Below, one piece after another: positions 1 through 64,000 of a stretch of DNA of 64,000 nucleotides. Position 1 is the first letter of the stretch, and each line of letters starts with the position of its first letter. This DNA comes from a bacterium (GTDB taxonomy: Bacteria > UBA4055). The notes beneath the pieces are model-generated. The model did not search any database. It was not told the DNA's origin and was given only the letters and a program-made list of their open reading frames with translations. The stretch is from positions 74,756 through 138,755 of the forward strand of contig JAKQBN010000030.1 of the NCBI GenBank assembly GCA_029559475.1, in the 5' to 3' direction. A program made the translations under genes and the position numbers.

Positions 1-231
1 GATGAGCTCAAGCGCAAGATTGATCCTTATGTGATCCGATCCCGTTTCGCTGTAGGCTTTATCGAAATATTTCTTTACGCTTGCCGTATTTGCAGCCTGA
101 CTGCTGAGTATACCCCACAGATAATCGGACACCACAGGCCTGTTGTAATTGAAATAACTTTTTTTCGTCACGGCAAACGATGATGAAGCTATCAGGGCTA
201 AAATAAATGCCAGCAATGTTCTTTTATTCAT
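1..231 (-). CDS. TPR-like exported protein, N-terminal part (cut by window edge)
   Basis: The frame is open from the ATG at 231 to the left edge, giving 77 residues. The first 20 form a typical signal peptide (MNKRTLLAFILALIASSSFA). The mature part has alternating Ala/Leu/Tyr positions like a tetratricopeptide repeat (YLWGILSSQAANTASVKKYF), so a TPR scaffold in the periplasm is likely but unproven. The start overlaps the stop of the upstream lipoprotein gene by 8 bases, so the two are probably translationally coupled in the polA-cyclase-lipoprotein run. Confidence 0.7.
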   Translation of the reverse strand, partial: MNKRTLLAFILALIASSSFAVTKKSYFNYNRPVVSDYLWGILSSQAANTASVKKYFDKAYSETGSDHIRINLALELI

Positions 232-853
232 TTTTATCATATACCGATATCATTACACTGTTACCTTCGACAACCACTGAGGACGATTTAAAATCCTCTC
301 TGAATCGTACCGTAATCTGTACCGATTCTTTGTATTCGATGAACTTGATCTTTGTCACATGTGCTTTATTATAAATATATTTTTTTACCGAAGGGCTGAA
401 TTTACCTTTATAAAAAGTTATATTGAAAAAATTATCCCCCGAAAAAAATGTCGTAATGTTGTTCTTAGGATTGTCGCCTTTAAAATTCAACAGCATGAGA
501 ATACCGTTGGTTTTCTCGGAAATCTCTAAACCCGAAACGGTATAGGCAGCCTTATCCGGAGCTACAAAGCTTACTTGATCTTCTGTAATATCAGGTTCGT
601 CTTTTAGCTCATCTGACGCGGATTCTTTTTTCATATCGGTTATTGGCCGGGGAGCTGCAGAAGTTTTTTCGGGAATAACCTCTTTTTTTTCAACGGGATA
701 TTCTACTTTCACCTGTTCTTTTTTAGCGGGTTCTTTTTCCCGCCCGGTTATTTCCTGTTTATTATCTGGATGATCACCAACTGCCGGTTTTAAAGCCGAG
801 CACGCTGTAAAGATCAAAAATCCCGCTGCAATTATCATCGCTATGTACTTCAA
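224..853 (-). CDS. Lipoprotein with C-terminal AMIN-like domain
   Basis: 209 residues. The N-terminus has a hydrophobic stretch ending in a lipobox (FTAC, Cys 18), so this is probably a lipid-anchored envelope protein. Residues 30-95 are a charged Lys/Glu/Pro-rich linker. Residues 105-209 are beta-rich (FFNITFYKGKF, VQITVRFRE, SVMISVYD) and resemble AMIN domains, which bind peptidoglycan or secretin partners. The start is TTG at 853, preceded by a GGCGGA ribosome site. It lies 56 bases after the cyclase gene and overlaps the next gene, suggesting one operon. The AMIN assignment is by pattern only. Confidence 0.7.
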   Translation of the reverse strand: MKYIAMIIAAGFLIFTACSALKPAVGDHPDNKQEITGREKEPAKKEQVKVEYPVEKKEVIPEKTSAAPRPITDMKKESASDELKDEPDITEDQVSFVAPDKAAYTVSGLEISEKTNGILMLLNFKGDNPKNNITTFFSGDNFFNITFYKGKFSPSVKKYIYNKAHVTKIKFIEYKESVQITVRFREDFKSSSVVVEGNSVMISVYDKNE

Positions 854-909
854 TTTCCGCCTTCTACTTTATTTTACACAACTTAAACTTTTGTAATATA
901 CTAAAGTTT

Positions 910-3900
910 TTACTTTTCCGCTTTATTTTCTTCAATGCTTTTTAAAAGATCATTAACAGAATCGAGACCATGTTTATATCCGATCTTCTCGAAGACCTTT
1001 TTAGCCTTTACAGCATATTCTTCAGCCTTAAAATCATCCTTAAAATTGTCGAAATATGTATATGCTAAATTGTAAAGGGCTTTACCTTCAGAATGAATGT
1101 CATTATGCTTTTTTGAATATTCAATCTGGAGTTTATAATATTTGAGGCTTTCAGCAAGTTTGCCGGTCTCCGCGTAGCAGTTAGCCAGATTACCGTAGCT
1201 GTGGCCTACCATTTCTATGTTGCTTATCTCTTCTGAGAATTTTAGATTCGCTTTATATATCTGAATCGCTTTGCCGTATTCTTTTTTATAAAAATACGCA
1301 TCTCCTCTGTTGTCATTAACGATAGCCAATTTCAGTTTATTTCCTGTTTTATTCAAGATAACTTCTCTCTGATCGCAAAGTTTTATCACTTCATCATATT
1401 TCTTTTTTTCAAGCCTTATGTTTGATAGAGACTGCAAAAGGCTTTCTTTAAGCTCTATTTTCGATGTCCTTTCCACGAGCTTTATTCCTTCCATAATGTG
1501 TTTCTCGGCTTTTCTGAAATCTCCTTTAACATAACTGACCTTTGAAAGCCCGTCTATCGCCCTCATGACAATATTATAATTATGTATCTTCTTTGCTTCA
1601 ATAAATACTTTCTCATAATATGATTCCGCTTTCATCATATCTCCGGTCTGCCCATAAGACGAAGCAATGTTCTGTAAAGCAGTGAGTTTTTCATTGATCA
1701 GGCTGAATTCTTCTGATATCCTTATCATATCTTCGTATATTTTAACCGCTGATTTGAATTCTCTTTGTTTGAAGAATTTCATAGCGAATACGCTAAGAGC
1801 CCAGACTTTTAACCTGATATCTTTCGTTTTATCTGAAAGGTACTCCAACCTCAGAAGCATTTTTAAAAGTTTGTTACTGTCTCCCAGGTAAAAGTATGAA
1901 GTCGCTGCATCAATAAGTCCTTCCAATTCTATGTCGTCTGTTGCGAACGAAGTCATTTTTTCAAATTCAGCAGCTGCATTTTTATAATCCGAAGCCCTTT
2001 TTAGAATATTTACCTTTTTAACCTGTGCTTTCTGATATAATTCACTGCCCTGTTCGGAATTTTCCATAATTTTCTCTGTAATAGCTATTACTTCGCTTCT
2101 CTTTTCCATCATTTTCAGCAATTCGATATCAATAAAATAGCTTTCAAGTTTATCTTTAGTACTCATCTTATATTTTCTGAAAAGCTTAAGGTAATTGAAT
2201 GCCTCTTTGTAACTGAATTTGTTTTTCGCTGATTCAGCTGATTTCAGAAGATAGAATTTTGCCTTGTCCTTGTCGAGAGTATTCCTGTAATGAAAAGCAA
2301 GCAGTTCGTAAGCGGCCGCCAGATTGTCTTTATGATTTTTTTCGTAAAGCTGAGCTATTCTCAGATGGTATTTTCTCCTAAGCGAGAATAAAAGCGTCTC
2401 GTAAGCGACTTCCTGAGTTATGGCGTGCTTGAAAAGATATTCGTTATCTGCAGATTCTTCGAATATCGTAAGATCGACCTTTGTAAGATCGAACAGGCTG
2501 TCTTTTATATCGAGCCTTTCAGATATTTCTTTAAGATTCTGAAGTTGCTTAAGAATGTCGAACTGAAAGATTCGGCCTATTACGGAGGCTATTTTCAGAA
2601 TTGTTTTGCTGTTCTCATCAAGCTTATCTATCCTGGAAAGAACGATGTCGTTCACATTATCCGGTATCTTTATCGATCTGATCGAAGGCTTGATCCTGTA
2701 TTTTGTTCCGACCTGATCTGATATTACTGGAACAAGATCACCGTCGTTCTTCAGACCCAGAAGTATTTCCTCCATAAAAAACGGATTACCCTTCGTTTTC
2801 TGATGAATATCTTTATATATCCTGTCAGGAATGTTAATAAGACTGAATTTATTTAAAAGAAATTCCCTGCCTTCTTCATATTCGAGATTATTGAGCTCGA
2901 TATTATAAGATTTCTTATTTTCTTCAAACCTGCACATTATGGTGTCAGGCCTGAAAACAAAATTAATACATCCGGAGTTAGATCCCGGATCATAAATATT
3001 CAGAAGATCATGGAAAAAATCCGATGAAGATGAATCTATCCAATGAGAATCCTCAAGATATAAAACAGCTTTATCTTCAGAAATTATCTTATTGAATATA
3101 GATAGTGCTATTCCTGTAAATAAATCTTTTAATCCCGGATCAGGATCATCTGAACTACTTTCCTTCCACGATAAGAATGAGGAATACAGATCTGTGTTCT
3201 CCTCTTCTCCAATAGATTTCATCAGTGATCTCAACTTCTTTAACTTAAGATTCAGCGGATCCAGAATATTTACTCCGGCGAATTCAGCTATAAATTCTTT
3301 AACCGCAAAGAAAGGATTGTTTTTCGTATATGAAAGGCAGCCGACAAGATAACACCGGGAACTTTTCTCCCTTTCTTCAATAAGCCTGCTAACAAGAACT
3401 GATTTTCCCAGTCCCGCTTCGGCTTTAATGTTTATCAGAACAGCTTTTCTTTTTTTTACAGCTTCCCAATACATTTCCTGCTCTTTTTTCCTTCCGATCA
3501 GCTTTATTTTTTTATGCTTTTCTGTTTCTGTGAACGTATTGAAATCATACGCAGAAAAAAGTTCAGCTACGCCTTTCAGATTTAATTGTCTCTCAGGACC
3601 GGTATTTATTCCGGAGATCCTCTCTTTGATCTTTGATGAAATGATCACTTCATTTATTCGGGCTGAAGCCATCAGTCTTGCGCTGATGTTAACTGTATTT
3701 CCTATAACGGTAAATTCTCTTCTGTCTGAAGCTCCTACAACTCCGAAATAAATATTACCGTTGTTTATGCCCGCTTTTAAATCTATGCCTGAAGGTTTAT
3801 TAAGCTTGATCTCCTGAATAGCTCTCAAAGCGTATTCTTCATTCTTCTCTGTAGCTACCGGAGCGCCAAAGAGAGCTATAATTTTATTCCCCTTATCGCC

Positions 3901-4761
3901 CATATCGATCTTATTTATAAAGCCCTGATATTTTTTTACTGTCGATGATGTTAAAGAATAGAACTCATTGAGAAGTCCGTAATTAAAATCGCTGTCATAT
4001 TCTACTCCCGTAAAGTTCATAAAAATCACAGCGCAGTTCCTAAGTTCCCCTTTTTCCAATGCGCCCGCATCTTCCCTGACTATCAGTTCATCGTCTATAA
4101 AAGATTTATACCATTCGTACTCTTTCTTATCTGATCTTTTCAGGATAGTTCTGTTTGATTTCTTCCCTTTTGAAAACTCTTCAATATCAAGTTCGTAAAA
4201 ACTGTCTCTTTTTTTACATTTTCCGGCAGCTTTTTTCATACCTCCCGCAATTATTATTTCACCCTGAACCGCGTGATGTTCGCATTCACAGGCTGTATCG
4301 AGAGTATCTCCGGCAATGAAATACTGTTTATTTTCATTTCCGAGCATTCCTATAATTGATTCACCGTAAGCGATCCCGATCTTCATTTTAATAGAACAGT
4401 CACCTGCTATGGTTTTTATTTTATAAAATCTCCTTACTGCAGCCTGCATATCGACAGCTGTTAGAACTACGTCCTCCTTATTTATCTGCTCAGGGAAAAA
4501 TACTGTTATCGCGTCACCACCGAATTTATATACTGACCCGCCTCCGAGAGTAACTATACCGATCAGATCCTCGAATACTTCATTCAATATTCTCGATATT
4601 TCTTCAGATCCTTCTTTTCCTTTTGCTGTCAGCTTTTCCGACAGCTGCGTGAAACCTGAGAGATCTGCGAACATTACAGAACCTTCTATACGTAAATAGC
4701 CGTTCTTTTTAATTTCTTCGTAAACATCGGCGAAATGTTTAGGTACATATTTTGACAACAT
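910..4761 (-). CDS. Two-domain class III adenylate/guanylate cyclase with ATPase and TPR region
   Basis: About 1283 residues from the ATG at 4761, which has AGGA 7 bases upstream; an upstream ATG at 4788 has no ribosome site and sits on the -10 box. Order: cyclase domain C1 (about 25-190), C2 (about 242-400), an AAA/STAND-type ATPase (P-loop AEAGLGKS at 447-454, Walker B LYLED at 567-571), then TPRs from about 790 to the end. C1 has both metal aspartates (D33 in FADLSG, D83 in KFGGD). C2 has lost them (FMNFTG, KGNKI) but has the transition-state pair N358/R362 (VNISAR) and K290 in DKG. The two domains therefore probably make one active site, as in animal soluble adenylyl cyclase. No signal peptide or membrane span is seen, so it is probably cytosolic. 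ATP or GTP preference cannot be settled here. Confidence 0.88.
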   Translation of the reverse strand: MLSKYVPKHFADVYEEIKKNGYLRIEGSVMFADLSGFTQLSEKLTAKGKEGSEEISRILNEVFEDLIGIVTLGGGSVYKFGGDAITVFFPEQINKEDVVLTAVDMQAAVRRFYKIKTIAGDCSIKMKIGIAYGESIIGMLGNENKQYFIAGDTLDTACECEHHAVQGEIIIAGGMKKAAGKCKKRDSFYELDIEEFSKGKKSNRTILKRSDKKEYEWYKSFIDDELIVREDAGALEKGELRNCAVIFMNFTGVEYDSDFNYGLLNEFYSLTSSTVKKYQGFINKIDMGDKGNKIIALFGAPVATEKNEEYALRAIQEIKLNKPSGIDLKAGINNGNIYFGVVGASDRREFTVIGNTVNISARLMASARINEVIISSKIKERISGINTGPERQLNLKGVAELFSAYDFNTFTETEKHKKIKLIGRKKEQEMYWEAVKKRKAVLINIKAEAGLGKSVLVSRLIEEREKSSRCYLVGCLSYTKNNPFFAVKEFIAEFAGVNILDPLNLKLKKLRSLMKSIGEEENTDLYSSFLSWKESSSDDPDPGLKDLFTGIALSIFNKIISEDKAVLYLEDSHWIDSSSSDFFHDLLNIYDPGSNSGCINFVFRPDTIMCRFEENKKSYNIELNNLEYEEGREFLLNKFSLINIPDRIYKDIHQKTKGNPFFMEEILLGLKNDGDLVPVISDQVGTKYRIKPSIRSIKIPDNVNDIVLSRIDKLDENSKTILKIASVIGRIFQFDILKQLQNLKEISERLDIKDSLFDLTKVDLTIFEESADNEYLFKHAITQEVAYETLLFSLRRKYHLRIAQLYEKNHKDNLAAAYELLAFHYRNTLDKDKAKFYLLKSAESAKNKFSYKEAFNYLKLFRKYKMSTKDKLESYFIDIELLKMMEKRSEVIAITEKIMENSEQGSELYQKAQVKKVNILKRASDYKNAAAEFEKMTSFATDDIELEGLIDAATSYFYLGDSNKLLKMLLRLEYLSDKTKDIRLKVWALSVFAMKFFKQREFKSAVKIYEDMIRISEEFSLINEKLTALQNIASSYGQTGDMMKAESYYEKVFIEAKKIHNYNIVMRAIDGLSKVSYVKGDFRKAEKHIMEGIKLVERTSKIELKESLLQSLSNIRLEKKKYDEVIKLCDQREVILNKTGNKLKLAIVNDNRGDAYFYKKEYGKAIQIYKANLKFSEEISNIEMVGHSYGNLANCYAETGKLAESLKYYKLQIEYSKKHNDIHSEGKALYNLAYTYFDNFKDDFKAEEYAVKAKKVFEKIGYKHGLDSVNDLLKSIEENKAEK

Positions 4762-4789
4762 AGTCCGATCCTGTTTTTGTTTATTCATG

Positions 4790-4818
4790 AAAATACATTA
4801 ATATTAGTGTCAATTCAA
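4790..4818 (-). promoter_or_regulatory. Promoter of the cyclase operon
   Basis: On the minus strand TTGAAT (4813-4818) and TATTTT (4790-4795) are separated by exactly 17 bases. Transcription would begin near 4783, giving a short leader to the ATG at 4761. This favours the downstream start codon. Confidence 0.6.
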
Positions 4819-4836
4819 CTTTAAAATATATAATAT

Positions 4837-4962
4837 GCGAGACATAATTCATATAAAAACGGATAACGTTTACCCCTCTTTACCAGCCGGTACGAAATCA
4901 GCTATAAAGTGGCGATCGGCCTGATGAGGCAGGGTCAGTTTTGAGATGAAGTTATGTCGAGC
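4837..4962 (+). repeat. Dispersed inverted-repeat element, copy 1 (126 bp)
   Basis: The ends are imperfect inverted repeats: GCGAGACATAATTCA on the left, and TGAAGTTATGTCGAGC on the right. The whole element aligns with the reverse complement of 33238-33362, including a perfectly shared core (GCGATCGGCCTGATGAGG continuing CAGGGTC). The core contains a GCCT-GATG-AGGC hairpin. There is no coding capacity, and the element sits just upstream of the cyclase promoter. This looks like a MITE- or REP-like mobile repeat. Confidence 0.75.
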
Positions 4963-4982
4963 TATAAACCTTATTGAAAAGG

Positions 4983-7676
4983 TCAGTGCGCATCAAGCCA
5001 GTTATCGCCTATCCCGATATTAACTTCGAGCGGAACCGACAACTCGACCGCATTTTCCATTTCGTTCCTAATGAATGCTGAAAATTTATCAACGATGTCT
5101 TCTCTTACTTCAAAAACCAATTCGTCATGTATCTGAAGCAGCATTTTTGCTTCGTAGCCGTCCATCTTTGAATCTATCCTGATCATAGCCATCTTTATAA
5201 TATCAGCCGACGCTCCCTGAATAGGCGCGTTGACCGCCGCTCTGACCGCAGCACTCTTAATGTTTTTGTTGGACGATCTGATCTCGGGGATCTCCCTTTT
5301 TCTGCCGAACATGGTTTTGACATAGCCGTACTGCTCTATGAAAAGTGTTGTATCGTCAATATATTCTTTGATCTTGCTGAACTGTGAAAAATACAGGTCA
5401 ATGAAATCTGATGCTTCCTGAAAGCTGATCCCCATGTCTTCGCTAAGCCCGAATTTCGTTTTTCCGTAAAGAACCGCAAAATTCGTGGTTTTTGCTCTTG
5501 ATCTCATTTCTTTTGTAACTTCATCAATGCTGACACCGTATAATTTCGATGCGGTAGCCTTATGAATATCAACACCCTGCCTGAAAGCTTCGGTAAGATT
5601 TTCATCTCTGCACAGATGCGCAAGAATTCTCAATTCTATCTGGGAATAATCCGCAGAAATAATTTTATATCCGGGTTTCGGAATAAAAGCTGTCCTGATC
5701 TTTTCCCCGACCTCATTCTTGATAGGAATACTCTGAAGGTTCGGATTCGCCGATGAAAGCCTGCCTGTTGTGGCTATATGCTGCAAAAACGTCGTATGTA
5801 TCCTTCCGGTCGGCTTGTAAACATACTTTAAAAGTCCTGCGGCATAAGTGTTGTTCAGCTTTGACAACTCCCGGTACTTCAAAAGATAATCAGCTATCGG
5901 CATTCCCTCATACGCGAGCTTTTTTAATACGGCGTGATCAGTTGAAAATGTCCCGCTTGTGCCCTTTCTCCCGCTTTTCATGTTCAGCTTCTCGAACAGT
6001 ACCTGGCTGAGCTGCTTTGGAGAATCAAGATTGAACTCTTCTCCCGCAAGCATATAAATAGTCTTTTCAAGTTCCTTTGCCGCCGAAGCCATCTCTTTTG
6101 AAATATTTTCAAGAACCGGCTTTTCGATCCTGATGCCGTACCTTTCCATGATGAAAAGAACTCTTAAAAGCGGTATTTCCATATCGTAAAATATTTTTTC
6201 GATCTCTTCATCCGAGTGTATATCTTCTTTGATCTTAAATGAACTTCTGAAAATAAGCTCTGATTTCTCGCATTCAGTTATCTTTTTTTCAAAGCCAGTT
6301 TCTTTTTCTTCTATCGCAAAATGATTAAGGTAATTTCTTGCTATCCCTGAAAGGTCATGGTTATTAACGCCGCTCCTGACCAGAAAATCTCCAAGAAGAA
6401 TATCGAATAAAGCGCATTTAACTTCAAATCCGTAATTTTTCAAAGCGTGAAGGACTCTTTTCAGGTCATAGCCTATCAGAGTGATATCGCTGTCGTCGAG
6501 TATTTCCTTAAAATCCGTGAGAAAGTCACCTATAGAATCTTTATCTTCCGAATCAAAAAGGCTCATCTGTTCATTTGCCTCTTTGAAATCTTTGCTGACA
6601 AAATAAGATTCATACTCTTTTAAAGAAATTGAAATGCTTTTAATTTTTAATTCGAGAAGATAATCTCCTTCAATATCCAGCCTCATTGAAAACTTTGCCG
6701 ATTTTTTTATCCTCTTTATTAGCTGATCTACATCCTTTTTTTCCGCGATCGTATGGAAATCATATTTGCTGTGGTCATATCTGTCAGCCTTGGTGCGCTC
6801 TGTCTGAACTCCCTGCTTTTTTTCAAGATATTCGAGAAGACGCTTCATATTGAGCTTATAAAAATAATCTGCCAGTTTCTCAAAATCGTAGCTTTTGATG
6901 TGAAGTTTTTCCTCGTCAAGTTCGACTTCGAGATCTGTTTTTAAGGCTACCAGCTCCGCTGAAAGTTTGATAATATCTTTACTGTTAAGAAGTGATTCTC
7001 TTACGGCATTCCCGCCCACTTTATCAATATTTTCGAAAATTCCTTCAATAGTTCCGTGTTCCTGAAGCAGCTTTATCGCAGTTTTCCTTCCGACTTTAGG
7101 CACTCCCGGAATATTGTCTGATGTATCTCCGGTAAGAGTGAGAAAATCTTTTATCTGTTCGGGATAAAGCTCGAACTTCTGCTTAACCCCTTCCCTGTCG
7201 TATATGGTCTGATCCTTTGGGTCGTAAACGAAAACCTTATCGTTCACAAGCTGGGCAAGATCTTTGTCGGATGAAAAAATATAAACCGTGTATCCTAAAT
7301 CAGGCGCGATTTTGCTTATAGCTCCAATAAGGTCATCAGCTTCGAAACCTTCTCTAGAGATGGTCTGGATCCCTGTGGCTTCGATCATTTCGTACAGAAG
7401 CGGGATCTGATTCCTCAGCTCCTCCGGCATTTTCTCGCGGGTAGCTTTATATTCTGGATATAGATCGTGTCTGAATGTGGGGGCGGCAGTGTCAAGAACG
7501 ATCGCCATATACTCCGGAGCTTCATTCTCGATCAGGTTGAAGAATGATGAGAAGAATCCGTATAACGCGGATACATTAAAGCCTTCCTTAGTTATCAGCG
7601 GCTTTGCTCCAAATGCAAAAAACGCCCTGTATATCAGGCCGTAGCCGTCTATAAGATATAATTTTTTCTCATTCAA
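4983..7676 (-). CDS. polA: DNA polymerase I, proofreading-defective type
   Basis: 897 residues, in the normal family range. Residues 1-290 are the 5' nuclease domain (LIDGYGLIYRAFFA; FEADDLIGA; GDTSDNIPGVP). The polymerase domain has motif A (SADYSQIELRILAH), motif B (KTTNFAVLYG, Phe at the ddNTP-discrimination position) and motif C (IHDELVFE). The middle domain, about 305-480, keeps the size of a 3'-5' exonuclease, but its DxE, NxxxD and YxxxD motifs are gone (FSMRLDIEG and GYDLKRV stand where they should be), so it should not proofread. It fills gaps in replication and excision repair. The start is TTG at 7676, and the gene has its own promoter at 7705-7733. Confidence 0.97.
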   Translation of the reverse strand: MNEKKLYLIDGYGLIYRAFFAFGAKPLITKEGFNVSALYGFFSSFFNLIENEAPEYMAIVLDTAAPTFRHDLYPEYKATREKMPEELRNQIPLLYEMIEATGIQTISREGFEADDLIGAISKIAPDLGYTVYIFSSDKDLAQLVNDKVFVYDPKDQTIYDREGVKQKFELYPEQIKDFLTLTGDTSDNIPGVPKVGRKTAIKLLQEHGTIEGIFENIDKVGGNAVRESLLNSKDIIKLSAELVALKTDLEVELDEEKLHIKSYDFEKLADYFYKLNMKRLLEYLEKKQGVQTERTKADRYDHSKYDFHTIAEKKDVDQLIKRIKKSAKFSMRLDIEGDYLLELKIKSISISLKEYESYFVSKDFKEANEQMSLFDSEDKDSIGDFLTDFKEILDDSDITLIGYDLKRVLHALKNYGFEVKCALFDILLGDFLVRSGVNNHDLSGIARNYLNHFAIEEKETGFEKKITECEKSELIFRSSFKIKEDIHSDEEIEKIFYDMEIPLLRVLFIMERYGIRIEKPVLENISKEMASAAKELEKTIYMLAGEEFNLDSPKQLSQVLFEKLNMKSGRKGTSGTFSTDHAVLKKLAYEGMPIADYLLKYRELSKLNNTYAAGLLKYVYKPTGRIHTTFLQHIATTGRLSSANPNLQSIPIKNEVGEKIRTAFIPKPGYKIISADYSQIELRILAHLCRDENLTEAFRQGVDIHKATASKLYGVSIDEVTKEMRSRAKTTNFAVLYGKTKFGLSEDMGISFQEASDFIDLYFSQFSKIKEYIDDTTLFIEQYGYVKTMFGRKREIPEIRSSNKNIKSAAVRAAVNAPIQGASADIIKMAMIRIDSKMDGYEAKMLLQIHDELVFEVREDIVDKFSAFIRNEMENAVELSVPLEVNIGIGDNWLDAH

Positions 7677-7704
7677 GATAATACCTTTTTTTTAACCTTG
7701 GTGG

Positions 7705-7733
7705 AAAATAAGTTTTAATAGCCTGTTTTGCAA
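7705..7733 (-). promoter_or_regulatory. Promoter of polA
   Basis: Minus strand TTGCAA (7728-7733), 17-base spacer, TATTTT (7705-7710). The same layout precedes many genes in this window. Confidence 0.6.
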
Positions 7734-7746
7734 TCTAAAACAGAGT

Positions 7747-9213
7747 TTATTTAATGCTTCTGACCATTCTGAAGCCTATATAAAAATATTTGTCATTGGG
7801 ATTGTAAAGATTTCTGCAGCATACTCTTGCGCATTTTTCGTAATTGAACCAGCTTCCTCCTCTTATCACTCGAAGAAAACCTTTTACCGGACCTGTAGGA
7901 TTGGATAAATTCTTTATATCATCCGGATAAACATCATACCAGTCCCAGCACCACTCGCTGACGTTACCTGTCATATCGTATAATCCAAGTTCATTAGCCT
8001 TCATTCTGCTTCCAACTGAACATGTTGATTCTTTTGCGGTTTTCGTATAGACAGCCACTTCTTGTATCCTGTCGCTTCCGCTGTATAAATATTTATGGGA
8101 TTTCTTTCCTCCTCCGGACGCATATTCCCATTCTGCTTCGGTAGGAAGCCTGTAGCCGTTCGCTTTAAAATCGCAGACAATATCGCTGCCGGTACCTGTA
8201 TAACATTTCTGCAATCCCTCCGTCTCGCTCATTTTGTTGCAGAATTTTACTGCGTCGTACCAGCTTACGTTCTCTACGGGAAGACTGTCACCTGTAAATT
8301 CCGAAACGCTTTTTCCCATTATATAATTCCATTCGGCCTGAGTTGTCTCATATTTACTGATATAAAAACTGCTGACGGACACTTTATGAATTGGAAGTTC
8401 ATCAGTGCAGCCCTGACTTCCACCCATTTCAAAAGAACCTCCTTCGACAAGAACGTATTCGCCTCCAATATCCGGTCCCGGTTTCAATTTCACGTTTCTT
8501 TTTACAGCTGTTCCCTGTTCTATTATGAACTCTTCACTGTAACTTTTATGGCCTTTCTTTTTTATTTTGAGCTTATAAACTCCGGCCGGCAGATTGGAAA
8601 AAGTCCTGTTACCGTAACATGAGTATTTATTGAACCCTTCCTCCCACAACTCCGTGAAACAGCTGTCAGGCGAAGTCGTGATCTGAACTGACCCGACGGG
8701 ATAATCAGGATACATCATTATCGTTTTATCTTCTTTATCAGACAGACTGACGGTCTTTTCTAAGGTCTTTGTGCTGTCCATTTCCACTTTCAACCTGTAT
8801 TCACCCGGCTGAAGTTTAATTCTTTCATATTCTTTTGTAAACTCTCCGTTGATAAATACTTTCACCTTCTTAAATGTGTTGATAGTAAGCGTCGCCCGAA
8901 CATCTGCGAAAACATATTTCTTTCGTGTTTCAGGCGCTTTAACAACCAAAGTTTCTTCAATTTCTGGAAAACCTTTGATCGAAAGCGATACTTTATGCCT
9001 GCCCGCAGGATATTCGAATTCTACAGGAGTTATTCCTATCTCTTCATCAGCTATATAAACTTCCGCGCCTTCAGGTTCAGAAATGATAATGACTTTGGCT
9101 ATCTGAACAGTAAATACCGGCTTTTTCATTTGATCCTGAGATGTATTTAACGAATCCTGCGCGGACATTGTCAAAAACATTCCCGATATTAAAAACGGCA
9201 ACAATAATCTCAT
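7747..9213 (-). CDS. Exported PEGA and FGE-sulfatase-fold protein (member 1)
   Basis: 488 residues with signal peptide 1-18 (ends FLTMSAQ). Residues 40-245 hold PEGA-type beta units (PEGAEVYIADEEIG; ATLTINTFKKVKVFING; a third SPDSCFTELWEEG unit). Residues 255-488 are a formylglycine-generating-enzyme/SUMF1 fold with hallmarks GGSFEMGG, NGYRLPTEAEWEYA, GLYDMTGNVSEWCW and GFRMVR. It alone among the six relatives here has a Cys cluster (CARVCC) near where true FGE has its catalytic pair, so its activity is open. PEGA units usually bind surface or wall components. It is separated from the other five by the ruvX operon, and is probably periplasmic or at the surface. Confidence 0.88.
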   Translation of the reverse strand: MRLLLPFLISGMFLTMSAQDSLNTSQDQMKKPVFTVQIAKVIIISEPEGAEVYIADEEIGITPVEFEYPAGRHKVSLSIKGFPEIEETLVVKAPETRKKYVFADVRATLTINTFKKVKVFINGEFTKEYERIKLQPGEYRLKVEMDSTKTLEKTVSLSDKEDKTIMMYPDYPVGSVQITTSPDSCFTELWEEGFNKYSCYGNRTFSNLPAGVYKLKIKKKGHKSYSEEFIIEQGTAVKRNVKLKPGPDIGGEYVLVEGGSFEMGGSQGCTDELPIHKVSVSSFYISKYETTQAEWNYIMGKSVSEFTGDSLPVENVSWYDAVKFCNKMSETEGLQKCYTGTGSDIVCDFKANGYRLPTEAEWEYASGGGKKSHKYLYSGSDRIQEVAVYTKTAKESTCSVGSRMKANELGLYDMTGNVSEWCWDWYDVYPDDIKNLSNPTGPVKGFLRVIRGGSWFNYEKCARVCCRNLYNPNDKYFYIGFRMVRSIK

Positions 9214-9345
9214 ATTCGTACCAACTGGGCAATTTATATTAGTTCACTACTTTTAATATAATAAAGTCTTACGTTAAAACCTAATAAAATATTTCTTTTT
9301 TTCACTACATTTGATATATTGATGTCAAATTATGCAGGGAGCGTG

Positions 9346-9756
9346 GTGTCCAGGATTTTAGCTATAGATTACGGTGATGTGAGGATTGGTCTTGCACTAA
9401 CCGACCCTTTAAAGATAATTTCATCGGGCTATAAGACAATAAAAAATGAAGGCGATGAAAAAATCATCGATGCTTTAAAAGCCATAATTCTTTCAGAAGA
9501 AGTTGAAAAGATAATACTCGGACACCCTGTAGGTCTCGACGGGAATAAGACGAAAAAGACCGTTCAGGTTGAGCAGTTCGGGGAAAAACTGAAACTCCTC
9601 GGAAAGGAAATTATTTTATTTGACGAGAGTTTTTCGTCAAAGAGGGCGCATCAGATTATCCACGAAATGGGGAAAAAGACGGGAAATAATAAGGAAATGA
9701 TCGATATGCTGGCTGCTCAGGTGATCCTTGAAGATTATTTGAGGTCAGTACAGTGA
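9346..9756 (+). CDS. ruvX: Putative pre-16S rRNA nuclease / Holliday junction resolvase YqgF
   Basis: 136 residues from the GTG at 9346, matching the family length of about 138. Expected acidic residues are present: D8 (AIDYGDVRIG), E94 (FDESFSS) and D120 (DMLAAQVILEDYL), along with ILGHPVGLDG. I prefer this start because AGGGAG lies just upstream and family members begin at RILAIDYG; the upstream ATG at 9322 has no ribosome site. YqgF trims pre-16S rRNA 5' ends and has an RNase H-like fold. Its stop overlaps the GTG of the next gene. Confidence 0.92.
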   Translation: MSRILAIDYGDVRIGLALTDPLKIISSGYKTIKNEGDEKIIDALKAIILSEEVEKIILGHPVGLDGNKTKKTVQVEQFGEKLKLLGKEIILFDESFSSKRAHQIIHEMGKKTGNNKEMIDMLAAQVILEDYLRSVQ

Positions 9757-10793
9757 AAGATATTTTTTCTCAATATAAAGCGCCTGATAACATGAAAAGT
9801 TCTGACGGATCATCGAGATACGCTTTCGTCACTTTTTTGATGATGAACGACAGCTATCTGGCCTCAGCGCTTCTTATGGCATACGGGCTGAAAAATCAGA
9901 ACTCTCAGGCCGATACTGTCTGTATGGTGACAGAAGAGATAGATGATGATACCTTGATCCCTTTAAAAATGATCTATGATCATGTAATCCGGGTAAAAAG
10001 GATATTTATTCCTCATAAAGAAAGGAAAGGAAGAGAAGACAGGCCTCTCTGGTTCACCCGGCTGAACTCACTTCTGCTTGGTCCTGACGGAAATTACGGA
10101 TTAAAATACGAAAAGGTCTGTATCCTTGACGCTGATGTTTATCCGATAAGGAATTATGACACCTTATTCAGTGTCCCGACACCTGCCGGAATGCTGAATG
10201 AAAAAAAATCCAACTGTCTCGAGTGGGATGATAACGGGAAGTACATTTATCCCGAATCAATAAAAAAGGAAGGCAAATGGAACTGGCATAAGATCTATGA
10301 GCCTGTCGCCCCTCACGGTTCGCCTATCCCGAAAGAGGTAACTGACCGTCCGCTTCATGATCCCTCTAATCTTGGTCTGAACGGCTCAATTTATGTTTTC
10401 GACACAGATGCGAAAGAGCTTGAAAGCATAGTTGAAGATGTTGAAAAACCTGAGATTAAAAGGCTTGTCGGCGACTTGTTCAAATGGCCGGACATGCAGT
10501 ATTTTACGATTAGGTGGTCAGGACAGTGGCACAGCATCGACATAAAATTCAGTTCGTTCAACGGTTATCCTTCTTTGAAATATCTTTGCGGATGTCATTA
10601 TTCCGGTTTTAAACCGTGGTATTTCAAGCAGAAAGGCCTGAAGAACTATATGGAGCATGAAGATTTCATTTTCTGGTATAAGAATTATATCTCCATGCTT
10701 GAAAATTATCCTGAAATGCAAAATATTAAAAGGCTTGTTAATATCAAAAAAAATATTTTGAGCCTCGGAGTAATAAATGATAAAAAAACCTAA
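9753..10793 (+). CDS. GT8-like (glycogenin-type) glycosyltransferase
   Basis: 346 residues starting at GTG 9753, which overlaps the ruvX stop by four bases. It has the GT-A fold signature of family 8: YAFVTFLMMNDSYLASAL at the start of the nucleotide-binding fold, then VCILDADVYP with the metal-binding D126-x-D128, then GLNGSIYVFD, and a late HYSGFKPWY where family 8 enzymes have a His ligand. It would move a sugar from a nucleotide donor to an unknown acceptor. The sugar-nucleotide epimerase downstream overlaps it by 17 bases, which suggests joint work on a glycan or surface polysaccharide. The substrate cannot be named. Confidence 0.82.
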   Translation: MKDIFSQYKAPDNMKSSDGSSRYAFVTFLMMNDSYLASALLMAYGLKNQNSQADTVCMVTEEIDDDTLIPLKMIYDHVIRVKRIFIPHKERKGREDRPLWFTRLNSLLLGPDGNYGLKYEKVCILDADVYPIRNYDTLFSVPTPAGMLNEKKSNCLEWDDNGKYIYPESIKKEGKWNWHKIYEPVAPHGSPIPKEVTDRPLHDPSNLGLNGSIYVFDTDAKELESIVEDVEKPEIKRLVGDLFKWPDMQYFTIRWSGQWHSIDIKFSSFNGYPSLKYLCGCHYSGFKPWYFKQKGLKNYMEHEDFIFWYKNYISMLENYPEMQNIKRLVNIKKNILSLGVINDKKT

Positions 10794-11793
10794 GATCTTC
10801 ATAAGCGGAGTAGCCGGATTTTTGGGCAGCCATCTTGCGGATATATTCATAGCTGAAGGCTACAAAGTTGCAGGCTGCGATAACCTTATCGGCGGATATC
10901 TGGATAATGTTCCGTCTGAAGTGGAATTTTACCAGTATGACCTGAATTTCCATAATTCCGTTGTAAAGATCACGAAAGACTGCGATATAATTTTTCACTG
11001 CGCCGCTACTGCCTATGAAGGTTTGAGCGTATTCAGCCCTTATTTTGTAACTAAGAACATAGTTGAATCCTCCGTCTCTCTGATAACGGCGGCGATCGCG
11101 AACAAGGCTGAACGATTTGTTTTCTGTTCATCAATGGCAAGATACGGAACTCAGGACAAAGTTCCTTTTACGGAAGATATGACGCCAAAGCCGCAGGACC
11201 CGTACGGGATTGGCAAGTTCAGTTCGGAGCTGTTCTTAAGAAACCTCTGCGAAACTCACGGTATGGATTACGTCATAGCAGTTCCTCATAATATTATCGG
11301 GCCTCGTCAGAAATATGACGATCCCTACAGGAATGTTGCCAGCATTATGATCAACCTTATGCTTCAGGGCAGACAGCCGATCATTTACGGCGACGGCGAG
11401 CAGAAAAGATGTTTCAGCTTTATTCAGGACGACATTGATATACTCTACAGGCTGGCTTTTGAAAAAAGCGCGGTCGGCGAAGTGATCAATATCGGTCCTG
11501 ACGATGAGTTCGTAACTATAAATCAGCTTGCCGGTTGTATAGCTGAGATTATTGATTTTCAGCTTGATCCTATATATGAAAGGTCAAGACCGCAGGAAGT
11601 GGTCCTGGCAAACTGCTCGGCTGAAAAAGCGAGAATGCTTTTCGGATATACACCTAAAACAAGGCTGAAGGACGGGTTGAGATCAATGGTAGAATATATA
11701 AAAACCAGAGGACCTAAGCCTTTCAAATATCACATCGATCTTGAAATAATAAACAGTAAAACGCCGGACACATGGAAAAACCGGAAATTCTAG
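10777..11793 (+). CDS. NAD-dependent sugar-nucleotide epimerase/dehydratase (extended SDR)
   Basis: 338 residues. The Rossmann motif GVAGFLGSHLAD is at about 8-19, the active-site Ser lies in CSSMARYG and the catalytic Tyr/Lys pair in DPYGIGKF. NIIGPRQKYDDP and RSRPQEV are typical of UDP-glucose 4-epimerase relatives. GGAG precedes the ATG by six bases. It acts in the cytosol on a nucleotide sugar, probably supplying the glycosyltransferase upstream. Epimerase or dehydratase activity is not decided by these motifs. Confidence 0.9.
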   Translation: MIKKPKIFISGVAGFLGSHLADIFIAEGYKVAGCDNLIGGYLDNVPSEVEFYQYDLNFHNSVVKITKDCDIIFHCAATAYEGLSVFSPYFVTKNIVESSVSLITAAIANKAERFVFCSSMARYGTQDKVPFTEDMTPKPQDPYGIGKFSSELFLRNLCETHGMDYVIAVPHNIIGPRQKYDDPYRNVASIMINLMLQGRQPIIYGDGEQKRCFSFIQDDIDILYRLAFEKSAVGEVINIGPDDEFVTINQLAGCIAEIIDFQLDPIYERSRPQEVVLANCSAEKARMLFGYTPKTRLKDGLRSMVEYIKTRGPKPFKYHIDLEIINSKTPDTWKNRKF

Positions 11794-12446
11794 CTCAAAC
11801 GGCTGATTATGCCGTTATTTTTAAACCGGCAGGCCTTCCCTGTCAGCTTAAATCAGCATTCTCAGGTTATACTCTTGAATCAGAATTAAAACTCAAGCTG
11901 GGTAAGAATAAAATATTCTTTCCTCACAGGCTCGATAAGATCACATCGGGACTTCTGATAGTAGCATTCGATAAAGATACTGTCGAATTTTTTAATAATG
12001 AGATCAGAAATAAACGACTCGGAAAATATTATCTTGCGCTGACTGAATCGAAGATAAATGATCCTCATACTCTTATAGGTTTACAAAAAAGATATATTAA
12101 AGTACACGATGACAATAGCGAGATCGTCAGAAGCGGAGGGCTTCCGTCATTTCTAGAAATTCTGTCTGTTGAACCCGCACCGGGAAATAATGAATGTTTT
12201 CATGTGCTGATCAGGCTTCTGACAGGCAGGATGCACCAGATCCGCGTTATGCTTGCGGATATGGGGATACCGTTATGCGGTGACAGGCTTTACAATCCCG
12301 GATCAAAATATAAAGAATTTTATCTTGAATCAATAGTGCTGAAATTCACTGATCCGGAAAATATTGAACAGCGTTTTTATTATAAAAACCCTAAGAGAAT
12401 AATTGAAATAAGCGAAACTATAAAAGCTTTTTTAAACACTTTATGA
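11772..12446 (+). CDS. RluA-family RNA pseudouridine synthase
   Basis: 224 residues, shorter than RluC/RluD because there is no S4 domain. The catalytic motif HRLDKITSGLLIVA contains the essential Asp. LLTGRMHQIRVML and GIPLCGDRLY are further family blocks. It isomerises uridine to pseudouridine in rRNA or tRNA; the target site is unknown. The start lies within the last 22 bases of the epimerase gene, so it belongs to the same operon. It converges on the FGE array, with 10 bases between the stops. Confidence 0.92.
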   Translation: MEKPEILAQTADYAVIFKPAGLPCQLKSAFSGYTLESELKLKLGKNKIFFPHRLDKITSGLLIVAFDKDTVEFFNNEIRNKRLGKYYLALTESKINDPHTLIGLQKRYIKVHDDNSEIVRSGGLPSFLEILSVEPAPGNNECFHVLIRLLTGRMHQIRVMLADMGIPLCGDRLYNPGSKYKEFYLESIVLKFTDPENIEQRFYYKNPKRIIEISETIKAFLNTL

Positions 12447-12456
12447 CGGGATTTTA

Positions 12457-13773
12457 TTATCTCCTTACCGATCTTGCTATCCTGAACCCGCCATCACTGT
12501 CGGCAGATTCAGGTCCGGAGTGTGTGCGGGATTTATATCCTAAGTCGCTGAAAACCGGATCACTTTTATAGCTGCTGCCTCTCAGTACCCGGGAATATAC
12601 ATTTGGATCGCTTCCGTCCGCTCCTGTAGGATCGGTCTGATATTCGCTTTTATAATAATAACACCAGTCCCAGCACCATTCATAAACATTGCCGGTCATA
12701 TCGTAAATTCCGAGTACATTCGGTCTTTTTGTTCCTGCGGGATGACTTCTTCCGTCTGAGTTTGAATAATGCCATGCGACTTCATCAATAATATCACTTC
12801 CGCTGTATTTATATCCTAAATAAATTGGTCCTCCGCCGGCAGCATATTCCCATTCAGCTTCGGTCGGCAGTCTGTATCCGTTTGCGGAAAAATCGCATTT
12901 TATATTCTCGCCACTGCCGCTGTAGCATTTTTTTAGACCTTTCTTTTCGCTTAGTTTATTGCAGAACTCTACAGCATCATACCATGTTATGCTGTCAACA
13001 GGGAAATTGAATTCAGACTGTTTGAAACTCCCCTCTCCGGTTACTGAATTATAGATCTCCTTTGTAACTTCGAACATGCCTATGTAGAAATCGCTCAGAG
13101 TCACTTTATGTAACGGTTTTTCTAATTCCTCATTATTGTTTCCCATAATGAAAGTACTGCCTTTTACCAGAACTTCCGAACCGTAATCCCTTTCAAGGTC
13201 CACATTGAACAACGTACTGTCCGTATTGACTTCGATCTTTTTGTTCATTTTATAATAACCCGGCCCTGATACCGACAGTTCATGCGTACCTGTTCTTAAC
13301 TTTATATTTCTTCCGTATCGTATAGGTTTCCCGTCAACCGATATCTCAGAATTTTCAGGCTTTCCTGTAAAATTCACGGACAGTTCTGTGATCTTCATTT
13401 CTTCTCCCGTGCCTCTGATCTCAATACCGTAAACAGTATTAGAATTCAGACTGAAAGGAAATGCGTGTTTTTTTGTATCATAACCTTCTTTTTTGAAAAT
13501 TATATCCCTGCTGTCCTGCTGCATATAAACAAAGTATATACCGTCCCTGTAATCGTGTTTTTCGTATCCCTGACCGTCGAACTGAAGATCTGAGATATCG
13601 CTATAGACCTTCAGGATCGCACACCACTGCCCGAATATATCTTTTTGACCGTATTTTTGTGCCGAAAGGTCACCGGTGATCTGCTCTATATTTTTTGCGA
13701 TCTCGAACTGAGCCCCGAATGATACACCTGCCATTAATAATACAATACTGACTGATAATAGTTTAAAGCTCAT
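12457..13773 (-). CDS. Exported FGE-sulfatase-fold protein (member 2)
   Basis: 438 residues from the ATG at 13773. This start overlaps the upstream stop as ATGA and begins a clean signal peptide (MSFKLLSVSIVLLMAGVSFG); an upstream extension would add a highly charged tail and lose it. The N-terminal domain (QYxxxDIxGQWCAILKVYSDISDLQF) is shared with members 3, 5 and 6. A single PEGA-like unit (PENSEISVDGKPIRYG) follows, then the FGE fold (GSTFIMGN, NGYRLPTEAEWEYA, GIYDMTGNVYEWCW, GGFRIAR). No Cys pair lies near the C-terminus, so sulfatase-activating chemistry is unlikely. The role is unknown. Confidence 0.88.
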   Translation of the reverse strand: MSFKLLSVSIVLLMAGVSFGAQFEIAKNIEQITGDLSAQKYGQKDIFGQWCAILKVYSDISDLQFDGQGYEKHDYRDGIYFVYMQQDSRDIIFKKEGYDTKKHAFPFSLNSNTVYGIEIRGTGEEMKITELSVNFTGKPENSEISVDGKPIRYGRNIKLRTGTHELSVSGPGYYKMNKKIEVNTDSTLFNVDLERDYGSEVLVKGSTFIMGNNNEELEKPLHKVTLSDFYIGMFEVTKEIYNSVTGEGSFKQSEFNFPVDSITWYDAVEFCNKLSEKKGLKKCYSGSGENIKCDFSANGYRLPTEAEWEYAAGGGPIYLGYKYSGSDIIDEVAWHYSNSDGRSHPAGTKRPNVLGIYDMTGNVYEWCWDWCYYYKSEYQTDPTGADGSDPNVYSRVLRGSSYKSDPVFSDLGYKSRTHSGPESADSDGGFRIARSVRR

Positions 13774-15728
13774 TTTATGACGTCCGAAAAATTTCTTGCG
13801 ACTCTGAAACCTTTTATCACGCTTCTGCTCTCGGGACTGCCCGAATATCTGCCGGTGCATTTTAAGTATCCGTCAGTAACATTATCCATCCAGTGACCGC
13901 CCCTCAAAACTCTTGGCGTTATATCCTTTGAATCAGGTCCTTTCTGGTCTGCTGATTCTGCATCTGAATAGTAATCATATCTGTCCCAGCACCATTCTTC
14001 CATATTGCCGCTCATATCATAAATACCGAGCTCATTAGGTTTTTTACCCGCAACCTTCTTTGTTGATTTATCATTATTCCCTGCATACTCTGCAACTTCA
14101 TTAATGTCTTTGCTTCCCGAATATTCAAACCCTTCGCTTTTATTTCCGCCCCTCGCGGCGTATTCCCATTCGGCTTCGGTAGGAAGCCTGTAACCGTCTG
14201 CTTTGAAATTACATATGATATTGTCGCCTGAGCCGCTGTAACACTTTTCCAGCCCTTCTTTCTCACTCAGTTTATTGCAGAATTCTACAGCCTCATACCA
14301 GCTTAACTGATCAACAGGATTATTTTCACCTTTGAATTCGCTCGGATTCTTCCCTGTCAGCTCCTGATATTGAGCCTGGGTAACTTCTGTTTTGCTTATA
14401 TAATAATCATTTAATGTTACATCGTGGGGCGGGCCCTCGTCGCTCCACATATTGCTCCCCATTTGAAATTTACCTCCCTCGACGAAAACAAAATCCTTTC
14501 CTGCGTCATAACCTTCTTCAAGTTTAATTTTCTTATTTATTTTAGCATCTTTCGTGACTATAACATCTTCAGCAGCTGTTTTAAAACCCTTTTTGCTGAC
14601 TTTCAGCCTGTATGTGCCGGCAGGTACATTTGAGAAGGATTTTGACCCTGTGGACGTATATTTTTCTCCTCCTGCCTCAGAAAGTTCGATATTTGCGCCT
14701 TCAGGTATTACTGTTATTTGTACCGTTCCTGTAAAAATCTGAGGGAAAAGATCTATGGTCTTTTTTTCGTTCCTTTTTAGGCTTATTTTTTTTTCAACAG
14801 GCTGAACTTTACTCATTTCAATTTTTACAGAGTGTTCTTTTGGCGGCAATTTTATATTTTTATATTCTGTGATCTGTTGCCCGTTTAGATATACTTTCGC
14901 TTTTTCATGCGTGTTTATTGTCAAAGTTGCTCGTATATCGGCTAATTGGTAAGTTTTTTTCGTCTCCGGCCTTTTGATAATTACTGTTTCCTCTATATCT
15001 TCGTAGCCTTCAGGAGCATCAATCCTGATCCTGTATGTTCCTTCGGGATGATATGCCGGCAATGGAGTTTCGCCGATCCTGATGCTGTCGATATAAACAA
15101 CAGCGCCGGGGGGATTTGAGTTTATCTCGAACTTGGCATTTTGGATTTTTTCAAGTTTATATTCGAACATTGTTTTATCGGTGCTGACTTCAATTATTTT
15201 CTTATAAGTTTCATATCCTTCGCTTATTACTTTCAGTTCATGTTTTCCGACAGTTGTTTTTATGCTTTTTACACTGCCTTTTTCACTTCCGTCAAGAAAT
15301 ATGTTCGAATTTTCAGGCTCACCGATAAGGTTTATGGTAATATCTTCGATCTTTTTTTCTTCCCCGACTCCGGAAACTTCCAGAATATAAACCTTGTTGG
15401 ATGCAAGCTGACGGGGGAACTGGTGTTTGAGAGAAATAAAGTCTGTTTTTATGAACTCGAGCATGCGGCTGCCGGGCTGCATGTAAACATGATAAATTCC
15501 ATTGCCCATGTATTCCGACTTATCTAATGTCATGCTCTTGAAAGCAAGATTTTCAATATCTGTCTTGACCTTTAAGATCGCCACATAGTCGCCGTTATGA
15601 TCCTTATAGCCGTATCTTTGGGCCGTTATACTGCCTGTATCCTCGTAAACATCCTTCACGATCTTGAATTGTGCTGAGAAGGTCAATACTGTTATAAGAA
15701 ATATTAGTATAAGCTTAACTTTTTTCAA
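13770..15728 (-). CDS. Exported PEGA and FGE-sulfatase-fold protein (member 3)
   Basis: 652 residues, the longest of the array. TTG start at 15728 with GGAAG upstream; signal peptide 1-19 (LILIFLITVLTFSAQ). Order: shared N-terminal domain (about 20-125), three or four PEGA units (PENSNIFLDGSEKG, PPGAVVYIDSIRIGETP, ATLTINTHEKAKVYLNG, PEGANIELSEAGGE), then the FGE fold from about 415 (GGKFQMGSN, DGYRLPTEAEWEYAARGG, GFRVAR). It has its own promoter 37 bases or more upstream, so members 3 and 2 can be made apart from the rest. Probably periplasmic; function unknown. Confidence 0.88.
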   Translation of the reverse strand: MKKVKLILIFLITVLTFSAQFKIVKDVYEDTGSITAQRYGYKDHNGDYVAILKVKTDIENLAFKSMTLDKSEYMGNGIYHVYMQPGSRMLEFIKTDFISLKHQFPRQLASNKVYILEVSGVGEEKKIEDITINLIGEPENSNIFLDGSEKGSVKSIKTTVGKHELKVISEGYETYKKIIEVSTDKTMFEYKLEKIQNAKFEINSNPPGAVVYIDSIRIGETPLPAYHPEGTYRIRIDAPEGYEDIEETVIIKRPETKKTYQLADIRATLTINTHEKAKVYLNGQQITEYKNIKLPPKEHSVKIEMSKVQPVEKKISLKRNEKKTIDLFPQIFTGTVQITVIPEGANIELSEAGGEKYTSTGSKSFSNVPAGTYRLKVSKKGFKTAAEDVIVTKDAKINKKIKLEEGYDAGKDFVFVEGGKFQMGSNMWSDEGPPHDVTLNDYYISKTEVTQAQYQELTGKNPSEFKGENNPVDQLSWYEAVEFCNKLSEKEGLEKCYSGSGDNIICNFKADGYRLPTEAEWEYAARGGNKSEGFEYSGSKDINEVAEYAGNNDKSTKKVAGKKPNELGIYDMSGNMEEWCWDRYDYYSDAESADQKGPDSKDITPRVLRGGHWMDNVTDGYLKCTGRYSGSPESRSVIKGFRVARNFSDVIK

Positions 15729-15764
15729 TTTTTACTTCCATAAACGATAAATTATAACTTTGAA

Positions 15765-15793
15765 AAGTTAATAAAAGAATTTAGATTTTGCAA
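15765..15793 (-). promoter_or_regulatory. Internal promoter before PEGA/FGE member 3
   Basis: Minus strand TTGCAA (15788-15793), 17 bases, TAACTT (15765-15770) followed by TT. It lies in the 119-base gap inside the FGE array and would drive members 3 and 2. Confidence 0.6.
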
Positions 15794-15847
15794 ATAAATA
15801 GATTAATATGTATTAAAGCATTGCCACCGGTACAGAATTGTTAAGTT

Positions 15848-17227
<1,380 letters not shown>

Positions 17228-17266
17228 AAACATCTGTCCATATAAATTAGAACTTGCGAAACGGAA

Positions 17267-19090
17267 CTATGGATGACGAACTACACGAAAGCCGGTAGTA
17301 AAGATCTTTTTGTCAGGAGGATAATAGTTCTGGAGGGTGATCAGGCTGCCAGACTCGTCACCGGCTGAGCATCCGCCGCGAACAACCCTGATAGAGCCGT
17401 CTGCGTACCCGTCCCAGCACCATTCTTCAACATTTCCGCTCATGTCATGAATTCCAAGTTCGTTCGGTTTTTTCGTTTCTACGGGTTGAATGACGCCGTT
17501 TTCAGTATTGTTAAAACACCATCCGACATCGTTTATTGAATTGCTTCCTGAATATTTGTATCCTCCGCTCCTTTTCCCGCCTTTCGCCGCATATTCCCAT
17601 TCTGCTTCGGTAGGAAGCCTGTAGCCGTTCGCGCTGAAATCGCAAATAATGCCTGAGCCGGACCCGCTGTAACATTTCTGCCGCATTTCCGTTTCGCTCA
17701 GTTTGTTGCAGAACTCGACCGCTTCGTACCATGTAACTGATTCCACAGGCAGATCATCCCCTTTCGATCTGCTCGGATCATTTCCCATTAAAGTTTTCCA
17801 CTGGGCTTGTGTCACCTCCGTTTTTCCTATATAAAAATCGCCAGCCTTATAGCCCTGAACCAACACATAATCTGAGCCGGGTTCGAGCTTAATGCCCTTT
17901 TTCTCGAACGCATCTGCAGTCAGGTTAATTTCCTGAGTTACGTTCTTAAAGCCTTTTTTGCTTACCTTAAGATTATATACACCGACTGGTATATTTGAAA
18001 AAGTTTTTGAACCTTTATCAGAATATTTCTCCCGTCCGTCTTCAGTCAGTTCTATTTTAGCATCCGGCGGAATTACTTCTATCCGAATCGTTCCGGTTGA
18101 GATGACAGGAAAAAGATCAAGTGTTTTGTTTTCTTTCTTTTTGAGTATGAATATTTTTTCAAGAGGTTTTGATTTGTTCATTTCAACTCTGACCACGCAC
18201 CTCTGCGGCGTTAATTTCAGATCTATAAGCTCGGTCAGCTGCACGCCGTTAAGATATACTTTAGCGTTTTCGTTCGTATTAATTGTCAGTGTGGCTCTAA
18301 TATCGTTAAGCTGATATTTCTTTTTCGTTTCAGGCGTTGTTATTTCAATAGCCTCCTCGATATCTTCGTAATTTTCGAATGAAAGTCTTATTCTGTATGT
18401 TCCCGGAGGATAAAATGTTGAGACCGGCGTTCTTCCGATCTGAACTCCGTCTATATACGCCTTTGCTCCGGCAGGTTCGGAATCAATCAGGAGAGAGGCT
18501 TCTTCGATCCTTTCCATTTTATATTTGAACAACGTATTTGCTGGTTTAACTTCTATTGTATCAACAACCGATCGGAAGCCGTCTTTTGAAATTTTTAATT
18601 CATGCCTGCCTACCGAAGCCGTCAGATTCGATATGCTGCCTTTATCCTCGCCGTCAAGAAATATGACCGCATTCTCAGGCTCAACAAGAATATTTATGGT
18701 TATATCTTCCATTTGCTGTTGATCGGCTACGCCGTTAATCTCGATCATATAAACCGTATTCGATTTCAGTTTGAAAGGAAATTCATGATTTTTTGGTATA
18801 TAGCCGTCCTTTTTGAACTTGATATTCTTTGTTTCAGGCTGAAGATATACGAGGTATATACCTTCCTGGTAATAATCGTGTTTTTCATATCCCATGCTTT
18901 CAAACTGCAGCTCTTTAACATTCGTGTGAACTTTCAAAATCGCGCACCAGTTGCCGTTAACGTCTCTGTAGGCGTACTTCTGAGCTGCCGGATCACCTGA
19001 GAGCCCGGTAATATCTTTTACGATCTCGAACTGGGCGGAAAAAACCAGTGATACTATTAAGAAAATGAATATGGTTCTTATTACTTTCAT
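17267..19090 (-). CDS. Exported PEGA and FGE-sulfatase-fold protein (member 5)
   Basis: 607 residues. Signal peptide 1-19 (IFIFLIVSLVFSAQ), shared N-terminal domain (YRDVNGNWCAILKV), PEGA units (PENAVIFLDGEDKG, PAGAKAYIDGVQIGRTP, ATLTINTNENAKVYLNG, PPDAKIELTEDGRE) and an FGE fold beginning around 400. The FGE part is trimmed: the usual GGxFxMG strand is absent and it starts at YVLVQGYKAGDFYIGKTEVTQ. The DNA of its PEGA part is closely similar to member 4 (compare 16760-16900 with 18140-18280), which indicates recent duplication or gene conversion. Confidence 0.88.
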   Translation of the reverse strand: MKVIRTIFIFLIVSLVFSAQFEIVKDITGLSGDPAAQKYAYRDVNGNWCAILKVHTNVKELQFESMGYEKHDYYQEGIYLVYLQPETKNIKFKKDGYIPKNHEFPFKLKSNTVYMIEINGVADQQQMEDITINILVEPENAVIFLDGEDKGSISNLTASVGRHELKISKDGFRSVVDTIEVKPANTLFKYKMERIEEASLLIDSEPAGAKAYIDGVQIGRTPVSTFYPPGTYRIRLSFENYEDIEEAIEITTPETKKKYQLNDIRATLTINTNENAKVYLNGVQLTELIDLKLTPQRCVVRVEMNKSKPLEKIFILKKKENKTLDLFPVISTGTIRIEVIPPDAKIELTEDGREKYSDKGSKTFSNIPVGVYNLKVSKKGFKNVTQEINLTADAFEKKGIKLEPGSDYVLVQGYKAGDFYIGKTEVTQAQWKTLMGNDPSRSKGDDLPVESVTWYEAVEFCNKLSETEMRQKCYSGSGSGIICDFSANGYRLPTEAEWEYAAKGGKRSGGYKYSGSNSINDVGWCFNNTENGVIQPVETKKPNELGIHDMSGNVEEWCWDGYADGSIRVVRGGCSAGDESGSLITLQNYYPPDKKIFTTGFRVVRHP

Positions 19091-19112
19091 ATTTTAAGTT
19101 CTGCCTTTTTTT

Positions 19113-20579
19113 TCATGGAAGCCGCACTACACGAAACCCGATGTGGGAGCTTTTATATCGCATAGTGCTGCTGTCGCGCGATGTAAACCGGCTTTGAATT
19201 GCGTCCACCAGCCATGAACCGCCCCGAATAACGCGCGTCGCCCCTTCTATGTCCCAGTCCCAGCACCATTCCCACACGTTTCCGCTCATATCGTATATTC
19301 CGATCTCGTTAGGTTTTTTAGTAGCTACAGGTTTCGATTTTATTCCTGAATTCAGGTTGAACCATCCGACTTCTTCTATCGAATCGCTTCCGGAAAACTT
19401 ATATCCCATACTCCGGCTTCCGCCTTTCGCAGCGTATTCCCATTCAGCTCCGGTAGGCAGCCTGTAGCCGTTCGCTTTGAAGTCGCATTTTATACTTGCC
19501 CCTGAACCGCTGTAGCATTTCTGAAGGCCTTCCATTTCACTCAGTTTATTGCAGTATTTTACAGCATCACTCCAGCTTATAGTCTCGACCGGAAGATCCT
19601 CCCCTTTGAACTCGCTCGGATCATTTCCCATCACAGCTTTCCACTGGGCTTGAGTCACTTCGGTTTTGCCGATATAGAACTCTCCTGTTCTAAAACCCCG
19701 CACAAGAATATAGTCTCCTCCCGGCTCATTGGTCTTATCATTACTAACGCTCTTTAAATCTTGTATATCTGACTGTGAGTCTGAATTTGAATTTTTGAGG
19801 ACATATGATCTTTTTGTTTCAGGCCCTTTTATTTCGATAGTCTCCTCGAAATCTTCATAGCTGCCGAGTGATAGTCTTACCCTGTATGTCCCTTCAGGGT
19901 AAAATGATGAGACCGGAGTTTTCCCGATCTGAACTCCGTCAATATATGCGATTGCTCCGCCCGGTTCTGAATCAATTACGATTACAGCTTCCGCTATTCT
20001 GTCAAGTTTATATTTGAACAATGTGTTCTTCGGATCGACATGTATCGTTTCGGTTCGGGACTGATAACCATCCTTTGTTATTTTTAATTCGTGACGGCCT
20101 ACGGATGTATTCAGACTTATTATTCCGCCCTTTTCATCTCCGTCGAGAGTGATGATAGAATTTTCAGGTTCAACGAGAATGCTGATGGTAATCTCTTCTA
20201 TCTTTTGTAATTCTCCTGCGCCTTTGAGTTCGAGCATGTAAACAGTATTCGGTTTCAGTTTGAACGGGAAGTTATGGCTTTTTGTGATACTGCCTTCTTT
20301 TTTAAACTTGAGATTCTTAGTATCAGGCTGAAGATATACAAGATAAACTCCTTCACCTCTATAATCGTGCTTTTCATAGCCTATCCCTTCGAACTGAAGA
20401 TCTTTTACATCAGTGTGAACCTTTAAAATTGCGCACCACTGGCCGTTGACATCCTTGTAGCCGTACCTTTGAGCCGTGAGGTCGCCGGGAAGTTCCGTAA
20501 CATCCTTCACTATCTCAAACTGGGCAGAGAACGACAATGCTGCTATAAAAAATATTAGTATAAACTTAATCTTTTTCAT
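19113..20579 (-). CDS. Exported PEGA and FGE-sulfatase-fold protein (member 6)
   Basis: 488 residues from the ATG at 20579, preceded by AGAAG; a longer TTG start at 20597 would put charged residues before the signal peptide (KFILIFFIAALSFSAQ). It has the shared N-terminal domain (YKDVNGQWCAILKV), two PEGA units (PENSIITLDGDEKG, PGGAIAYIDGVQIGKTP), a short polar linker around 255-280 (NSNSDSQSDIQDLKS) where members 3-5 carry further PEGA units, then an FGE fold that, as in member 5, lacks the GGxFxMG strand. The linker looks like the scar of a PEGA deletion. Confidence 0.88.
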   Translation of the reverse strand: MKKIKFILIFFIAALSFSAQFEIVKDVTELPGDLTAQRYGYKDVNGQWCAILKVHTDVKDLQFEGIGYEKHDYRGEGVYLVYLQPDTKNLKFKKEGSITKSHNFPFKLKPNTVYMLELKGAGELQKIEEITISILVEPENSIITLDGDEKGGIISLNTSVGRHELKITKDGYQSRTETIHVDPKNTLFKYKLDRIAEAVIVIDSEPGGAIAYIDGVQIGKTPVSSFYPEGTYRVRLSLGSYEDFEETIEIKGPETKRSYVLKNSNSDSQSDIQDLKSVSNDKTNEPGGDYILVRGFRTGEFYIGKTEVTQAQWKAVMGNDPSEFKGEDLPVETISWSDAVKYCNKLSEMEGLQKCYSGSGASIKCDFKANGYRLPTGAEWEYAAKGGSRSMGYKFSGSDSIEEVGWFNLNSGIKSKPVATKKPNEIGIYDMSGNVWEWCWDWDIEGATRVIRGGSWLVDAIQSRFTSRDSSTMRYKSSHIGFRVVRLP

Positions 20580-20603
20580 ATTTACACTTCTGCTCAAAAA
20601 AAT

Positions 20604-22823
20604 CTAAAAACTGAAATCTGTAATTCCTATTATACTTCCGTCCGGATTTTTTTCCGGCTGCCAGGATCTGACATATATCTTCGGCTTTTTAGGATCGCCT
20701 AAATCCATCATCAGGAAGAGATAGCCTTCATCTGCGTAATTTGAGGAATAATAATTCTGCTTTATCTGGATGCCGTATATCCTTTCACCGTTTCCTGCTT
20801 TTTTAATATCCGTGCTGTCGAACTGAATGTTGATGAATTCGTTCGATTTGAATGCCGATCTCAGATTTTCAATATACTCGCTCTTGCTCAGCTTTGTATA
20901 TCTTACTTTATCCTTGATCTGGTTCTGCATCTCGCCTATGTTCTTGGTCGGGTCGGGGTTGAGCATCTTTCCGATTATAATGATCGCGTTCTCGGCAAAA
21001 ATATTATTTATGTAATCAAGCTGTTTAAGGCAGTATGCGGTCTTGTAGAACTCCATGAACTGAATGATCTGCATTTTCTCGGCGGCTGTGGCGAATGCGT
21101 CGCTTTTTTTAAGAATGTCGCCTATTGAAGTGTTTGACAGGCTGAACGAAAGATGGTCTATAAGAAGGTCTTTGTTGAATATGATGTTGACATCCTCCAT
21201 CGTGGCTTTCGTATTGCCTTTGTGGGTGAATTTCATCGGAATGGATCTGACCGTTATCTGATCGTTGACGATAGCGGTTTTTAAATCGAAAGTATCGGAC
21301 ATCATCCTGGCGTTGCCGTATTTTATTATGGAATTGAACGTCTTTAAGCCTTCGGGAGTGAAGAATTTATCAATCCCTTCGTATTTGCATGACTTTATCG
21401 CTTTTACGATCTCGGCGGTGATTGAATTGCAATTGTCGATCTGATCCTGACTTAAGTCTGTTGCCTCGTAATTCTTCTTCTCGGCAGGTTCGATCTTAGG
21501 TAAAACACTGTCCTGTACATTAGAATTATTAACGGCAGACACATTATTGATCCTGAAATTCTCGACTTTTACAACAGGTTCAGAAACGACCGGCTTTGCC
21601 TGTTTTGCGTTCAGAGGGACGATTATTCTCGAAGTTTCGAATCGCGCTCCTGCCACGCCTTCTATCACCCGATTGAGCGATTTATTAATGCAGCTTTGCT
21701 TTTCGTACCTGTATTCGACATCGAATCTAATCCTGTCAAGATTCTTTGCGTACTCTCCGTAGAATTCGCAGCTTCCCGTTCCGTTCCTTACCGGCTGTTC
21801 TATGCTTGAGTCGCTACCCATAAAATACCTGTAGTCAAGATCCTGAACAGGGCTGTTTCTGAACTTTGCCGTGAAATACACCGTTTTTGAATCTTTTTCT
21901 TCCCTGATGTCATTGATCTCGAAACTTAAAGATTTCATTATCGAATTTATCTTATCGGGCAATGCGAGAGCAAGCATTTTACCGGAAAATTCTTCGGGAA
22001 GATCATTTATCTTTATGTTCTTGTAGTACGGATAGCTTCTTAAAAGAGACAGCCCCCAGTAATAATATCTGACTGCGCTTCCGACATTTAGATCCTTTTC
22101 GTGCTTTACGGCCATTCCGAGATACTCTCCGATCATTCTCACTCTTTGATCGAACATCTTCGGCAACTCGTCTTTTTTTATATATTTTAATACTGTCTCG
22201 CCCTCGGTCTTCCTTTTAAAATACTGGTCGAAATCTGTTCTGTATGTGCATATATTCGATCTGGTGTAATCGAAAAGATCTTCGCTTTCATCAATCAGAT
22301 CTGCAAAATTATCTTTTATATCAACAGCGATATTCTCGATAAGCTTATCAGTAGCTCCGTCTTCGGCTTTTTTCGCGCTTTTATCCGACATCTCCCCGAA
22401 ATAATACTGTCCGGACAGCTTAATATTTTCAATGCTGTCAGCGCTTTTTTTCTTGAGCTCTTCGGATAGTTCTTTCAATTTTCTAAGAACTTCATCCTCA
22501 TTGATGTCGAAAGTGACAACACACTTAATATAGCCTTCGTTCCTGTCGAGAACCGGATATTCTTCTTTTACATTTCTAACATCTGCCTCGATCTTTGCGA
22601 CGATAATGTCTTTCTGAAGCTCATAATCTTTTATAACAGTTTCGCTTGAAATGAACATCGCGAAGTTCTCAAGTCCGTTCCTTACAGCTTCCTTTTTAAA
22701 CTTTTCCTTTGCTCCCGAAATAGAAAGATCATCCCCGAACCTGCCTTCAGCCGTACCCTGAATATTTTTCGGCCAGACTGAAAATAATAAGCTAAGTATC
22801 GCTACAAGTACCGTTTTTTTCAT
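20604..22823 (-). CDS. Exported LPP20/FlgT-N-like protein with NTF2-like C-terminal part
   Basis: 739 residues with a signal peptide and an AGGA ribosome site. Residues 24-125 (GTAEGRFGDDLSISGAKEKF...VVTFDINED) resemble the LPP20 or FlgT N-terminal fold, where a repeated Ala/Arg helix packs on beta strands. Residues about 475-720 hold two stretches reminiscent of NTF2/SnoaL folds (FYKTAYCLKQLDYINNIFAE; YAxEGYLFLMMDLGDPKKPKIYVRSWQPE). It ends 24 bases before the FGE array and starts 26 bases after the second LPP20-like gene, so all are probably co-transcribed. Function unknown; the location and neighbours suggest an envelope system. Confidence 0.7.
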   Translation of the reverse strand: MKKTVLVAILSLLFSVWPKNIQGTAEGRFGDDLSISGAKEKFKKEAVRNGLENFAMFISSETVIKDYELQKDIIVAKIEADVRNVKEEYPVLDRNEGYIKCVVTFDINEDEVLRKLKELSEELKKKSADSIENIKLSGQYYFGEMSDKSAKKAEDGATDKLIENIAVDIKDNFADLIDESEDLFDYTRSNICTYRTDFDQYFKRKTEGETVLKYIKKDELPKMFDQRVRMIGEYLGMAVKHEKDLNVGSAVRYYYWGLSLLRSYPYYKNIKINDLPEEFSGKMLALALPDKINSIMKSLSFEINDIREEKDSKTVYFTAKFRNSPVQDLDYRYFMGSDSSIEQPVRNGTGSCEFYGEYAKNLDRIRFDVEYRYEKQSCINKSLNRVIEGVAGARFETSRIIVPLNAKQAKPVVSEPVVKVENFRINNVSAVNNSNVQDSVLPKIEPAEKKNYEATDLSQDQIDNCNSITAEIVKAIKSCKYEGIDKFFTPEGLKTFNSIIKYGNARMMSDTFDLKTAIVNDQITVRSIPMKFTHKGNTKATMEDVNIIFNKDLLIDHLSFSLSNTSIGDILKKSDAFATAAEKMQIIQFMEFYKTAYCLKQLDYINNIFAENAIIIIGKMLNPDPTKNIGEMQNQIKDKVRYTKLSKSEYIENLRSAFKSNEFINIQFDSTDIKKAGNGERIYGIQIKQNYYSSNYADEGYLFLMMDLGDPKKPKIYVRSWQPEKNPDGSIIGITDFSF

Positions 22824-22849
22824 TTGAGTCCTGCTTTATAAATTAAAAC

Positions 22850-23962
22850 TTACTTTAAAATCGCCATTACTCTGCATTCGCCTAAAAACTTCTGAGTTTT
22901 AGCAGCATCGGCTATCTTAGCAGCATCGGCATCCGACAGAACTATATCGGCCTTGTTTTCGCCTTTCACTCCGACCGCTTTGATTATTAAAGGATTACTG
23001 CCAATACGTGTATTCTCTTTAGCTTTGTTCATATCTTTTAAATAACCGATCATTCCCTGCTGAGTCGCAAAGCTTTCCGACACCATTGAGCTTCCGTAAA
23101 CTTCCGTTCCGGCCTGGCTGAATACTTTAGGCGCAAGGGCAGGTCTGACATCAACGCCTTTACAGTCTATTATAAGCCCGGTATAAGCAGCTGCTCCGGT
23201 TGAAGAGACTATATCTGAAAGTTTATATGTCGCTTCAGGCACGATCGGATATTCTTCATCAAAATCCATGTTATCCATAAGAACCGACGCGAATCCCGGT
23301 ATAGGCTGAAGATTGTCGCCGAGTTTTACTTCGCAAGTGATCTCCACGCTGCCGTCGTCAAAGTATTTTTCGCTGCCTTTTACGGTATGGGCATTTTTTA
23401 CTATCCCTTCAGCAAGCGCATCGATCTTGTCCATCTCGACAGCTCCGTCCTTCATCATTGATGCTGAGGCCAGATAAAGTCCTTTTGTCCTTTCGAGGAT
23501 CTTTCTTTTTGCGTCAAGTTCTGCCGCCCTTAAAGCCATCGGTCTTGCTTTTCCTGCGCCGATCCCGGTTACCTGAACGACTTTTCCCGCCCAGTCCAGA
23601 TCGCCGAGACTCATTTCCACGGTCATTTCAACAGTTCCGTCTTCTTTATATACGGGAGCTCCGACAAGCTCATAATATTTCGCTATCCCCTCAGTCTTTG
23701 TTGTTATCACATCTGAAGTGGTCATAGCTTCGCTGACCGTCGTCTCGCTTGTAACATACATTCCTTTCAGTTCTTCGATTATTCTCCTTACCGCATCCAT
23801 TTCGGCGGCCCTTAATGCCCCGAACCTCCTCTGGGCAGCATTTTTGTGATCAGGATTCGGCATTCCTACGCCTGTAGCAGTAACTTTTCTTCCGATCATG
23901 TCAACCTGTGCAAATGCCGCCATTACTGTCAAAAGCAGCACGATGTTAAATAACTTTTTCAT
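22850..23962 (-). CDS. Exported protein with duplicated LPP20-like domain
   Basis: 370 residues. Signal peptide 1-18 (IVLLLTVMAAFAQ). Two repeats of the LPP20 pattern are plain: ATGVGMPNPDHKNAAQRR then RAAEMDAVRRIIEELKGMYV, and VTGIGAGKARPMALRAAELD then AKRKILERTKGLYLASAS. The C-terminal third (TGLIIDCKGVDVRPALAPKV, VYGSSMV) resembles the tail of other LPP20-family proteins. AGAGG lies ahead of the ATG. Family members are outer-membrane or periplasmic, often near flagellar or surface genes. No flagellar gene is seen here. Confidence 0.8.
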   Translation of the reverse strand: MKKLFNIVLLLTVMAAFAQVDMIGRKVTATGVGMPNPDHKNAAQRRFGALRAAEMDAVRRIIEELKGMYVTSETTVSEAMTTSDVITTKTEGIAKYYELVGAPVYKEDGTVEMTVEMSLGDLDWAGKVVQVTGIGAGKARPMALRAAELDAKRKILERTKGLYLASASMMKDGAVEMDKIDALAEGIVKNAHTVKGSEKYFDDGSVEITCEVKLGDNLQPIPGFASVLMDNMDFDEEYPIVPEATYKLSDIVSSTGAAAYTGLIIDCKGVDVRPALAPKVFSQAGTEVYGSSMVSESFATQQGMIGYLKDMNKAKENTRIGSNPLIIKAVGVKGENKADIVLSDADAAKIADAAKTQKFLGECRVMAILK

Positions 23963-23987
23963 AATTTTCCTCTACCTGATTATATTT

Positions 23988-24857
23988 TTATCCTAAATAA
24001 GCCCTGAGAGCTTTTGACCTAGACGTATGCCTAAGTCTTCTGATAGCCTTTTCCTTGATCTGGCGAACGCGCTCTCTCGTCAGCTCGAACTTTGCGCCGA
24101 TCTCCTCAAGCGTAAGCGGATGGTCCTGATCTATTCCGAAATATAGCATTATTACTTCTTTTTCACGATTGGTCAAAGATTTTAGAGCAATATCTATTTC
24201 TTCCCTTAATGAATCGTCAAAAAGCTGTTTGTCCGGAGAAGGCTGTTTATCTTCTTTGAGAACATCCAGAAGCCTGTTATCCTCGCCCGGTGCGAATTCC
24301 GCATCTATTGAAAGGTGCTTACCGGATATCTTAAGAGTGTCTGTAACTTCGAGCTCTGTAGTCTCAAGAGCTTCTGCGATCTCCTCGGGTGTCGGTTCCC
24401 TCTCGAATTTCTTCTCAAGGCTTGTCATTGCTTTTGTGATCTTGCTGAGAGCTCCGACTTTATTTAATGGAAGCCTTACCACCCTCGACTGCTCTGCTAA
24501 AGCCTGCAGTATCGCCTGTCTTATCCACCAGACGGCGTATGAAATGAATTTAAATCCTTTAGTTTCATCGAACCTGTGCGCTGCTTTGATCAACCCCATA
24601 TTACCTTCATTTATAAGGTCGATCAGGCTCATTCCCTGATTCTGATACTGCTTGGCGACCGATACCACAAAACGAAGATTGGCCCTGACAAGTTTTTCCA
24701 GTAATTTATCCTTGTCCGGACCATCCTCATGCATTTTTCGCGAGAGTTCAACCTCTTCTTCGGCATTTAAAAGATCTTCTTCACCTATCTCCTGGAGATA
24801 TTTGTCAAGAAGCTGATTTGACCTTACCGGCCCGCTGTTCCCGTTTGTTGCGCCCAA
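23988..24857 (-). CDS. rpoD: Short primary-type sigma-70 factor
   Basis: 289 residues. It lacks region 1.1 and the long non-conserved insert, as in Bacteroidetes primary sigma factors of about 287 residues. Region 1.2 ([22 protein letters not shown]), region 2 ([33 protein letters not shown]), region 3 and region 4 ([20 protein letters not shown]) are all complete. The TTG start at 24857 is supported by AGGGGAGGG five bases upstream. It follows htrA by 39 bases in the clpB-htrA run, an unusual place for a primary sigma factor, so a stress link or an alternative role is possible. Confidence 0.93.
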
Positions 24858-24896
24858 ATAGCCCTCCCCTCATCAGGTTATCAAGCGCCTTATTCA

Positions 24897-26411
24897 TCAG
24901 GGTTTCACGAGCACATAATCCTTTACACCGTTCCTGATGAACTTGACGATGAAATTATCTTTTCTGCCCTTCAGCTTCGAGACCGCTTTTCTGAGATCAT
25001 CTACCTTTGCGATCTGGAAGTGCTCTCCGGAAACTATGACCTTATCGATCACATCTCCCTCCTGCAGTTTTCCGGAAAGAACGGACTTGTCATCAATATC
25101 GGTTACAATTACGCCATTATCAATAGAAATATTATACTTTTTTTTGGTTTCGCCGTCAATGTTCTTTACGCTTAATCCGAGAAGGTCTTCCGATTCTTTT
25201 TCCGTTTTGACCTCCGGCTTATCGGCCGTCAGTGATGATCTGTCGCCCAGTTTTACAGAAATGTTCTTTTCTTTTCCGTCCCTTAATATCTTAAAATCGA
25301 TCTTCTTGCCGGGGCTGTAAGCGGCAAGGTCGAATCTGAACTGTTCAAGATTCCTGATCTTTTTACCGTCCATTTCTATAATTATGTCGTCGGCTTTAAA
25401 TCCCGCATCTTCAGCCGGTGTGTCTTTTTCAACAGTGGCTACAAGAACACCCTCCTGATTTTCTTTAAGTCCAAGGACTTCTTTTTCAGCCGGATTTATT
25501 TCTTTTGGCATTATACCCAGATAAGCTCTTTTAACTTTACCGTCAGTCATCAGGTTTTCTGAGATCTTCTTAGCCATGTTCACCGGGATGGCGAAACCTA
25601 TACCCTGAGCCACGGCGTTAACTGCGGCATTGATCCCGATCACTTCACCTTTTATATTAAGAAGAGGACCGCCGCTGTTACCGGGATTGATCGCCGCGTC
25701 TGTCTGAATAAAATCCTGAAATACAGGTCCGTTCTGTAGTCCGATACCTGCTCTGTCTTTAGCGGATACAACGCCTACTGTTACGGTTTTCTCGAGGCTG
25801 TAAGGCGAGCCTATCGCTACAACCCAGTCGCCCACCCACAGTTCATCGGAATCGCCAAGCTTTGCTATCTTGTTGTCATCGAATTTCTTATCGACTTTTA
25901 TAACAGCGAGATCAGTTTCAGGATCGGTTCCGATTATTTTTGCTTCCAGTTCATCGCCTGTGTTCAGCCTTACTATGATCTTATCTGCTTTTTCTACTAC
26001 ATGGTTGTTCGTCATTATAAAACCATCGGTAGTGTAAATGAAGCCTGATCCCTCGCCCTTCTGTATCTGCTTTCTTGTTTTCGGCTGCTGCTGCTGACGG
26101 GGCACTCCAAAGAAATTGTCGAAGAAAGGATCGGATTCAAAAAATCTGTCGAAAGGTGAGGTGTAATTGTATTCGAAGCTTCTTTCTGTTTTAATGTTTA
26201 CGACTGCAGGCATCACATCTCTTGCTATTACCGCGAATCTTGAATGCCCATATCCTGTATCATATATGTCCTGAACACCTGAGGAAGGTCCGGTTGACGA
26301 TCCTGTTATGCCTGACGCTGATACTTTATCGGTATAATCGAATTTTGCTGTAAGCAGAACTCCTAGAAGAAGGAAAACTCCCGCTATGATCAGATTCTTT
26401 ATTATTTTCAT
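24897..26411 (-). CDS. htrA: HtrA/DegP-family periplasmic serine protease
   Basis: 504 residues from the ATG at 26411 (AGGAGAG five bases upstream); a longer frame would bury the membrane anchor. An N-terminal hydrophobic segment (LIIAGVFLLLGVLL) is followed by a flexible Ser/Gly linker. The trypsin-like domain shows His in TNNHVV, Asp in TDLAVIKV and Ser in NPGNSGGPL. Two PDZ domains follow (YLGIMPKEINPAEK; LLGLSVKNIDGE). It degrades or refolds misfolded envelope proteins. It is 65 bases after clpB, forming a protein-quality-control pair for cytosol and periplasm. Confidence 0.95.
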   Translation of the reverse strand: MKIIKNLIIAGVFLLLGVLLTAKFDYTDKVSASGITGSSTGPSSGVQDIYDTGYGHSRFAVIARDVMPAVVNIKTERSFEYNYTSPFDRFFESDPFFDNFFGVPRQQQQPKTRKQIQKGEGSGFIYTTDGFIMTNNHVVEKADKIIVRLNTGDELEAKIIGTDPETDLAVIKVDKKFDDNKIAKLGDSDELWVGDWVVAIGSPYSLEKTVTVGVVSAKDRAGIGLQNGPVFQDFIQTDAAINPGNSGGPLLNIKGEVIGINAAVNAVAQGIGFAIPVNMAKKISENLMTDGKVKRAYLGIMPKEINPAEKEVLGLKENQEGVLVATVEKDTPAEDAGFKADDIIIEMDGKKIRNLEQFRFDLAAYSPGKKIDFKILRDGKEKNISVKLGDRSSLTADKPEVKTEKESEDLLGLSVKNIDGETKKKYNISIDNGVIVTDIDDKSVLSGKLQEGDVIDKVIVSGEHFQIAKVDDLRKAVSKLKGRKDNFIVKFIRNGVKDYVLVKP

Positions 26412-26476
26412 TTTTCTCTCCTGGTTTATTTTTGCGTCATTTATACAATTCATTTTATATTTTTGTTCTTCCAATT

Positions 26477-29032
26477 TTAAAGTAATGTGCTCAGTTTTAT
26501 TTCATCACCCGTTTTTATCTCCCCGCAAAGAAGCTTAACCGATAGATTATTAAGCACAGTTTTCTCTATAAGTCTTTTTAAAGGCCTTGCGCCGAATACA
26601 GGGTCATATCCTTTTTCTGTCAGGTATTCCTGCGAAGCTTTGTCTATTATAATTTTGATATCTCTTTCTGCCAGCCTCTTATTTATATCAGAAAGAAGCC
26701 TGTCGGTAATTTGAAGTATCACATTTCTGCTCAGCTTATTGAATACGATTATATCATCTATCCTGTTCACGAATTCAGGTTTAAGAACTCTTTTGACCAT
26801 CGAAATCAGCTCTTCCTTTTTCTGAACTGAAACTTCTTCTATACCCACGAACTGGTCTGAACCTAAATTAGATGTCATAATTATAATTGTGTTCTTGAAA
26901 TTAACAGTCCTTCCTTTATTATCTGTCAGCCTGCCGTCGTCAAGCACCTGAAGCAGAATATTAAATACCTGCGGATGGGCTTTTTCTATTTCATCGAACA
27001 AAACTATCGAGAAAGGTTTTTTCCTTACAGCATCGGTTAGCTGTCCGCCCTCATCGTAGCCGACATATCCCGGTGGAGGTCCGATAAGCCTTGTCACTGA
27101 AAACGATTCCATATATTCGCTCATATCTATCCTGATCATTGCGGAATCTGAATCGAACATGAATTCGGCCAGCGCTTTGGCGAGCTCGGTTTTTCCCACG
27201 CCTGTTGAACCTAAGAAAATAAATGAGGCGATCGGTCTGTTCGGATCTTGAAGTCCCGCTCTGTTCCTGCGTAAAGCTTCGGAGACAACTTTAAGCGCTT
27301 CATCCTGCCCTTTTACCCTCATACCGAGCAGTTCTTCCATCTTGAGAAGCTTATCCTTTTCGCTTTCTAGAAGCTTATTTACCGGGATATGCGTCCAGCG
27401 TGAAATGATCTCCGCGATCTCGTTCTCTCCGATCTCTTCTTTGAGCATTTTTCTTCCGGACTGAAAACTTTCCATTTTAGAAGTAGCTTCATCAAGCGTT
27501 TTCTTGACGGCAGGGATTTCCTGATACCTTAATCTTGATACTTTTTCAAGTTCGCCGCTCCTTTCTGCCGCTGATTCTTCATTTTTCAAGCTGTCGAGTT
27601 TCTTCGTATTCTCCCTTATGACAGTAATGAATTCCTTCTCCTGTTCCCAGTGAACCTTGAGTTCATTCACCTGAGACTTGAGTTCGGCGATTTCCTTATT
27701 GATGTCTTCAAGTCTTTCTGCGGATTTCTTGTCCTTTTCTTTGCTGACGGCCTGCTTTTCGATCTCCAGCTGAATTATCTTTCTCTGAAGCATCTCGATA
27801 TCTTCTGGCATAGATTCGATCTCAAGCTTCAGTTTCGCTGCAGCCTCATCAATTAGGTCGATCGCTTTGTCAGGCAGAAATCTATCGGAAATATATCTTG
27901 AAGACAGCTTCGCGGCTGAGATCAAAGCTCCGTCGGATATCCTGACCCCGTGATGAACTTCGTACTTATCCTTGATCCCCCTCAGGATAGATATTGTATC
28001 TTCGACCGACGGCTCTTCGATCAGAACAGGCTGAAACCTTCTTTCAAAAGCCGCGTCTTTTTCAATATACTTTCTATACTCCGATATAGTGGTCGCGCCG
28101 ATCACCTTGATCTCTCCTCTCGCAAGGGCGGGTTTCAGCATGTTCGAGGCATCCATAGAGCCTTCAGCCGCGCCTGTCCCGACAAGCGTATGCAGCTCGT
28201 CTATGAACAGTATCAATTTCCCTTCTGATGCCTCCACTTCTTTCAGGACAGCTTTCAGCCTTTCTTCAAATTCTCCTCTGAACTTTGCTCCGGCAATTAG
28301 AGCTGCGAGATCAAGCGCAACAATTCTTTTGTTTTTCAGATTTTCAGGCACATCTTTTCTTACGATCCTGTGCGCTATACCTTCGGCAATAGCCGTTTTT
28401 CCAGTTCCCGGTTCACCGATCAGAACAGGATTATTCTTCGTTCTTCTGGTCAATATCTGAAGTACCCTTCTGATCTCTGCGTCTCTACCGATGACAGGAT
28501 CAAGTTTTTCCTGCTCCGCAAGCTCGTTCAGATCCCGCGTATATTTCTTCAATACTTCGTATTTCGCTTCCGGGTCGGCATCCTTTATCTGCTGATTTCC
28601 CCTGACAGACTTTAAAAGTTTAAGTATGGTGTCATGGTCAAGTTCAAGCTCATTGAAAATTCTGTAGAGAGATCCTTTTTTCTCTTTCAATACCGAGATC
28701 AATATATGCTCAAGGCTCAAATAGTCATCACCCATATCTTGAGCTATTTTGAAGGATATCTCAAGTATTTCATTAAAACCTGTTGAAAGATACAGATGAA
28801 TTGCGCCTGAATTAACTTTCGCAAGTTTTGACAGTTCCGTCTCGACCTTTGACGATACAATCGCAAGCTCAACTCCCGCCCTTTTCAGAAGAGTAGTGAT
28901 AATATTCTCATCTTTTAACACATTAGATATAAAATGAAGCTCGTTGATCTCCGGGGACTTCCTTTCCCTGGCAGTATTCATGGCGTCATTCAAGTATTCC
29001 TGCACTTTTATTGTCATCTTTTCGTAGTTCAT
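26477..29032 (-). CDS. clpB: ATP-dependent disaggregase ClpB
   Basis: 851 residues from the ATG at 29032 (AAGGAG seven bases upstream, promoter 20 bases further). N-terminal repeats 1-145, AAA1 with Walker [10 protein letters not shown] and Walker [14 protein letters not shown], a coiled-coil middle domain about 395-520 rich in Lys/Glu, and AAA2 with [16 protein letters not shown] and [13 protein letters not shown]. The coiled coil marks ClpB rather than ClpA or ClpC. It resolves aggregates together with DnaK. No CIRCE-like operator is visible upstream. Confidence 0.96.
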
Positions 29033-29051
29033 GTCAGACTCCTTTAGCCTT

Positions 29052-29080
29052 AGTTTACCATTCGGAGTAAATAAGTGCAA
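29052..29080 (-). promoter_or_regulatory. Promoter of clpB and the following run
   Basis: Minus strand TTGCAC (29075-29080), 17 bases, TAAACT (29052-29057). The layout is that of the housekeeping promoters in this window, not an E. coli sigma-32 promoter. Confidence 0.5.
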
Positions 29081-29131
29081 GTTGTATGCCAAACAAAAAA
29101 GATTTTTGATTTGCTTTTATCGGGCAAAATC

Positions 29132-29137
29132 TATAAT
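29132..29137 (+). promoter_or_regulatory. Putative -10 box for the AT-rich secreted protein gene
   Basis: TATAAT on the plus strand, 40 bases before the ATG at 29177. TTG triplets at 29106 and 29111 are at unfavourable spacings, so the -35 is uncertain. Confidence 0.3.
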
Positions 29138-29176
29138 TTACAGGTATCAAATAATCTAAAACTTGCGGAGTATGAA

Positions 29177-30964
29177 ATGAAAAATCTAACAGTTTACACA
29201 GCTCTGATAATTCTGCTGATCTTTGCTTTAATTTCGCCTTCCGAATACCTTAATGCACAACAACTAAATCTTAACATTATGGATACATATCTAATGTCTG
29301 ATTCTGGAGCAAATATAAGAGGTCCTCAAGGAACAACTCTTGATGTTATGTTAATTAATAATAATGATACTATAAGACACACTAATATATTTCCTGAAAA
29401 TGGAATGATTTTCATTAATAATGCTTTAACAGGCATAAATGATGATAATTATACTCCTTCTAACACAGATTTCATTAAAGTTGTAGGAAATAATGTTGTT
29501 TATAGTCCAAAAGTTAGCGAAACAAAGGGCAATAATAATAACAATTATACTGTAAAAGTTTTTAATTCTAAAGGAGAACTTGTATCAAATGTTGTTCCAA
29601 ATAAACATGAAGGTTATATTACTGCTCATTTTGATGGTAATGGTGTTTCTAGTGGAAAATATTTTTTTCAAGTTAATGATGGAAATAAATCAATTTCCCA
29701 AGGATTTTTATTTAATAAAGATAATTCTTCATCTGTAATTCCTTCTAATGTAATTGAAGAAATGAATAATAGTAAAGTTGAGAATAATTATGGAAACTCA
29801 AAAGGGTCTTCAAAATTTAGAGGAACTGTTGAAGCTCATTTTACTTATACTCCAAATGAAGCTGTTGATGCTCCTATAGAATATCAACATGAACCTAAAA
29901 CTTTTGTTGAGTATATTGATGTTGCTGAAAGTGGAGATACTGATTATTTTCCTTATCACATACTTTCATCTTTAGAACAATATTTAGATGCATATTTTCA
30001 AGTAAATAATGTTCATACTAATTTACCTATTGCAAATGCTAATGCTAGATTATTAAACGGAGAAAAAGAAATTATTGGTTATGTGACTGCTGATAGTGAA
30101 GGAAAATTTTCTATTACAGGATTACCTTGTGATTCTACTTTTTGTGTTCAAGTTTCTGATGAAAATTTAAGAGGGATAGAGTATGATATTAGGATTCCTC
30201 CAAGAATAAGAATTAATGATGTATGTAATCAACCTTATTTAGGAATTATTCCTGGTGATGGTGTTCATAAAATTGGTTTGGTTGTTGAACCTAGTGATTT
30301 TGTTGGAAAGTCTAATGGAACAAATATTAATAATCCAAGTTTAACAATAGAAAGAGCTTTAGAAGGACAAATTCGTGTTGATACGATTAATGGAGATGGA
30401 CTTGTGTTAAGAGATTATGTTATGGGAGATAAGATAAAAGTTTATAATCCAACTTCAGAGCAAGTAAATGCTATGGAAAAAACTGCAAAAGAAATATTTG
30501 GTGGAACAAATATAAATGATTATTTTACAATTGTTGACACAGCAAGAATTGAACCTGGAGATATTTATAATTATATTACAGGAGATGAAAATGCAGGAAT
30601 TAATTGGATTGGTAATGATGAAGATAGAACTGCTACTTGGGAGAAAAATATGTATAATAATAATGGAAAGATGTTTGCCAACATGTGTGTGGGTGGAGAA
30701 AGTAAATGTACTGGTTCATCAAGTGGTGTACACGAATTAATGTGGTATTTATACACTGATTGTGTTTTTAGTGAAGATAGTCCAATAAATCCTGAAGGTG
30801 GAAATATTGGAATAAATGACCCATTATCTGTACAATATAGAAATGAAATAAATAAATCAAAGTATAAATTTGGAACTAATACTGGTGAATGTAGTGATTA
30901 TTATATCAATGTTGAAAAATTTGATAGTTCATCAAATCCAACTAATGTCCTTATATTAAAATAG
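29177..30964 (+). CDS. AT-rich secreted multidomain protein of unknown function
   Basis: 595 residues from the ATG at 29177 (GGAG seven bases upstream). Signal peptide 1-28 (ends PSEYLNAQQ). Residues about 110-180 look like a FlgD or type 9 sorting-type Ig fold (YTVKVFNSKGELV; GVSSGKYFFQV), but in mid-protein. Residues about 270-350 resemble a carboxypeptidase regulatory domain (ANARLLNGEKEIIGYVTADS). The C-terminal half has no fold I recognise; GVHELMWYLY lacks the second His of a HExxH site. Codon third positions are strikingly A/T rich (Asn AAT, Gly GGA, Ile ATT) after the signal peptide, unlike its neighbours, which suggests horizontal transfer. Confidence 0.8.
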   Translation: MKNLTVYTALIILLIFALISPSEYLNAQQLNLNIMDTYLMSDSGANIRGPQGTTLDVMLINNNDTIRHTNIFPENGMIFINNALTGINDDNYTPSNTDFIKVVGNNVVYSPKVSETKGNNNNNYTVKVFNSKGELVSNVVPNKHEGYITAHFDGNGVSSGKYFFQVNDGNKSISQGFLFNKDNSSSVIPSNVIEEMNNSKVENNYGNSKGSSKFRGTVEAHFTYTPNEAVDAPIEYQHEPKTFVEYIDVAESGDTDYFPYHILSSLEQYLDAYFQVNNVHTNLPIANANARLLNGEKEIIGYVTADSEGKFSITGLPCDSTFCVQVSDENLRGIEYDIRIPPRIRINDVCNQPYLGIIPGDGVHKIGLVVEPSDFVGKSNGTNINNPSLTIERALEGQIRVDTINGDGLVLRDYVMGDKIKVYNPTSEQVNAMEKTAKEIFGGTNINDYFTIVDTARIEPGDIYNYITGDENAGINWIGNDEDRTATWEKNMYNNNGKMFANMCVGGESKCTGSSSGVHELMWYLYTDCVFSEDSPINPEGGNIGINDPLSVQYRNEINKSKYKFGTNTGECSDYYINVEKFDSSSNPTNVLILK

Positions 30965-30992
30965 ACTTAGATCTCAGAAACGATATAAGAGG

Positions 30993-31019
30993 AAACCGTC
31001 GAAGAAGGCGGTTTTTTTA
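30993..31019 (+). terminator. Intrinsic terminator after the secreted protein gene
   Basis: Stem AAACCGTC (30993-31000), loop GAAGAA, stem GGCGGTTT (31007-31014, one G-U pair), merging into a run of seven or eight T. Confidence 0.85.
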
Positions 31020-31035
31020 TTTTGGATCAATTCTA

Positions 31036-31064
31036 TTGACAATCTCTAATATATTTATTACATT
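31036..31064 (+). promoter_or_regulatory. Promoter of the toxin-antitoxin operon
   Basis: TTGACA (31036-31041), 17 bases, TACATT (31059-31064). The -10 lies within a set of ATTAC repeats that probably bind the antitoxin. Confidence 0.6.
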
Positions 31065-31086
31065 GTATTACAAATGATTACAAAGG
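31057..31086 (+). repeat. Triple ATTACA direct repeat, probable antitoxin operator
   Basis: Three units of exactly 10 bases begin ATTACATTGT, ATTACAAATG, ATTACAAAGG. The period equals one helical turn, which suits cooperative ribbon-helix-helix dimers. The array covers the -10 box and runs up to the ribosome site of the antitoxin gene. Confidence 0.6.
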
Positions 31087-31093
31087 AGTTAAT

Positions 31094-31312
31094 ATGAATA
31101 CCACTGTGACCGTAAGACTGCCCGACAACCTCGCGACTTCACTCGATGCGATCGCCAAAATTACCGAAAGATCAAGGTCTTTTCTTATCAAAAAAGCGAT
31201 AGAATCATATATTGAAGAGCAGGCCGATCTTCAGATAGCTCTGGACAGGCTTAGAGACACTTCCGATACGGAAATATCCGCCGAGGATCTCAAGAAAAGT
31301 CTGAATGTATAA
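31094..31312 (+). CDS. Ribbon-helix-helix antitoxin (RelB/CopG type)
   Basis: 72 residues. The N-terminal strand TTVTVRLPDNLATSLDAIA is followed by SRSFLIKKAIESYI, the ribbon-helix-helix DNA-binding pattern; the acidic C-terminus (TSDTEISAEDLKKSLNV) would wrap the toxin. AAGGAG precedes the ATG. It overlaps the toxin gene by eight bases. It should neutralise the toxin and repress its own promoter through the three ATTACA repeats. Confidence 0.9.
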   Translation: MNTTVTVRLPDNLATSLDAIAKITERSRSFLIKKAIESYIEEQADLQIALDRLRDTSDTEISAEDLKKSLNV

Positions 31313-31556
31313 AATAACTTTCAAGAATTCCGTTACTCAGGATCTTAAAGGAATAGATAAAAAACAGATCAAGAGAATTCTGGATAAGATAGCGAAAGAC
31401 CTTGCAGATAAACCTGAAAGCTGTCCTGAACTGAAAGGCAAGTTCGCAGGCCTAAGAAAATTCAGGATCGGAGATTACAGGATAATTTTTACGATCAAAG
31501 ATATGCAGACGGTGTTGGTCTTGAGAATAAGGCACAGAAAAGAAGTGTATGAGTAA
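31305..31556 (+). CDS. RelE/ParE-superfamily toxin
   Basis: 83 residues with the RelE fold pattern: YKITFKNSVTQDLKGIDKKQ, then LKGKFAGLRKFRIGDYRIIF and LVLRIRHRKEVYE. The basic residues of GLRKFRIGDYRI and the C-terminal RIRHRKEVY are those used by RelE-like ribosome-dependent mRNA interferases, which favours RelE over the gyrase-poisoning ParE. It is co-translated with the antitoxin, and moeA follows after 36 bases. Confidence 0.88.
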   Translation: MYKITFKNSVTQDLKGIDKKQIKRILDKIAKDLADKPESCPELKGKFAGLRKFRIGDYRIIFTIKDMQTVLVLRIRHRKEVYE

Positions 31557-31592
31557 ATTCTCGAAAAAGAATTACCATTTAACGGAGCAAAA

Positions 31593-32774
31593 ATGATAGA
31601 AATACAAAAAGCGCTTGAACTGATAACCGAGAACTGCCGGACTATGCCTAAGATCGAACTGCCTGTTCATGAGTGCCTCGGTTATGTCTGTGCAGAAGAT
31701 CTTTATGCTAAACTCGATATGCCGCCTTTCGATAAATCATCAATGGACGGATACGCTTTCAAATGGCAGGACAGTAAAATCGAATACATTAATGATGGGA
31801 TCATAGCCGCGGGAGATTCTTTCGACGAGCCGATTGAGGAAGGCCACTGTATAGCGATTATGACAGGCGCGCCTCTGCCTTTCGGGGCCGATACTGTGAT
31901 CCCTGTAGAGATCACGGAAAAAGCCGGTGATAAGATCAGATTTACTTATCCCGCAAAAAAATGTGCCAATGTCAGTTATAAGGCCGAGGATATAAAAAAG
32001 GATGCTCTGATATTTCCTAAAGGTAAGATTATAAGAACCCAGGACATAGCCTTAATTGTCGCCTCGGGATATTCTAAAGTTAAAGTTTCTTCGCTGCCTG
32101 AGATCGCTATTCTGAATACAGGCTCGGAGATAATTGAACCGGGAGAACCTCTGGACTACGGGCAGATCTATAATTCCAACGGAACAATGCTTTCAATTAT
32201 GGCTCAGAATATCGGCATAAACGCTGAATATTTAGGCATTGCAGCCGACGACGAAAAAAGCCTTAAAACGATGCTTTCTATCGGTCTGAAAAGCGATATA
32301 CTACTTATTTCAGGCGGAGTATCTATGGGAGAGTTCGATCTCGTTCCGAAAGTTCTTCTCGACCTCGGCGTAAAACAGATATTCCACAAAGTCAGGATAA
32401 AGCCCGGCAAACCCGTTTTCTTCGGTAAAACGGACAAGTGCCTTGTTTTTGGTCTTCCCGGCAATCCGCTTTCGAACTTTGTCGGCTTTGAGCTGTTCGT
32501 GAAAACGGCCGTCAGAAAAATGACAGGATCGGAAATTGTTCTTCCGGTTTTCAGCGAAGGTATCATATCTTCACAATTTAAACATAGAGCCGATAGAAAG
32601 AACTTTTATCCCGCTGCGCATAAGAATAATGACGGTAAAATTATTGTCACTCCGGTGATCTCGCACGGCTCCGCCGACATTTCATCACTTTCCAAATCAA
32701 ATTGCTTTATGATAGCTGATATAGATAAACTGGAATATTCACCGGGCGATAAAATCCAATTTCTGGAGGTTTAA
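31593..32774 (+). CDS. moeA: Molybdopterin molybdenumtransferase MoeA
   Basis: 393 residues, family-typical length. Blocks seen: DMPPFDKSSMDGYAF near the start, GAPLPFGADTVIPVE, LISGGVSMGEFDLV with the catalytic acidic residue, and GLPGNPLSNFVGFELFV. A C-terminal beta domain ends the protein. It inserts molybdate (or tungstate) into adenylated molybdopterin. No other molybdenum-cofactor gene is in the window except the MOSC protein one base downstream. Ribosome site GGAG precedes the ATG. Confidence 0.95.
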   Translation: MIEIQKALELITENCRTMPKIELPVHECLGYVCAEDLYAKLDMPPFDKSSMDGYAFKWQDSKIEYINDGIIAAGDSFDEPIEEGHCIAIMTGAPLPFGADTVIPVEITEKAGDKIRFTYPAKKCANVSYKAEDIKKDALIFPKGKIIRTQDIALIVASGYSKVKVSSLPEIAILNTGSEIIEPGEPLDYGQIYNSNGTMLSIMAQNIGINAEYLGIAADDEKSLKTMLSIGLKSDILLISGGVSMGEFDLVPKVLLDLGVKQIFHKVRIKPGKPVFFGKTDKCLVFGLPGNPLSNFVGFELFVKTAVRKMTGSEIVLPVFSEGIISSQFKHRADRKNFYPAAHKNNDGKIIVTPVISHGSADISSLSKSNCFMIADIDKLEYSPGDKIQFLEV

Positions 32775-32775
32775 T

Positions 32776-33225
32776 ATGAAAGGGAAAATTGTATCTATCA
32801 ACATTTCCGATGAAAAGAAGAAACCCAAGAAGCCGATAAGTTCAGGCAAACTTATCGAGAATGTAGGACTAGAGGGAGATGCATACAACAAATCGGGACC
32901 GAGACAAATATCTATTACTTCAATGGAACTTCTAAAAGAGCAGACCCAATGTCCGCGCGTTGGCAAGGGCGAGGATTTTATTGTCGGACCCGGAAATTTC
33001 TCAGAGACTCTGACAGTCGAAGGAATGGATCTTTCGGCTATTAATATCGGCGATGTTTTTACGGCTGGAGAAACGAAGTTCAGGATCTCGATGAAGGGAA
33101 TGGAATGCTGGGAACACTGTCCCTGGAATAAAGAAAAAGGTGAATGTCCGCTGCCCAAGCACTTCCTGTTCGCCGAAGTGATAAAATCCGGCGAGATCAA
33201 GGCTGGAGATGGAATTTCAAGTTAG
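32776..33225 (+). CDS. MOSC-domain protein
   Basis: 149 residues covering one MOSC domain: GLEGDAYNKSGPRQISI, GNFSETLTVEGMDLSAINIG and the Cys-containing MECWEHCPWNKEKGECPL. MOSC domains handle sulfur or molybdenum cofactor, as in the MoaB/MogA-fused and sulfurase proteins. It begins one base after the moeA stop, so the two are translated together, and it may sort or modify the cofactor for one particular enzyme elsewhere in the genome. Confidence 0.9.
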   Translation: MKGKIVSINISDEKKKPKKPISSGKLIENVGLEGDAYNKSGPRQISITSMELLKEQTQCPRVGKGEDFIVGPGNFSETLTVEGMDLSAINIGDVFTAGETKFRISMKGMECWEHCPWNKEKGECPLPKHFLFAEVIKSGEIKAGDGISS

Positions 33226-33237
33226 TCTATGATTCGT

Positions 33238-33362
33238 GCGAGACATAAGTTCACCTATAAACGGACCCTGCCTCATCAGGCCGATCGCTAGTTTGCAGCA
33301 GTTCGCGCACCTGCAGGTAAAGATAGTAACGGGATCCGTTTAAATCTGAACTTATGTCTCGC
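33238..33362 (-). repeat. Dispersed inverted-repeat element, copy 2 (125 bp)
   Basis: Perfect 16-bp terminal inverted repeats (GCGAGACATAAGTTCA), extending imperfectly to about 27 bp through AAACGGA. The interior matches copy 1 at 4837-4962 in the opposite orientation, with a perfect core of about 25 bases. The element could fold into a long cruciform or RNA hairpin. It has no coding capacity, so it would need a transposase in trans if mobile. Confidence 0.8.
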
Positions 33363-33387
33363 AACATTACCGACTGAGGTTATCAGT

Positions 33388-33508
33388 CGAGTTATATATA
33401 TTGAGAAACGGGAGTGCATCCTAGCCTTGTTGTAGGTACGTGTTGATCTCAAACAAGCTATTGAACGGATGGCTGCAGGATGAGATCATGAATGAAGTTA
33501 TATAAGGT
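33388..33508 (+). repeat. Possible diverged third copy of the inverted-repeat element
   Basis: Length about 121 bases. The left end CGAGTTATATATATTGAG with AAACGG, an internal GGTACG, a GGATGGCTGCAGGATG core and the right end TGAAGTTATATAAGG each resemble the corresponding parts of copy 1. Similarity is patchy and judged by eye. Confidence 0.3.
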
Positions 33509-33584
33509 GTATTCCTATCCGTTTAGAAAAATTATATGACGAGACCCTATTTAGCGGAATAAACAAACCGCATCATTTTCTCAC

Positions 33585-33613
33585 TTGCAAAATTCACATA
33601 ATTTGACTATATT
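33585..33613 (+). promoter_or_regulatory. Promoter of dnaX-ybaB-recR
   Basis: TTGCAA (33585-33590), 17 bases, TATATT (33608-33613) followed by TT. It gives a leader of about 25 bases. Confidence 0.55.
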
Positions 33614-33644
33614 TTCAGTCCTTTAAAAAACGGCAGGGAAGATA

Positions 33645-35333
33645 ATGAGCTATCTCGTTATAGCCAGAAAATACAGACCCCTAATATTCGAAGATGTGAT
33701 CGGACAGGAACACGTAACGACCACGATCACGAACGCGATAAAGAACAACAAAGTCCACCACGCCTATCTGCTCACAGGACCGAGAGGAGTGGGAAAAACA
33801 ACTATCTCAAGGATCCTTGCCAAATCGCTGAACTGCGAAACCGGAGTAACACCGCGGCCGTGCTGTAAATGCAGGAACTGTCTTGAAATAGACCAGGGGA
33901 TCAGCCTCGATGTAAAAGAGATAGACGGCGCTTCCAACAGAGGGATCGACGAAATAAGGGACCTAAGAGACGATATTAAATTCTCACCTGCTTCGAGCAG
34001 AAAGAAAATATATATAATCGATGAAGTTCACATGCTCACAAATCAGGCGTTCAACGCTCTTTTAAAGACGCTTGAAGAGCCTCCGGAACACGCGGTATTC
34101 ATATTCGCCACAACAGAAGCCAACGAAGTTCCGGCTACAATACTATCCAGATGCCAGAGGCACGATTTCAAACGAGTGGAGATACCGGTATTAACAAAAG
34201 CTTTGAAAACCATCTGCGAAAAAGAAGGCGTCTCGATCGATGATGAATCATTGATAATGATTGCAAAAAGCGGTGACGGATCTGTAAGGGATTCACAGTC
34301 GACACTGGATCAGGTAATAGCCTACGCCGGAAATAGCGTAACCGCTCAGCTGACCTACGAAGCTCTCGGACTGCCCGGACTCGATATGTTTTTTGATTTT
34401 CTCGATATTGCCATATCAAAAAACACAGGTTCACTACTGACATTTATTGACGGGATATTCGGAAAAGGTCTGCACATAATCTCGTTCGTAAAAGGTCTGA
34501 TGGAATTCTACAGAGACCTGCTAATCTTAAAAACAGTAAAAGACGCACGAATCCTCGACATGACCGGCGAGAACGTGATCCGGCTTGAAAAATATACTCA
34601 GAAATTCGGTGAAAAGGACATGCTGATGTTCTTAGACATACTCAGCCAGTCTGTTTCCAGACTCAAATCATCGCCTTACCAGCGGATGGAATTCGAGCTT
34701 ATTCTCTTAAAAATACTTCATCATGAGCCTGTAACCGAAATAGAAACTATACTACAAAAACTTTCTCTGATAGAAGGCGATCAGGAGATAAGCATAGATG
34801 AAATTGTAAAAGATGTTTCTTCTCGCCTGAACCTTCAGTCTGTTCAGACCCCTGCAGAAATTTCCGCTAAACAGGCAGAGATCAAAAAAAAAACTCCTGA
34901 AACAGTAGCGGAATCTGCCACACCGGATTCAGAAATAAAATTCGGATTGAAAGAGATCACAGACAGATGGAAAGAATTTATCGCTTACGTTTCAGAAAGC
35001 AATTCGAAACTCAATTTTCTTGAATATGGAGTGCCTTTCAATCTCAAAGACAACCGGAAACTCGAAGTAAAATTCGATCCTAAAGATAAAATATTCATGA
35101 ATCTCTGCGACTCGAAAAAAGAAGAAATAGAAAAGGAATTCGCAGCTTTTTATAAAGTTGATGATTTCAAAATAACTCTTATTAGAAGCGATGTAAAGGA
35201 CAGCGAAAGAATAATTGAGATAATACCCAAAAAGAAAAAAACCGATGATGAAAAAAAGAACGACCTTCTAAAAGAAGCTCCGCAGCTGAAATTTTTATTT
35301 GAAGACCCGTTCAATTGTAAATTTGTAGATTAA
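33645..35333 (+). CDS. dnaX: DNA polymerase III subunits tau (and probably gamma)
   Basis: 562 residues. The clamp-loader ATPase is complete: Walker A GPRGVGKT at 45-52, zinc Cys at 64, 73, 76 and 79, KIYIIDEVHMLT, and the SRC motif in TILSRCQRHDF. Residues about 400-440 form a charged linker, and the rest is the tau-specific domain that contacts the polymerase. An A10 run at codons 414-417 offers slippage to stops in both other frames, giving a product of about 418-420 residues, the size of gamma. It is followed by ybaB and recR in the conserved dnaX-ybaB-recR order. Confidence 0.96.
   Translation: MSYLVIARKYRPLIFEDVIGQEHVTTTITNAIKNNKVHHAYLLTGPRGVGKTTISRILAKSLNCETGVTPRPCCKCRNCLEIDQGISLDVKEIDGASNRGIDEIRDLRDDIKFSPASSRKKIYIIDEVHMLTNQAFNALLKTLEEPPEHAVFIFATTEANEVPATILSRCQRHDFKRVEIPVLTKALKTICEKEGVSIDDESLIMIAKSGDGSVRDSQSTLDQVIAYAGNSVTAQLTYEALGLPGLDMFFDFLDIAISKNTGSLLTFIDGIFGKGLHIISFVKGLMEFYRDLLILKTVKDARILDMTGENVIRLEKYTQKFGEKDMLMFLDILSQSVSRLKSSPYQRMEFELILLKILHHEPVTEIETILQKLSLIEGDQEISIDEIVKDVSSRLNLQSVQTPAEISAKQAEIKKKTPETVAESATPDSEIKFGLKEITDRWKEFIAYVSESNSKLNFLEYGVPFNLKDNRKLEVKFDPKDKIFMNLCDSKKEEIEKEFAAFYKVDDFKITLIRSDVKDSERIIEIIPKKKKTDDEKKNDLLKEAPQLKFLFEDPFNCKFVD
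34884..34908 (+). promoter_or_regulatory. dnaX A10 slippage/frameshift site with stops in both alternative frames
   Basis: Ten A residues (34884-34893) encode Lys-Lys-Lys plus the first base of Thr. Shifting by -1 reads AAC TCC TGA (stop 34898-34900); shifting by +1 reads CTC CTG AAA CAG TAG (stop 34906-34908). A purine-rich AGGCAGAG lies just upstream, at the place of the stimulatory ribosome site in E. coli dnaX. Confidence 0.65.
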
Positions 35334-35350
35334 CTCAGGAGTAGTAGTAT

Positions 35351-35683
35351 ATGGCAGGAATGAACATGGATATGAGCACCCTTTTAAAACAGGCTCAGAA
35401 AATGCAGGAGGATATGCAGAGATCGCAGGAACTTCTGGAAACACAGGAAGTGGAAGGAAAAGCGGGCGGCGGAATGGTAAAGGTTCGCATGAACGGCAAA
35501 AAGAAGATACTTTCTATTAAGATCGATCCTTCAATAATCGATCCCGAAGACGCGGAAGGTCTTGAAGATCTGATCACCGCGGCGGTAAATCAGGCGGCGG
35601 AAGAAGCTGATAAACTTTCAAATGATGAAATGACGAAGATCGTACCTAAACTTCCCAGCGGATTCAAGATCCCCGGATTCTAA
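35351..35683 (+). CDS. ybaB: YbaB/EbfC-family nucleoid-associated protein
   Basis: 110 residues, family-typical. The N-terminal helix (LLKQAQKMQEDMQRSQELLE) precedes a beta sheet with the family motif GGGMVKVRMNGKKKILSIKI and DLITAAVNQAAEEA. It binds DNA as a dimer and is nearly always found between dnaX and recR. AGGAG lies upstream of the ATG, and its stop abuts the recR start in a TAATG overlap. Confidence 0.95.
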   Translation: MAGMNMDMSTLLKQAQKMQEDMQRSQELLETQEVEGKAGGGMVKVRMNGKKKILSIKIDPSIIDPEDAEGLEDLITAAVNQAAEEADKLSNDEMTKIVPKLPSGFKIPGF

Positions 35684-36282
35684 TGACTGAAACATCTGAA
35701 ATACTTGAAAATCTAGTAACTTCGTTTGCGAGACTTCCCGGGATCGGAAAAAAATCCGCTCGCAGGCTGGCTTATTATATAATAAACTCTGACGAAAAAG
35801 TAGCAAGTGAATTCTCAGCCGCTCTTATTGACGCAAAAAAGAAGCTCGGCCTATGCAGGATATGCTACAATCTGACCGAAAATGAAACATGCGATATCTG
35901 CAGGGATCCGAAACGAAGCGGCGGTGTGATCTGCGTAGTTGAGAACTTCAGCGATCTTTATCTTTTTGAAAGAACAGGAATGCATAAAGGCACATATCAC
36001 GTGATAGGCGGGCTGATAAATCCGCTCGAAGGGATAAATCCCTCGTCTCTAAAACTGTCTCAGCTTTTCGAAAGAGTTGAAAAACAAAAGCCCGATGAAA
36101 TAATTATCGGACTCAACAGATCTGTCGAAGGCGATACGACCGCACTTTATATCGCTGAGAAACTGAAAGACAGCAGTGTCAAAATTTCAAGGCTCGCTAC
36201 AGGGATTCCGGTCGGCGGAGAGATCGAATATACTGATGAGATCACTCTCAAACAGGCATTCAGGGACAGAAAGGATATTTAA
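35683..36282 (+). CDS. recR: Recombination mediator RecR
   Basis: 199 residues. Helix-hairpin-helix at the N-terminus (FARLPGIGKKSARRLAYYI), zinc finger CRICYNLTENETCDICRD, and a Toprim domain (ICVVENFSDLYLFE, then GLNRSVEGDTTALYI). It works with RecF/RecO to load RecA at gaps. Its start codon shares one base with the ybaB stop. Confidence 0.97.
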   Translation: MTETSEILENLVTSFARLPGIGKKSARRLAYYIINSDEKVASEFSAALIDAKKKLGLCRICYNLTENETCDICRDPKRSGGVICVVENFSDLYLFERTGMHKGTYHVIGGLINPLEGINPSSLKLSQLFERVEKQKPDEIIIGLNRSVEGDTTALYIAEKLKDSSVKISRLATGIPVGGEIEYTDEITLKQAFRDRKDI

Positions 36283-36301
36283 AACCTGGTAATCAGATGA
36301 C

Positions 36302-36330
36302 TTGACTTTAACCAAGTCCTTAGTTATTTT
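36302..36330 (+). promoter_or_regulatory. Promoter of the aminotransferase gene
   Basis: TTGACT (36302-36307), 17 bases, TATTTT (36325-36330). The -35 overlaps a small GACTTG/CAAGTC inverted repeat (36301-36318) that could be a weak terminator stem or an operator. Confidence 0.6.
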
Positions 36331-36366
36331 CCGCTCATTATAAATTAACTGTTTACGGAGTATAGA

Positions 36367-37563
36367 ATGGGAAAACTGAAAATATCATCGAGAAATGAAA
36401 TAATGCAGGCAAGCCCGATAAGAAAGCTTGCTCCTCTGGCTGTAAAAGCAAAAGCCGAAGGCGTTCACGTTTATCATCTGAACATCGGACAGCCGGACAT
36501 AAAGACGTCTCAAAAAATGATAGACGCATATCATAACATTCCTGAAGTGATCGAGTACGGTCCGAGCGAAGGTCTTCATTCATACAGAAAAAAACTCGTG
36601 CAGTACTATAAAAAAATGAAGATAGATGTAAACGAATCGAATATTTTTATAACTACGGGCGGAAGTGAAGCAATAATATTTACGCTTTTATCAGCGCTCT
36701 CACCGGGCGATGAAGTCATAATTCCCGAACCGTTCTATACAAATTATAACGGATTCGCAGTAATGGCAGGAGTTAACGTGGTTCCTGTTACAACAAATAT
36801 CGAGAACGGATTCGACCTTCCCGATATGAAAGAATTCAAAGCTAAACTTACTCCGAGAACAAAAGCGATAGTTATATGTAATCCGGGCAACCCGACAGGT
36901 GCCGTATTCAAAAAGGAAAGGCTTCAGGAACTCGTCGATTTTGCGAGAAAGCATGACCTTTACGTCATCTCCGACGAGGTTTACAGAGAATTCACATACG
37001 ACTGTAAAGCAACATCTATACTTCAGTTCGATGATTTTGAAGAGAACGCGGTTATGATCGATTCGACATCGAAAAGATATTCAGCCTGCGGTTCAAGAGT
37101 AGGATGCATCGTCACCCGCAATAAGGAACTTCTCGGTCTCGTTCTTAAATTCGGTCAGGCCAGACTTTGTCCGCCAAGTGTGGATCAGCAGGCTGCTGAA
37201 GCCGCTGTCGATACACCGGATTCATACTTCGAAGAAGTTCACAAAGAATATACGAAAAGAAGGAATGTCGCATATAAAGAACTGAAGAAGATCCCCGGAG
37301 CCGAGGTCCCTATGCCCATGGGAGCTTTTTATATGGTCGTCGGGCTTCCTATTGACGATGCCGATGATTTCGCGAAATGGCTTTTAACGGATTTCAGACA
37401 TAATAAAGAAACCACTATGGTAGCTCCGGCTTCAGGTTTCTACGCTACGCCGGGTCTTGGAAAAAATCAGATAAGAATAGCTTACGTTCTAAAAGAAGCA
37501 GATCTGATAAAAGCCATCAATATACTTAAGATCGGACTTGAAGAATATAAGAAAAAGAAATAG
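36367..37563 (+). CDS. Class I/II PLP-dependent aminotransferase (aspartate aminotransferase type)
   Basis: 398 residues. The PLP lysine is K236 in DSTSKRYSACGSRVG; CNPGNPTGAVF, YVISDEVYREF and the C-terminal QIRIAYVL carry the other cofactor and substrate contacts. NIGQPDIKTSQKM and FITTGGSEAIIF place it in the group with AspC-type enzymes. It probably moves amino groups between aspartate or aromatic amino acids and 2-oxoglutarate; the exact substrate is not determined. A promoter sits 37 bases upstream of the ATG, apart from recR. Confidence 0.92.
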   Translation: MGKLKISSRNEIMQASPIRKLAPLAVKAKAEGVHVYHLNIGQPDIKTSQKMIDAYHNIPEVIEYGPSEGLHSYRKKLVQYYKKMKIDVNESNIFITTGGSEAIIFTLLSALSPGDEVIIPEPFYTNYNGFAVMAGVNVVPVTTNIENGFDLPDMKEFKAKLTPRTKAIVICNPGNPTGAVFKKERLQELVDFARKHDLYVISDEVYREFTYDCKATSILQFDDFEENAVMIDSTSKRYSACGSRVGCIVTRNKELLGLVLKFGQARLCPPSVDQQAAEAAVDTPDSYFEEVHKEYTKRRNVAYKELKKIPGAEVPMPMGAFYMVVGLPIDDADDFAKWLLTDFRHNKETTMVAPASGFYATPGLGKNQIRIAYVLKEADLIKAINILKIGLEEYKKKK

Positions 37564-37577
37564 ATTGAAAGGGTTAG

Positions 37578-37844
37578 ATGTTCGGAAATAACAACCCGCA
37601 GAGGCAGTTTTCATACACTTCGTCAAAAAGCGTGAAGGTCGATAGAAACAAAGATATTCGCGACAGGATGAAAATTTCCTCGTTTTCGCTGCAGGATAAA
37701 AAACCTGATAAGAAAAGACTGATTCTTTTTGTAATAATGCTGCTTTTAGTAGTCGGGTTTATAATTTACATCGGATATTCTCCCGCTGATACCGACAGCT
37801 TAATAATACAGGAAAACGAACTGGAAAAAGTTAATGGACAATAA
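37578..37844 (+). CDS. Small single-pass membrane protein of unknown function
   Basis: 88 residues. A basic, Ser-rich N-terminal half (about 1-45) precedes one strong membrane span (LILFVIMLLLVVGFIIYIGY, about 47-66) and a short acidic tail. The charge pattern predicts the N-terminus inside. It starts 15 bases after the aminotransferase and overlaps the next gene by 11 bases, which supports it as real. I do not recognise a family. Confidence 0.65.
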   Translation: MFGNNNPQRQFSYTSSKSVKVDRNKDIRDRMKISSFSLQDKKPDKKRLILFVIMLLLVVGFIIYIGYSPADTDSLIIQENELEKVNGQ

Positions 37845-38343
37845 TCAGTACTATTTTGACGCGTATTTTGATTTTATAAATTTTGTTGACGAGAGAATAG
37901 CGGAACTGGAAAAGATCCATTCAAAGAATCTTGTCTGCAAAAAGAAATGCTGCTTCTGCTGTATGAACACAACCGTGCTGCCCATTGAATTCTTTTCTAT
38001 CCTTTCCAAAATAAAACTGTCAGGGAAAAAACCTGAACTTACAAATGAAAGCTGCGCTTTTTTGAAAAATTCACTGTGTCAGATCTATCAGATAAGACCC
38101 TTGATCTGCAGGACCCACGGACTTCTGCTTGCATACGGAAAGGACGATGATCCGCTTGCAAAAGACGTAACTTTCTGCGAACTGAATTTCACAAAAAGCA
38201 TTCCTAAACTGACTGAAAAAAATGTTCTCGATATGGATGAACTGAATATCGAGCTTGTCAGGCTGAATGAAAAATTCTTAAAATCCTACGATGGGGAATT
38301 GCCCGAGCGTATGGAACTTTCCGATATAATAAAATACCTATAA
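37834..38343 (+). CDS. YkgJ-family CxxCxxCC (zinc or iron-sulfur) protein
   Basis: 169 residues. The cysteine signature is clear: CKKKCCFCC at about 30-38, then CAFLKNSLCQIYQIRPLICR, which is typical of the YkgJ/CxxCxxCC family. The cysteines probably bind a metal cluster. Family function is unsettled. It overlaps the preceding gene, and its stop crosses the stop of the convergent synthetase gene by six bases. Confidence 0.85.
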   Translation: MDNNQYYFDAYFDFINFVDERIAELEKIHSKNLVCKKKCCFCCMNTTVLPIEFFSILSKIKLSGKKPELTNESCAFLKNSLCQIYQIRPLICRTHGLLLAYGKDDDPLAKDVTFCELNFTKSIPKLTEKNVLDMDELNIELVRLNEKFLKSYDGELPERMELSDIIKYL

Positions 38344-41022
38344 TTCTTTCTCAACTTCAACCGTCGAGTCATCCTGTCTTTCCAGAAGAATAAAATCCCG
38401 TTTTTTGAATAAAGCTATCATTCTTTGATTATCTGAAGTAGTCTGAGCGTATATTTTCCTGATCCCCCATTTTTTTGCAATCTCTATGCAGAAATCAGTT
38501 ATTATCCCGCCGAGATCCTTGTTCTGCCACTTATCAGTTATTAGAATAGCGTACTCAGCTGTATTATGCTCCGGATCCGAAATAAGCCTGCCTACGCCCA
38601 GCAGTTTCTTCCTGCCTTCTTCTTCGATCTCCGCTACAATGGCTATTTCCCTGTCATAATCTATATAACAGTATCTTGTAGCAACATCATGGGAAGACCA
38701 CTGGAAAAAATATCTGAAACGTGAGTAAATGGATTCTTTAGAACAGCTGCCCAGCAGTTCAAGCCATAAAGGTTCATCTTCAGGTTTGATCGGTCTTAAA
38801 ATAATGTTCTTATTATCGGCTTTGATCTTATCATTAACGAATTCTTCCGGGTATGGTTTCAAAGCCAGATGCGAATATTTTTCGATATTTTTGCCCGACA
38901 TTTCAAGATCTACAACAACTCTCGAATCAAGAGCGTAAACTCCTTCAGGTCCGGCAATAAGAGGATTTATGTCTAACTCAGTGATCTCGGGATAATCGGC
39001 GGCAAGATATGAAAGTCTTATCATTACTTCGATTAGCTTATCTATATTTACGGGCTGCTTTCCCCTGTAGCCTTTAAGAAGAGGCCATATTTTGAGGTCT
39101 TCGAGCATCCTTCGCGCCAGTCTTTCGTTCAAAGGTGGAAATCCGAGAGACCTGTCGCTGAATAATTCGGCAGTAACTCCGCCCGAACCTACTAAAATTA
39201 CTGTGCCGAAAACCGAATCTTTCTTGATTCCGAGGATAAGTTCGACCGAATCCTTCATTTTTACCATCTTCTGGACTGTAACTCCTTCAATGTGCGCTTC
39301 AGAACATTTTTCTTTTACGCTGGAAATTATCTTTTTATGCGATAAACGTGCCGTCTGATCAGAATTTATATCTACGATCACTCCTCCCGAATCTGATTTG
39401 TGAGTAATATCCGGTGAATTGATCTTGAATACAACGGGATAACCTATCCTGTTGGATATCTTCACTGCTTCATTTTCGTCTTTTGCGTTAACGGGCATTG
39501 TAACGTTAATGTCGTACGCAGAAAGCAGTTTTTTTGAATTTTCTTCGGACAGAATTTTTATTTCATTCTGCGTTATTGCCCTGAATTCTTCCCTTATCTT
39601 TTTTCTATTCAGAGAAAAACTGACAGGGATATCTCTCGGTGTTTCATATAAAGTTTCCAGATTCCTTGAATATTCCACCAGTGTCATAAAAGCCCTGACA
39701 GCCTGCTCAGGTGTTTTATATGCCGGTATTCCGTTATCATTAAGTATTTTGACGCCTTCGCTCATGTTCTTTCCGCCAAGCCATGACGCGAGTATAGGTT
39801 TTTTTGTTGTTTCCTGAAGTTCACCGATAGCCTTTGCCGTATTTGCAGGATTGGTCATTGCCTGAGGAGTTAGAATAACAAGGACAGCATCGCAGTTTTT
39901 ATCTTCAAGAACGACTTTTACTGCTTTTGCGATCCTTTTGGATCTTGCGTCTCCCAGAACATCTACAGGATTTCCGTGCGACCATTGTTCGGGCAGGTTC
40001 TCGTTCAGAACTGCCATAGTTTCTTCACTTAGTCTGGCCAGTTTACCCTTTGAATCTATAAGGGCATCAGTAGCCATTACTCCTGGTCCACCCGCGTTCG
40101 TAATAATGCCCAGTCTCGATCCTTTCGGGAATCTGTTCCTGGCTATAAGTTCTGCGCAGTCGAAAATCTCTCCGATATCATAGACCCTCGCCAACCCTAT
40201 CCTTCTGAAGGCCGCGTCATAAACGTTATCTTCGGATGCAAGAGCACCGGTATGCGATGCCGCAACAGCTGCGGATTCGGGAAATCTTCCCGCTTTATAT
40301 ACTATTATAGGCTTTGAACGGGCGAAGGCTCTTGCTGCAGTCATAAATTTACGCACGTCGTTTACGGATTCTATGTAAAGAATAATCGATCTGGTGTTCT
40401 CATCCTCTCCGAAATAATCAATGAGGTGCCCGTAATCGACGTCGATCGTATTTCCTATAGAAACAAAACTTGAAAATCCGATCTTTTCCTCTTTTGCCCA
40501 GTCAAGAACCGAAGTGCAGAGAGCTCCTGATTGAGAAATAAAAGCGATATTTCCCTTATCGGGCATATTTCCTGCGAAGCTTGCGTTCAGGCCGATCCCG
40601 GGAATGATAACACCCAGGCAGTTCGGTCCAATTATTCTCATATTTTTAAATCTTGAACGTTCATTTTTTATCATTTCCTCGAGCTGTCTGCCTTCTTCGC
40701 CTGTTTCTTTAAATCCTGATGACATTATGATTATCCCGGATATTCCCGCCTCTCCGCATTTCCTGACCCATTCCGGAACGGTTTTCGCGGCTGAACAGAT
40801 TATTGCAAGATCGGGTTTTTTCGGAAGGCTTTCCAGATCAGGAAAACACGGCATTGCCATTACAGCCTCTATATCCTGATTTATGGGGTAAACAACTCCC
40901 TTATATCCGCTTCCCGCTATGTTCGTCAGAACTTTTCCGCTTACGCTGTTAGGATTAGAAGATACTCCTATAAGAGCAATTCTTTTCGGGTTGAATATAC
41001 AGTCGAGATTATGAACGTTCAT
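38338..41022 (-). CDS. ADP-forming acyl-CoA synthetase fused to a GNAT acetyltransferase
   Basis: 894 residues from the ATG at 41022, nine bases after GGAG (an ATG three codons earlier sits too close to it). Order: CoA-binding domain (IALIGVSSNPNSVSGKVL), succinyl-CoA-ligase-like domain with VAASHTGALASED containing the usual phospho-His, ATP-grasp domain (YPVVFKINSPDITHKSDSGG), then GNAT from about 735 (AEYAILITDKWQNKDLGGII). This is the Pat/PatZ architecture of protein lysine acetyltransferases; the kept His suggests that the synthetase half may also be active, making ATP from acetyl-CoA. It is probably a single-gene unit. Confidence 0.9.
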   Translation of the reverse strand: MNVHNLDCIFNPKRIALIGVSSNPNSVSGKVLTNIAGSGYKGVVYPINQDIEAVMAMPCFPDLESLPKKPDLAIICSAAKTVPEWVRKCGEAGISGIIIMSSGFKETGEEGRQLEEMIKNERSRFKNMRIIGPNCLGVIIPGIGLNASFAGNMPDKGNIAFISQSGALCTSVLDWAKEEKIGFSSFVSIGNTIDVDYGHLIDYFGEDENTRSIILYIESVNDVRKFMTAARAFARSKPIIVYKAGRFPESAAVAASHTGALASEDNVYDAAFRRIGLARVYDIGEIFDCAELIARNRFPKGSRLGIITNAGGPGVMATDALIDSKGKLARLSEETMAVLNENLPEQWSHGNPVDVLGDARSKRIAKAVKVVLEDKNCDAVLVILTPQAMTNPANTAKAIGELQETTKKPILASWLGGKNMSEGVKILNDNGIPAYKTPEQAVRAFMTLVEYSRNLETLYETPRDIPVSFSLNRKKIREEFRAITQNEIKILSEENSKKLLSAYDINVTMPVNAKDENEAVKISNRIGYPVVFKINSPDITHKSDSGGVIVDINSDQTARLSHKKIISSVKEKCSEAHIEGVTVQKMVKMKDSVELILGIKKDSVFGTVILVGSGGVTAELFSDRSLGFPPLNERLARRMLEDLKIWPLLKGYRGKQPVNIDKLIEVMIRLSYLAADYPEITELDINPLIAGPEGVYALDSRVVVDLEMSGKNIEKYSHLALKPYPEEFVNDKIKADNKNIILRPIKPEDEPLWLELLGSCSKESIYSRFRYFFQWSSHDVATRYCYIDYDREIAIVAEIEEEGRKKLLGVGRLISDPEHNTAEYAILITDKWQNKDLGGIITDFCIEIAKKWGIRKIYAQTTSDNQRMIALFKKRDFILLERQDDSTVEVEKEL

Positions 41023-41058
41023 TTTTTTCATCTCCGTTTTGAGATTTTTCTAAAAGAC

Positions 41059-41088
41059 AAAAGGCTTTGATCTCTCAAAGCCTTTTTA
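41059..41088 (-). terminator. Terminator of tRNA-Phe
   Basis: Perfect 12-bp stem AAAAGGCTTTGA/TCAAAGCCTTTT with loop TCTC (41071-41074), lying between the tRNA 3' end and the synthetase start. On the minus strand it ends in TTTTGTCTTTT. Confidence 0.8.
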
Positions 41089-41093
41089 TCTTC

Positions 41094-41169
41094 TGGTGCC
41101 TCCTCGCGGAATTGAACCACGGACACAAGGATTTTCAGTCCTTTGCTCTACCGACTGAGCTAAGAAGGC
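41094..41169 (-). tRNA. tRNA-Phe (anticodon GAA)
   Basis: 76 bases including an encoded CCA. The acceptor stem GCCTTCT/AGGAGGC pairs throughout with one G-U; the anticodon loop is CTGAAAA within AAGGA/TCCTT; the T loop is TTCAATT. It has its own promoter and terminator. Confidence 0.96.
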
Positions 41170-41192
41170 ATCAATTATCGGTACGGGGTCTA

Positions 41193-41221
41193 AATATACA
41201 ATTATTTCAATACCTTGTCAA
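41193..41221 (-). promoter_or_regulatory. Promoter of tRNA-Phe
   Basis: Minus strand TTGACA (41216-41221), 17 bases, TATATT (41193-41198) followed by TA. It is the best consensus match in the window and lies between rpoC and the tRNA. Confidence 0.75.
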
Positions 41222-41253
41222 GCAACTTTTCGCTCATTTCAAGGCTCGGAGAA

Positions 41254-44200
41254 TTAATTTCTGTAACCGTCCTCTTCGGGTTCTTCTTCTACTGATTCCT
41301 CTTCGAATTTATTCTTTACTGTTATGTAGTTATACTTTGCTAGTCCGGTTCCGCAGGGGAGAAGATTACCCATTATCACGTTCTCCTTAAGTCCTTCGAG
41401 GTAATCGGTGGAAGACTTGATGGCAGCATCTGTAAGTACCTTCGTAGTTTCCTGGAATGATGCCGCTGAGATGAACGAATCCACCTGAAGGGCAGCTTCA
41501 GTTATACCGAGAAGAAGAGGCTTGTACGTAGCGGGTCTTGCGGGTCTGAAAACTATCTGTTTCTTGCCTTCTTCGGACAATTTTTTATTCCTGTTCTCGA
41601 CTTCATAAGTAATTAGCATCTCGCCTGTTTCGAATTTTGAGTCTCCCGTATCTGTAATTATTACTTTATCATATATCTCGGAGTTGTTCTTTGAAAGAAC
41701 GAATTTACTTACTTTATCACCTTCAAGGAAAGAAGTATCACCAGGATTTACTATCTGAACCTTCTGGAGCATCTGCCTTACGATCACCTCGATATGCTTG
41801 TCGTTCGGATTCACTCCTGAGCCTCTGTAAACCTCCTGGATCTGGTTGACTAGGAAGTGCTGAACTTTCGTAGTTCCCAGGATCTGAAGAATATCATCCG
41901 GTTTTATCGAACCTTCAGTAAGTTTTTCTCCCGCGTAAATAATATCGCCGTCGTGAACCAGAATATGCTTTCCTCGCGGAACGTTGTAGGTTCTTACTTC
42001 GTTTCCGTTTAGATCTTCGACCATTATGATCTGTGAAGTTCCTTTAAAATCTCCGTATTTTACAACGCCGTCGATCTCAGACAAAATCGCGGGATCTTTC
42101 GGATCACGGGCTTCGAAAAGCTCACTTACCCTCGGCAGACCTCCGGTGATATCCTTGGTCTTACCCTGGCTTCTCTGCATTTTGATCAGGATCTGGCCGG
42201 CTTTTACCTTGTCGCCGTCGTCGATCTGGAGAGCACCGCCTGAAGGAGGCAGATATTTCGCGATCTCGTTCCCGTTCTTGTCCACTATGAAAATAGTCGG
42301 TTTCAGTGATCTTTCCTTAGGCTCGATCATTACTTTATACTTCAGTCCGACCTTATCATCAACTTCGGTCTTGAAAGTCGAACCTTCGACTATATCCTTG
42401 AATTTAACTTTTCCGTTCTTCTGCGATAAAATCACGTAGCTGTAAGGATCCCATTTGAACAGGATCTGGCCTTTTGTGACCTTTTCTTTGTCAGAGACCA
42501 GAAGTGTAGCTGAATACGGAAGTTTTTCGCTCATTACTTCTTTTCCGAATTCATCGATAAGCCTTAACACTCCGTTCCTTCTGATAACTATGTGACTTTT
42601 TTCATAATTTACGGTTTCGACATCAACAAGCTCGATGATACCGTCGTATTTCGCGAACTCTTCAGATTTTATAGTAGCGATATCAGCAGAACCCCCGACA
42701 TGGAACGTTCTCAGAGTAAGCTGTGTACCGGGCTCCCCGATTGACTGCGCTGCCATGATCCCGACTGCTTCTCCGATAGAAACAAGATTTCGTGTAGTCA
42801 GATTCTGGCCGTAGCATTTTGCGCAGATGCCTTTTTTCGATTCGCATGTAAGAACCGATCTTATTTTTACTTTCTCAACATTGTGATTTACAATCTTCTT
42901 AGCTATGACCCTGTCGATCAGCGTTCCGGCTTCGCAGATTATCTCTCCGTCGGGATTTTCGCTGAAATCAACAACATCTTCAGCTAGAACCCTTCCATAG
43001 ATCCTGTCCTCGAAGTTCTCGAGAACTTTATCGCCTTCTTTCAGATCTGAGATATCTATTCCCATGATAGTATGGCAGTCCTCTTCTGTAACAACAACAT
43101 CGTGAGCCACATCGACAAGTTTTCTGGTAAGATAACCGGCGTCTGCCGTTTTTAAAGCTGTATCCGCTAGACCTTTCCTTCCTCCGTGAGTCGAAATAAA
43201 GTAGTCAAGTATTGAAAGTCCATCTATAAAGTTCGTCTTTATAGGATTCTCGATTACAGAGTCTGACGACACTTCAATGTTTTTCTGAGGTTTCTGCATT
43301 AGTCCCCTGATACCGCAGATCTGTTTGATCTGTGTTCTGGAACCCCTTGCTTTCGAGTCCATCATCATGAATACAGGGTTGAATCCGCCTTTATCCAGCC
43401 TGAGGTTATCGTACATGTCCTGTTCTATCTTATTTGTGGCTTTTGTCCATTCGTCAACTACCTTATTATATCTTTCCGTATCAGTTATCTGACCTTCATC
43501 GTATGATTCCTTGATCAGTTCGATCTTTTTCTCAGAAGATCTTAACACTTTATCTTTTAGGGGAGATATCACGAAATCGTCAAGTCCAATTGATATTCCG
43601 GATTTGGTTGCGTATTTATATCCGAAGTCCTTAAGCCTGTCGAGGAACAGGGCGGTTTTACTGAATCCGACCTTTTCTATCGCTTCCTCAATTATCTTCT
43701 CGACCTTTGAGCTTATCATAGTTTCATTATAAAATTTGCTCTTTGTAAGTTCCTGCGGAAGCACTTCGTTAAAAAGTATCATTCCGGGCGTAGTGTCGAT
43801 AAAATCGCCTCTGAAAAAATATTTTATGTCGCTATGATAACTTATCGCGCCGAAGTCGAGAGCCAATTTAATTTCATCGATGTTGGAGAATATTTTCGGG
43901 TTTTTATCTCTTTCTGCGTTTCTTTTTGTCATATAATAGATCCCGAGAACCATGTCCTGCGTAGGATAAGCTATAGACCTTCCGGTAGCCGGATGAAGCA
44001 GATTGTGTGATGCCATCATCAATAGACGGGCTTCGAGTTTCGCCTCTGGTGAAAGAGGAAGGTGAACAGCCATCTGGTCACCGTCGAAGTCGGCGTTGAA
44101 AGCTTTACATACGAGCGGATGCAGCTGGATCGCTTTTCCTTCTATCAGAACAGGCTGAAATGCCTGAATACCAAGTCTGTGAAGAGTCGGAGCCCTGTTG

Positions 44201-45945
44201 AGAAGTACGGGATGACCGTCAACCAGGTTTTCAAGAAGTTCCCATACTTTATCGGTACCTTTCTCGATCTCTTTCTTCGCATTCTTGATCGTCGTAACAT
44301 TAGGATCGTATTCGATTAGTTTTCTAATAAGGTAGGGCTTGTATAATTCAAGAGCCATTTCTTTCGGCAGCCCGCACTGGTGAAGTTTAAGCTGAGGACC
44401 TACAACGATAACGGAACGGCATGAATAATCCACCCTTTTACCAAGAAGATTGCTTCTGAACCTACCCTGTTTTCCTTTAAGTGAATCGGAAAGCGATTTT
44501 AAAGCTCTCTTACCGTCACTTCTCACAACATTGTTCTTTCTGCCGTTGTCGAACAGAGAATCTACGGCTTCCTGTATCATCCTTTTCTCGTTCCTTACGA
44601 TCACTTCAGGCGCTTTGATCTCGAGCATTTTCTTCAGACGCTTGTTCCTTATAATAACCCTTCTGTAGAGATCGTTCAGATCCGATGTGGCGAACCTTCC
44701 GCCTTCCAGAGGTACCAGCGGTCGAAGTTCGGGAGGGATCACAGGAATAACGTCCAGAACCATATATTCAGGCTTGTTAGTTTCCATGTTGTTTTTAAAG
44801 GATTCAACAACATTGAGCTTTTTAAGAATATCCTGTTTGTTCTGCTCAGATGTTTCTTCCTCGATCTTTTTTCTCATTTCGGCTGAAAGCTGCTTTATAT
44901 CCGTATCTTTCAGCAGCAGCCTTACTGCCTCAGCGCCGATCTCCGCTTTGAACTGGTCATATGAAGAATATTCATTTTCATACAGCTCTACTTTCTCGAT
45001 CAGAGAGTTATAATCGCTTTCTGACATCAGCGACTTGTATTTCAGGTCTTTGACGGTGCTGACGAACTTGAGATTCACTACGTCTCTAATCAGTTTATCG
45101 AAAATAAGCACATCTTTTTTATCTTTGACAGGAATAGATCTGATATCCTTGTCATGATCTACGAATTCAGCAAGGATCTGCATGAAGTCATAATCATCGT
45201 AAAGGATCGAATATATCCTTTCACGGATGTCTTTTTCTCTGTATTTATCAGCTACGAACCTTTCGATCATATCCTCTATTTCGTTTACTCTTTCAGACAG
45301 TCTTGTGTAAACTTTTTTCGTATGATCGTTCTCTTCGAAATTTCCGTAAAATTCTTTCAGAACAACGTTTGTCGCTTCTTTTTGCGAATCGTCCTTAATA
45401 GAAAGATATAACAGCTTTTCAAGTTCGGTAATGAATTTGTGGTATTTTTCGAGATAGCTTTTATTGTATCTTTCGATTAAAAGCTGGTAGTCTTCAACGA
45501 TTTTTCCCGGTTTAATGACTACGTACTTTTCATAATATATTATCTGTTCAAGCGTTTTAACAGTATAGTCTAAAAGATTACCTATCTTAGAGGGAAGCGA
45601 GCGGAAGAACCAGATGTGAACGACCGGAACTGCAAGCTTTATGTGACCGATCCTCTCTCTTCTTACGCTTCTTCTGTTGACTTCGACATTACATTTATCG
45701 CAGACTATACCTTTATATCTTGAACCTCTGTATTTTCCGCAGGAACATTCCCAGTCTTTCTGAGGCCCGAAGATCCTTTCGCAGAAAAGACCGTCCCTTT
45801 CCGGTTTATATGTTCTGTAGTTCACAGTTTCGGCTTTAGTAACCTCGCCTTTACTTGTTTTTAAAACTTCATCGCTTGATAAAAGTTTTATCGAGAACTT
45901 TGAAAAGGCTTTATGAAGAACATCTCTTTGACGCAATCTTGGCAT
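41254..45945 (-). CDS. rpoC: RNA polymerase subunit beta'
   Basis: 1563 residues. Zinc-binding CSCGKYRG...CDKC near the N-terminus, the catalytic NADFDGDQMAVH, the bridge-helix/trigger-loop region with GEPGTQLTLRTFH, and a second Cys set (CESKKGICAKCYG) are all present. The C-terminal tail is acidic (EEESVEEEPEEDGYRN). AGGAG lies six bases ahead of the ATG, and the gene starts 55 bases after rpoB. With rpoB and the sigma factor it forms the transcription machinery. Confidence 0.98.
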   Translation of the reverse strand: MPRLRQRDVLHKAFSKFSIKLLSSDEVLKTSKGEVTKAETVNYRTYKPERDGLFCERIFGPQKDWECSCGKYRGSRYKGIVCDKCNVEVNRRSVRRERIGHIKLAVPVVHIWFFRSLPSKIGNLLDYTVKTLEQIIYYEKYVVIKPGKIVEDYQLLIERYNKSYLEKYHKFITELEKLLYLSIKDDSQKEATNVVLKEFYGNFEENDHTKKVYTRLSERVNEIEDMIERFVADKYREKDIRERIYSILYDDYDFMQILAEFVDHDKDIRSIPVKDKKDVLIFDKLIRDVVNLKFVSTVKDLKYKSLMSESDYNSLIEKVELYENEYSSYDQFKAEIGAEAVRLLLKDTDIKQLSAEMRKKIEEETSEQNKQDILKKLNVVESFKNNMETNKPEYMVLDVIPVIPPELRPLVPLEGGRFATSDLNDLYRRVIIRNKRLKKMLEIKAPEVIVRNEKRMIQEAVDSLFDNGRKNNVVRSDGKRALKSLSDSLKGKQGRFRSNLLGKRVDYSCRSVIVVGPQLKLHQCGLPKEMALELYKPYLIRKLIEYDPNVTTIKNAKKEIEKGTDKVWELLENLVDGHPVLLNRAPTLHRLGIQAFQPVLIEGKAIQLHPLVCKAFNADFDGDQMAVHLPLSPEAKLEARLLMMASHNLLHPATGRSIAYPTQDMVLGIYYMTKRNAERDKNPKIFSNIDEIKLALDFGAISYHSDIKYFFRGDFIDTTPGMILFNEVLPQELTKSKFYNETMISSKVEKIIEEAIEKVGFSKTALFLDRLKDFGYKYATKSGISIGLDDFVISPLKDKVLRSSEKKIELIKESYDEGQITDTERYNKVVDEWTKATNKIEQDMYDNLRLDKGGFNPVFMMMDSKARGSRTQIKQICGIRGLMQKPQKNIEVSSDSVIENPIKTNFIDGLSILDYFISTHGGRKGLADTALKTADAGYLTRKLVDVAHDVVVTEEDCHTIMGIDISDLKEGDKVLENFEDRIYGRVLAEDVVDFSENPDGEIICEAGTLIDRVIAKKIVNHNVEKVKIRSVLTCESKKGICAKCYGQNLTTRNLVSIGEAVGIMAAQSIGEPGTQLTLRTFHVGGSADIATIKSEEFAKYDGIIELVDVETVNYEKSHIVIRRNGVLRLIDEFGKEVMSEKLPYSATLLVSDKEKVTKGQILFKWDPYSYVILSQKNGKVKFKDIVEGSTFKTEVDDKVGLKYKVMIEPKERSLKPTIFIVDKNGNEIAKYLPPSGGALQIDDGDKVKAGQILIKMQRSQGKTKDITGGLPRVSELFEARDPKDPAILSEIDGVVKYGDFKGTSQIIMVEDLNGNEVRTYNVPRGKHILVHDGDIIYAGEKLTEGSIKPDDILQILGTTKVQHFLVNQIQEVYRGSGVNPNDKHIEVIVRQMLQKVQIVNPGDTSFLEGDKVSKFVLSKNNSEIYDKVIITDTGDSKFETGEMLITYEVENRNKKLSEEGKKQIVFRPARPATYKPLLLGITEAALQVDSFISAASFQETTKVLTDAAIKSSTDYLEGLKENVIMGNLLPCGTGLAKYNYITVKNKFEEESVEEEPEEDGYRN

Positions 45946-46000
45946 TCTTAACTCCTGTTTTTAGTACCGATTGAGTTTTGGTTTTCACGATTTAACTGGT

Positions 46001-49000
46001 TTATTCCAGTTTTACATCGAGATTCAATCCGTAAAGCTCTTTTATCAGCACGTTGAAAGCTTCAGGTATACCCGGTTTGGGAATTTCCAGTCCTTTGACT
46101 ATAGCTTCATAGACTTTCGTTCTTCCGTTAACGTCGTCGGACTTATATGTTAACATCTCCTGCAGAATATGAACTGCTCCGTAAGCTTCTAGAGCCCATA
46201 CCTCCATCTCGCCGAACCTCTGACCGCCGAACTGAGCTTTTCCTCCGAGCGGCTGCTGGGTTATCAGCGAATACGGTCCTATAGATCTTGCGTGAAGTTT
46301 ATCTTCAACAAGATGTGAAAGTTTGAGCATATAGGTTACGCCTACAGTGATCTCCTGATGGAATTTTTCTCCTGTGAGACCGTCGTAAAGAACGGTCTTT
46401 CCTGATAGAGGAAGCTTTGCTTCTTTGAGTTTTTTCTTTACATCCTCCAAAGTAGCTCCGTCAAAAACCGGGGTCGCGTATTTCTCTCCGAGCATCCTTC
46501 CGGCCCATCCCAGATTCGTTTCGAATATCTGTCCGGGATTCATCCTTGAAGGAACACCGAGAGGGTTAAGGATTATATCGACCGGAGTACCGTCTTCCAT
46601 ATACGGCAGATCTTCTACCGGAACGATCCTGGAAACGATACCTTTGTTCCCGTGTCTTCCGGCCATTTTATCGCCGATCTGTATCTTTCTTTTTTTAGCG
46701 ATATAGACTTTCACTAGCTGAATTATTCCCGGGGGAAGCTCATCGCCGTAAAGCATTCTCTGCCTGTCTCTCTGATAATCCACGTTCAGCTGATCGACGA
46801 TCATCGAATAATTGGTAATGATCTCCGAAACCTTTTCGTTGATCTCATCGCTGTCGGTCCATTCAGTTGATATATTCGAATCTTCAATGTTTAATTTAAG
46901 GAAAGACTTCTGAGTCACCTTTTCATTCTTCCCGAGAACGACTACTCTTGTTCCCTTTTCTTTCTGAAGACATACAACGTCGCAAAGTATCTGCTTATCC
47001 TTTAAAAGCGCGTAAAGTTCGGCGGATCTTTCTTCTTCGAGAAGAGCCAGATCGTCATCGTACTTTTTCTTAAGCTTTTTCATTTCGTCTTTTTCTTTGC
47101 TTTTGCGGACAGCGTCCTTTTTCTTTCTCGAGAAGATCTTAGTCTCTATGACTATACCTTTATCTCCGGGAGGAACTTTAAGTGATGCGTCTTTTACCTC
47201 TCCTGCTTTTTCACCGAAAATAGCTTTTAGAAGCTTGTCTTCGGGTGTAAGATTGACCTCTCCTTTCGGAGTGACTTTACCGACCAGTATGTCGCCGGGA
47301 TAGACCTCTGCGCCGATTCTGATTATTCCGCCGTCGTTAAGATTCTTGGTCGCTTCTTCGCTTACGTTCGGGATCTCTCTGGTAAGTTCTTCTTCACCTC
47401 GTTTAGTTTCTTTTACGCTTGTTTCGTATTCTTTGATGTGTAGGGATGTGAAAACGTCCTCTCTTACCATTCTTTCGCTTAATATGATCGCATCTTCAAA
47501 ATTATATCCGTTCCATGACATGTACGCGACAAGCACGTTTTTTCCAAGAGCTAGCTCTCCGTTGTCCGTAGCTGCGCCGTCCGCGAGAATATCGCCAGGT
47601 TTTACTTTATCGCCCACGTTCACGATGGGAACATGATTAACGCATGTATCCTGGTTCGTTCTGAAGAATTTAATGAATTTGTAATATATTTCATCGGGAT
47701 CTTTTGGATCTTTTTTCTTTGTGACTTTTACCGTACATCCTTTTGCGTCGATCCTGCTTACAACACCTTCAACTGTGGATTCTACCATCGCCTTGGAGTC
47801 AACAGCGATCTTTCTTTCCATTCCTGTACCTACGATAGGAGCTTCTGTCTGTAGAAGAGGAACGGCCTGTCTCTGCATGTTCGAACCCATCAGTGCCCTG
47901 TTGGCATCATCGTTCTCAAGGAATGGGATCAGATTGGCTGCTGCTGATACCACCTGTGTAGGTGAACAGTCCATATAGCTGATCTGGTGAATATCATTTC
48001 CTAATTTTACGCCTTCTGTAGCGTGTGCCACCGGAAAATCACCCCTGTATCTTGATAAAATAGATTCTGGAGTTATGAAACTGCCTTTTTCATCTAAAGG
48101 TGCATTCGCCTGGGCTATAAGATTTCTGTCTTCTTCGTCAGCCGTAAGGAATTCTATCTCGTTGGTAACTCTTCCCTTTTTCACTTTCCTGTAAGGCGTT
48201 TCGATAAATCCCATCTCGTTGACTCTCGCATATGTAGCAAGTGAGGAGATAAGACCGATGTTCGGTCCTTCTGGGGTTTCTATCGGGCAAAGCCTTCCGT
48301 AGTGTGTGTAATGAACGTCCCTTACTTCGAATCCGGCTCTGTCTCTTGTAAGACCTCCGGCTCCAAGTGCGGAAAGCCTTCTTTTGTGAGTGATTTCGGC
48401 AAGAGGATTAACCTGATCCATAAACTGAGAAAGCTGGTTGGTACCGAAGAAAGCGTTTAATACGCTTGAAAGTGTTTTTATATTTATCAGATCTGCTATG
48501 GCTAGTTCTTCTTCAGGTTTTGCCAATGACATTCTTTCTTTTATCGTTCTGCTCATTCTGGAAAGTGCAATTCCGAACTGATTCGCCAGCTGCTCGCCTA
48601 CGGTTTTGATCCTTCTGTTTCCTAGATGATCGATATCGTCAACTATCTTTTTTCCGTTCTTGATCTCTAGAACTTCCTGAACTATCGAAATTATATCGAA
48701 GTCCGTTATCAGGATTGTATCGAGATAAGACTCTTTTATCATGTTGAAAATGTCTTTTTTGTCAGCGTCTTTAGTTTTTTCGAGTGCCTTGATTACTTTT
48801 TCAACGGGGAACAACTGATAATTATCGGAAGCAACTTTCAGCCTGACCATTCTCTTCTTGTTCATTTTTCTGAAGTAGTTCAGAAGTGCGTCCATTCTGT
48901 GGTCCATCTTCTGATTGATCCTGTACCTTCCCACATCGCCGAGATCGTATCTTTTATCGTCAAAGAACATTCTGTCAAAATGCTTTCTCGCCGTGTCAAT

Positions 49001-49993
49001 ATCTGGAGCCTCGGTGGATCTCAGCTGCTCGTATATGAACATCAGGGCATCATCCTGATTGGTTGTGATGTCTTTACTTAAAGTGTTCAGAAGAAGGTTG
49101 AATTTCAGCCTTTCTTTCGGTTTAACGATAGATATCTGGCTTACTTCGTTCTCGTAAAGAACATCAAGCTGCTGAGCAGTAAGTTTGGTACCTATCGGGA
49201 GAATGAGCGGCTGTCCAGCATGACCTTTTTCCGGAGTTTTGGGGTTTGTGATGATAATTTCTTTAAAAAGTATCTTGCCTACAAGCTCGGGCAGATTTTT
49301 TTTATTCAGCTTAATCTTTTCTGACAGATCGAACATCGAATAGATCTCTTCATTCGAAGAAAATCCCATCGCTCTAAGAAATATGGTTACAGGGAATTTC
49401 TTTTTCCTGTCGATATATACCTGCAGAGAGTCATTTATCGTCGTCTCGAATTCGAGCCACGAACCTCTGAAAGGTATTATTTTTGCAGAAAATAGCGTGG
49501 TCGAATTTGGGTGAACTCTTGATGAAAAGAACGCTCCCGGAGATCTGTGAAGCTGAGTTACTATAACCCTTTCAGCTCCGTTGATTATAAATGTGCCTTT
49601 CGGGCTCATCATGGGAACTGTTCCGAAATATGTTTCGGACTCTATGGTCTGCTGATACTCGTCAGAATCGTCGGCTTTCTTTGAAAGCCTGAGCCTCACT
49701 TTTAAAGGTGCACTGTATGTAGCGCCGATCTCCTGGCATTCTACCACGGAGTATTTCGGCTGGCCTACGGAATAATCGATATATTCAAGCAGATATCTTT
49801 CTCTTGTGTCAGTTATCGGAAATGTGTTCTTAAAAGACTGGTGAAGGCCGGAATTTCTTTTTTTGTTTCCCTTGATGCTCTTTTGAATGAACGTGTCAAA
49901 AGACGCCAGCTGAAGCTCGAGAAGGTTCGGCATTTCAAGAACTTCACCGATCCTCGAAAATGAAATTCTTTTACCGTTTTCGCTTTTCTTCAA
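46001..49993 (-). CDS. rpoB: RNA polymerase subunit beta
   Basis: 1330 residues. The rifampicin region reads [28 protein letters not shown] in pieces across about 500-535, with the Asp, His and Ser contacts of sensitive enzymes. [18 protein letters not shown] and [18 protein letters not shown] are the expected late blocks. The start is TTG at 49993 with AGGAGG seven bases upstream. A strong hairpin terminator lies only 53 bases before it, so expression should be attenuated relative to rplJL. Confidence 0.98.
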   Translation of the reverse strand: [1330 protein letters not shown]

Positions 49994-50046
49994 ATTTAGT
50001 CCTCCTGCTTTTTTAGATTTTTATTCAGGGACTTTCCCGCGCGCAA

Positions 50047-50093
50047 ATAAAAAAAAGCCCAACATATACTTTAAAGTAGTTATGTCTGGCTTT
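50047..50093 (-). terminator. Terminator/attenuator directly before rpoB
   Basis: Minus strand AAAGCC (50088-50093) pairs with GGCTTT (50054-50059); an inner TACTTTAAAGTA palindrome extends the stem. A run of eight T follows (complement of 50049-50056). Confidence 0.75.
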
Positions 50094-50170
50094 GATTTAA
50101 TGAACATTTTACGCCCGGTTTAATGTTATGGTTACTGATTACGGATAACAGCGGTTTTTATAAGACAGAA

Positions 50171-50202
50171 AAAGTTATTCCCGCTTTGTCGAGAATAACT
50201 TT
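50171..50202 (-). terminator. Terminator after rplL
   Basis: Perfect 10-bp stem AAAGTTATTC/GAATAACTTT with a 12-base loop. On the minus strand it is followed by TTCTGTCTT. It lies 32 bases after the rplL stop. Confidence 0.65.
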
Positions 50203-50234
50203 CCCTTTATTAAAGGTCTATACATGAAATGCTG

Positions 50235-50600
50235 TTATTTAAGATCAGCCTGTCCGCCTGCTTCTTCTATTTGAGCTTTCATTTTCAGAGCTTCTTCTTT
50301 CGGTACTGATTCTTTTACTGTGCTCGGGCATTTGTCGACCAGGTCTTTCGCTTCTTTCAGTCCGAGGCCGGTCATCTCTCTGATCACCTTGATGACCTGG
50401 ATCTTTTTATCTCCAGAAGAAATAAGCATTACGTTAAAATCTGTCTTTTCTTCTTCCTGAGCAGCTTCTGCGGCCGCTGCAGGTCCGGCAACCATAGTAG
50501 GCGCTGCCGCTGTTACACCGAATTTTTCTTCGATCGCTTTAACAAGCTCGGACAGCTCCATTGCTGTCATTTTTTCCAGTTTACTTAATATTTCCTGCAC
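50235..50600 (-). CDS. rplL: Ribosomal protein bL12
   Basis: 121 residues: N-terminal dimer helices ([20 protein letters not shown]), Ala-rich hinge (about 37-52) and the factor-binding domain ([20 protein letters not shown]). GTG start at 50600 with GGAGG upstream. It recruits translation GTPases to the stalk. It is 31 bases after rplJ, and two hairpins separate it from rpoB. Confidence 0.98.
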
Positions 50601-50631
50601 GAAATCCTCCGTTACGGTTTTTTATTATAAT

Positions 50632-51147
50632 TTACATATTCTCTTTTTTCGTTTTTACTGCATCCAGCGTACGGGCCAGTTTTGCCATAGGTTCGTTAAG
50701 CACGCTTGCTATCATAGATAACAGAGCATTCTTCGACGGCAGGTCTTTGATCACGGACATTTTGCCGGCGGGATAGAATTCGTTTTCGAACATACAGCCT
50801 TTTATGACGAGTTTTTCATTCTTTTTGGCAAAATCGAAAAGTATCTTTGCAGGCGCCGACGGATCTTCAAAAGCGAAAGTCACGGAATTGGGTCCTTTAA
50901 GTATCTTCTCAAAATCCGCGCTGTATTTGGTTCCTTCAAGCGCTTTGTTGACGAGAGTATTTTTGAATACTTTCATCTCCGATTTTGTCGATCTCAGGTC
51001 TTTTCTCAGACGCGATATGTTCTCAACATCTATGCCGTCGTACCTGGTGATATAGAAAGCGGAAGAGGACTGCAGTTTCGTTCTGATCTCGTCGATAACT
51101 TTCTGTTTCTCAATAACCTGTTGTTTTACGATTGTAGCTTCAGTCAT
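50632..51147 (-). CDS. rplJ: Ribosomal protein uL10
   Basis: 171 residues with YITRYDGIDVENISRLRKDL, FKNTLVNKALEG and the C-terminal helix that binds bL12 dimers (LSMIASVLNEPMAKLARTLD). The gap to rplA is only 34 bases, too short for the usual folded L10 leader, so autoregulation, if present, must use another site. Confidence 0.97.
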   Translation of the reverse strand: MTEATIVKQQVIEKQKVIDEIRTKLQSSSAFYITRYDGIDVENISRLRKDLRSTKSEMKVFKNTLVNKALEGTKYSADFEKILKGPNSVTFAFEDPSAPAKILFDFAKKNEKLVIKGCMFENEFYPAGKMSVIKDLPSKNALLSMIASVLNEPMAKLARTLDAVKTKKENM

Positions 51148-51181
51148 TTTTTTCTCCGATAATAATGTTAGCGGCCCGGAA

Positions 51182-51883
51182 TTAACCGATCAGAGCCGTC
51201 AGCGAATTTCTGTCAATTTCGTAACCTAAACCCATCGTTGAAGATATTGTCACCTTCTTAAGATAAGTTCCTTTTGCCGCGCTCGGTTTAAGCGCTAATA
51301 TCTTTTTAATGAATTCAGTAAGATTTTCTTCGATCTGGATCTCTGAAAATGACGCTTTTCCGATTCCGACCTGAACGATACCTTTCTTTTCTGTTCTGAA
51401 ATCGATCTTACCGGCCTTTACTTCTTTTACAGCCTGGGCAACGTCGTTAGTAACTGTTCCGCTTTTCGGGTTGGGCATTAGTCCTCTCGGCCCGAGAACT
51501 TTTCCGAGACGGCTGATCTTCGCCATCATATCCGGTGTAGCTATTACTACATCTATATCACTCCAGCCTTCCATGATCTTATTCATATAAACTTCAAATC
51601 CTGCGTAGTCTGCTCCTGCTTCCAGAGCTTCTTTGGCTTTTTCTTCCATCGCGAATACGAGAACCCTTACGGTTTTACCTGTTCCGTGCGGAAGGGATAC
51701 AACGCCTCTTACGATCTGATCGGCGTGTTTGGGATCTACTCCCAGATTAACTGCAACCTCGATCGTCTCGTCAAACTTGGCCGTAGCGTTTGCCTTGCAG
51801 TATTTTACGGCGTCTTTTAACTGAAGACCCTTTCTTTCTTTTACCGCTTCGAGCATCTTGGTTATTCTTTTCGTGTTTTTCAT
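51182..51883 (-). CDS. rplA: Ribosomal protein uL1
   Basis: 233 residues. [20 protein letters not shown], the [19 protein letters not shown] block and the C-terminal [16 protein letters not shown] are diagnostic. It forms the L1 stalk of the 50S subunit and in many bacteria represses its own operon. Confidence 0.98.
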
Positions 51884-51949
51884 TTCTTCCCCGTAGATCT
51901 AATTTTATCTGTAAAATGATCTGCGCTCCGGCTATAGCGCGCTTTTCAT

Positions 51950-52375
51950 TTATTTTTTTACGATTACGCCCATGCTTCTGCAGGTTCCTGCGATTATAAG
52001 TTTTGCGGCTTCAACGTCGTTCGCGTTAAGGTCTTCCATCTTTTTCTTTGCGATCTCTTCAAGCTGTTCCTGAGTGATGGTACCTACTTTTTTTACGTTG
52101 GGTTCCGGAGATCCTTTTTCCAGCTTCAGCGCTTTTCTGATCAGCATCGAAGCCGGCGGTGTCTTCATTATAAACGTGAAGGATTTGTCCTGATACACAG
52201 TTATAACGACCGGAATTATATCGCCTTTCTTATCCTGGGTTCTGGCGTTGAAAGTCTTGCAGAACTCCATGATGTTGACTCCTTTCTGACCGAGAGCAGG
52301 TCCGACCGGAGGAGCCGGGGTCGCCACGCCTGCAGGCAGCTGGAGTTTTATGAATCCGATAATCTTTTTTGCCAT
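51950..52375 (-). CDS. rplK: Ribosomal protein uL11
   Basis: 141 residues with the family signature [19 protein letters not shown] and a C-terminal rRNA-binding domain ([10 protein letters not shown]). It belongs to the GTPase-associated centre. It lies 25 bases after nusG. Confidence 0.98.
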
Positions 52376-52400
52376 TTGATAAACCTTCTATTTTAATTTT

Positions 52401-52931
52401 TTATTCATATTTAACCTGAAGGAAATCGAGATCTACAGGTGTGCTTCTTCCGAATATCGTCACCATTACTTTCAGTCTCTGCTTCTCTTCATTTATTTCG
52501 CTTATCGTTCCGCTGAAATCAGTGAAAGGTCCGTCGACGATCTTTACGAAATCCCCGACTTTATAAATGTTCTCGACTTTTTCCTTTCCGAAAGACGCCC
52601 TTGCTTTTTCGAGCATTCTCTCAACTTCTTTTTTTGATAATTCCTGAGGTTTGTTCTTCGGTCCTACAAAATTCAGCACTTTTGAATTGCTTAAAAGAAA
52701 ATGCTCTATCGATCTGCTCAAATGGCAACTGATAAAAACATAACCCGGATAGAAAAGTCGCAGTTTTTTAACTTTTTTACCGTTCCTCATCTGAACAACT
52801 TCTTCGGATGGAACAAATACTTCGGTCACTTCATTTTTATAACCGAGTCTTTCTATTTCGCTTTCAAGGAATTCTTTGGTCCTTATTTCCTCTCCGGTCA
52901 GAACATGCAGTATGTACCAGTTAGCGCTCAA
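52401..52931 (-). CDS. nusG: Transcription elongation/antitermination factor NusG
   Basis: 176 residues. The NGN domain (NWYILHVLTGEE; FYPGYVFISCHLS) is followed by a KOW domain (YKVGDFVKIVDGPFTDFSGT). It bridges RNA polymerase to Rho or the ribosome. It lies 24 bases after secE. Confidence 0.98.
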   Translation of the reverse strand: MSANWYILHVLTGEEIRTKEFLESEIERLGYKNEVTEVFVPSEEVVQMRNGKKVKKLRLFYPGYVFISCHLSRSIEHFLLSNSKVLNFVGPKNKPQELSKKEVERMLEKARASFGKEKVENIYKVGDFVKIVDGPFTDFSGTISEINEEKQRLKVMVTIFGRSTPVDLDFLQVKYE

Positions 52932-52955
52932 TTTGGTTTTCCCGATTTTATTAGA

Positions 52956-53138
52956 TTAATTAATGAAGATGCCTATCAGCCAGTTTAAAAGCTGGTCCGA
53001 TCCGAAAATGAACAGTACGAGAAGAATGGTAATGCCTATTACGACTTTTGTAGAACCCCATACTTCCGGTTTTGAAGGCCATGATACCAGTTTCATTTCT
53101 TTTACGGTGGATCTGAAAAATTCTATTATGCTGTTCAT
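52956..53138 (-). CDS. secE: Protein translocase subunit SecE
   Basis: 60 residues, the short single-span form. An amphipathic helix with VKEMKLVSWPSKPEV is followed by one membrane span (VVIGITILLVLFIFGSDQLL). It clamps SecY in the inner membrane. The order tRNA-Trp, secE, nusG is conserved in bacteria. Confidence 0.96.
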   Translation of the reverse strand: MNSIIEFFRSTVKEMKLVSWPSKPEVWGSTKVVIGITILLVLFIFGSDQLLNWLIGIFIN

Positions 53139-53155
53139 CCTTACTCCCGTTTTCT

Positions 53156-53233
53156 TGGCAGGCGTTGAGGGATTCGAACCCCCGACACTCGGTTTTGGAG
53201 ACCGATGCTCTAGCCGGGCTGAGCTAAACGCCT
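53156..53233 (-). tRNA. tRNA-Trp (anticodon CCA)
   Basis: 78 bases including an encoded CCA. Acceptor AGGCGTT/AACGCCT, anticodon loop CTCCAAA in TCGGT/ACCGA, T loop TTCGAAT. It sits between rpmG and secE. Confidence 0.96.
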
Positions 53234-53239
53234 GTTATT

Positions 53240-53389
53240 TTACTTAGTTTCCTTGTGAAGCGTATGTTTTCTGCAGAACTTGCAGAATTTTTTAAACTCA
53301 ACCCTGCCTGAGTGTTTTGATTTGTTCTTATCGGTGTTGTAATTTTTTCTTTTACATTCGCCGCAGGCAAGAATTACCATATCGCGCAT
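53240..53389 (-). CDS. rpmG: Ribosomal protein bL33, zinc-binding type
   Basis: 49 residues from the ATG at 53389, six bases after GGAG. Two CxxC pairs ([10 protein letters not shown] and FCKFCRKH) mark the zinc-binding C+ form, and [19 protein letters not shown] is typical. It lies between tRNA-Thr and tRNA-Trp as in many genomes, but the tuf gene usually found just upstream is missing. The stop is only six bases from the 5' end of tRNA-Trp. Confidence 0.95.
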
Positions 53390-53416
53390 TTTATGCTCCA
53401 TTATTTTATTTCAACA

Positions 53417-53489
<73 letters not shown>

Positions 53490-53501
53490 CTATTTCAGAA
53501 T

Positions 53502-53539
53502 AAAAAGAGCAAGCTGTAATTTCAAGCTTGCTTCTTTTT
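53502..53539 (-). terminator. Hairpin terminator inside the tRNA cluster
   Basis: Stem AGCAAGCT/AGCTTGCT (53508-53515 and 53525-53532) with a 9-base loop, extended by AAAAAG/CTTTTT. It lies between tRNA-Gly and tRNA-Thr(GGT) and is nearly symmetric, so it could act on either strand. Confidence 0.75.
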
Positions 53540-53544
53540 ATCAG

Positions 53545-53617
53545 AGCGGGAGACGAGACTCGGACTCGCGACCCTCAGCTTGGAAGGCTGATGCTCTACC
53601 AACTGAGCTACTCCCGC
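53545..53617 (-). tRNA. tRNA-Gly (anticodon TCC)
   Basis: 73 bases, CCA not encoded. Acceptor GCGGGAG/CTCCCGC, anticodon loop CTTCCAA in TCAGC/GCTGA. Confidence 0.95.
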
Positions 53618-53623
53618 TTGTTG

Positions 53624-53706
53624 TGGGCCAGGATGGGTTCGAACCACCGTAGGCTGACGCCAGCAGATTTACAGTCTGCCTCCTTTAGCCGCTCGGACAC
53701 TGACCC
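53624..53706 (-). tRNA. tRNA-Tyr (anticodon GTA)
   Basis: 83 bases with the long variable arm of tRNA-Tyr; CCA not encoded. Acceptor GGGTCAG/CTGGCCC (one G-U), anticodon loop CTGTAAA, T stem GGTGG/CCATC. Confidence 0.95.
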
Positions 53707-53711
53707 GCAAA

Positions 53712-53785
53712 TGCTAATAGAGGGACTTGAACCCCCGACCGGCTGATTACAAATCAGCTGCTCTAGCCAACTGAGCTACATTAGC
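53712..53785 (-). tRNA. tRNA-Thr (anticodon TGT)
   Basis: 74 bases, CCA not encoded. Acceptor GCTAATG/TATTAGC, anticodon loop TTTGTAA in GCTGA/TCAGC. It is the first gene of the cluster. Confidence 0.95.
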
Positions 53786-53801
53786 ATAAATCCGGACAGC
53801 A

Positions 53802-53830
53802 AAGTTATTAAAATTTTAATATGAAGTCAA
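53802..53830 (-). promoter_or_regulatory. Promoter of the tRNA-rpmG-secE cluster
   Basis: Minus strand TTGACT (53825-53830), 17 bases, TAACTT (53802-53807), extended as TAACTTTG, the -7 consensus of Bacteroidetes. Transcription would start about eight bases before the tRNA. Confidence 0.7.
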
Positions 53831-53848
53831 GAACTTTTTTAAAGATTT

Positions 53849-54073
53849 TTAATCTTTTTTACCGAAGATCGATTTTAAAAAACCTGAAGTTTTTCCATTC
53901 TCTTTTCCTTTTTCAGCCTTACTTGAGATGATTCCTACTATATTGCTTCCGATGTTGGGATTTATCTGTTTCTGAAATTCGTAAAAATCATTCCTGTATC
54001 CTCCTTCATTGAAAAATCTTTCGGCTCTGGAAATTAACGAAGAATAGTTGTTAGAATTTTTCGACTTTATCAA
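53849..54073 (-). CDS. Short ORF, probably the cut-off C-terminus of the upstream gene
   Basis: 74 residues from a TTG at 54073 that has no ribosome site. The same frame runs without a break up to the TAG that ends the 54128-55027 gene. Read through that TAG, the two make one protein of about 393 residues. The segment is helical and basic (LISRAERFFNEGGYRNDFYE, then SGFLKSIFGKKD). Either the parent gene has a nonsense mutation, or this piece is translated by reinitiation or readthrough. No known domain. Confidence 0.4.
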   Translation of the reverse strand: MIKSKNSNNYSSLISRAERFFNEGGYRNDFYEFQKQINPNIGSNIVGIISSKAEKGKENGKTSGFLKSIFGKKD

Positions 54074-54127
54074 TGTGATCAGCTTTAATACTTCATCTTT
54101 CTTCTCATAGATTTTTCTATCCAGATG

Positions 54128-55027
54128 CTATCTGTCGAGATTAAGGTTCAAGAGACTGCCTGTTTCTTCAGCTTCTTTGATCATAACCGATACGTTCTTT
54201 TTCAGTATTTCCCAGTCTTCGAGCCATATAGACGGTTTTAACTTGTCTATCTGTCTATTCAGATTTATGATCATATTCTGTTTTTTCGCATTCACTATCT
54301 CTGTTATTTTAGAATCCGTTCTATTGATAAGTTCTACAGCTTTATTCATAAGATCGTATCTTCTGCTCTGAAAAAGCTTGTCGATCAGAAGATACTGCTC
54401 CTGCAGTGTTTTTATTTCTTTCGGCCCGATATAATCTTTATATTTTGCAAAGAAATTTTTCGAAACTTCGTATTTTTTTTTTGCGACAAGGTATATATTG
54501 GTGTATTTTTCCTTATTATCGGTGTTTATTCTATTCAGTTCATCGAACATTTCATCGGATCTAAGCTCATAAAACACATAACTGTCGCGTCTGAGTATAT
54601 CTTTTAATAGGTTCAGTTTGTTATGAAATTCAATAAAGATCTCGGGATCGACCATACAGGAATCTTCTGCATATTTTTCAATAAGACGCTCTGCTTCGAT
54701 TACTTTCGCGTTATATTTTTCAAGAGAAGACGTTTTTTTAGCGTTCAAATGATATCCGATCTCATCCATGACCGGCAGTATTTCGGCTTCGAATCTGATG
54801 TACGGTTTTTTTATAGTCCACGGGATTTTGTTTTTCAGTATTAGGAATTTGTCGGTATCTTTTTGGGAAAAACGTACATTTTCAGGCATATCTTCAGTAA
54901 TTCTTAATGCACAGAGATAACTGAAAAAAGAATCCGGCCTGATAAGGTTCTCGATCTGAGTTATCTTTAGAAGAGTGTCTCTTCCGTCTGAAGTATCCGA
55001 ATATTTACTTTTAATAAAAGTGATCAT
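54128..55027 (-). CDS. Helical protein of unknown function
   Basis: 299 residues, almost wholly helical and charged, with coiled-coil-like stretches (EKYNAKVIEAERLIEKYAED; ELVNRTDSKITEIVNAKKQN region near the end). No signal peptide. Its ATG overlaps the upstream stop (ATGA at 55024-55027), so it pairs with the TPR-like gene. It ends at a TAG after NLNLDR, and the frame continues for 93 codons beyond. I do not recognise a family. Confidence 0.65.
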   Translation of the reverse strand: MITFIKSKYSDTSDGRDTLLKITQIENLIRPDSFFSYLCALRITEDMPENVRFSQKDTDKFLILKNKIPWTIKKPYIRFEAEILPVMDEIGYHLNAKKTSSLEKYNAKVIEAERLIEKYAEDSCMVDPEIFIEFHNKLNLLKDILRRDSYVFYELRSDEMFDELNRINTDNKEKYTNIYLVAKKKYEVSKNFFAKYKDYIGPKEIKTLQEQYLLIDKLFQSRRYDLMNKAVELINRTDSKITEIVNAKKQNMIINLNRQIDKLKPSIWLEDWEILKKNVSVMIKEAEETGSLLNLNLDR

Positions 55028-56076
55028 CTGACATTATTATCTTCAATAAATTCGATTCCCAGATCTTTAAGCTTTTGGAGCAGGCTGTTCTTCTTATCAT
55101 TCCTCAGTTTTTTAAAATAATCGGTAAGTTCATATCCGATATTTTTAAAATCATCGTCAACATCGGCTTTTACAGCGTAAATGAAATCAAATCTTTTGAC
55201 AGCTTCATCGAGATATTTTAGGGAATTTTCAGGATCGTTCAGAGCCGCGTAATACTTGGCTGTGCTGAAATATAATTCAGGCATGTTTATGAATTCCTTG
55301 TCTATAGCTGACAATGTATATTCGACCGCTTTTTTATAGTCCGATCTCAGGTAAGAGATCCATCCCATCAGAAAATCGCATAATGCCGAAAGATAACTAT
55401 TCCCGAAATCCGCCGCAGTCTTTGCGGCTTCGATTATTGACTGTTCTGCTTTGTTCAGATCGAAATAAGCTGCAGGCTTTAAATATATCAGCCCGAGCAG
55501 GAACCGCGCGAACAGATTACCTTCATATTCTTTTACGCATTCCTCAGTTTTCTCCTTTATTTGTGTCAAAAGAACAAAATCTGCGGGATTCTCCAGATAT
55601 TCTAAATAATCTTCTGCTGTCCGAGTCCATTTTTCAAAAAGTTCGATCCTGCCGGTCGATCTCAGCGCTTCTTTTACAGAATTGACGGCATCAGTCGAGT
55701 CTTCTGATCTTAATTCAAAGAGCCATATAATATCGAACATCTCTATTGAAAATGCAGCTCCGAGATTGTAGAAGGACACATCCTTTTGTGCGTTCCTTTC
55801 TATTTTGGCCAGCCTGGCTGTAATTATTTCTTCTAAAAAAGGTTTTTCTTCTGCGGTCATTAACTCCGGAGTCAGTTCCATTTCAGCAAAGCTTCTTCTG
55901 ATTATGTCGTTCTCTTTTATCTCATTCGAATTCGCATCGCATGCTTTAGATATGATATTCATACCTTTCAGATTGACCTTTTTTAATCCTTTACTGTTTA
56001 CGCTGATAAAATAATTCTGTTTTAGAAAATCCTTGTAGCTGATATTCATTTTGTTTGAAAAAGGTTTTAGTAGCAT
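55024..56076 (-). CDS. TPR-like protein of unknown function
   Basis: 350 residues. Residues about 180-310 show helical-repeat spacing (ARFLLGLIYLKPAAYFDLNK; CDFLMGWISYLRSDYKKAVE; YFSTAKYYAALNDPENSLKY), consistent with tetratricopeptide repeats. No signal peptide, so probably a cytosolic scaffold. GAGG precedes the ATG by five bases and a good promoter lies 46 bases upstream. It forms a two-gene unit with the helical protein downstream. Confidence 0.7.
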   Translation of the reverse strand: MLLKPFSNKMNISYKDFLKQNYFISVNSKGLKKVNLKGMNIISKACDANSNEIKENDIIRRSFAEMELTPELMTAEEKPFLEEIITARLAKIERNAQKDVSFYNLGAAFSIEMFDIIWLFELRSEDSTDAVNSVKEALRSTGRIELFEKWTRTAEDYLEYLENPADFVLLTQIKEKTEECVKEYEGNLFARFLLGLIYLKPAAYFDLNKAEQSIIEAAKTAADFGNSYLSALCDFLMGWISYLRSDYKKAVEYTLSAIDKEFINMPELYFSTAKYYAALNDPENSLKYLDEAVKRFDFIYAVKADVDDDFKNIGYELTDYFKKLRNDKKNSLLQKLKDLGIEFIEDNNVR

Positions 56077-56121
56077 CAGAGCCTCTAAGAATTGTTTTAA
56101 TTCCGTTAACCGTAAACGCGG

Positions 56122-56150
56122 ATTATAGCATATTTATTCTTATAAATCAA
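56122..56150 (-). promoter_or_regulatory. Promoter of the TPR-like/helical gene pair
   Basis: Minus strand TTGATT (56145-56150), 17 bases, TATAAT (56122-56127). Confidence 0.65.
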
Positions 56151-56176
56151 CCCATTATTTTTTAAACATATTTTCT

Positions 56177-56205
56177 TTGCTTTTTTTTCTGTTAAATCTT
56201 ATTTT
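56177..56205 (+). promoter_or_regulatory. Promoter of the 65-residue protein gene
   Basis: TTGCTT (56177-56182), 17 bases, TATTTT (56200-56205) followed by G. It is divergent from the promoter at 56122-56150. Confidence 0.55.
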
Positions 56206-56229
56206 GCTTCCTGCTTTGGAGAGCAGGCT

Positions 56230-56427
56230 ATGAAAGGAATTACAACAATAATATTCAATGATACCGTAATTGGCTCAACAGATCAGCCCGTGACCTATCA
56301 GCGCGAGACTGATACCCAGATCGAATACAGGGTCACTGATATAAAAAGAGACCATACGGTTTCGATCTTTTCTGAAACCTCGATAAAGTTTATAGCCGAT
56401 CCGAATTTTAATATCGAAAAGATCTAA
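56230..56427 (+). CDS. Small beta-rich protein of unknown function
   Basis: 65 residues. GGAG stands eight bases before the ATG and a promoter-like sequence lies 25 bases upstream. The predicted strands (MKGITTIIFNDTVIGSTD; HTVSIFSETSIKFIADPNF) suggest a small beta barrel or sandwich. It is the only plus-strand gene between 38 and 60 kb, and its stop overlaps that of the convergent permease gene by four bases. No family recognised. Confidence 0.55.
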   Translation: MKGITTIIFNDTVIGSTDQPVTYQRETDTQIEYRVTDIKRDHTVSIFSETSIKFIADPNFNIEKI

Positions 56428-57248
56428 AAATCCGACCTTTTAAAAATAACAAGAGATATCCATACGGCTATTACTCCCGAAATGAGCGAGATCCAGATTG
56501 AACCGAGAGTGAATTCCTGTGACATGATAATATTGCTTAGAAGAACTAGAGTTTCATTAACCTTGGGCAGCATAAAATGAAGGATACTGACAGAATTTTT
56601 ATAGAAAGAATCGTTCAGAACACCGAACTGTGCGATAGTTCCGATTATCGGCGCAAGAATAAAAACAATAAAATATGTGAGCAGAAGTGACACAACTCCG
56701 CTTCTTACGAACAGGGCGATCAGTGTCATTAATGCGAAAATGTTGAAGAAGAATACTAAAATGATCAGGCCTGAAAACAGGTACCTGAAGTTCCAGATAC
56801 CGAATTTTACCGAAAGTATTATCCACGAGAAAGCTATTAAATACAGCACTGTAGCAGCCACAACGGCTAAAGCTCCTGAAAATCTCTGATAGAAAATATT
56901 GTCTCTCGACAGCGGTTTGGAGAGGATCAGGTCAATGTTGCCTTTTTTTAGCATATCTGGAAACAGACCTGATGTGGCGAAGAGGGCGATGAAAAGCGAA
57001 ATGAAGAAAACGGTTCCGGCTATTCCTGTCTGAATATATCCGAGGATCTTTTCCGCTGAAGGCATATTCGTGTCCCCGTTGACCTGATTACCGAAAAGGT
57101 TTAGGATAACCTTTGAATCTATACCGCCGATCCTGATATTCAGCGCGAACATCAGAGTCAGGCAGAATATTGTGGCCAGTATAAAAACCGTAATTATGAT
57201 CTTTTTCGAAAGAAGCTCTTTTATTGTAAGCCGAAATAAACCGTTCAA
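56424..57248 (-). CDS. ABC-2 type transporter permease
   Basis: 274 residues with six or so membrane spans (IIITVFILATIFCLTLMFAL; GTVFFISLFIALFATSGLF; VVAATVLYLIAFSWIILSV; LLLTYFIVFILAPIIGTIA). The motif KGNIDLILSKPLSRDNIFYQ between spans 2 and 3 is typical of NatB/ABC-2 permeases. It starts 10 bases after its ATPase. Likely an exporter; the substrate is unknown. Confidence 0.88.
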   Translation of the reverse strand: MNGLFRLTIKELLSKKIIITVFILATIFCLTLMFALNIRIGGIDSKVILNLFGNQVNGDTNMPSAEKILGYIQTGIAGTVFFISLFIALFATSGLFPDMLKKGNIDLILSKPLSRDNIFYQRFSGALAVVAATVLYLIAFSWIILSVKFGIWNFRYLFSGLIILVFFFNIFALMTLIALFVRSGVVSLLLTYFIVFILAPIIGTIAQFGVLNDSFYKNSVSILHFMLPKVNETLVLLSNIIMSQEFTLGSIWISLISGVIAVWISLVIFKRSDF

Positions 57249-57258
57249 ATCAACTCCG

Positions 57259-58164
57259 TTATTTAAGGACTTTAATGAAATAATCTTCCAGCGAGTTCTT
57301 TAACTGCTCGATGTTTTCAATTAATATTCTCTCTTTTCTGATCTCATCAATGATCTCATTCAGCTTCTCGGGACAGCTTATTGCTGCACTAAATCCGCCC
57401 GCTGTCTGAATGTTCTCGATACTGAATTTTCTGAATATTTCAGAAACCTGACCGTTTTTTGATTTTTCAACGCATATCTGATAGCGGCCCGTGCTTTCGA
57501 GAAAATCCGAAGTTTTTCCTTTTCTGATGAGAACGCCCTGCTTGAGAATGGCGATATCATCCGATATCCTTTCGACCTCGCTGAGAAGATGCGAATTGAT
57601 AAATATGGTTTTTCCGCTGTTCTTCAGATCTAATAATATTTCTCTTATTTCTATCCTTCCTATCGGATCTATTCCGTCGGTCGGTTCGTCCAGAAAGATT
57701 ATTTCGGGATCGTTTATGAGCGCTTGAGCCGTTCCCAGCCTCTGAAGCATGCCCTTGGAGTATTTTCTAAGTTTAAGGTTCTTTCTTTCGTCGAGTTTGA
57801 CTTTTTTTAAGAGATCAGGGATTCTTCTTTTGAGATCATGATCTGAAATGCCTGACATTTTTCCGTAATAATACAAAAACTGCTCTCCGTTCAGATAACC
57901 GGGAAATCTGTGGTCTTCCGAAAGATATCCGACTTTTTGTCGCGCTTTGGGATCGGAAATATGGGTTCCTAATATCCTGCCTTCGCCTTTTGTGGGAACG
58001 GCAATTCCGAGCAACAGCCTGAAAAGCGTTGTTTTCCCTGCGCCGTTCGGACCCAAAAGACTGAATATGGTGCCTTTTTCAACATTGACCGAAAAATCAG
58101 AAAGCGCCTGGACTTTGCCGCGCGGATAATACTTGCTTAGTCCTATGGATTCAATAGCCGGCAT
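57259..58164 (-). CDS. ABC transporter ATP-binding protein
   Basis: 301 residues. Walker A GPNGAGKTT at about 38-46, signature YSKGMLQRLG, Walker B IIFLDEPTDGIDP and the switch His in FINSHLL. A C-terminal extension after about 215 is usual for CcmA/NatA-type ATPases. It powers the permease downstream. Its ATG shares one base with the pepD stop. Confidence 0.94.
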   Translation of the reverse strand: MPAIESIGLSKYYPRGKVQALSDFSVNVEKGTIFSLLGPNGAGKTTLFRLLLGIAVPTKGEGRILGTHISDPKARQKVGYLSEDHRFPGYLNGEQFLYYYGKMSGISDHDLKRRIPDLLKKVKLDERKNLKLRKYSKGMLQRLGTAQALINDPEIIFLDEPTDGIDPIGRIEIREILLDLKNSGKTIFINSHLLSEVERISDDIAILKQGVLIRKGKTSDFLESTGRYQICVEKSKNGQVSEIFRKFSIENIQTAGGFSAAISCPEKLNEIIDEIRKERILIENIEQLKNSLEDYFIKVLK

Positions 58165-59606
58165 TATATTTTTTCAATTAAATTTTTTAGATAGTTCCAG
58201 AAATTTCCGACCGATCTTATCGACACTCTCTCATCGGGTGAATGTGCTCCGAACACGTCGGGGCCGATGGAGATCATATCCATGCCGGGATATTTTTTTC
58301 CGATAATGCCGCATTCAAGTCCTGCATGCACCGCAAGGATCTTCGGCTTTTTTGAGAAAAGTTCTTTATGGACATCAACAGCTGTCTTCAACAGTTTAGA
58401 TTTGGGATCAGGTGTCCATGCAGGATAGGGGTCTTTACACTTGTATTCAAATCCTGCAAGCAAGGCGTGGGCGGCTACTTTGCCTGAAATATCGTGAATT
58501 GATGATTCTACCGAGCTTCTCTGGCTTGTGAGAATAAAAATCTCGTTCCTTTCTGTTTTAACCGCAGCCAGATTCGTGGATGTCTGAACGAGCCCCTTTA
58601 TCTCGCCGCTCATTGAATGAACTCCGTGGGGAAAAGAATGGATCATGTTCAGAAGATTATTCTTCTCTTCATCAGCGAACGCATCTTCGGACGATTTTAT
58701 CTTCTCGTATCTTATCTGAATTCTCTCTTCGATATTTTTATACTCGTTCAAATAGACAGCAGAACAGCGCACAGTCTCTTTTTCAACAGTTTTCAAGTCT
58801 TTTTCATTTAAAGTGACAACCGCGTTCGCTTCTCTAGGTATCGCGTTATGCTTTTCTCCGCCGTTAAAACCGACCATATCAAAACTCACGGATTTATTTA
58901 TATCCCATAAAAATCTCGCAAGGATCAGAAGCGCATTTGCGTGTCCTCTGCTGATAGCTATCCCTGAATGCCCCCCCTTAAGCCCTTCGACAGTAATTCT
59001 GCAGGATATTTTCTTATCGTTCTTTTTTCTTTTCACATTCTTTTTTGACAGAGAAGTTGTCATTCCGCCGGCGCATCCTATAAAAATGGATCCTTCTTCT
59101 TCAGTGTCCAGATTTAATAAAAATTTTCCGGTCACGAATCCGGGAGTAAGAGCATTCGCTCCGGTAAGTCCTGTCTCTTCATCGACTGTAAAAAGGCACT
59201 CTACCGGTCCGTGAGAAATATCTTTACTGTCGAGAACGGCAAGCGAAGCCGCAACGCCTATTCCGTCATCAGCTCCAAGTGTCGTTCCTTTTGCTTTTAT
59301 AAATCCTTTATCTTCATACAATTCAAGCGGATCTTTCAGAAAATCGTGTTTCGTTCCTTCGTTTTTTTCACACACCATATCTATATGTGACTGCAGAACT
59401 ACGGCGGGGCTTTTTTCTTTTCCTTTCGATGCATTTTTAAATATTACAATGTTTCCGGCTTTGTCTTTTTTATATTTCAGTTTTCTTCTTTCGGCAAAAT
59501 CGACCAGATATTGAATTATTTTTTCTTCGTGCCCAGATGGCCTCGGTATTCTGCTTATTTCAAAAAAGTATTTCCATATAAGTTGTTTTTCAAGATCTTT
59601 CAGCAT
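58164..59606 (-). CDS. pepD: Cytosolic aminoacyl-histidine dipeptidase (M20)
   Basis: 480 residues, matching PepD. Metal ligands are visible: His in LQSHIDMVCEKN, Asp in TLGADDGIGVA, Glu pair in TVDEETGLTGA, and the late His in AVHAGLECGIIG. It hydrolyses a broad range of dipeptides. It begins nine bases before the hydrolase gene upstream ends and is coupled to the ABC ATPase downstream. Confidence 0.95.
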   Translation of the reverse strand: MLKDLEKQLIWKYFFEISRIPRPSGHEEKIIQYLVDFAERRKLKYKKDKAGNIVIFKNASKGKEKSPAVVLQSHIDMVCEKNEGTKHDFLKDPLELYEDKGFIKAKGTTLGADDGIGVAASLAVLDSKDISHGPVECLFTVDEETGLTGANALTPGFVTGKFLLNLDTEEEGSIFIGCAGGMTTSLSKKNVKRKKNDKKISCRITVEGLKGGHSGIAISRGHANALLILARFLWDINKSVSFDMVGFNGGEKHNAIPREANAVVTLNEKDLKTVEKETVRCSAVYLNEYKNIEERIQIRYEKIKSSEDAFADEEKNNLLNMIHSFPHGVHSMSGEIKGLVQTSTNLAAVKTERNEIFILTSQRSSVESSIHDISGKVAAHALLAGFEYKCKDPYPAWTPDPKSKLLKTAVDVHKELFSKKPKILAVHAGLECGIIGKKYPGMDMISIGPDVFGAHSPDERVSIRSVGNFWNYLKNLIEKI

Positions 59607-59614
59607 GACATCTC

Positions 59615-60565
59615 CTAGAGTTTGATTTCCATTCCTTCGTTGGATATTATGATTTCCAGATCTGATCCCGGATATTTTTCCGACCTGTATTTAAGGGCAG
59701 AATAATAAAGAGACGCGATCTTTTCGTCATTGTTTTCGTGATTGTGATGATATAGAACGAGCTTTTTTACATTTGAATTTACCGCAGCGTCAACTCCGAT
59801 CTCGGCTGTGGAATGTCCGTAATTGTATCTCTGAGCCAGTTCGTTGAAATTATATTGGCTGTCAAATATCAGAATATCAGCTCTATTGAAAAATTCGAAA
59901 TAATGGTTCAGTACTGAATTAGCCGTATATTCGCCGTCTGTGGCATATACAACGGACATTCCTGAAGCATCGGTAACTCTGTAGCTGTACGATCCGTTAG
60001 GGTGGTTCAACCTCATCGAACTGATCTTAAAACTGCCAATACTTACATTTTCCTTTTCTTCAAGTTCGTAAAAATTCATTTTGCAAGGTCTGCTTTCCAG
60101 GCTGATCGGGAAATAACTCCCGTTCTGCTGAAGTTCCAGCATTTTCTCGAAACCTTTATGATGCGAATAAAAATTAATTTGTACATCTTTAAAATGAACG
60201 GGCGAAAAAAAAGGCAGGCCGTTTATGTGATCCAGATGAAGGTGTGAAAAAAAGATATTGTATTCTTTTTTTTTTTTGTTAAAAAACCTTCCGGCTAAAA
60301 GATCTCCTCCGAGTTTTCTTATACCGGTTCCGGCATCGAATATCAGAAGGTCTTCTCCGTCATCTATTGTCACGCATGATGTATTGCCGCCGTAAGTGGT
60401 TCTGAGGCCGTCCGGAAGTGAATCTATGAATGACTGTTTTCTGTCGGCAGATGAAAGATCTTTTCCGGCCGATAACTCCAGTATTTTTTCGATCTTCTCT
60501 CTATACTGATCAGGATCGAGCGGAGAACAAATGCTTCCTCTTACTCCCCAGAACTTTAAATTCAT
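59615..60565 (-). CDS. Metallo-beta-lactamase-fold hydrolase
   Basis: 316 residues. FWGVRGSICSP at the start, TTYGGNTSCV, then the metal motif FFSHLHLDHINGLPFF and a second Asp/His set (YATDGEY, FDSQYN, YGHSTAEIG, LYHHNHEN). This is the group that contains cyclic-nucleotide and phosphodiesterase-like enzymes as well as many of unknown role. No signal peptide. It heads the pepD-ABC unit and has its own promoter. The substrate is open; the distant cyclase gene is not a sufficient argument for a phosphodiesterase. Confidence 0.88.
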   Translation of the reverse strand: MNLKFWGVRGSICSPLDPDQYREKIEKILELSAGKDLSSADRKQSFIDSLPDGLRTTYGGNTSCVTIDDGEDLLIFDAGTGIRKLGGDLLAGRFFNKKKKEYNIFFSHLHLDHINGLPFFSPVHFKDVQINFYSHHKGFEKMLELQQNGSYFPISLESRPCKMNFYELEEKENVSIGSFKISSMRLNHPNGSYSYRVTDASGMSVVYATDGEYTANSVLNHYFEFFNRADILIFDSQYNFNELAQRYNYGHSTAEIGVDAAVNSNVKKLVLYHHNHENNDEKIASLYYSALKYRSEKYPGSDLEIIISNEGMEIKL

Positions 60566-60595
60566 TCTTCACCGTTTTTTTATTTCAACCTTGAA

Positions 60596-60624
60596 AATAT
60601 ATCCATTCAACAGTGATCTTGCAA
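60596..60624 (-). promoter_or_regulatory. Promoter of the hydrolase-pepD-ABC unit
   Basis: Minus strand TTGCAA (60619-60624), 17 bases, TATATT (60596-60601) followed by TT. Confidence 0.65.
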
Positions 60625-60665
60625 GAAATTTATTTAATTATTGCTCATAGATCGAGTAATCTTCC

Positions 60666-60694
60666 TTGATTTTATAATAAAATGCATTTAAATT
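60666..60694 (+). promoter_or_regulatory. Promoter of the lipoprotein gene at 60732
   Basis: TTGATT (60666-60671), 17 bases, TAAATT (60689-60694) followed by TA. It is divergent from the promoter at 60596-60624. Confidence 0.6.
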
Positions 60695-60731
60695 TACTTC
60701 AACTCATAAACAGAAAATGGAGGACGGGTCA

Positions 60732-62465
60732 ATGAAACGATTCTTAACAATAACGCTGGCGTCAGTGCTTATCTTTTGCTCAGGCTGCAGCAAGCAGGCT
60801 GAAACTAATGCGCCTGATACATCCGTAATAGCTCAAAAATACGCGCCGGAGTCTTCCATTGCGGTTTTGAGGTTCTCTTCGGTAGAAAAGCTCTTTTCTA
60901 CTTTTAACATTAAACCGGAATCAGTTATGGGTCAGGAAGTCTCTAACGACAGATCAGAGATGACGCAGATATTAGGATTCGACCCTATGGATCTTACCCA
61001 GTACGATCAGAAAGGATTCGACATTAAGAAAGAATTCGGTTTCGTACTCAGCAGCTTTCAGGCGGACAGCTCCGGGATCGATAATTCGAAAGCTGATATC
61101 GGATTTCTTGTTCCCGTAAAAGACAAAGATAAAGCCTATAAATACGTAAAAGAGACTCTCGAAAAAAATAAAGAAGAGGGTATGAACGTTTCGGAAGCGA
61201 GCGGAATGATAAGCATAACATCAGATCAGGAACCGGGTTTTCTTGCTACGATCAAAGCTGATAAAGAATACATGGCTTTCAACATCTCGATGAACACTCA
61301 GCAGACAGCCGGAATTTACTTTGACTGCAAAAAACATCTTGCAGACACGCCGAATTACGCAGAAGTCGCGAAATCGCTAAATCTTGGAACAGACGCGTCT
61401 TTCTACATGGATTTTAAAACTTTTTTCAATGCTGAGAATGAAAAATCTTTAAGCTCGATATCTATAAATCCGATGATTCCTCAAAATGAGATGAAAGCTC
61501 TCGGGCTTTTAAAATCCTACAGAGGGATCGGAGCGGCTTGCGATCTGTCAAAATCGGATCTTATCGTTAACATGGCAGCTTTTATCGATAAGGACAATCC
61601 TTTTAACAAGCTCATCGAGAACACAAAATCAGATAAATCAGTTATTCTCGGTTTTGAGAAAAGACCGGCTCTGCTTTTCGCTTTTATGGTCAACATTAAA
61701 GAATACCTGAATTTCTATCTCGACACTGCTACCGAAGAAATGAAAGGCGAATTTGAAAGCAAAACAGCCGAGATCAATCAGGAATGGGGTATCGATATAA
61801 GAAAAGATTTTATCGACATTCTTGCAGGCAGCGTGAATCTTGGTCTTTATGACGGCGGAAGCATAAATCTGATGCAGTATAATGCAGTCGTTAACTTTAA
61901 CGTCACAGATCCTGCAGCTATTATCAGCCTGATCGAAAAAACAAAAGCGAGAACCGGTATAACCGAGATCGAAGCTTCTCAGTTCGAACAGATGTTCCAG
62001 ATTCAGGGTGACGGAAAAGTAAAAGTTTATCAGTTCTATGCCGGAGTTCCTGTATTCATAGCAATTGAAAATGATAACGTTTCGATAATTTCAACAAAAG
62101 ATTACGTAACGGATATATTGAATAAAAGCAATGCGAAATTCATCGACAAAGCCAATAAGGACATAGCTCCGAAACTTAAGAACGATCAGAATTTTTTCTT
62201 TCTTGACATAGCTGAAGCTTATCTCGCAGCTAAGAACCTGTATATGTTCTATGCCGGAATGTCCGGGCAGGATAATATTCTGAACGCTGAAGCCGATAAA
62301 TTCGTGTCTAACTTTGAGTACATTTATTCAGGCGGTAATTTCAAAGGAGAAAAAGCCGTATCGGAATTCATCGTCAAAACCAAATTCACTAAACCTTTCT
62401 TTATAGCTCTTCAGGAAGAATGGGATAAAGTAAAAGCCTCTCAAACGGCTGAAGCAGAAAAATAA
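60732..62465 (+). CDS. Large lipoprotein of unknown function
   Basis: 577 residues from the ATG at 60732, eight bases after GGAGG. Signal peptide with lipobox CSGC (Cys about 19). The body alternates Asp/Lys-rich helices and strands; a repeated pattern of an acidic helix, FxFxMxxxxxxY and GxxxLxLYDGGSI suggests two related halves (around residues 30-300 and 300-560), similar in style to DUF3352-type proteins, though I cannot confirm that. It ends in a strong terminator and is monocistronic or nearly so. Confidence 0.75.
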   Translation: MKRFLTITLASVLIFCSGCSKQAETNAPDTSVIAQKYAPESSIAVLRFSSVEKLFSTFNIKPESVMGQEVSNDRSEMTQILGFDPMDLTQYDQKGFDIKKEFGFVLSSFQADSSGIDNSKADIGFLVPVKDKDKAYKYVKETLEKNKEEGMNVSEASGMISITSDQEPGFLATIKADKEYMAFNISMNTQQTAGIYFDCKKHLADTPNYAEVAKSLNLGTDASFYMDFKTFFNAENEKSLSSISINPMIPQNEMKALGLLKSYRGIGAACDLSKSDLIVNMAAFIDKDNPFNKLIENTKSDKSVILGFEKRPALLFAFMVNIKEYLNFYLDTATEEMKGEFESKTAEINQEWGIDIRKDFIDILAGSVNLGLYDGGSINLMQYNAVVNFNVTDPAAIISLIEKTKARTGITEIEASQFEQMFQIQGDGKVKVYQFYAGVPVFIAIENDNVSIISTKDYVTDILNKSNAKFIDKANKDIAPKLKNDQNFFFLDIAEAYLAAKNLYMFYAGMSGQDNILNAEADKFVSNFEYIYSGGNFKGEKAVSEFIVKTKFTKPFFIALQEEWDKVKASQTAEAEK

Positions 62466-62471
62466 TATCAG

Positions 62472-62495
62472 GACCGCTCCGGCGGTCTTTTTTTT
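62472..62495 (+). terminator. Intrinsic terminator after the lipoprotein gene
   Basis: Stem GACCGC (62472-62477), loop TCCG, stem GCGGTC (62482-62487), then eight T. Confidence 0.92.
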
Positions 62496-62510
62496 AAACG
62501 GGAGAAGATC

Positions 62511-63485
62511 ATGATCCTTGTAACCGGAGGAGCCGGATTTATAGGCAGCGCGGTAGTTTGGGAACTTAACCGCAGAGGAATTGAAGACATAGTCATCTGC
62601 GACCACCTTGGAAGTTCCGATAAATGGAAGAATCTTAGAGCGCTGAAATACGCGGACTACATTGAAAAAGACGAATTTCTGTCCCACCTCGTTTACGGGA
62701 CGGTCCCTTTTAAGTTCAGTTCGGTTATCCACATGGGAGCCTGCTCATCGACGACCGAGACAGACTGCTCATATCTGGCTGAGAATAATTTCGCCTATAC
62801 GAAGATCCTCGCCGAATTCTGCATTAAGAACAGGATCAGGTTCATATACGCATCGAGCGCTGCGACCTACGGAGCCGGAGAAAAAGGTTTTAAGGATGAT
62901 CTGAACTCGATAGAAAAGTTAAGACCTTTGAACATGTATGGATATTCAAAGCAGATGTTCGACCTGTACGCGAAAAGAATGAAATGGTTCGACAGGATCG
63001 CGGGAATAAAATTTTTCAATGTTTACGGCCCGAACGAATATCATAAGGGCGAAATGAGCAGCAAGATATATAAAGCCTATTACGAAATCCTAAATACCGG
63101 AAAGATCAGACTTTTCAAGTCGGGCGATCCGAAATGGAAAGACGGCGGATCCGTCAGAGATTTCGTTTATGTTAAAGACTGCGCGAAGATCATATGCGAT
63201 ATGATGAATGACAAGTCAATAACAGGACTTTTCAATCTCGGCAGCGGAAAGGCGCGAAGCTGGAACGATCTCGCTGCCGCGGTTTTTAAAAGCATGGACA
63301 GAAAATTAAAGATCGAATACTTTGATATGCCTGATAATTTGAAAGGCAGATATCAGTATTTTACCGAATCAGATAACTCCGGTCTTAAGAATTCCGGCAT
63401 TAGATTAAAATTCACTTCTCTTGAAAAAGGTGTCGAAGATTATATGAAAAATTATCTTATCCCGTTAAAACACCTCGGAGACTGA
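62511..63485 (+). CDS. hldD: ADP-L-glycero-D-manno-heptose 6-epimerase
   Basis: 324 residues, family-typical. Rossmann motif TGGAGFIGSAVV, the HldD-specific HMGACSSTTETDC, active Tyr/Lys in YGYSKQMFD, NVYGPNEYHKGEMSSK, FKSGDPKWKDGGSVRDFVYV, and the C-terminal RYQYFTESD. It makes the heptose precursor of LPS inner core, so the organism has a Gram-negative outer membrane. The start is 15 bases beyond a terminator, with GGGAG six bases upstream, so it may depend on readthrough. Confidence 0.95.
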   Translation: MILVTGGAGFIGSAVVWELNRRGIEDIVICDHLGSSDKWKNLRALKYADYIEKDEFLSHLVYGTVPFKFSSVIHMGACSSTTETDCSYLAENNFAYTKILAEFCIKNRIRFIYASSAATYGAGEKGFKDDLNSIEKLRPLNMYGYSKQMFDLYAKRMKWFDRIAGIKFFNVYGPNEYHKGEMSSKIYKAYYEILNTGKIRLFKSGDPKWKDGGSVRDFVYVKDCAKIICDMMNDKSITGLFNLGSGKARSWNDLAAAVFKSMDRKLKIEYFDMPDNLKGRYQYFTESDNSGLKNSGIRLKFTSLEKGVEDYMKNYLIPLKHLGD

Positions 63486-63677
63486 TCAGGCGTCTCCGCC
63501 GTAGAGAAACTCTCTTGATTTTCTTATATATTCAAGCTTTTTGAGTTCTGCTTCCGAGATCTCGCCCCTGTTCTTCTTTTCGATAAGTTCGAGCATCTCC
63601 AAAAATTCGGCATCCATAAGATCGTTGAATTCCTCGTCGATCTGATCCTGTTCATTCTTCTGTTCTGGATCTGTCAT
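63486..63677 (-). CDS. Small acidic protein coupled to cdaA
   Basis: 63 residues from the ATG at 63677, which lies inside the end of cdaA in another frame (overlap 26 bases). The product is strongly acidic and helical (EEFNDLMDAEFLEMLELIEK). A longer frame to 63713 would extend further into cdaA and is less likely. No family recognised. It abuts the convergent hldD stop without a gap. Confidence 0.55.
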   Translation of the reverse strand: MTDPEQKNEQDQIDEEFNDLMDAEFLEMLELIEKKNRGEISEAELKKLEYIRKSREFLYGGDA

Positions 63678-64000
63678 AGCTGAAAAGTTTCTCCATTCTT
63701 TTTTTAAGATCATCCGCGTTATCGATCCTCAAAAGATCACCGTCATAAGCTATTCTCACTTCTCCGGTTTCTTCCGATACAATGACGATTATCGCGTCGC
63801 TTTCCTCCGAAAGTCCGACTGCCGCCCTGTGTCTGGTGCCGAACTGCGGTCCGATATCTTTTGTTGAGGCAGGCAGAATGCATTTTGCCGCTACGATCTG
63901 ATCGTTCGAGACAACTACAGCGCCGTCATGCAGAGGAGAAGCGGGATTGAAGATCGTAGCCAGAAGTTCCGGGCTTACATCGCTTTTTATCTGTATCCCG
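63652..64000 (-). CDS. cdaA: Diadenylate cyclase CdaA, C-terminal part (cut by window edge)
   Basis: The frame from the right edge to the TGA at 63652-63654 encodes about 115 residues of the DAC domain: SPLHDGAVVVSNDQIVAAK with the DGA motif, and GTRHRAAVGLSEESDA with the RHRAA motif, followed by VSEETGEVRIAYDG. These are the two conserved catalytic motifs of CdaA/DisA enzymes, which make c-di-AMP from two ATP. The N-terminal membrane spans lie outside the window. Confidence 0.93.
   Translation of the reverse strand, partial: GIQIKSDVSPELLATIFNPASPLHDGAVVVSNDQIVAAKCILPASTKDIGPQFGTRHRAAVGLSEESDAIIVIVSEETGEVRIAYDGDLLRIDNADDLKKRMEKLFSYDRSRTEE

Follow-up and report, generated by a model that had tools for sequence, protein, structure and literature searches.

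A bacterial soluble adenylyl cyclase-type protein combining a tandem cyclase pair with a STAND-TPR half

The protein encoded at positions 910 to 4761 (minus strand; 1,283 amino acids) of the 64,000-nucleotide stretch of DNA from an uncultured bacterium analyzed here (the window) belongs to the soluble adenylyl cyclase (sAC)/ADCY10 family. Its likeness to sAC is real, with chance excluded by the E-values of its matches, by tandem relatives (E <= 1e-60) encoded in 12 of the 13 genomes examined from this phylum, and by a conserved polA-cyclase gene order. A first-pass annotation had assigned it the layout of animal sAC; that observation is confirmed and the interpretation attached to it is supported, the kinship being borne out by sequence, model, and tree, except that the layout is not distinctively animal and extends to about eight bacterial phyla. 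Very probably, the protein is a sAC-family enzyme in which the two cyclase domains, C1 and C2, form a pseudo-heterodimer with one site, most likely converting ATP to cAMP and switched by its STAND-TPR half.

The first ATG of the open reading frame yields a version of 1,292 amino acids (910 to 4788, minus strand). The ATG at 4761 (MLSKY...) is the start common to orthologues, most of which have a recognizable ribosome-binding site ahead of it, and one orthologue (L048) has no ATG at all upstream of MLSKY; the start at 4761, which is also that of the first-pass annotation, is therefore the better supported. Residue numbers from the alignment, used throughout, count from 4788 and exceed those of the earlier annotation by nine. 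The upstream neighbor is polA (DNA polymerase I; 4983 to 7676, minus strand), and window-type orthologues keep this gene order across several genera. The downstream neighbor, 56 bases past the cyclase and possibly co-transcribed with it, is a small gene (224 to 853, minus strand) whose 209-amino-acid product has a lipoprotein-like N terminus and gave no match in a Pfam search; a gene of this type usually lies directly downstream of the cyclase orthologue across several genera. Elsewhere in the window, four proteins combining PEGA and formylglycine-generating-enzyme-like (FGE-sulfatase) domains are clustered (7747 to 9213, 12457 to 13860, 13770 to 15728, and 15848 to 17233) and represent a local family expansion.

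A single chain holds a pair of class III cyclase domains along with a P-loop ATPase and TPRs, as first annotated from the sequence and now recovered by Pfam, PDB matches, and motifs. Pfam detects two Guanylate_cyc stretches (E 3.6e-23) and TPR_12 (E 2.3e-15), along with an AAA_16 match (E 3.3e-5) that falls under its cut-off. The cyclase domains are N terminal, with C1 spanning residues 31 to 210 (4159 to 4698, minus strand; Pfam, PDB sequence match, model, and alignment) and C2 spanning residues 246 to 419 (3532 to 4053, minus strand; PDB sequence match, model, and alignment), and no membrane segment is visible in the C1-C2 model. They are followed by a STAND-type P-loop NTPase and winged-helix region at about residues 429 to 790 (2419 to 3504, minus strand; Pfam, motifs, model, and Foldseek), with a Walker A motif at residues 456 to 463 (AEAGLGKS) and a Walker B motif at residues 576 to 580 (LYLED). 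A TPR region, presumed to be the sensor part, occupies residues from about 989 to 1261 (1006 to 1824, minus strand), where TPR_12, TPR_MalT, and TPR_10 match and the TPR matches in the PDB are to GPSM2/Pins and kinesin light chain. All NCBIfam matches were subthreshold, and the best of these, a TOMM kinase/cyclase fusion, was rejected, having scored 155 bits where the cut-off is 706.

Among PDB chains, the top match by sequence in both domains is human ADCY10 (E 3.6e-25), followed by the cyclase CyaB of 3r5g (E 8.7e-14). Identity to ADCY10 is low, about 22% over the superposed chain, yet C1 and C2 are matched in order. An AlphaFold2 model of C1-C2 (residues 1 to 434, from a 29-row alignment) reached a pLDDT of 89 and a pTM of 0.88, and in a Foldseek comparison with the PDB its best 24 matches were all human sAC (E 6e-31 to 1e-27; TM 0.75 to 0.79 on the query), with both domains spanned. 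Next came pairs from transmembrane adenylyl cyclases (E 6e-21); matches to single-domain cyclases extend over about half of the model. In this model the pair therefore takes the shared-site arrangement, as a sAC-type pseudo-heterodimer, and the first result that the earlier annotation had named as refuting, a model in which C1 and C2 form no shared site, did not arise.

Phylogeny places each domain with its human counterpart. The domain tree was built from the C1 and C2 domains of 33 tandem proteins, of ADCY10 as the sole eukaryotic sAC, and of the window protein, together with three single domains from the PDB and 42 other cyclase domains that came out of the same pattern scan as the tandems. 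One branch (support, 100/99) has ADCY10 C1 and all tandem C1s on one side, and another (97/91) unites ADCY10 C2 with all tandem C2s, apart from 44 single-domain cyclases; the only apparent single domain inside the C2 group belongs to L080, a protein cut at a contig end. The ADCY10 rows are long branches, and in a concatenated C1+C2 tree the ADCY10 branch reaches a length of 3.8, such that this tree does not settle where it belongs among the bacterial tandems. Two further features, both derived, are common to the tandems and ADCY10. The two C1 aspartates are separated by 50 residues here and by 52 in ADCY10; the figure for single-domain cyclases is 44. A DKG sequence occupies the C2 loop in 28 of 35 C2s and occurs in 2 of 45 single-domain cyclases. 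The second refuting result named in the earlier annotation, two domains unrelated to ADCY10-type pairs, thus did not arise either.

These same features bear on whether the layout could have arisen by convergence, with a pair of ordinary class IIIb domains arising by duplication and joining a STAND-TPR unit independently of sAC. Such fusions appear to be easy, since proteins with one cyclase domain ahead of a STAND-TPR unit also exist (L083 and L106), but each of the two cyclase domains falls with its ADCY10 counterpart, and not with the other or with the single domains, and the C1 insert and C2 DKG loop are held in common. Convergence is thus extremely unlikely and is already contradicted by the present data. 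The identical K-x3-D and N-x3-R spacings, to which the first-pass annotation had pointed, do equal those of ADCY10 but carry no weight as proof of kinship, being near-universal in class III cyclases (43 of 45 and 45 of 45 single-domain cyclases, respectively).

Alignment to ADCY10, read against the list of functional residues of human sAC in Table 1 of PMC12867704, places a single composite site across the two domains (residues given with first-pass number and ADCY10 equivalent). C1, the metal-binding domain, contributes D42 (D33; D47) and D92 (D83; D99) and also holds K88 (K79; K95), K136 (K127; K144), and C167 (C158; R176). C2 contributes K293 (K284; K334), T360 (T351; T405), and the N-x3-R transition-state motif formed by N367 (N358; N412) and R371 (R362; R416) at 3676 to 3690 (minus strand). 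C2 also carries the D298-K299-G300 loop (D289-K290-G291; D339-K340-G341), and the position of its lost metal aspartate is occupied by N258 (N249; N298). The restriction of the metal aspartates to C1 and of the transition-state pair to C2 therefore stands as first annotated. The lysine annotated as K290 is indeed present in the C2 loop, where it corresponds to K340 in the beta2/3 loop (FDKG) of ADCY10, but it is not the base-reading lysine, which is K284: base recognition in human sAC falls to K334 (PMC12867704, Table 1). From the human list, D47, D99, K144, K334, N412, R416, and the DKG loop of C2 are kept, as is T405, and the C1 loop reads GGD in place of the human AGD. D47, D99, T405, N412, and R416 are unchanged in all 34 bacterial tandems, the window protein included.

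Taken together, this alignment and the model show C1 and C2 folding onto each other as a pseudo-heterodimer whose single active site draws two metal-binding aspartates from C1 and the base-reading lysine and threonine and the N-x3-R pair from C2; the second, pseudosymmetric site is without catalytic residues. The pair might instead be a pseudo-enzyme, binding nucleotide without making cAMP and serving as a regulatory or oligomerization module for the STAND-TPR half. The family does tolerate inactive members, as several paralogues have lost catalytic residues: two from the same genus (L030:1501-2742 and L032:1501-2754) lack the first metal aspartate and both the transition-state asparagine and arginine and look like pseudo-cyclases, and a class III cyclase-like ATP-binding protein of Pseudomonas (6yii) is in the PDB match list. 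While these paralogues drift, however, all 12 window-type rows keep the catalytic residues unchanged, the one exception being D298 of the C2 loop in a single row, making loss of activity in the window protein quite improbable. The genome of the window encodes a second tandem-cyclase-TPR protein (L002:1060-4749), in which the metal aspartates and the asparagine-arginine pair are kept and valine replaces the base-reading Lys334; related proteins from Neomarinimicrobiota have histidine at this position.

The lysine and threonine at the base-reading positions make ATP the most likely substrate and cAMP the most likely product. Guanylyl cyclases have a Glu/Cys pattern at these positions, and the residues found here are those of ADCY10, so that an active cyclase yielding cGMP or another cyclic nucleotide is very unlikely. 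Family membership by itself does not settle the substrate because, going by the title of Roelofs et al. 2001 as cited in PMC6660944, the sAC homologue of Dictyostelium is a guanylyl cyclase, and this case is what speaks for a product other than cAMP. A cAMP pathway is plausible, since the genome encodes five cyclic-nucleotide-binding proteins, one of them Crp-like with a helix-turn-helix and one a ZIP transporter, as well as further cyclases. The cAMP produced would presumably act on these binding proteins, including the Crp-type regulator, although the presence of other cyclases makes the link to the enzyme at 910 to 4761 a nonspecific one. The ZIP-family transporter (L037:859-2244) has its cyclic-nucleotide-binding domain inserted in the middle of the protein and is a possible case of a metal transporter gated directly by a cyclic nucleotide.

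Control of the putative cyclase probably lies in its C-terminal half. A model of residues 420 to 910 (pLDDT 86; pTM 0.80) has as its best Foldseek matches the STAND-TPR protein 6mfv, Apaf-1, and the maltose-regulator complex 8bob, with overall TM values of 0.49 to 0.56 that are expected to be modest for multidomain proteins with movable parts. With Walker A and B motifs, a winged helix after the NTPase, and superstructure-forming repeats all present, the ATPase belongs to the STAND class, and a STAND domain is predicted in full-length human sAC as well (PMC12802110). The STAND fold suggests that the ATPase and TPRs would act as a switch, driven by a ligand or partner, that changes how the two cyclase domains are arranged or assembled. 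If other STAND proteins are a guide, a trigger at the TPRs would lead to nucleotide exchange, and this in turn would alter the cyclase.

Bicarbonate, the activator of human sAC, is contacted there by residues that are only partly retained. K88, the equivalent of K95, is present in each of the 12 window-type rows, and the position of Arg176 is taken by C167 (codon 4288 to 4290, minus strand), the cysteine reported in the first-pass annotation as C158. No arginine occurs at this position in the alignment of the 34 bacterial tandems, and, judging from sequence, the human Arg-switch mechanism is not present in the window protein. With this arginine missing from both the window clade and the 33 other bacterial tandems, the human Arg switch looks like a later addition, and the older form of regulation may be control by STAND rather than by bicarbonate. 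Most nonmammalian animal sACs are likewise without K95, R176, or both (PMC12867704).

The earlier suggestion of a possible loss of bicarbonate sensing is reasonable as far as the human Arg switch goes but does not extend to bicarbonate activation as such, which has been shown in bacterial enzymes without the arginine (PMC4506562). The preferred reading might accordingly be refined to an enzyme that is still bicarbonate activated through its K95-equivalent lysine and has no need of Arg176, as in the cyanobacterial cyclases. The conservation of K88 favors this refinement, as does the Anabaena enzyme, in which activation requires the equivalent lysine even though the remaining human contacts have not been retained (PMC4506562). 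That lysine is, however, mostly missing from other bacterial tandems, and the sea urchin sAC, which has the same pairing of a kept lysine with a lost arginine, responds to pH and not to bicarbonate (PMC12867704). On balance, bicarbonate activation of the window protein is possible but doubtful.

The only unfamiliar feature of the protein is a C-[DE]-C-E-H motif, invariant in the clade, whose first cysteine is C167 and which thus sits at the human bicarbonate-switch position. All 12 window-type rows have C167, C169, and C252, the last of which lies where C2 begins (window positions 4282 to 4290 and 4033 to 4035; orthologues in L048 to L054), and these cysteines are missing from most other tandem paralogues. 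Human Arg176 clamps the metal aspartate, and Cys167 occupies the same position. In the Delongbacteria clade, this position could have been rebuilt, with C252 also involved, as a thiol- or metal-responsive switch, such that the enzyme would report redox state or metal rather than bicarbonate; we consider this unlikely.

Prior work had already placed sAC in bacteria. The protein is conserved across metazoans and bacteria (PMC3918592), and bacterial sACs with a P-loop NTPase domain are described in PMC6660944, in a statement that refers to Roelofs & Van Haastert 2002 and to Kobayashi et al. 2004. The layout has thus been known in bacteria since 2002-2004 and is not distinctively animal: a single genome scan returned 33 other tandem proteins of the same layout from about eight named bacterial phyla, and it is seen in Chloroflexota, WOR-3, Cloacimonadota, Neomarinimicrobiota, Atribacterota, Desulfuromonas, and others. 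To these the window protein adds a clade of bacterial sAC-type enzymes that is well conserved and syntenic and has a full active site and K95 but no Arg176 switch. It also provides a bacterial full-length sAC for structural work, the human full-length protein being hard to purify (PMC12802110).

Of the known systems, human ADCY10 (PDB 4clf and others) has in common with the window protein the C1-C2 pair and its single active site, the complete set of catalytic residues, the DKG loop of C2, K95, and a P-loop (STAND) region after C2. It differs in having Arg176 in place of cysteine and Phe338 in place of glycine before the DKG, and the TPRs are clearly recognizable in the window protein. The bacterial sAC-like proteins of Roelofs & Van Haastert 2002 and of Kobayashi, Buck & Levin 2004, as far as they are described in PMC6660944, have the same order of two cyclase domains and then a P-loop NTPase; the window protein is set apart from them by its place in a Delongbacteria clade in which K95 is kept and C167, C169, and C252 are invariant. 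Cyanobacterial class IIIb cyclases (Spirulina platensis CyaC, 1wc0, and Synechocystis Cya2, 2w01) resemble it in fold, in K-x3-D (CyaC), in N-x3-R, and in the threonine at the base position of CyaC. Unlike the window protein, in which no one domain holds both metal aspartates and N-x3-R, they are one-domain homodimers with two sites and no asymmetry, and they are without the C1 insert or C2 DKG loop. STAND-TPR regulators (6mfv and the MalT type) and Apaf-1 share the NTPase and winged-helix module, followed in 6mfv and MalT by TPRs, whereas the output domain of the window protein is a cyclase pair.
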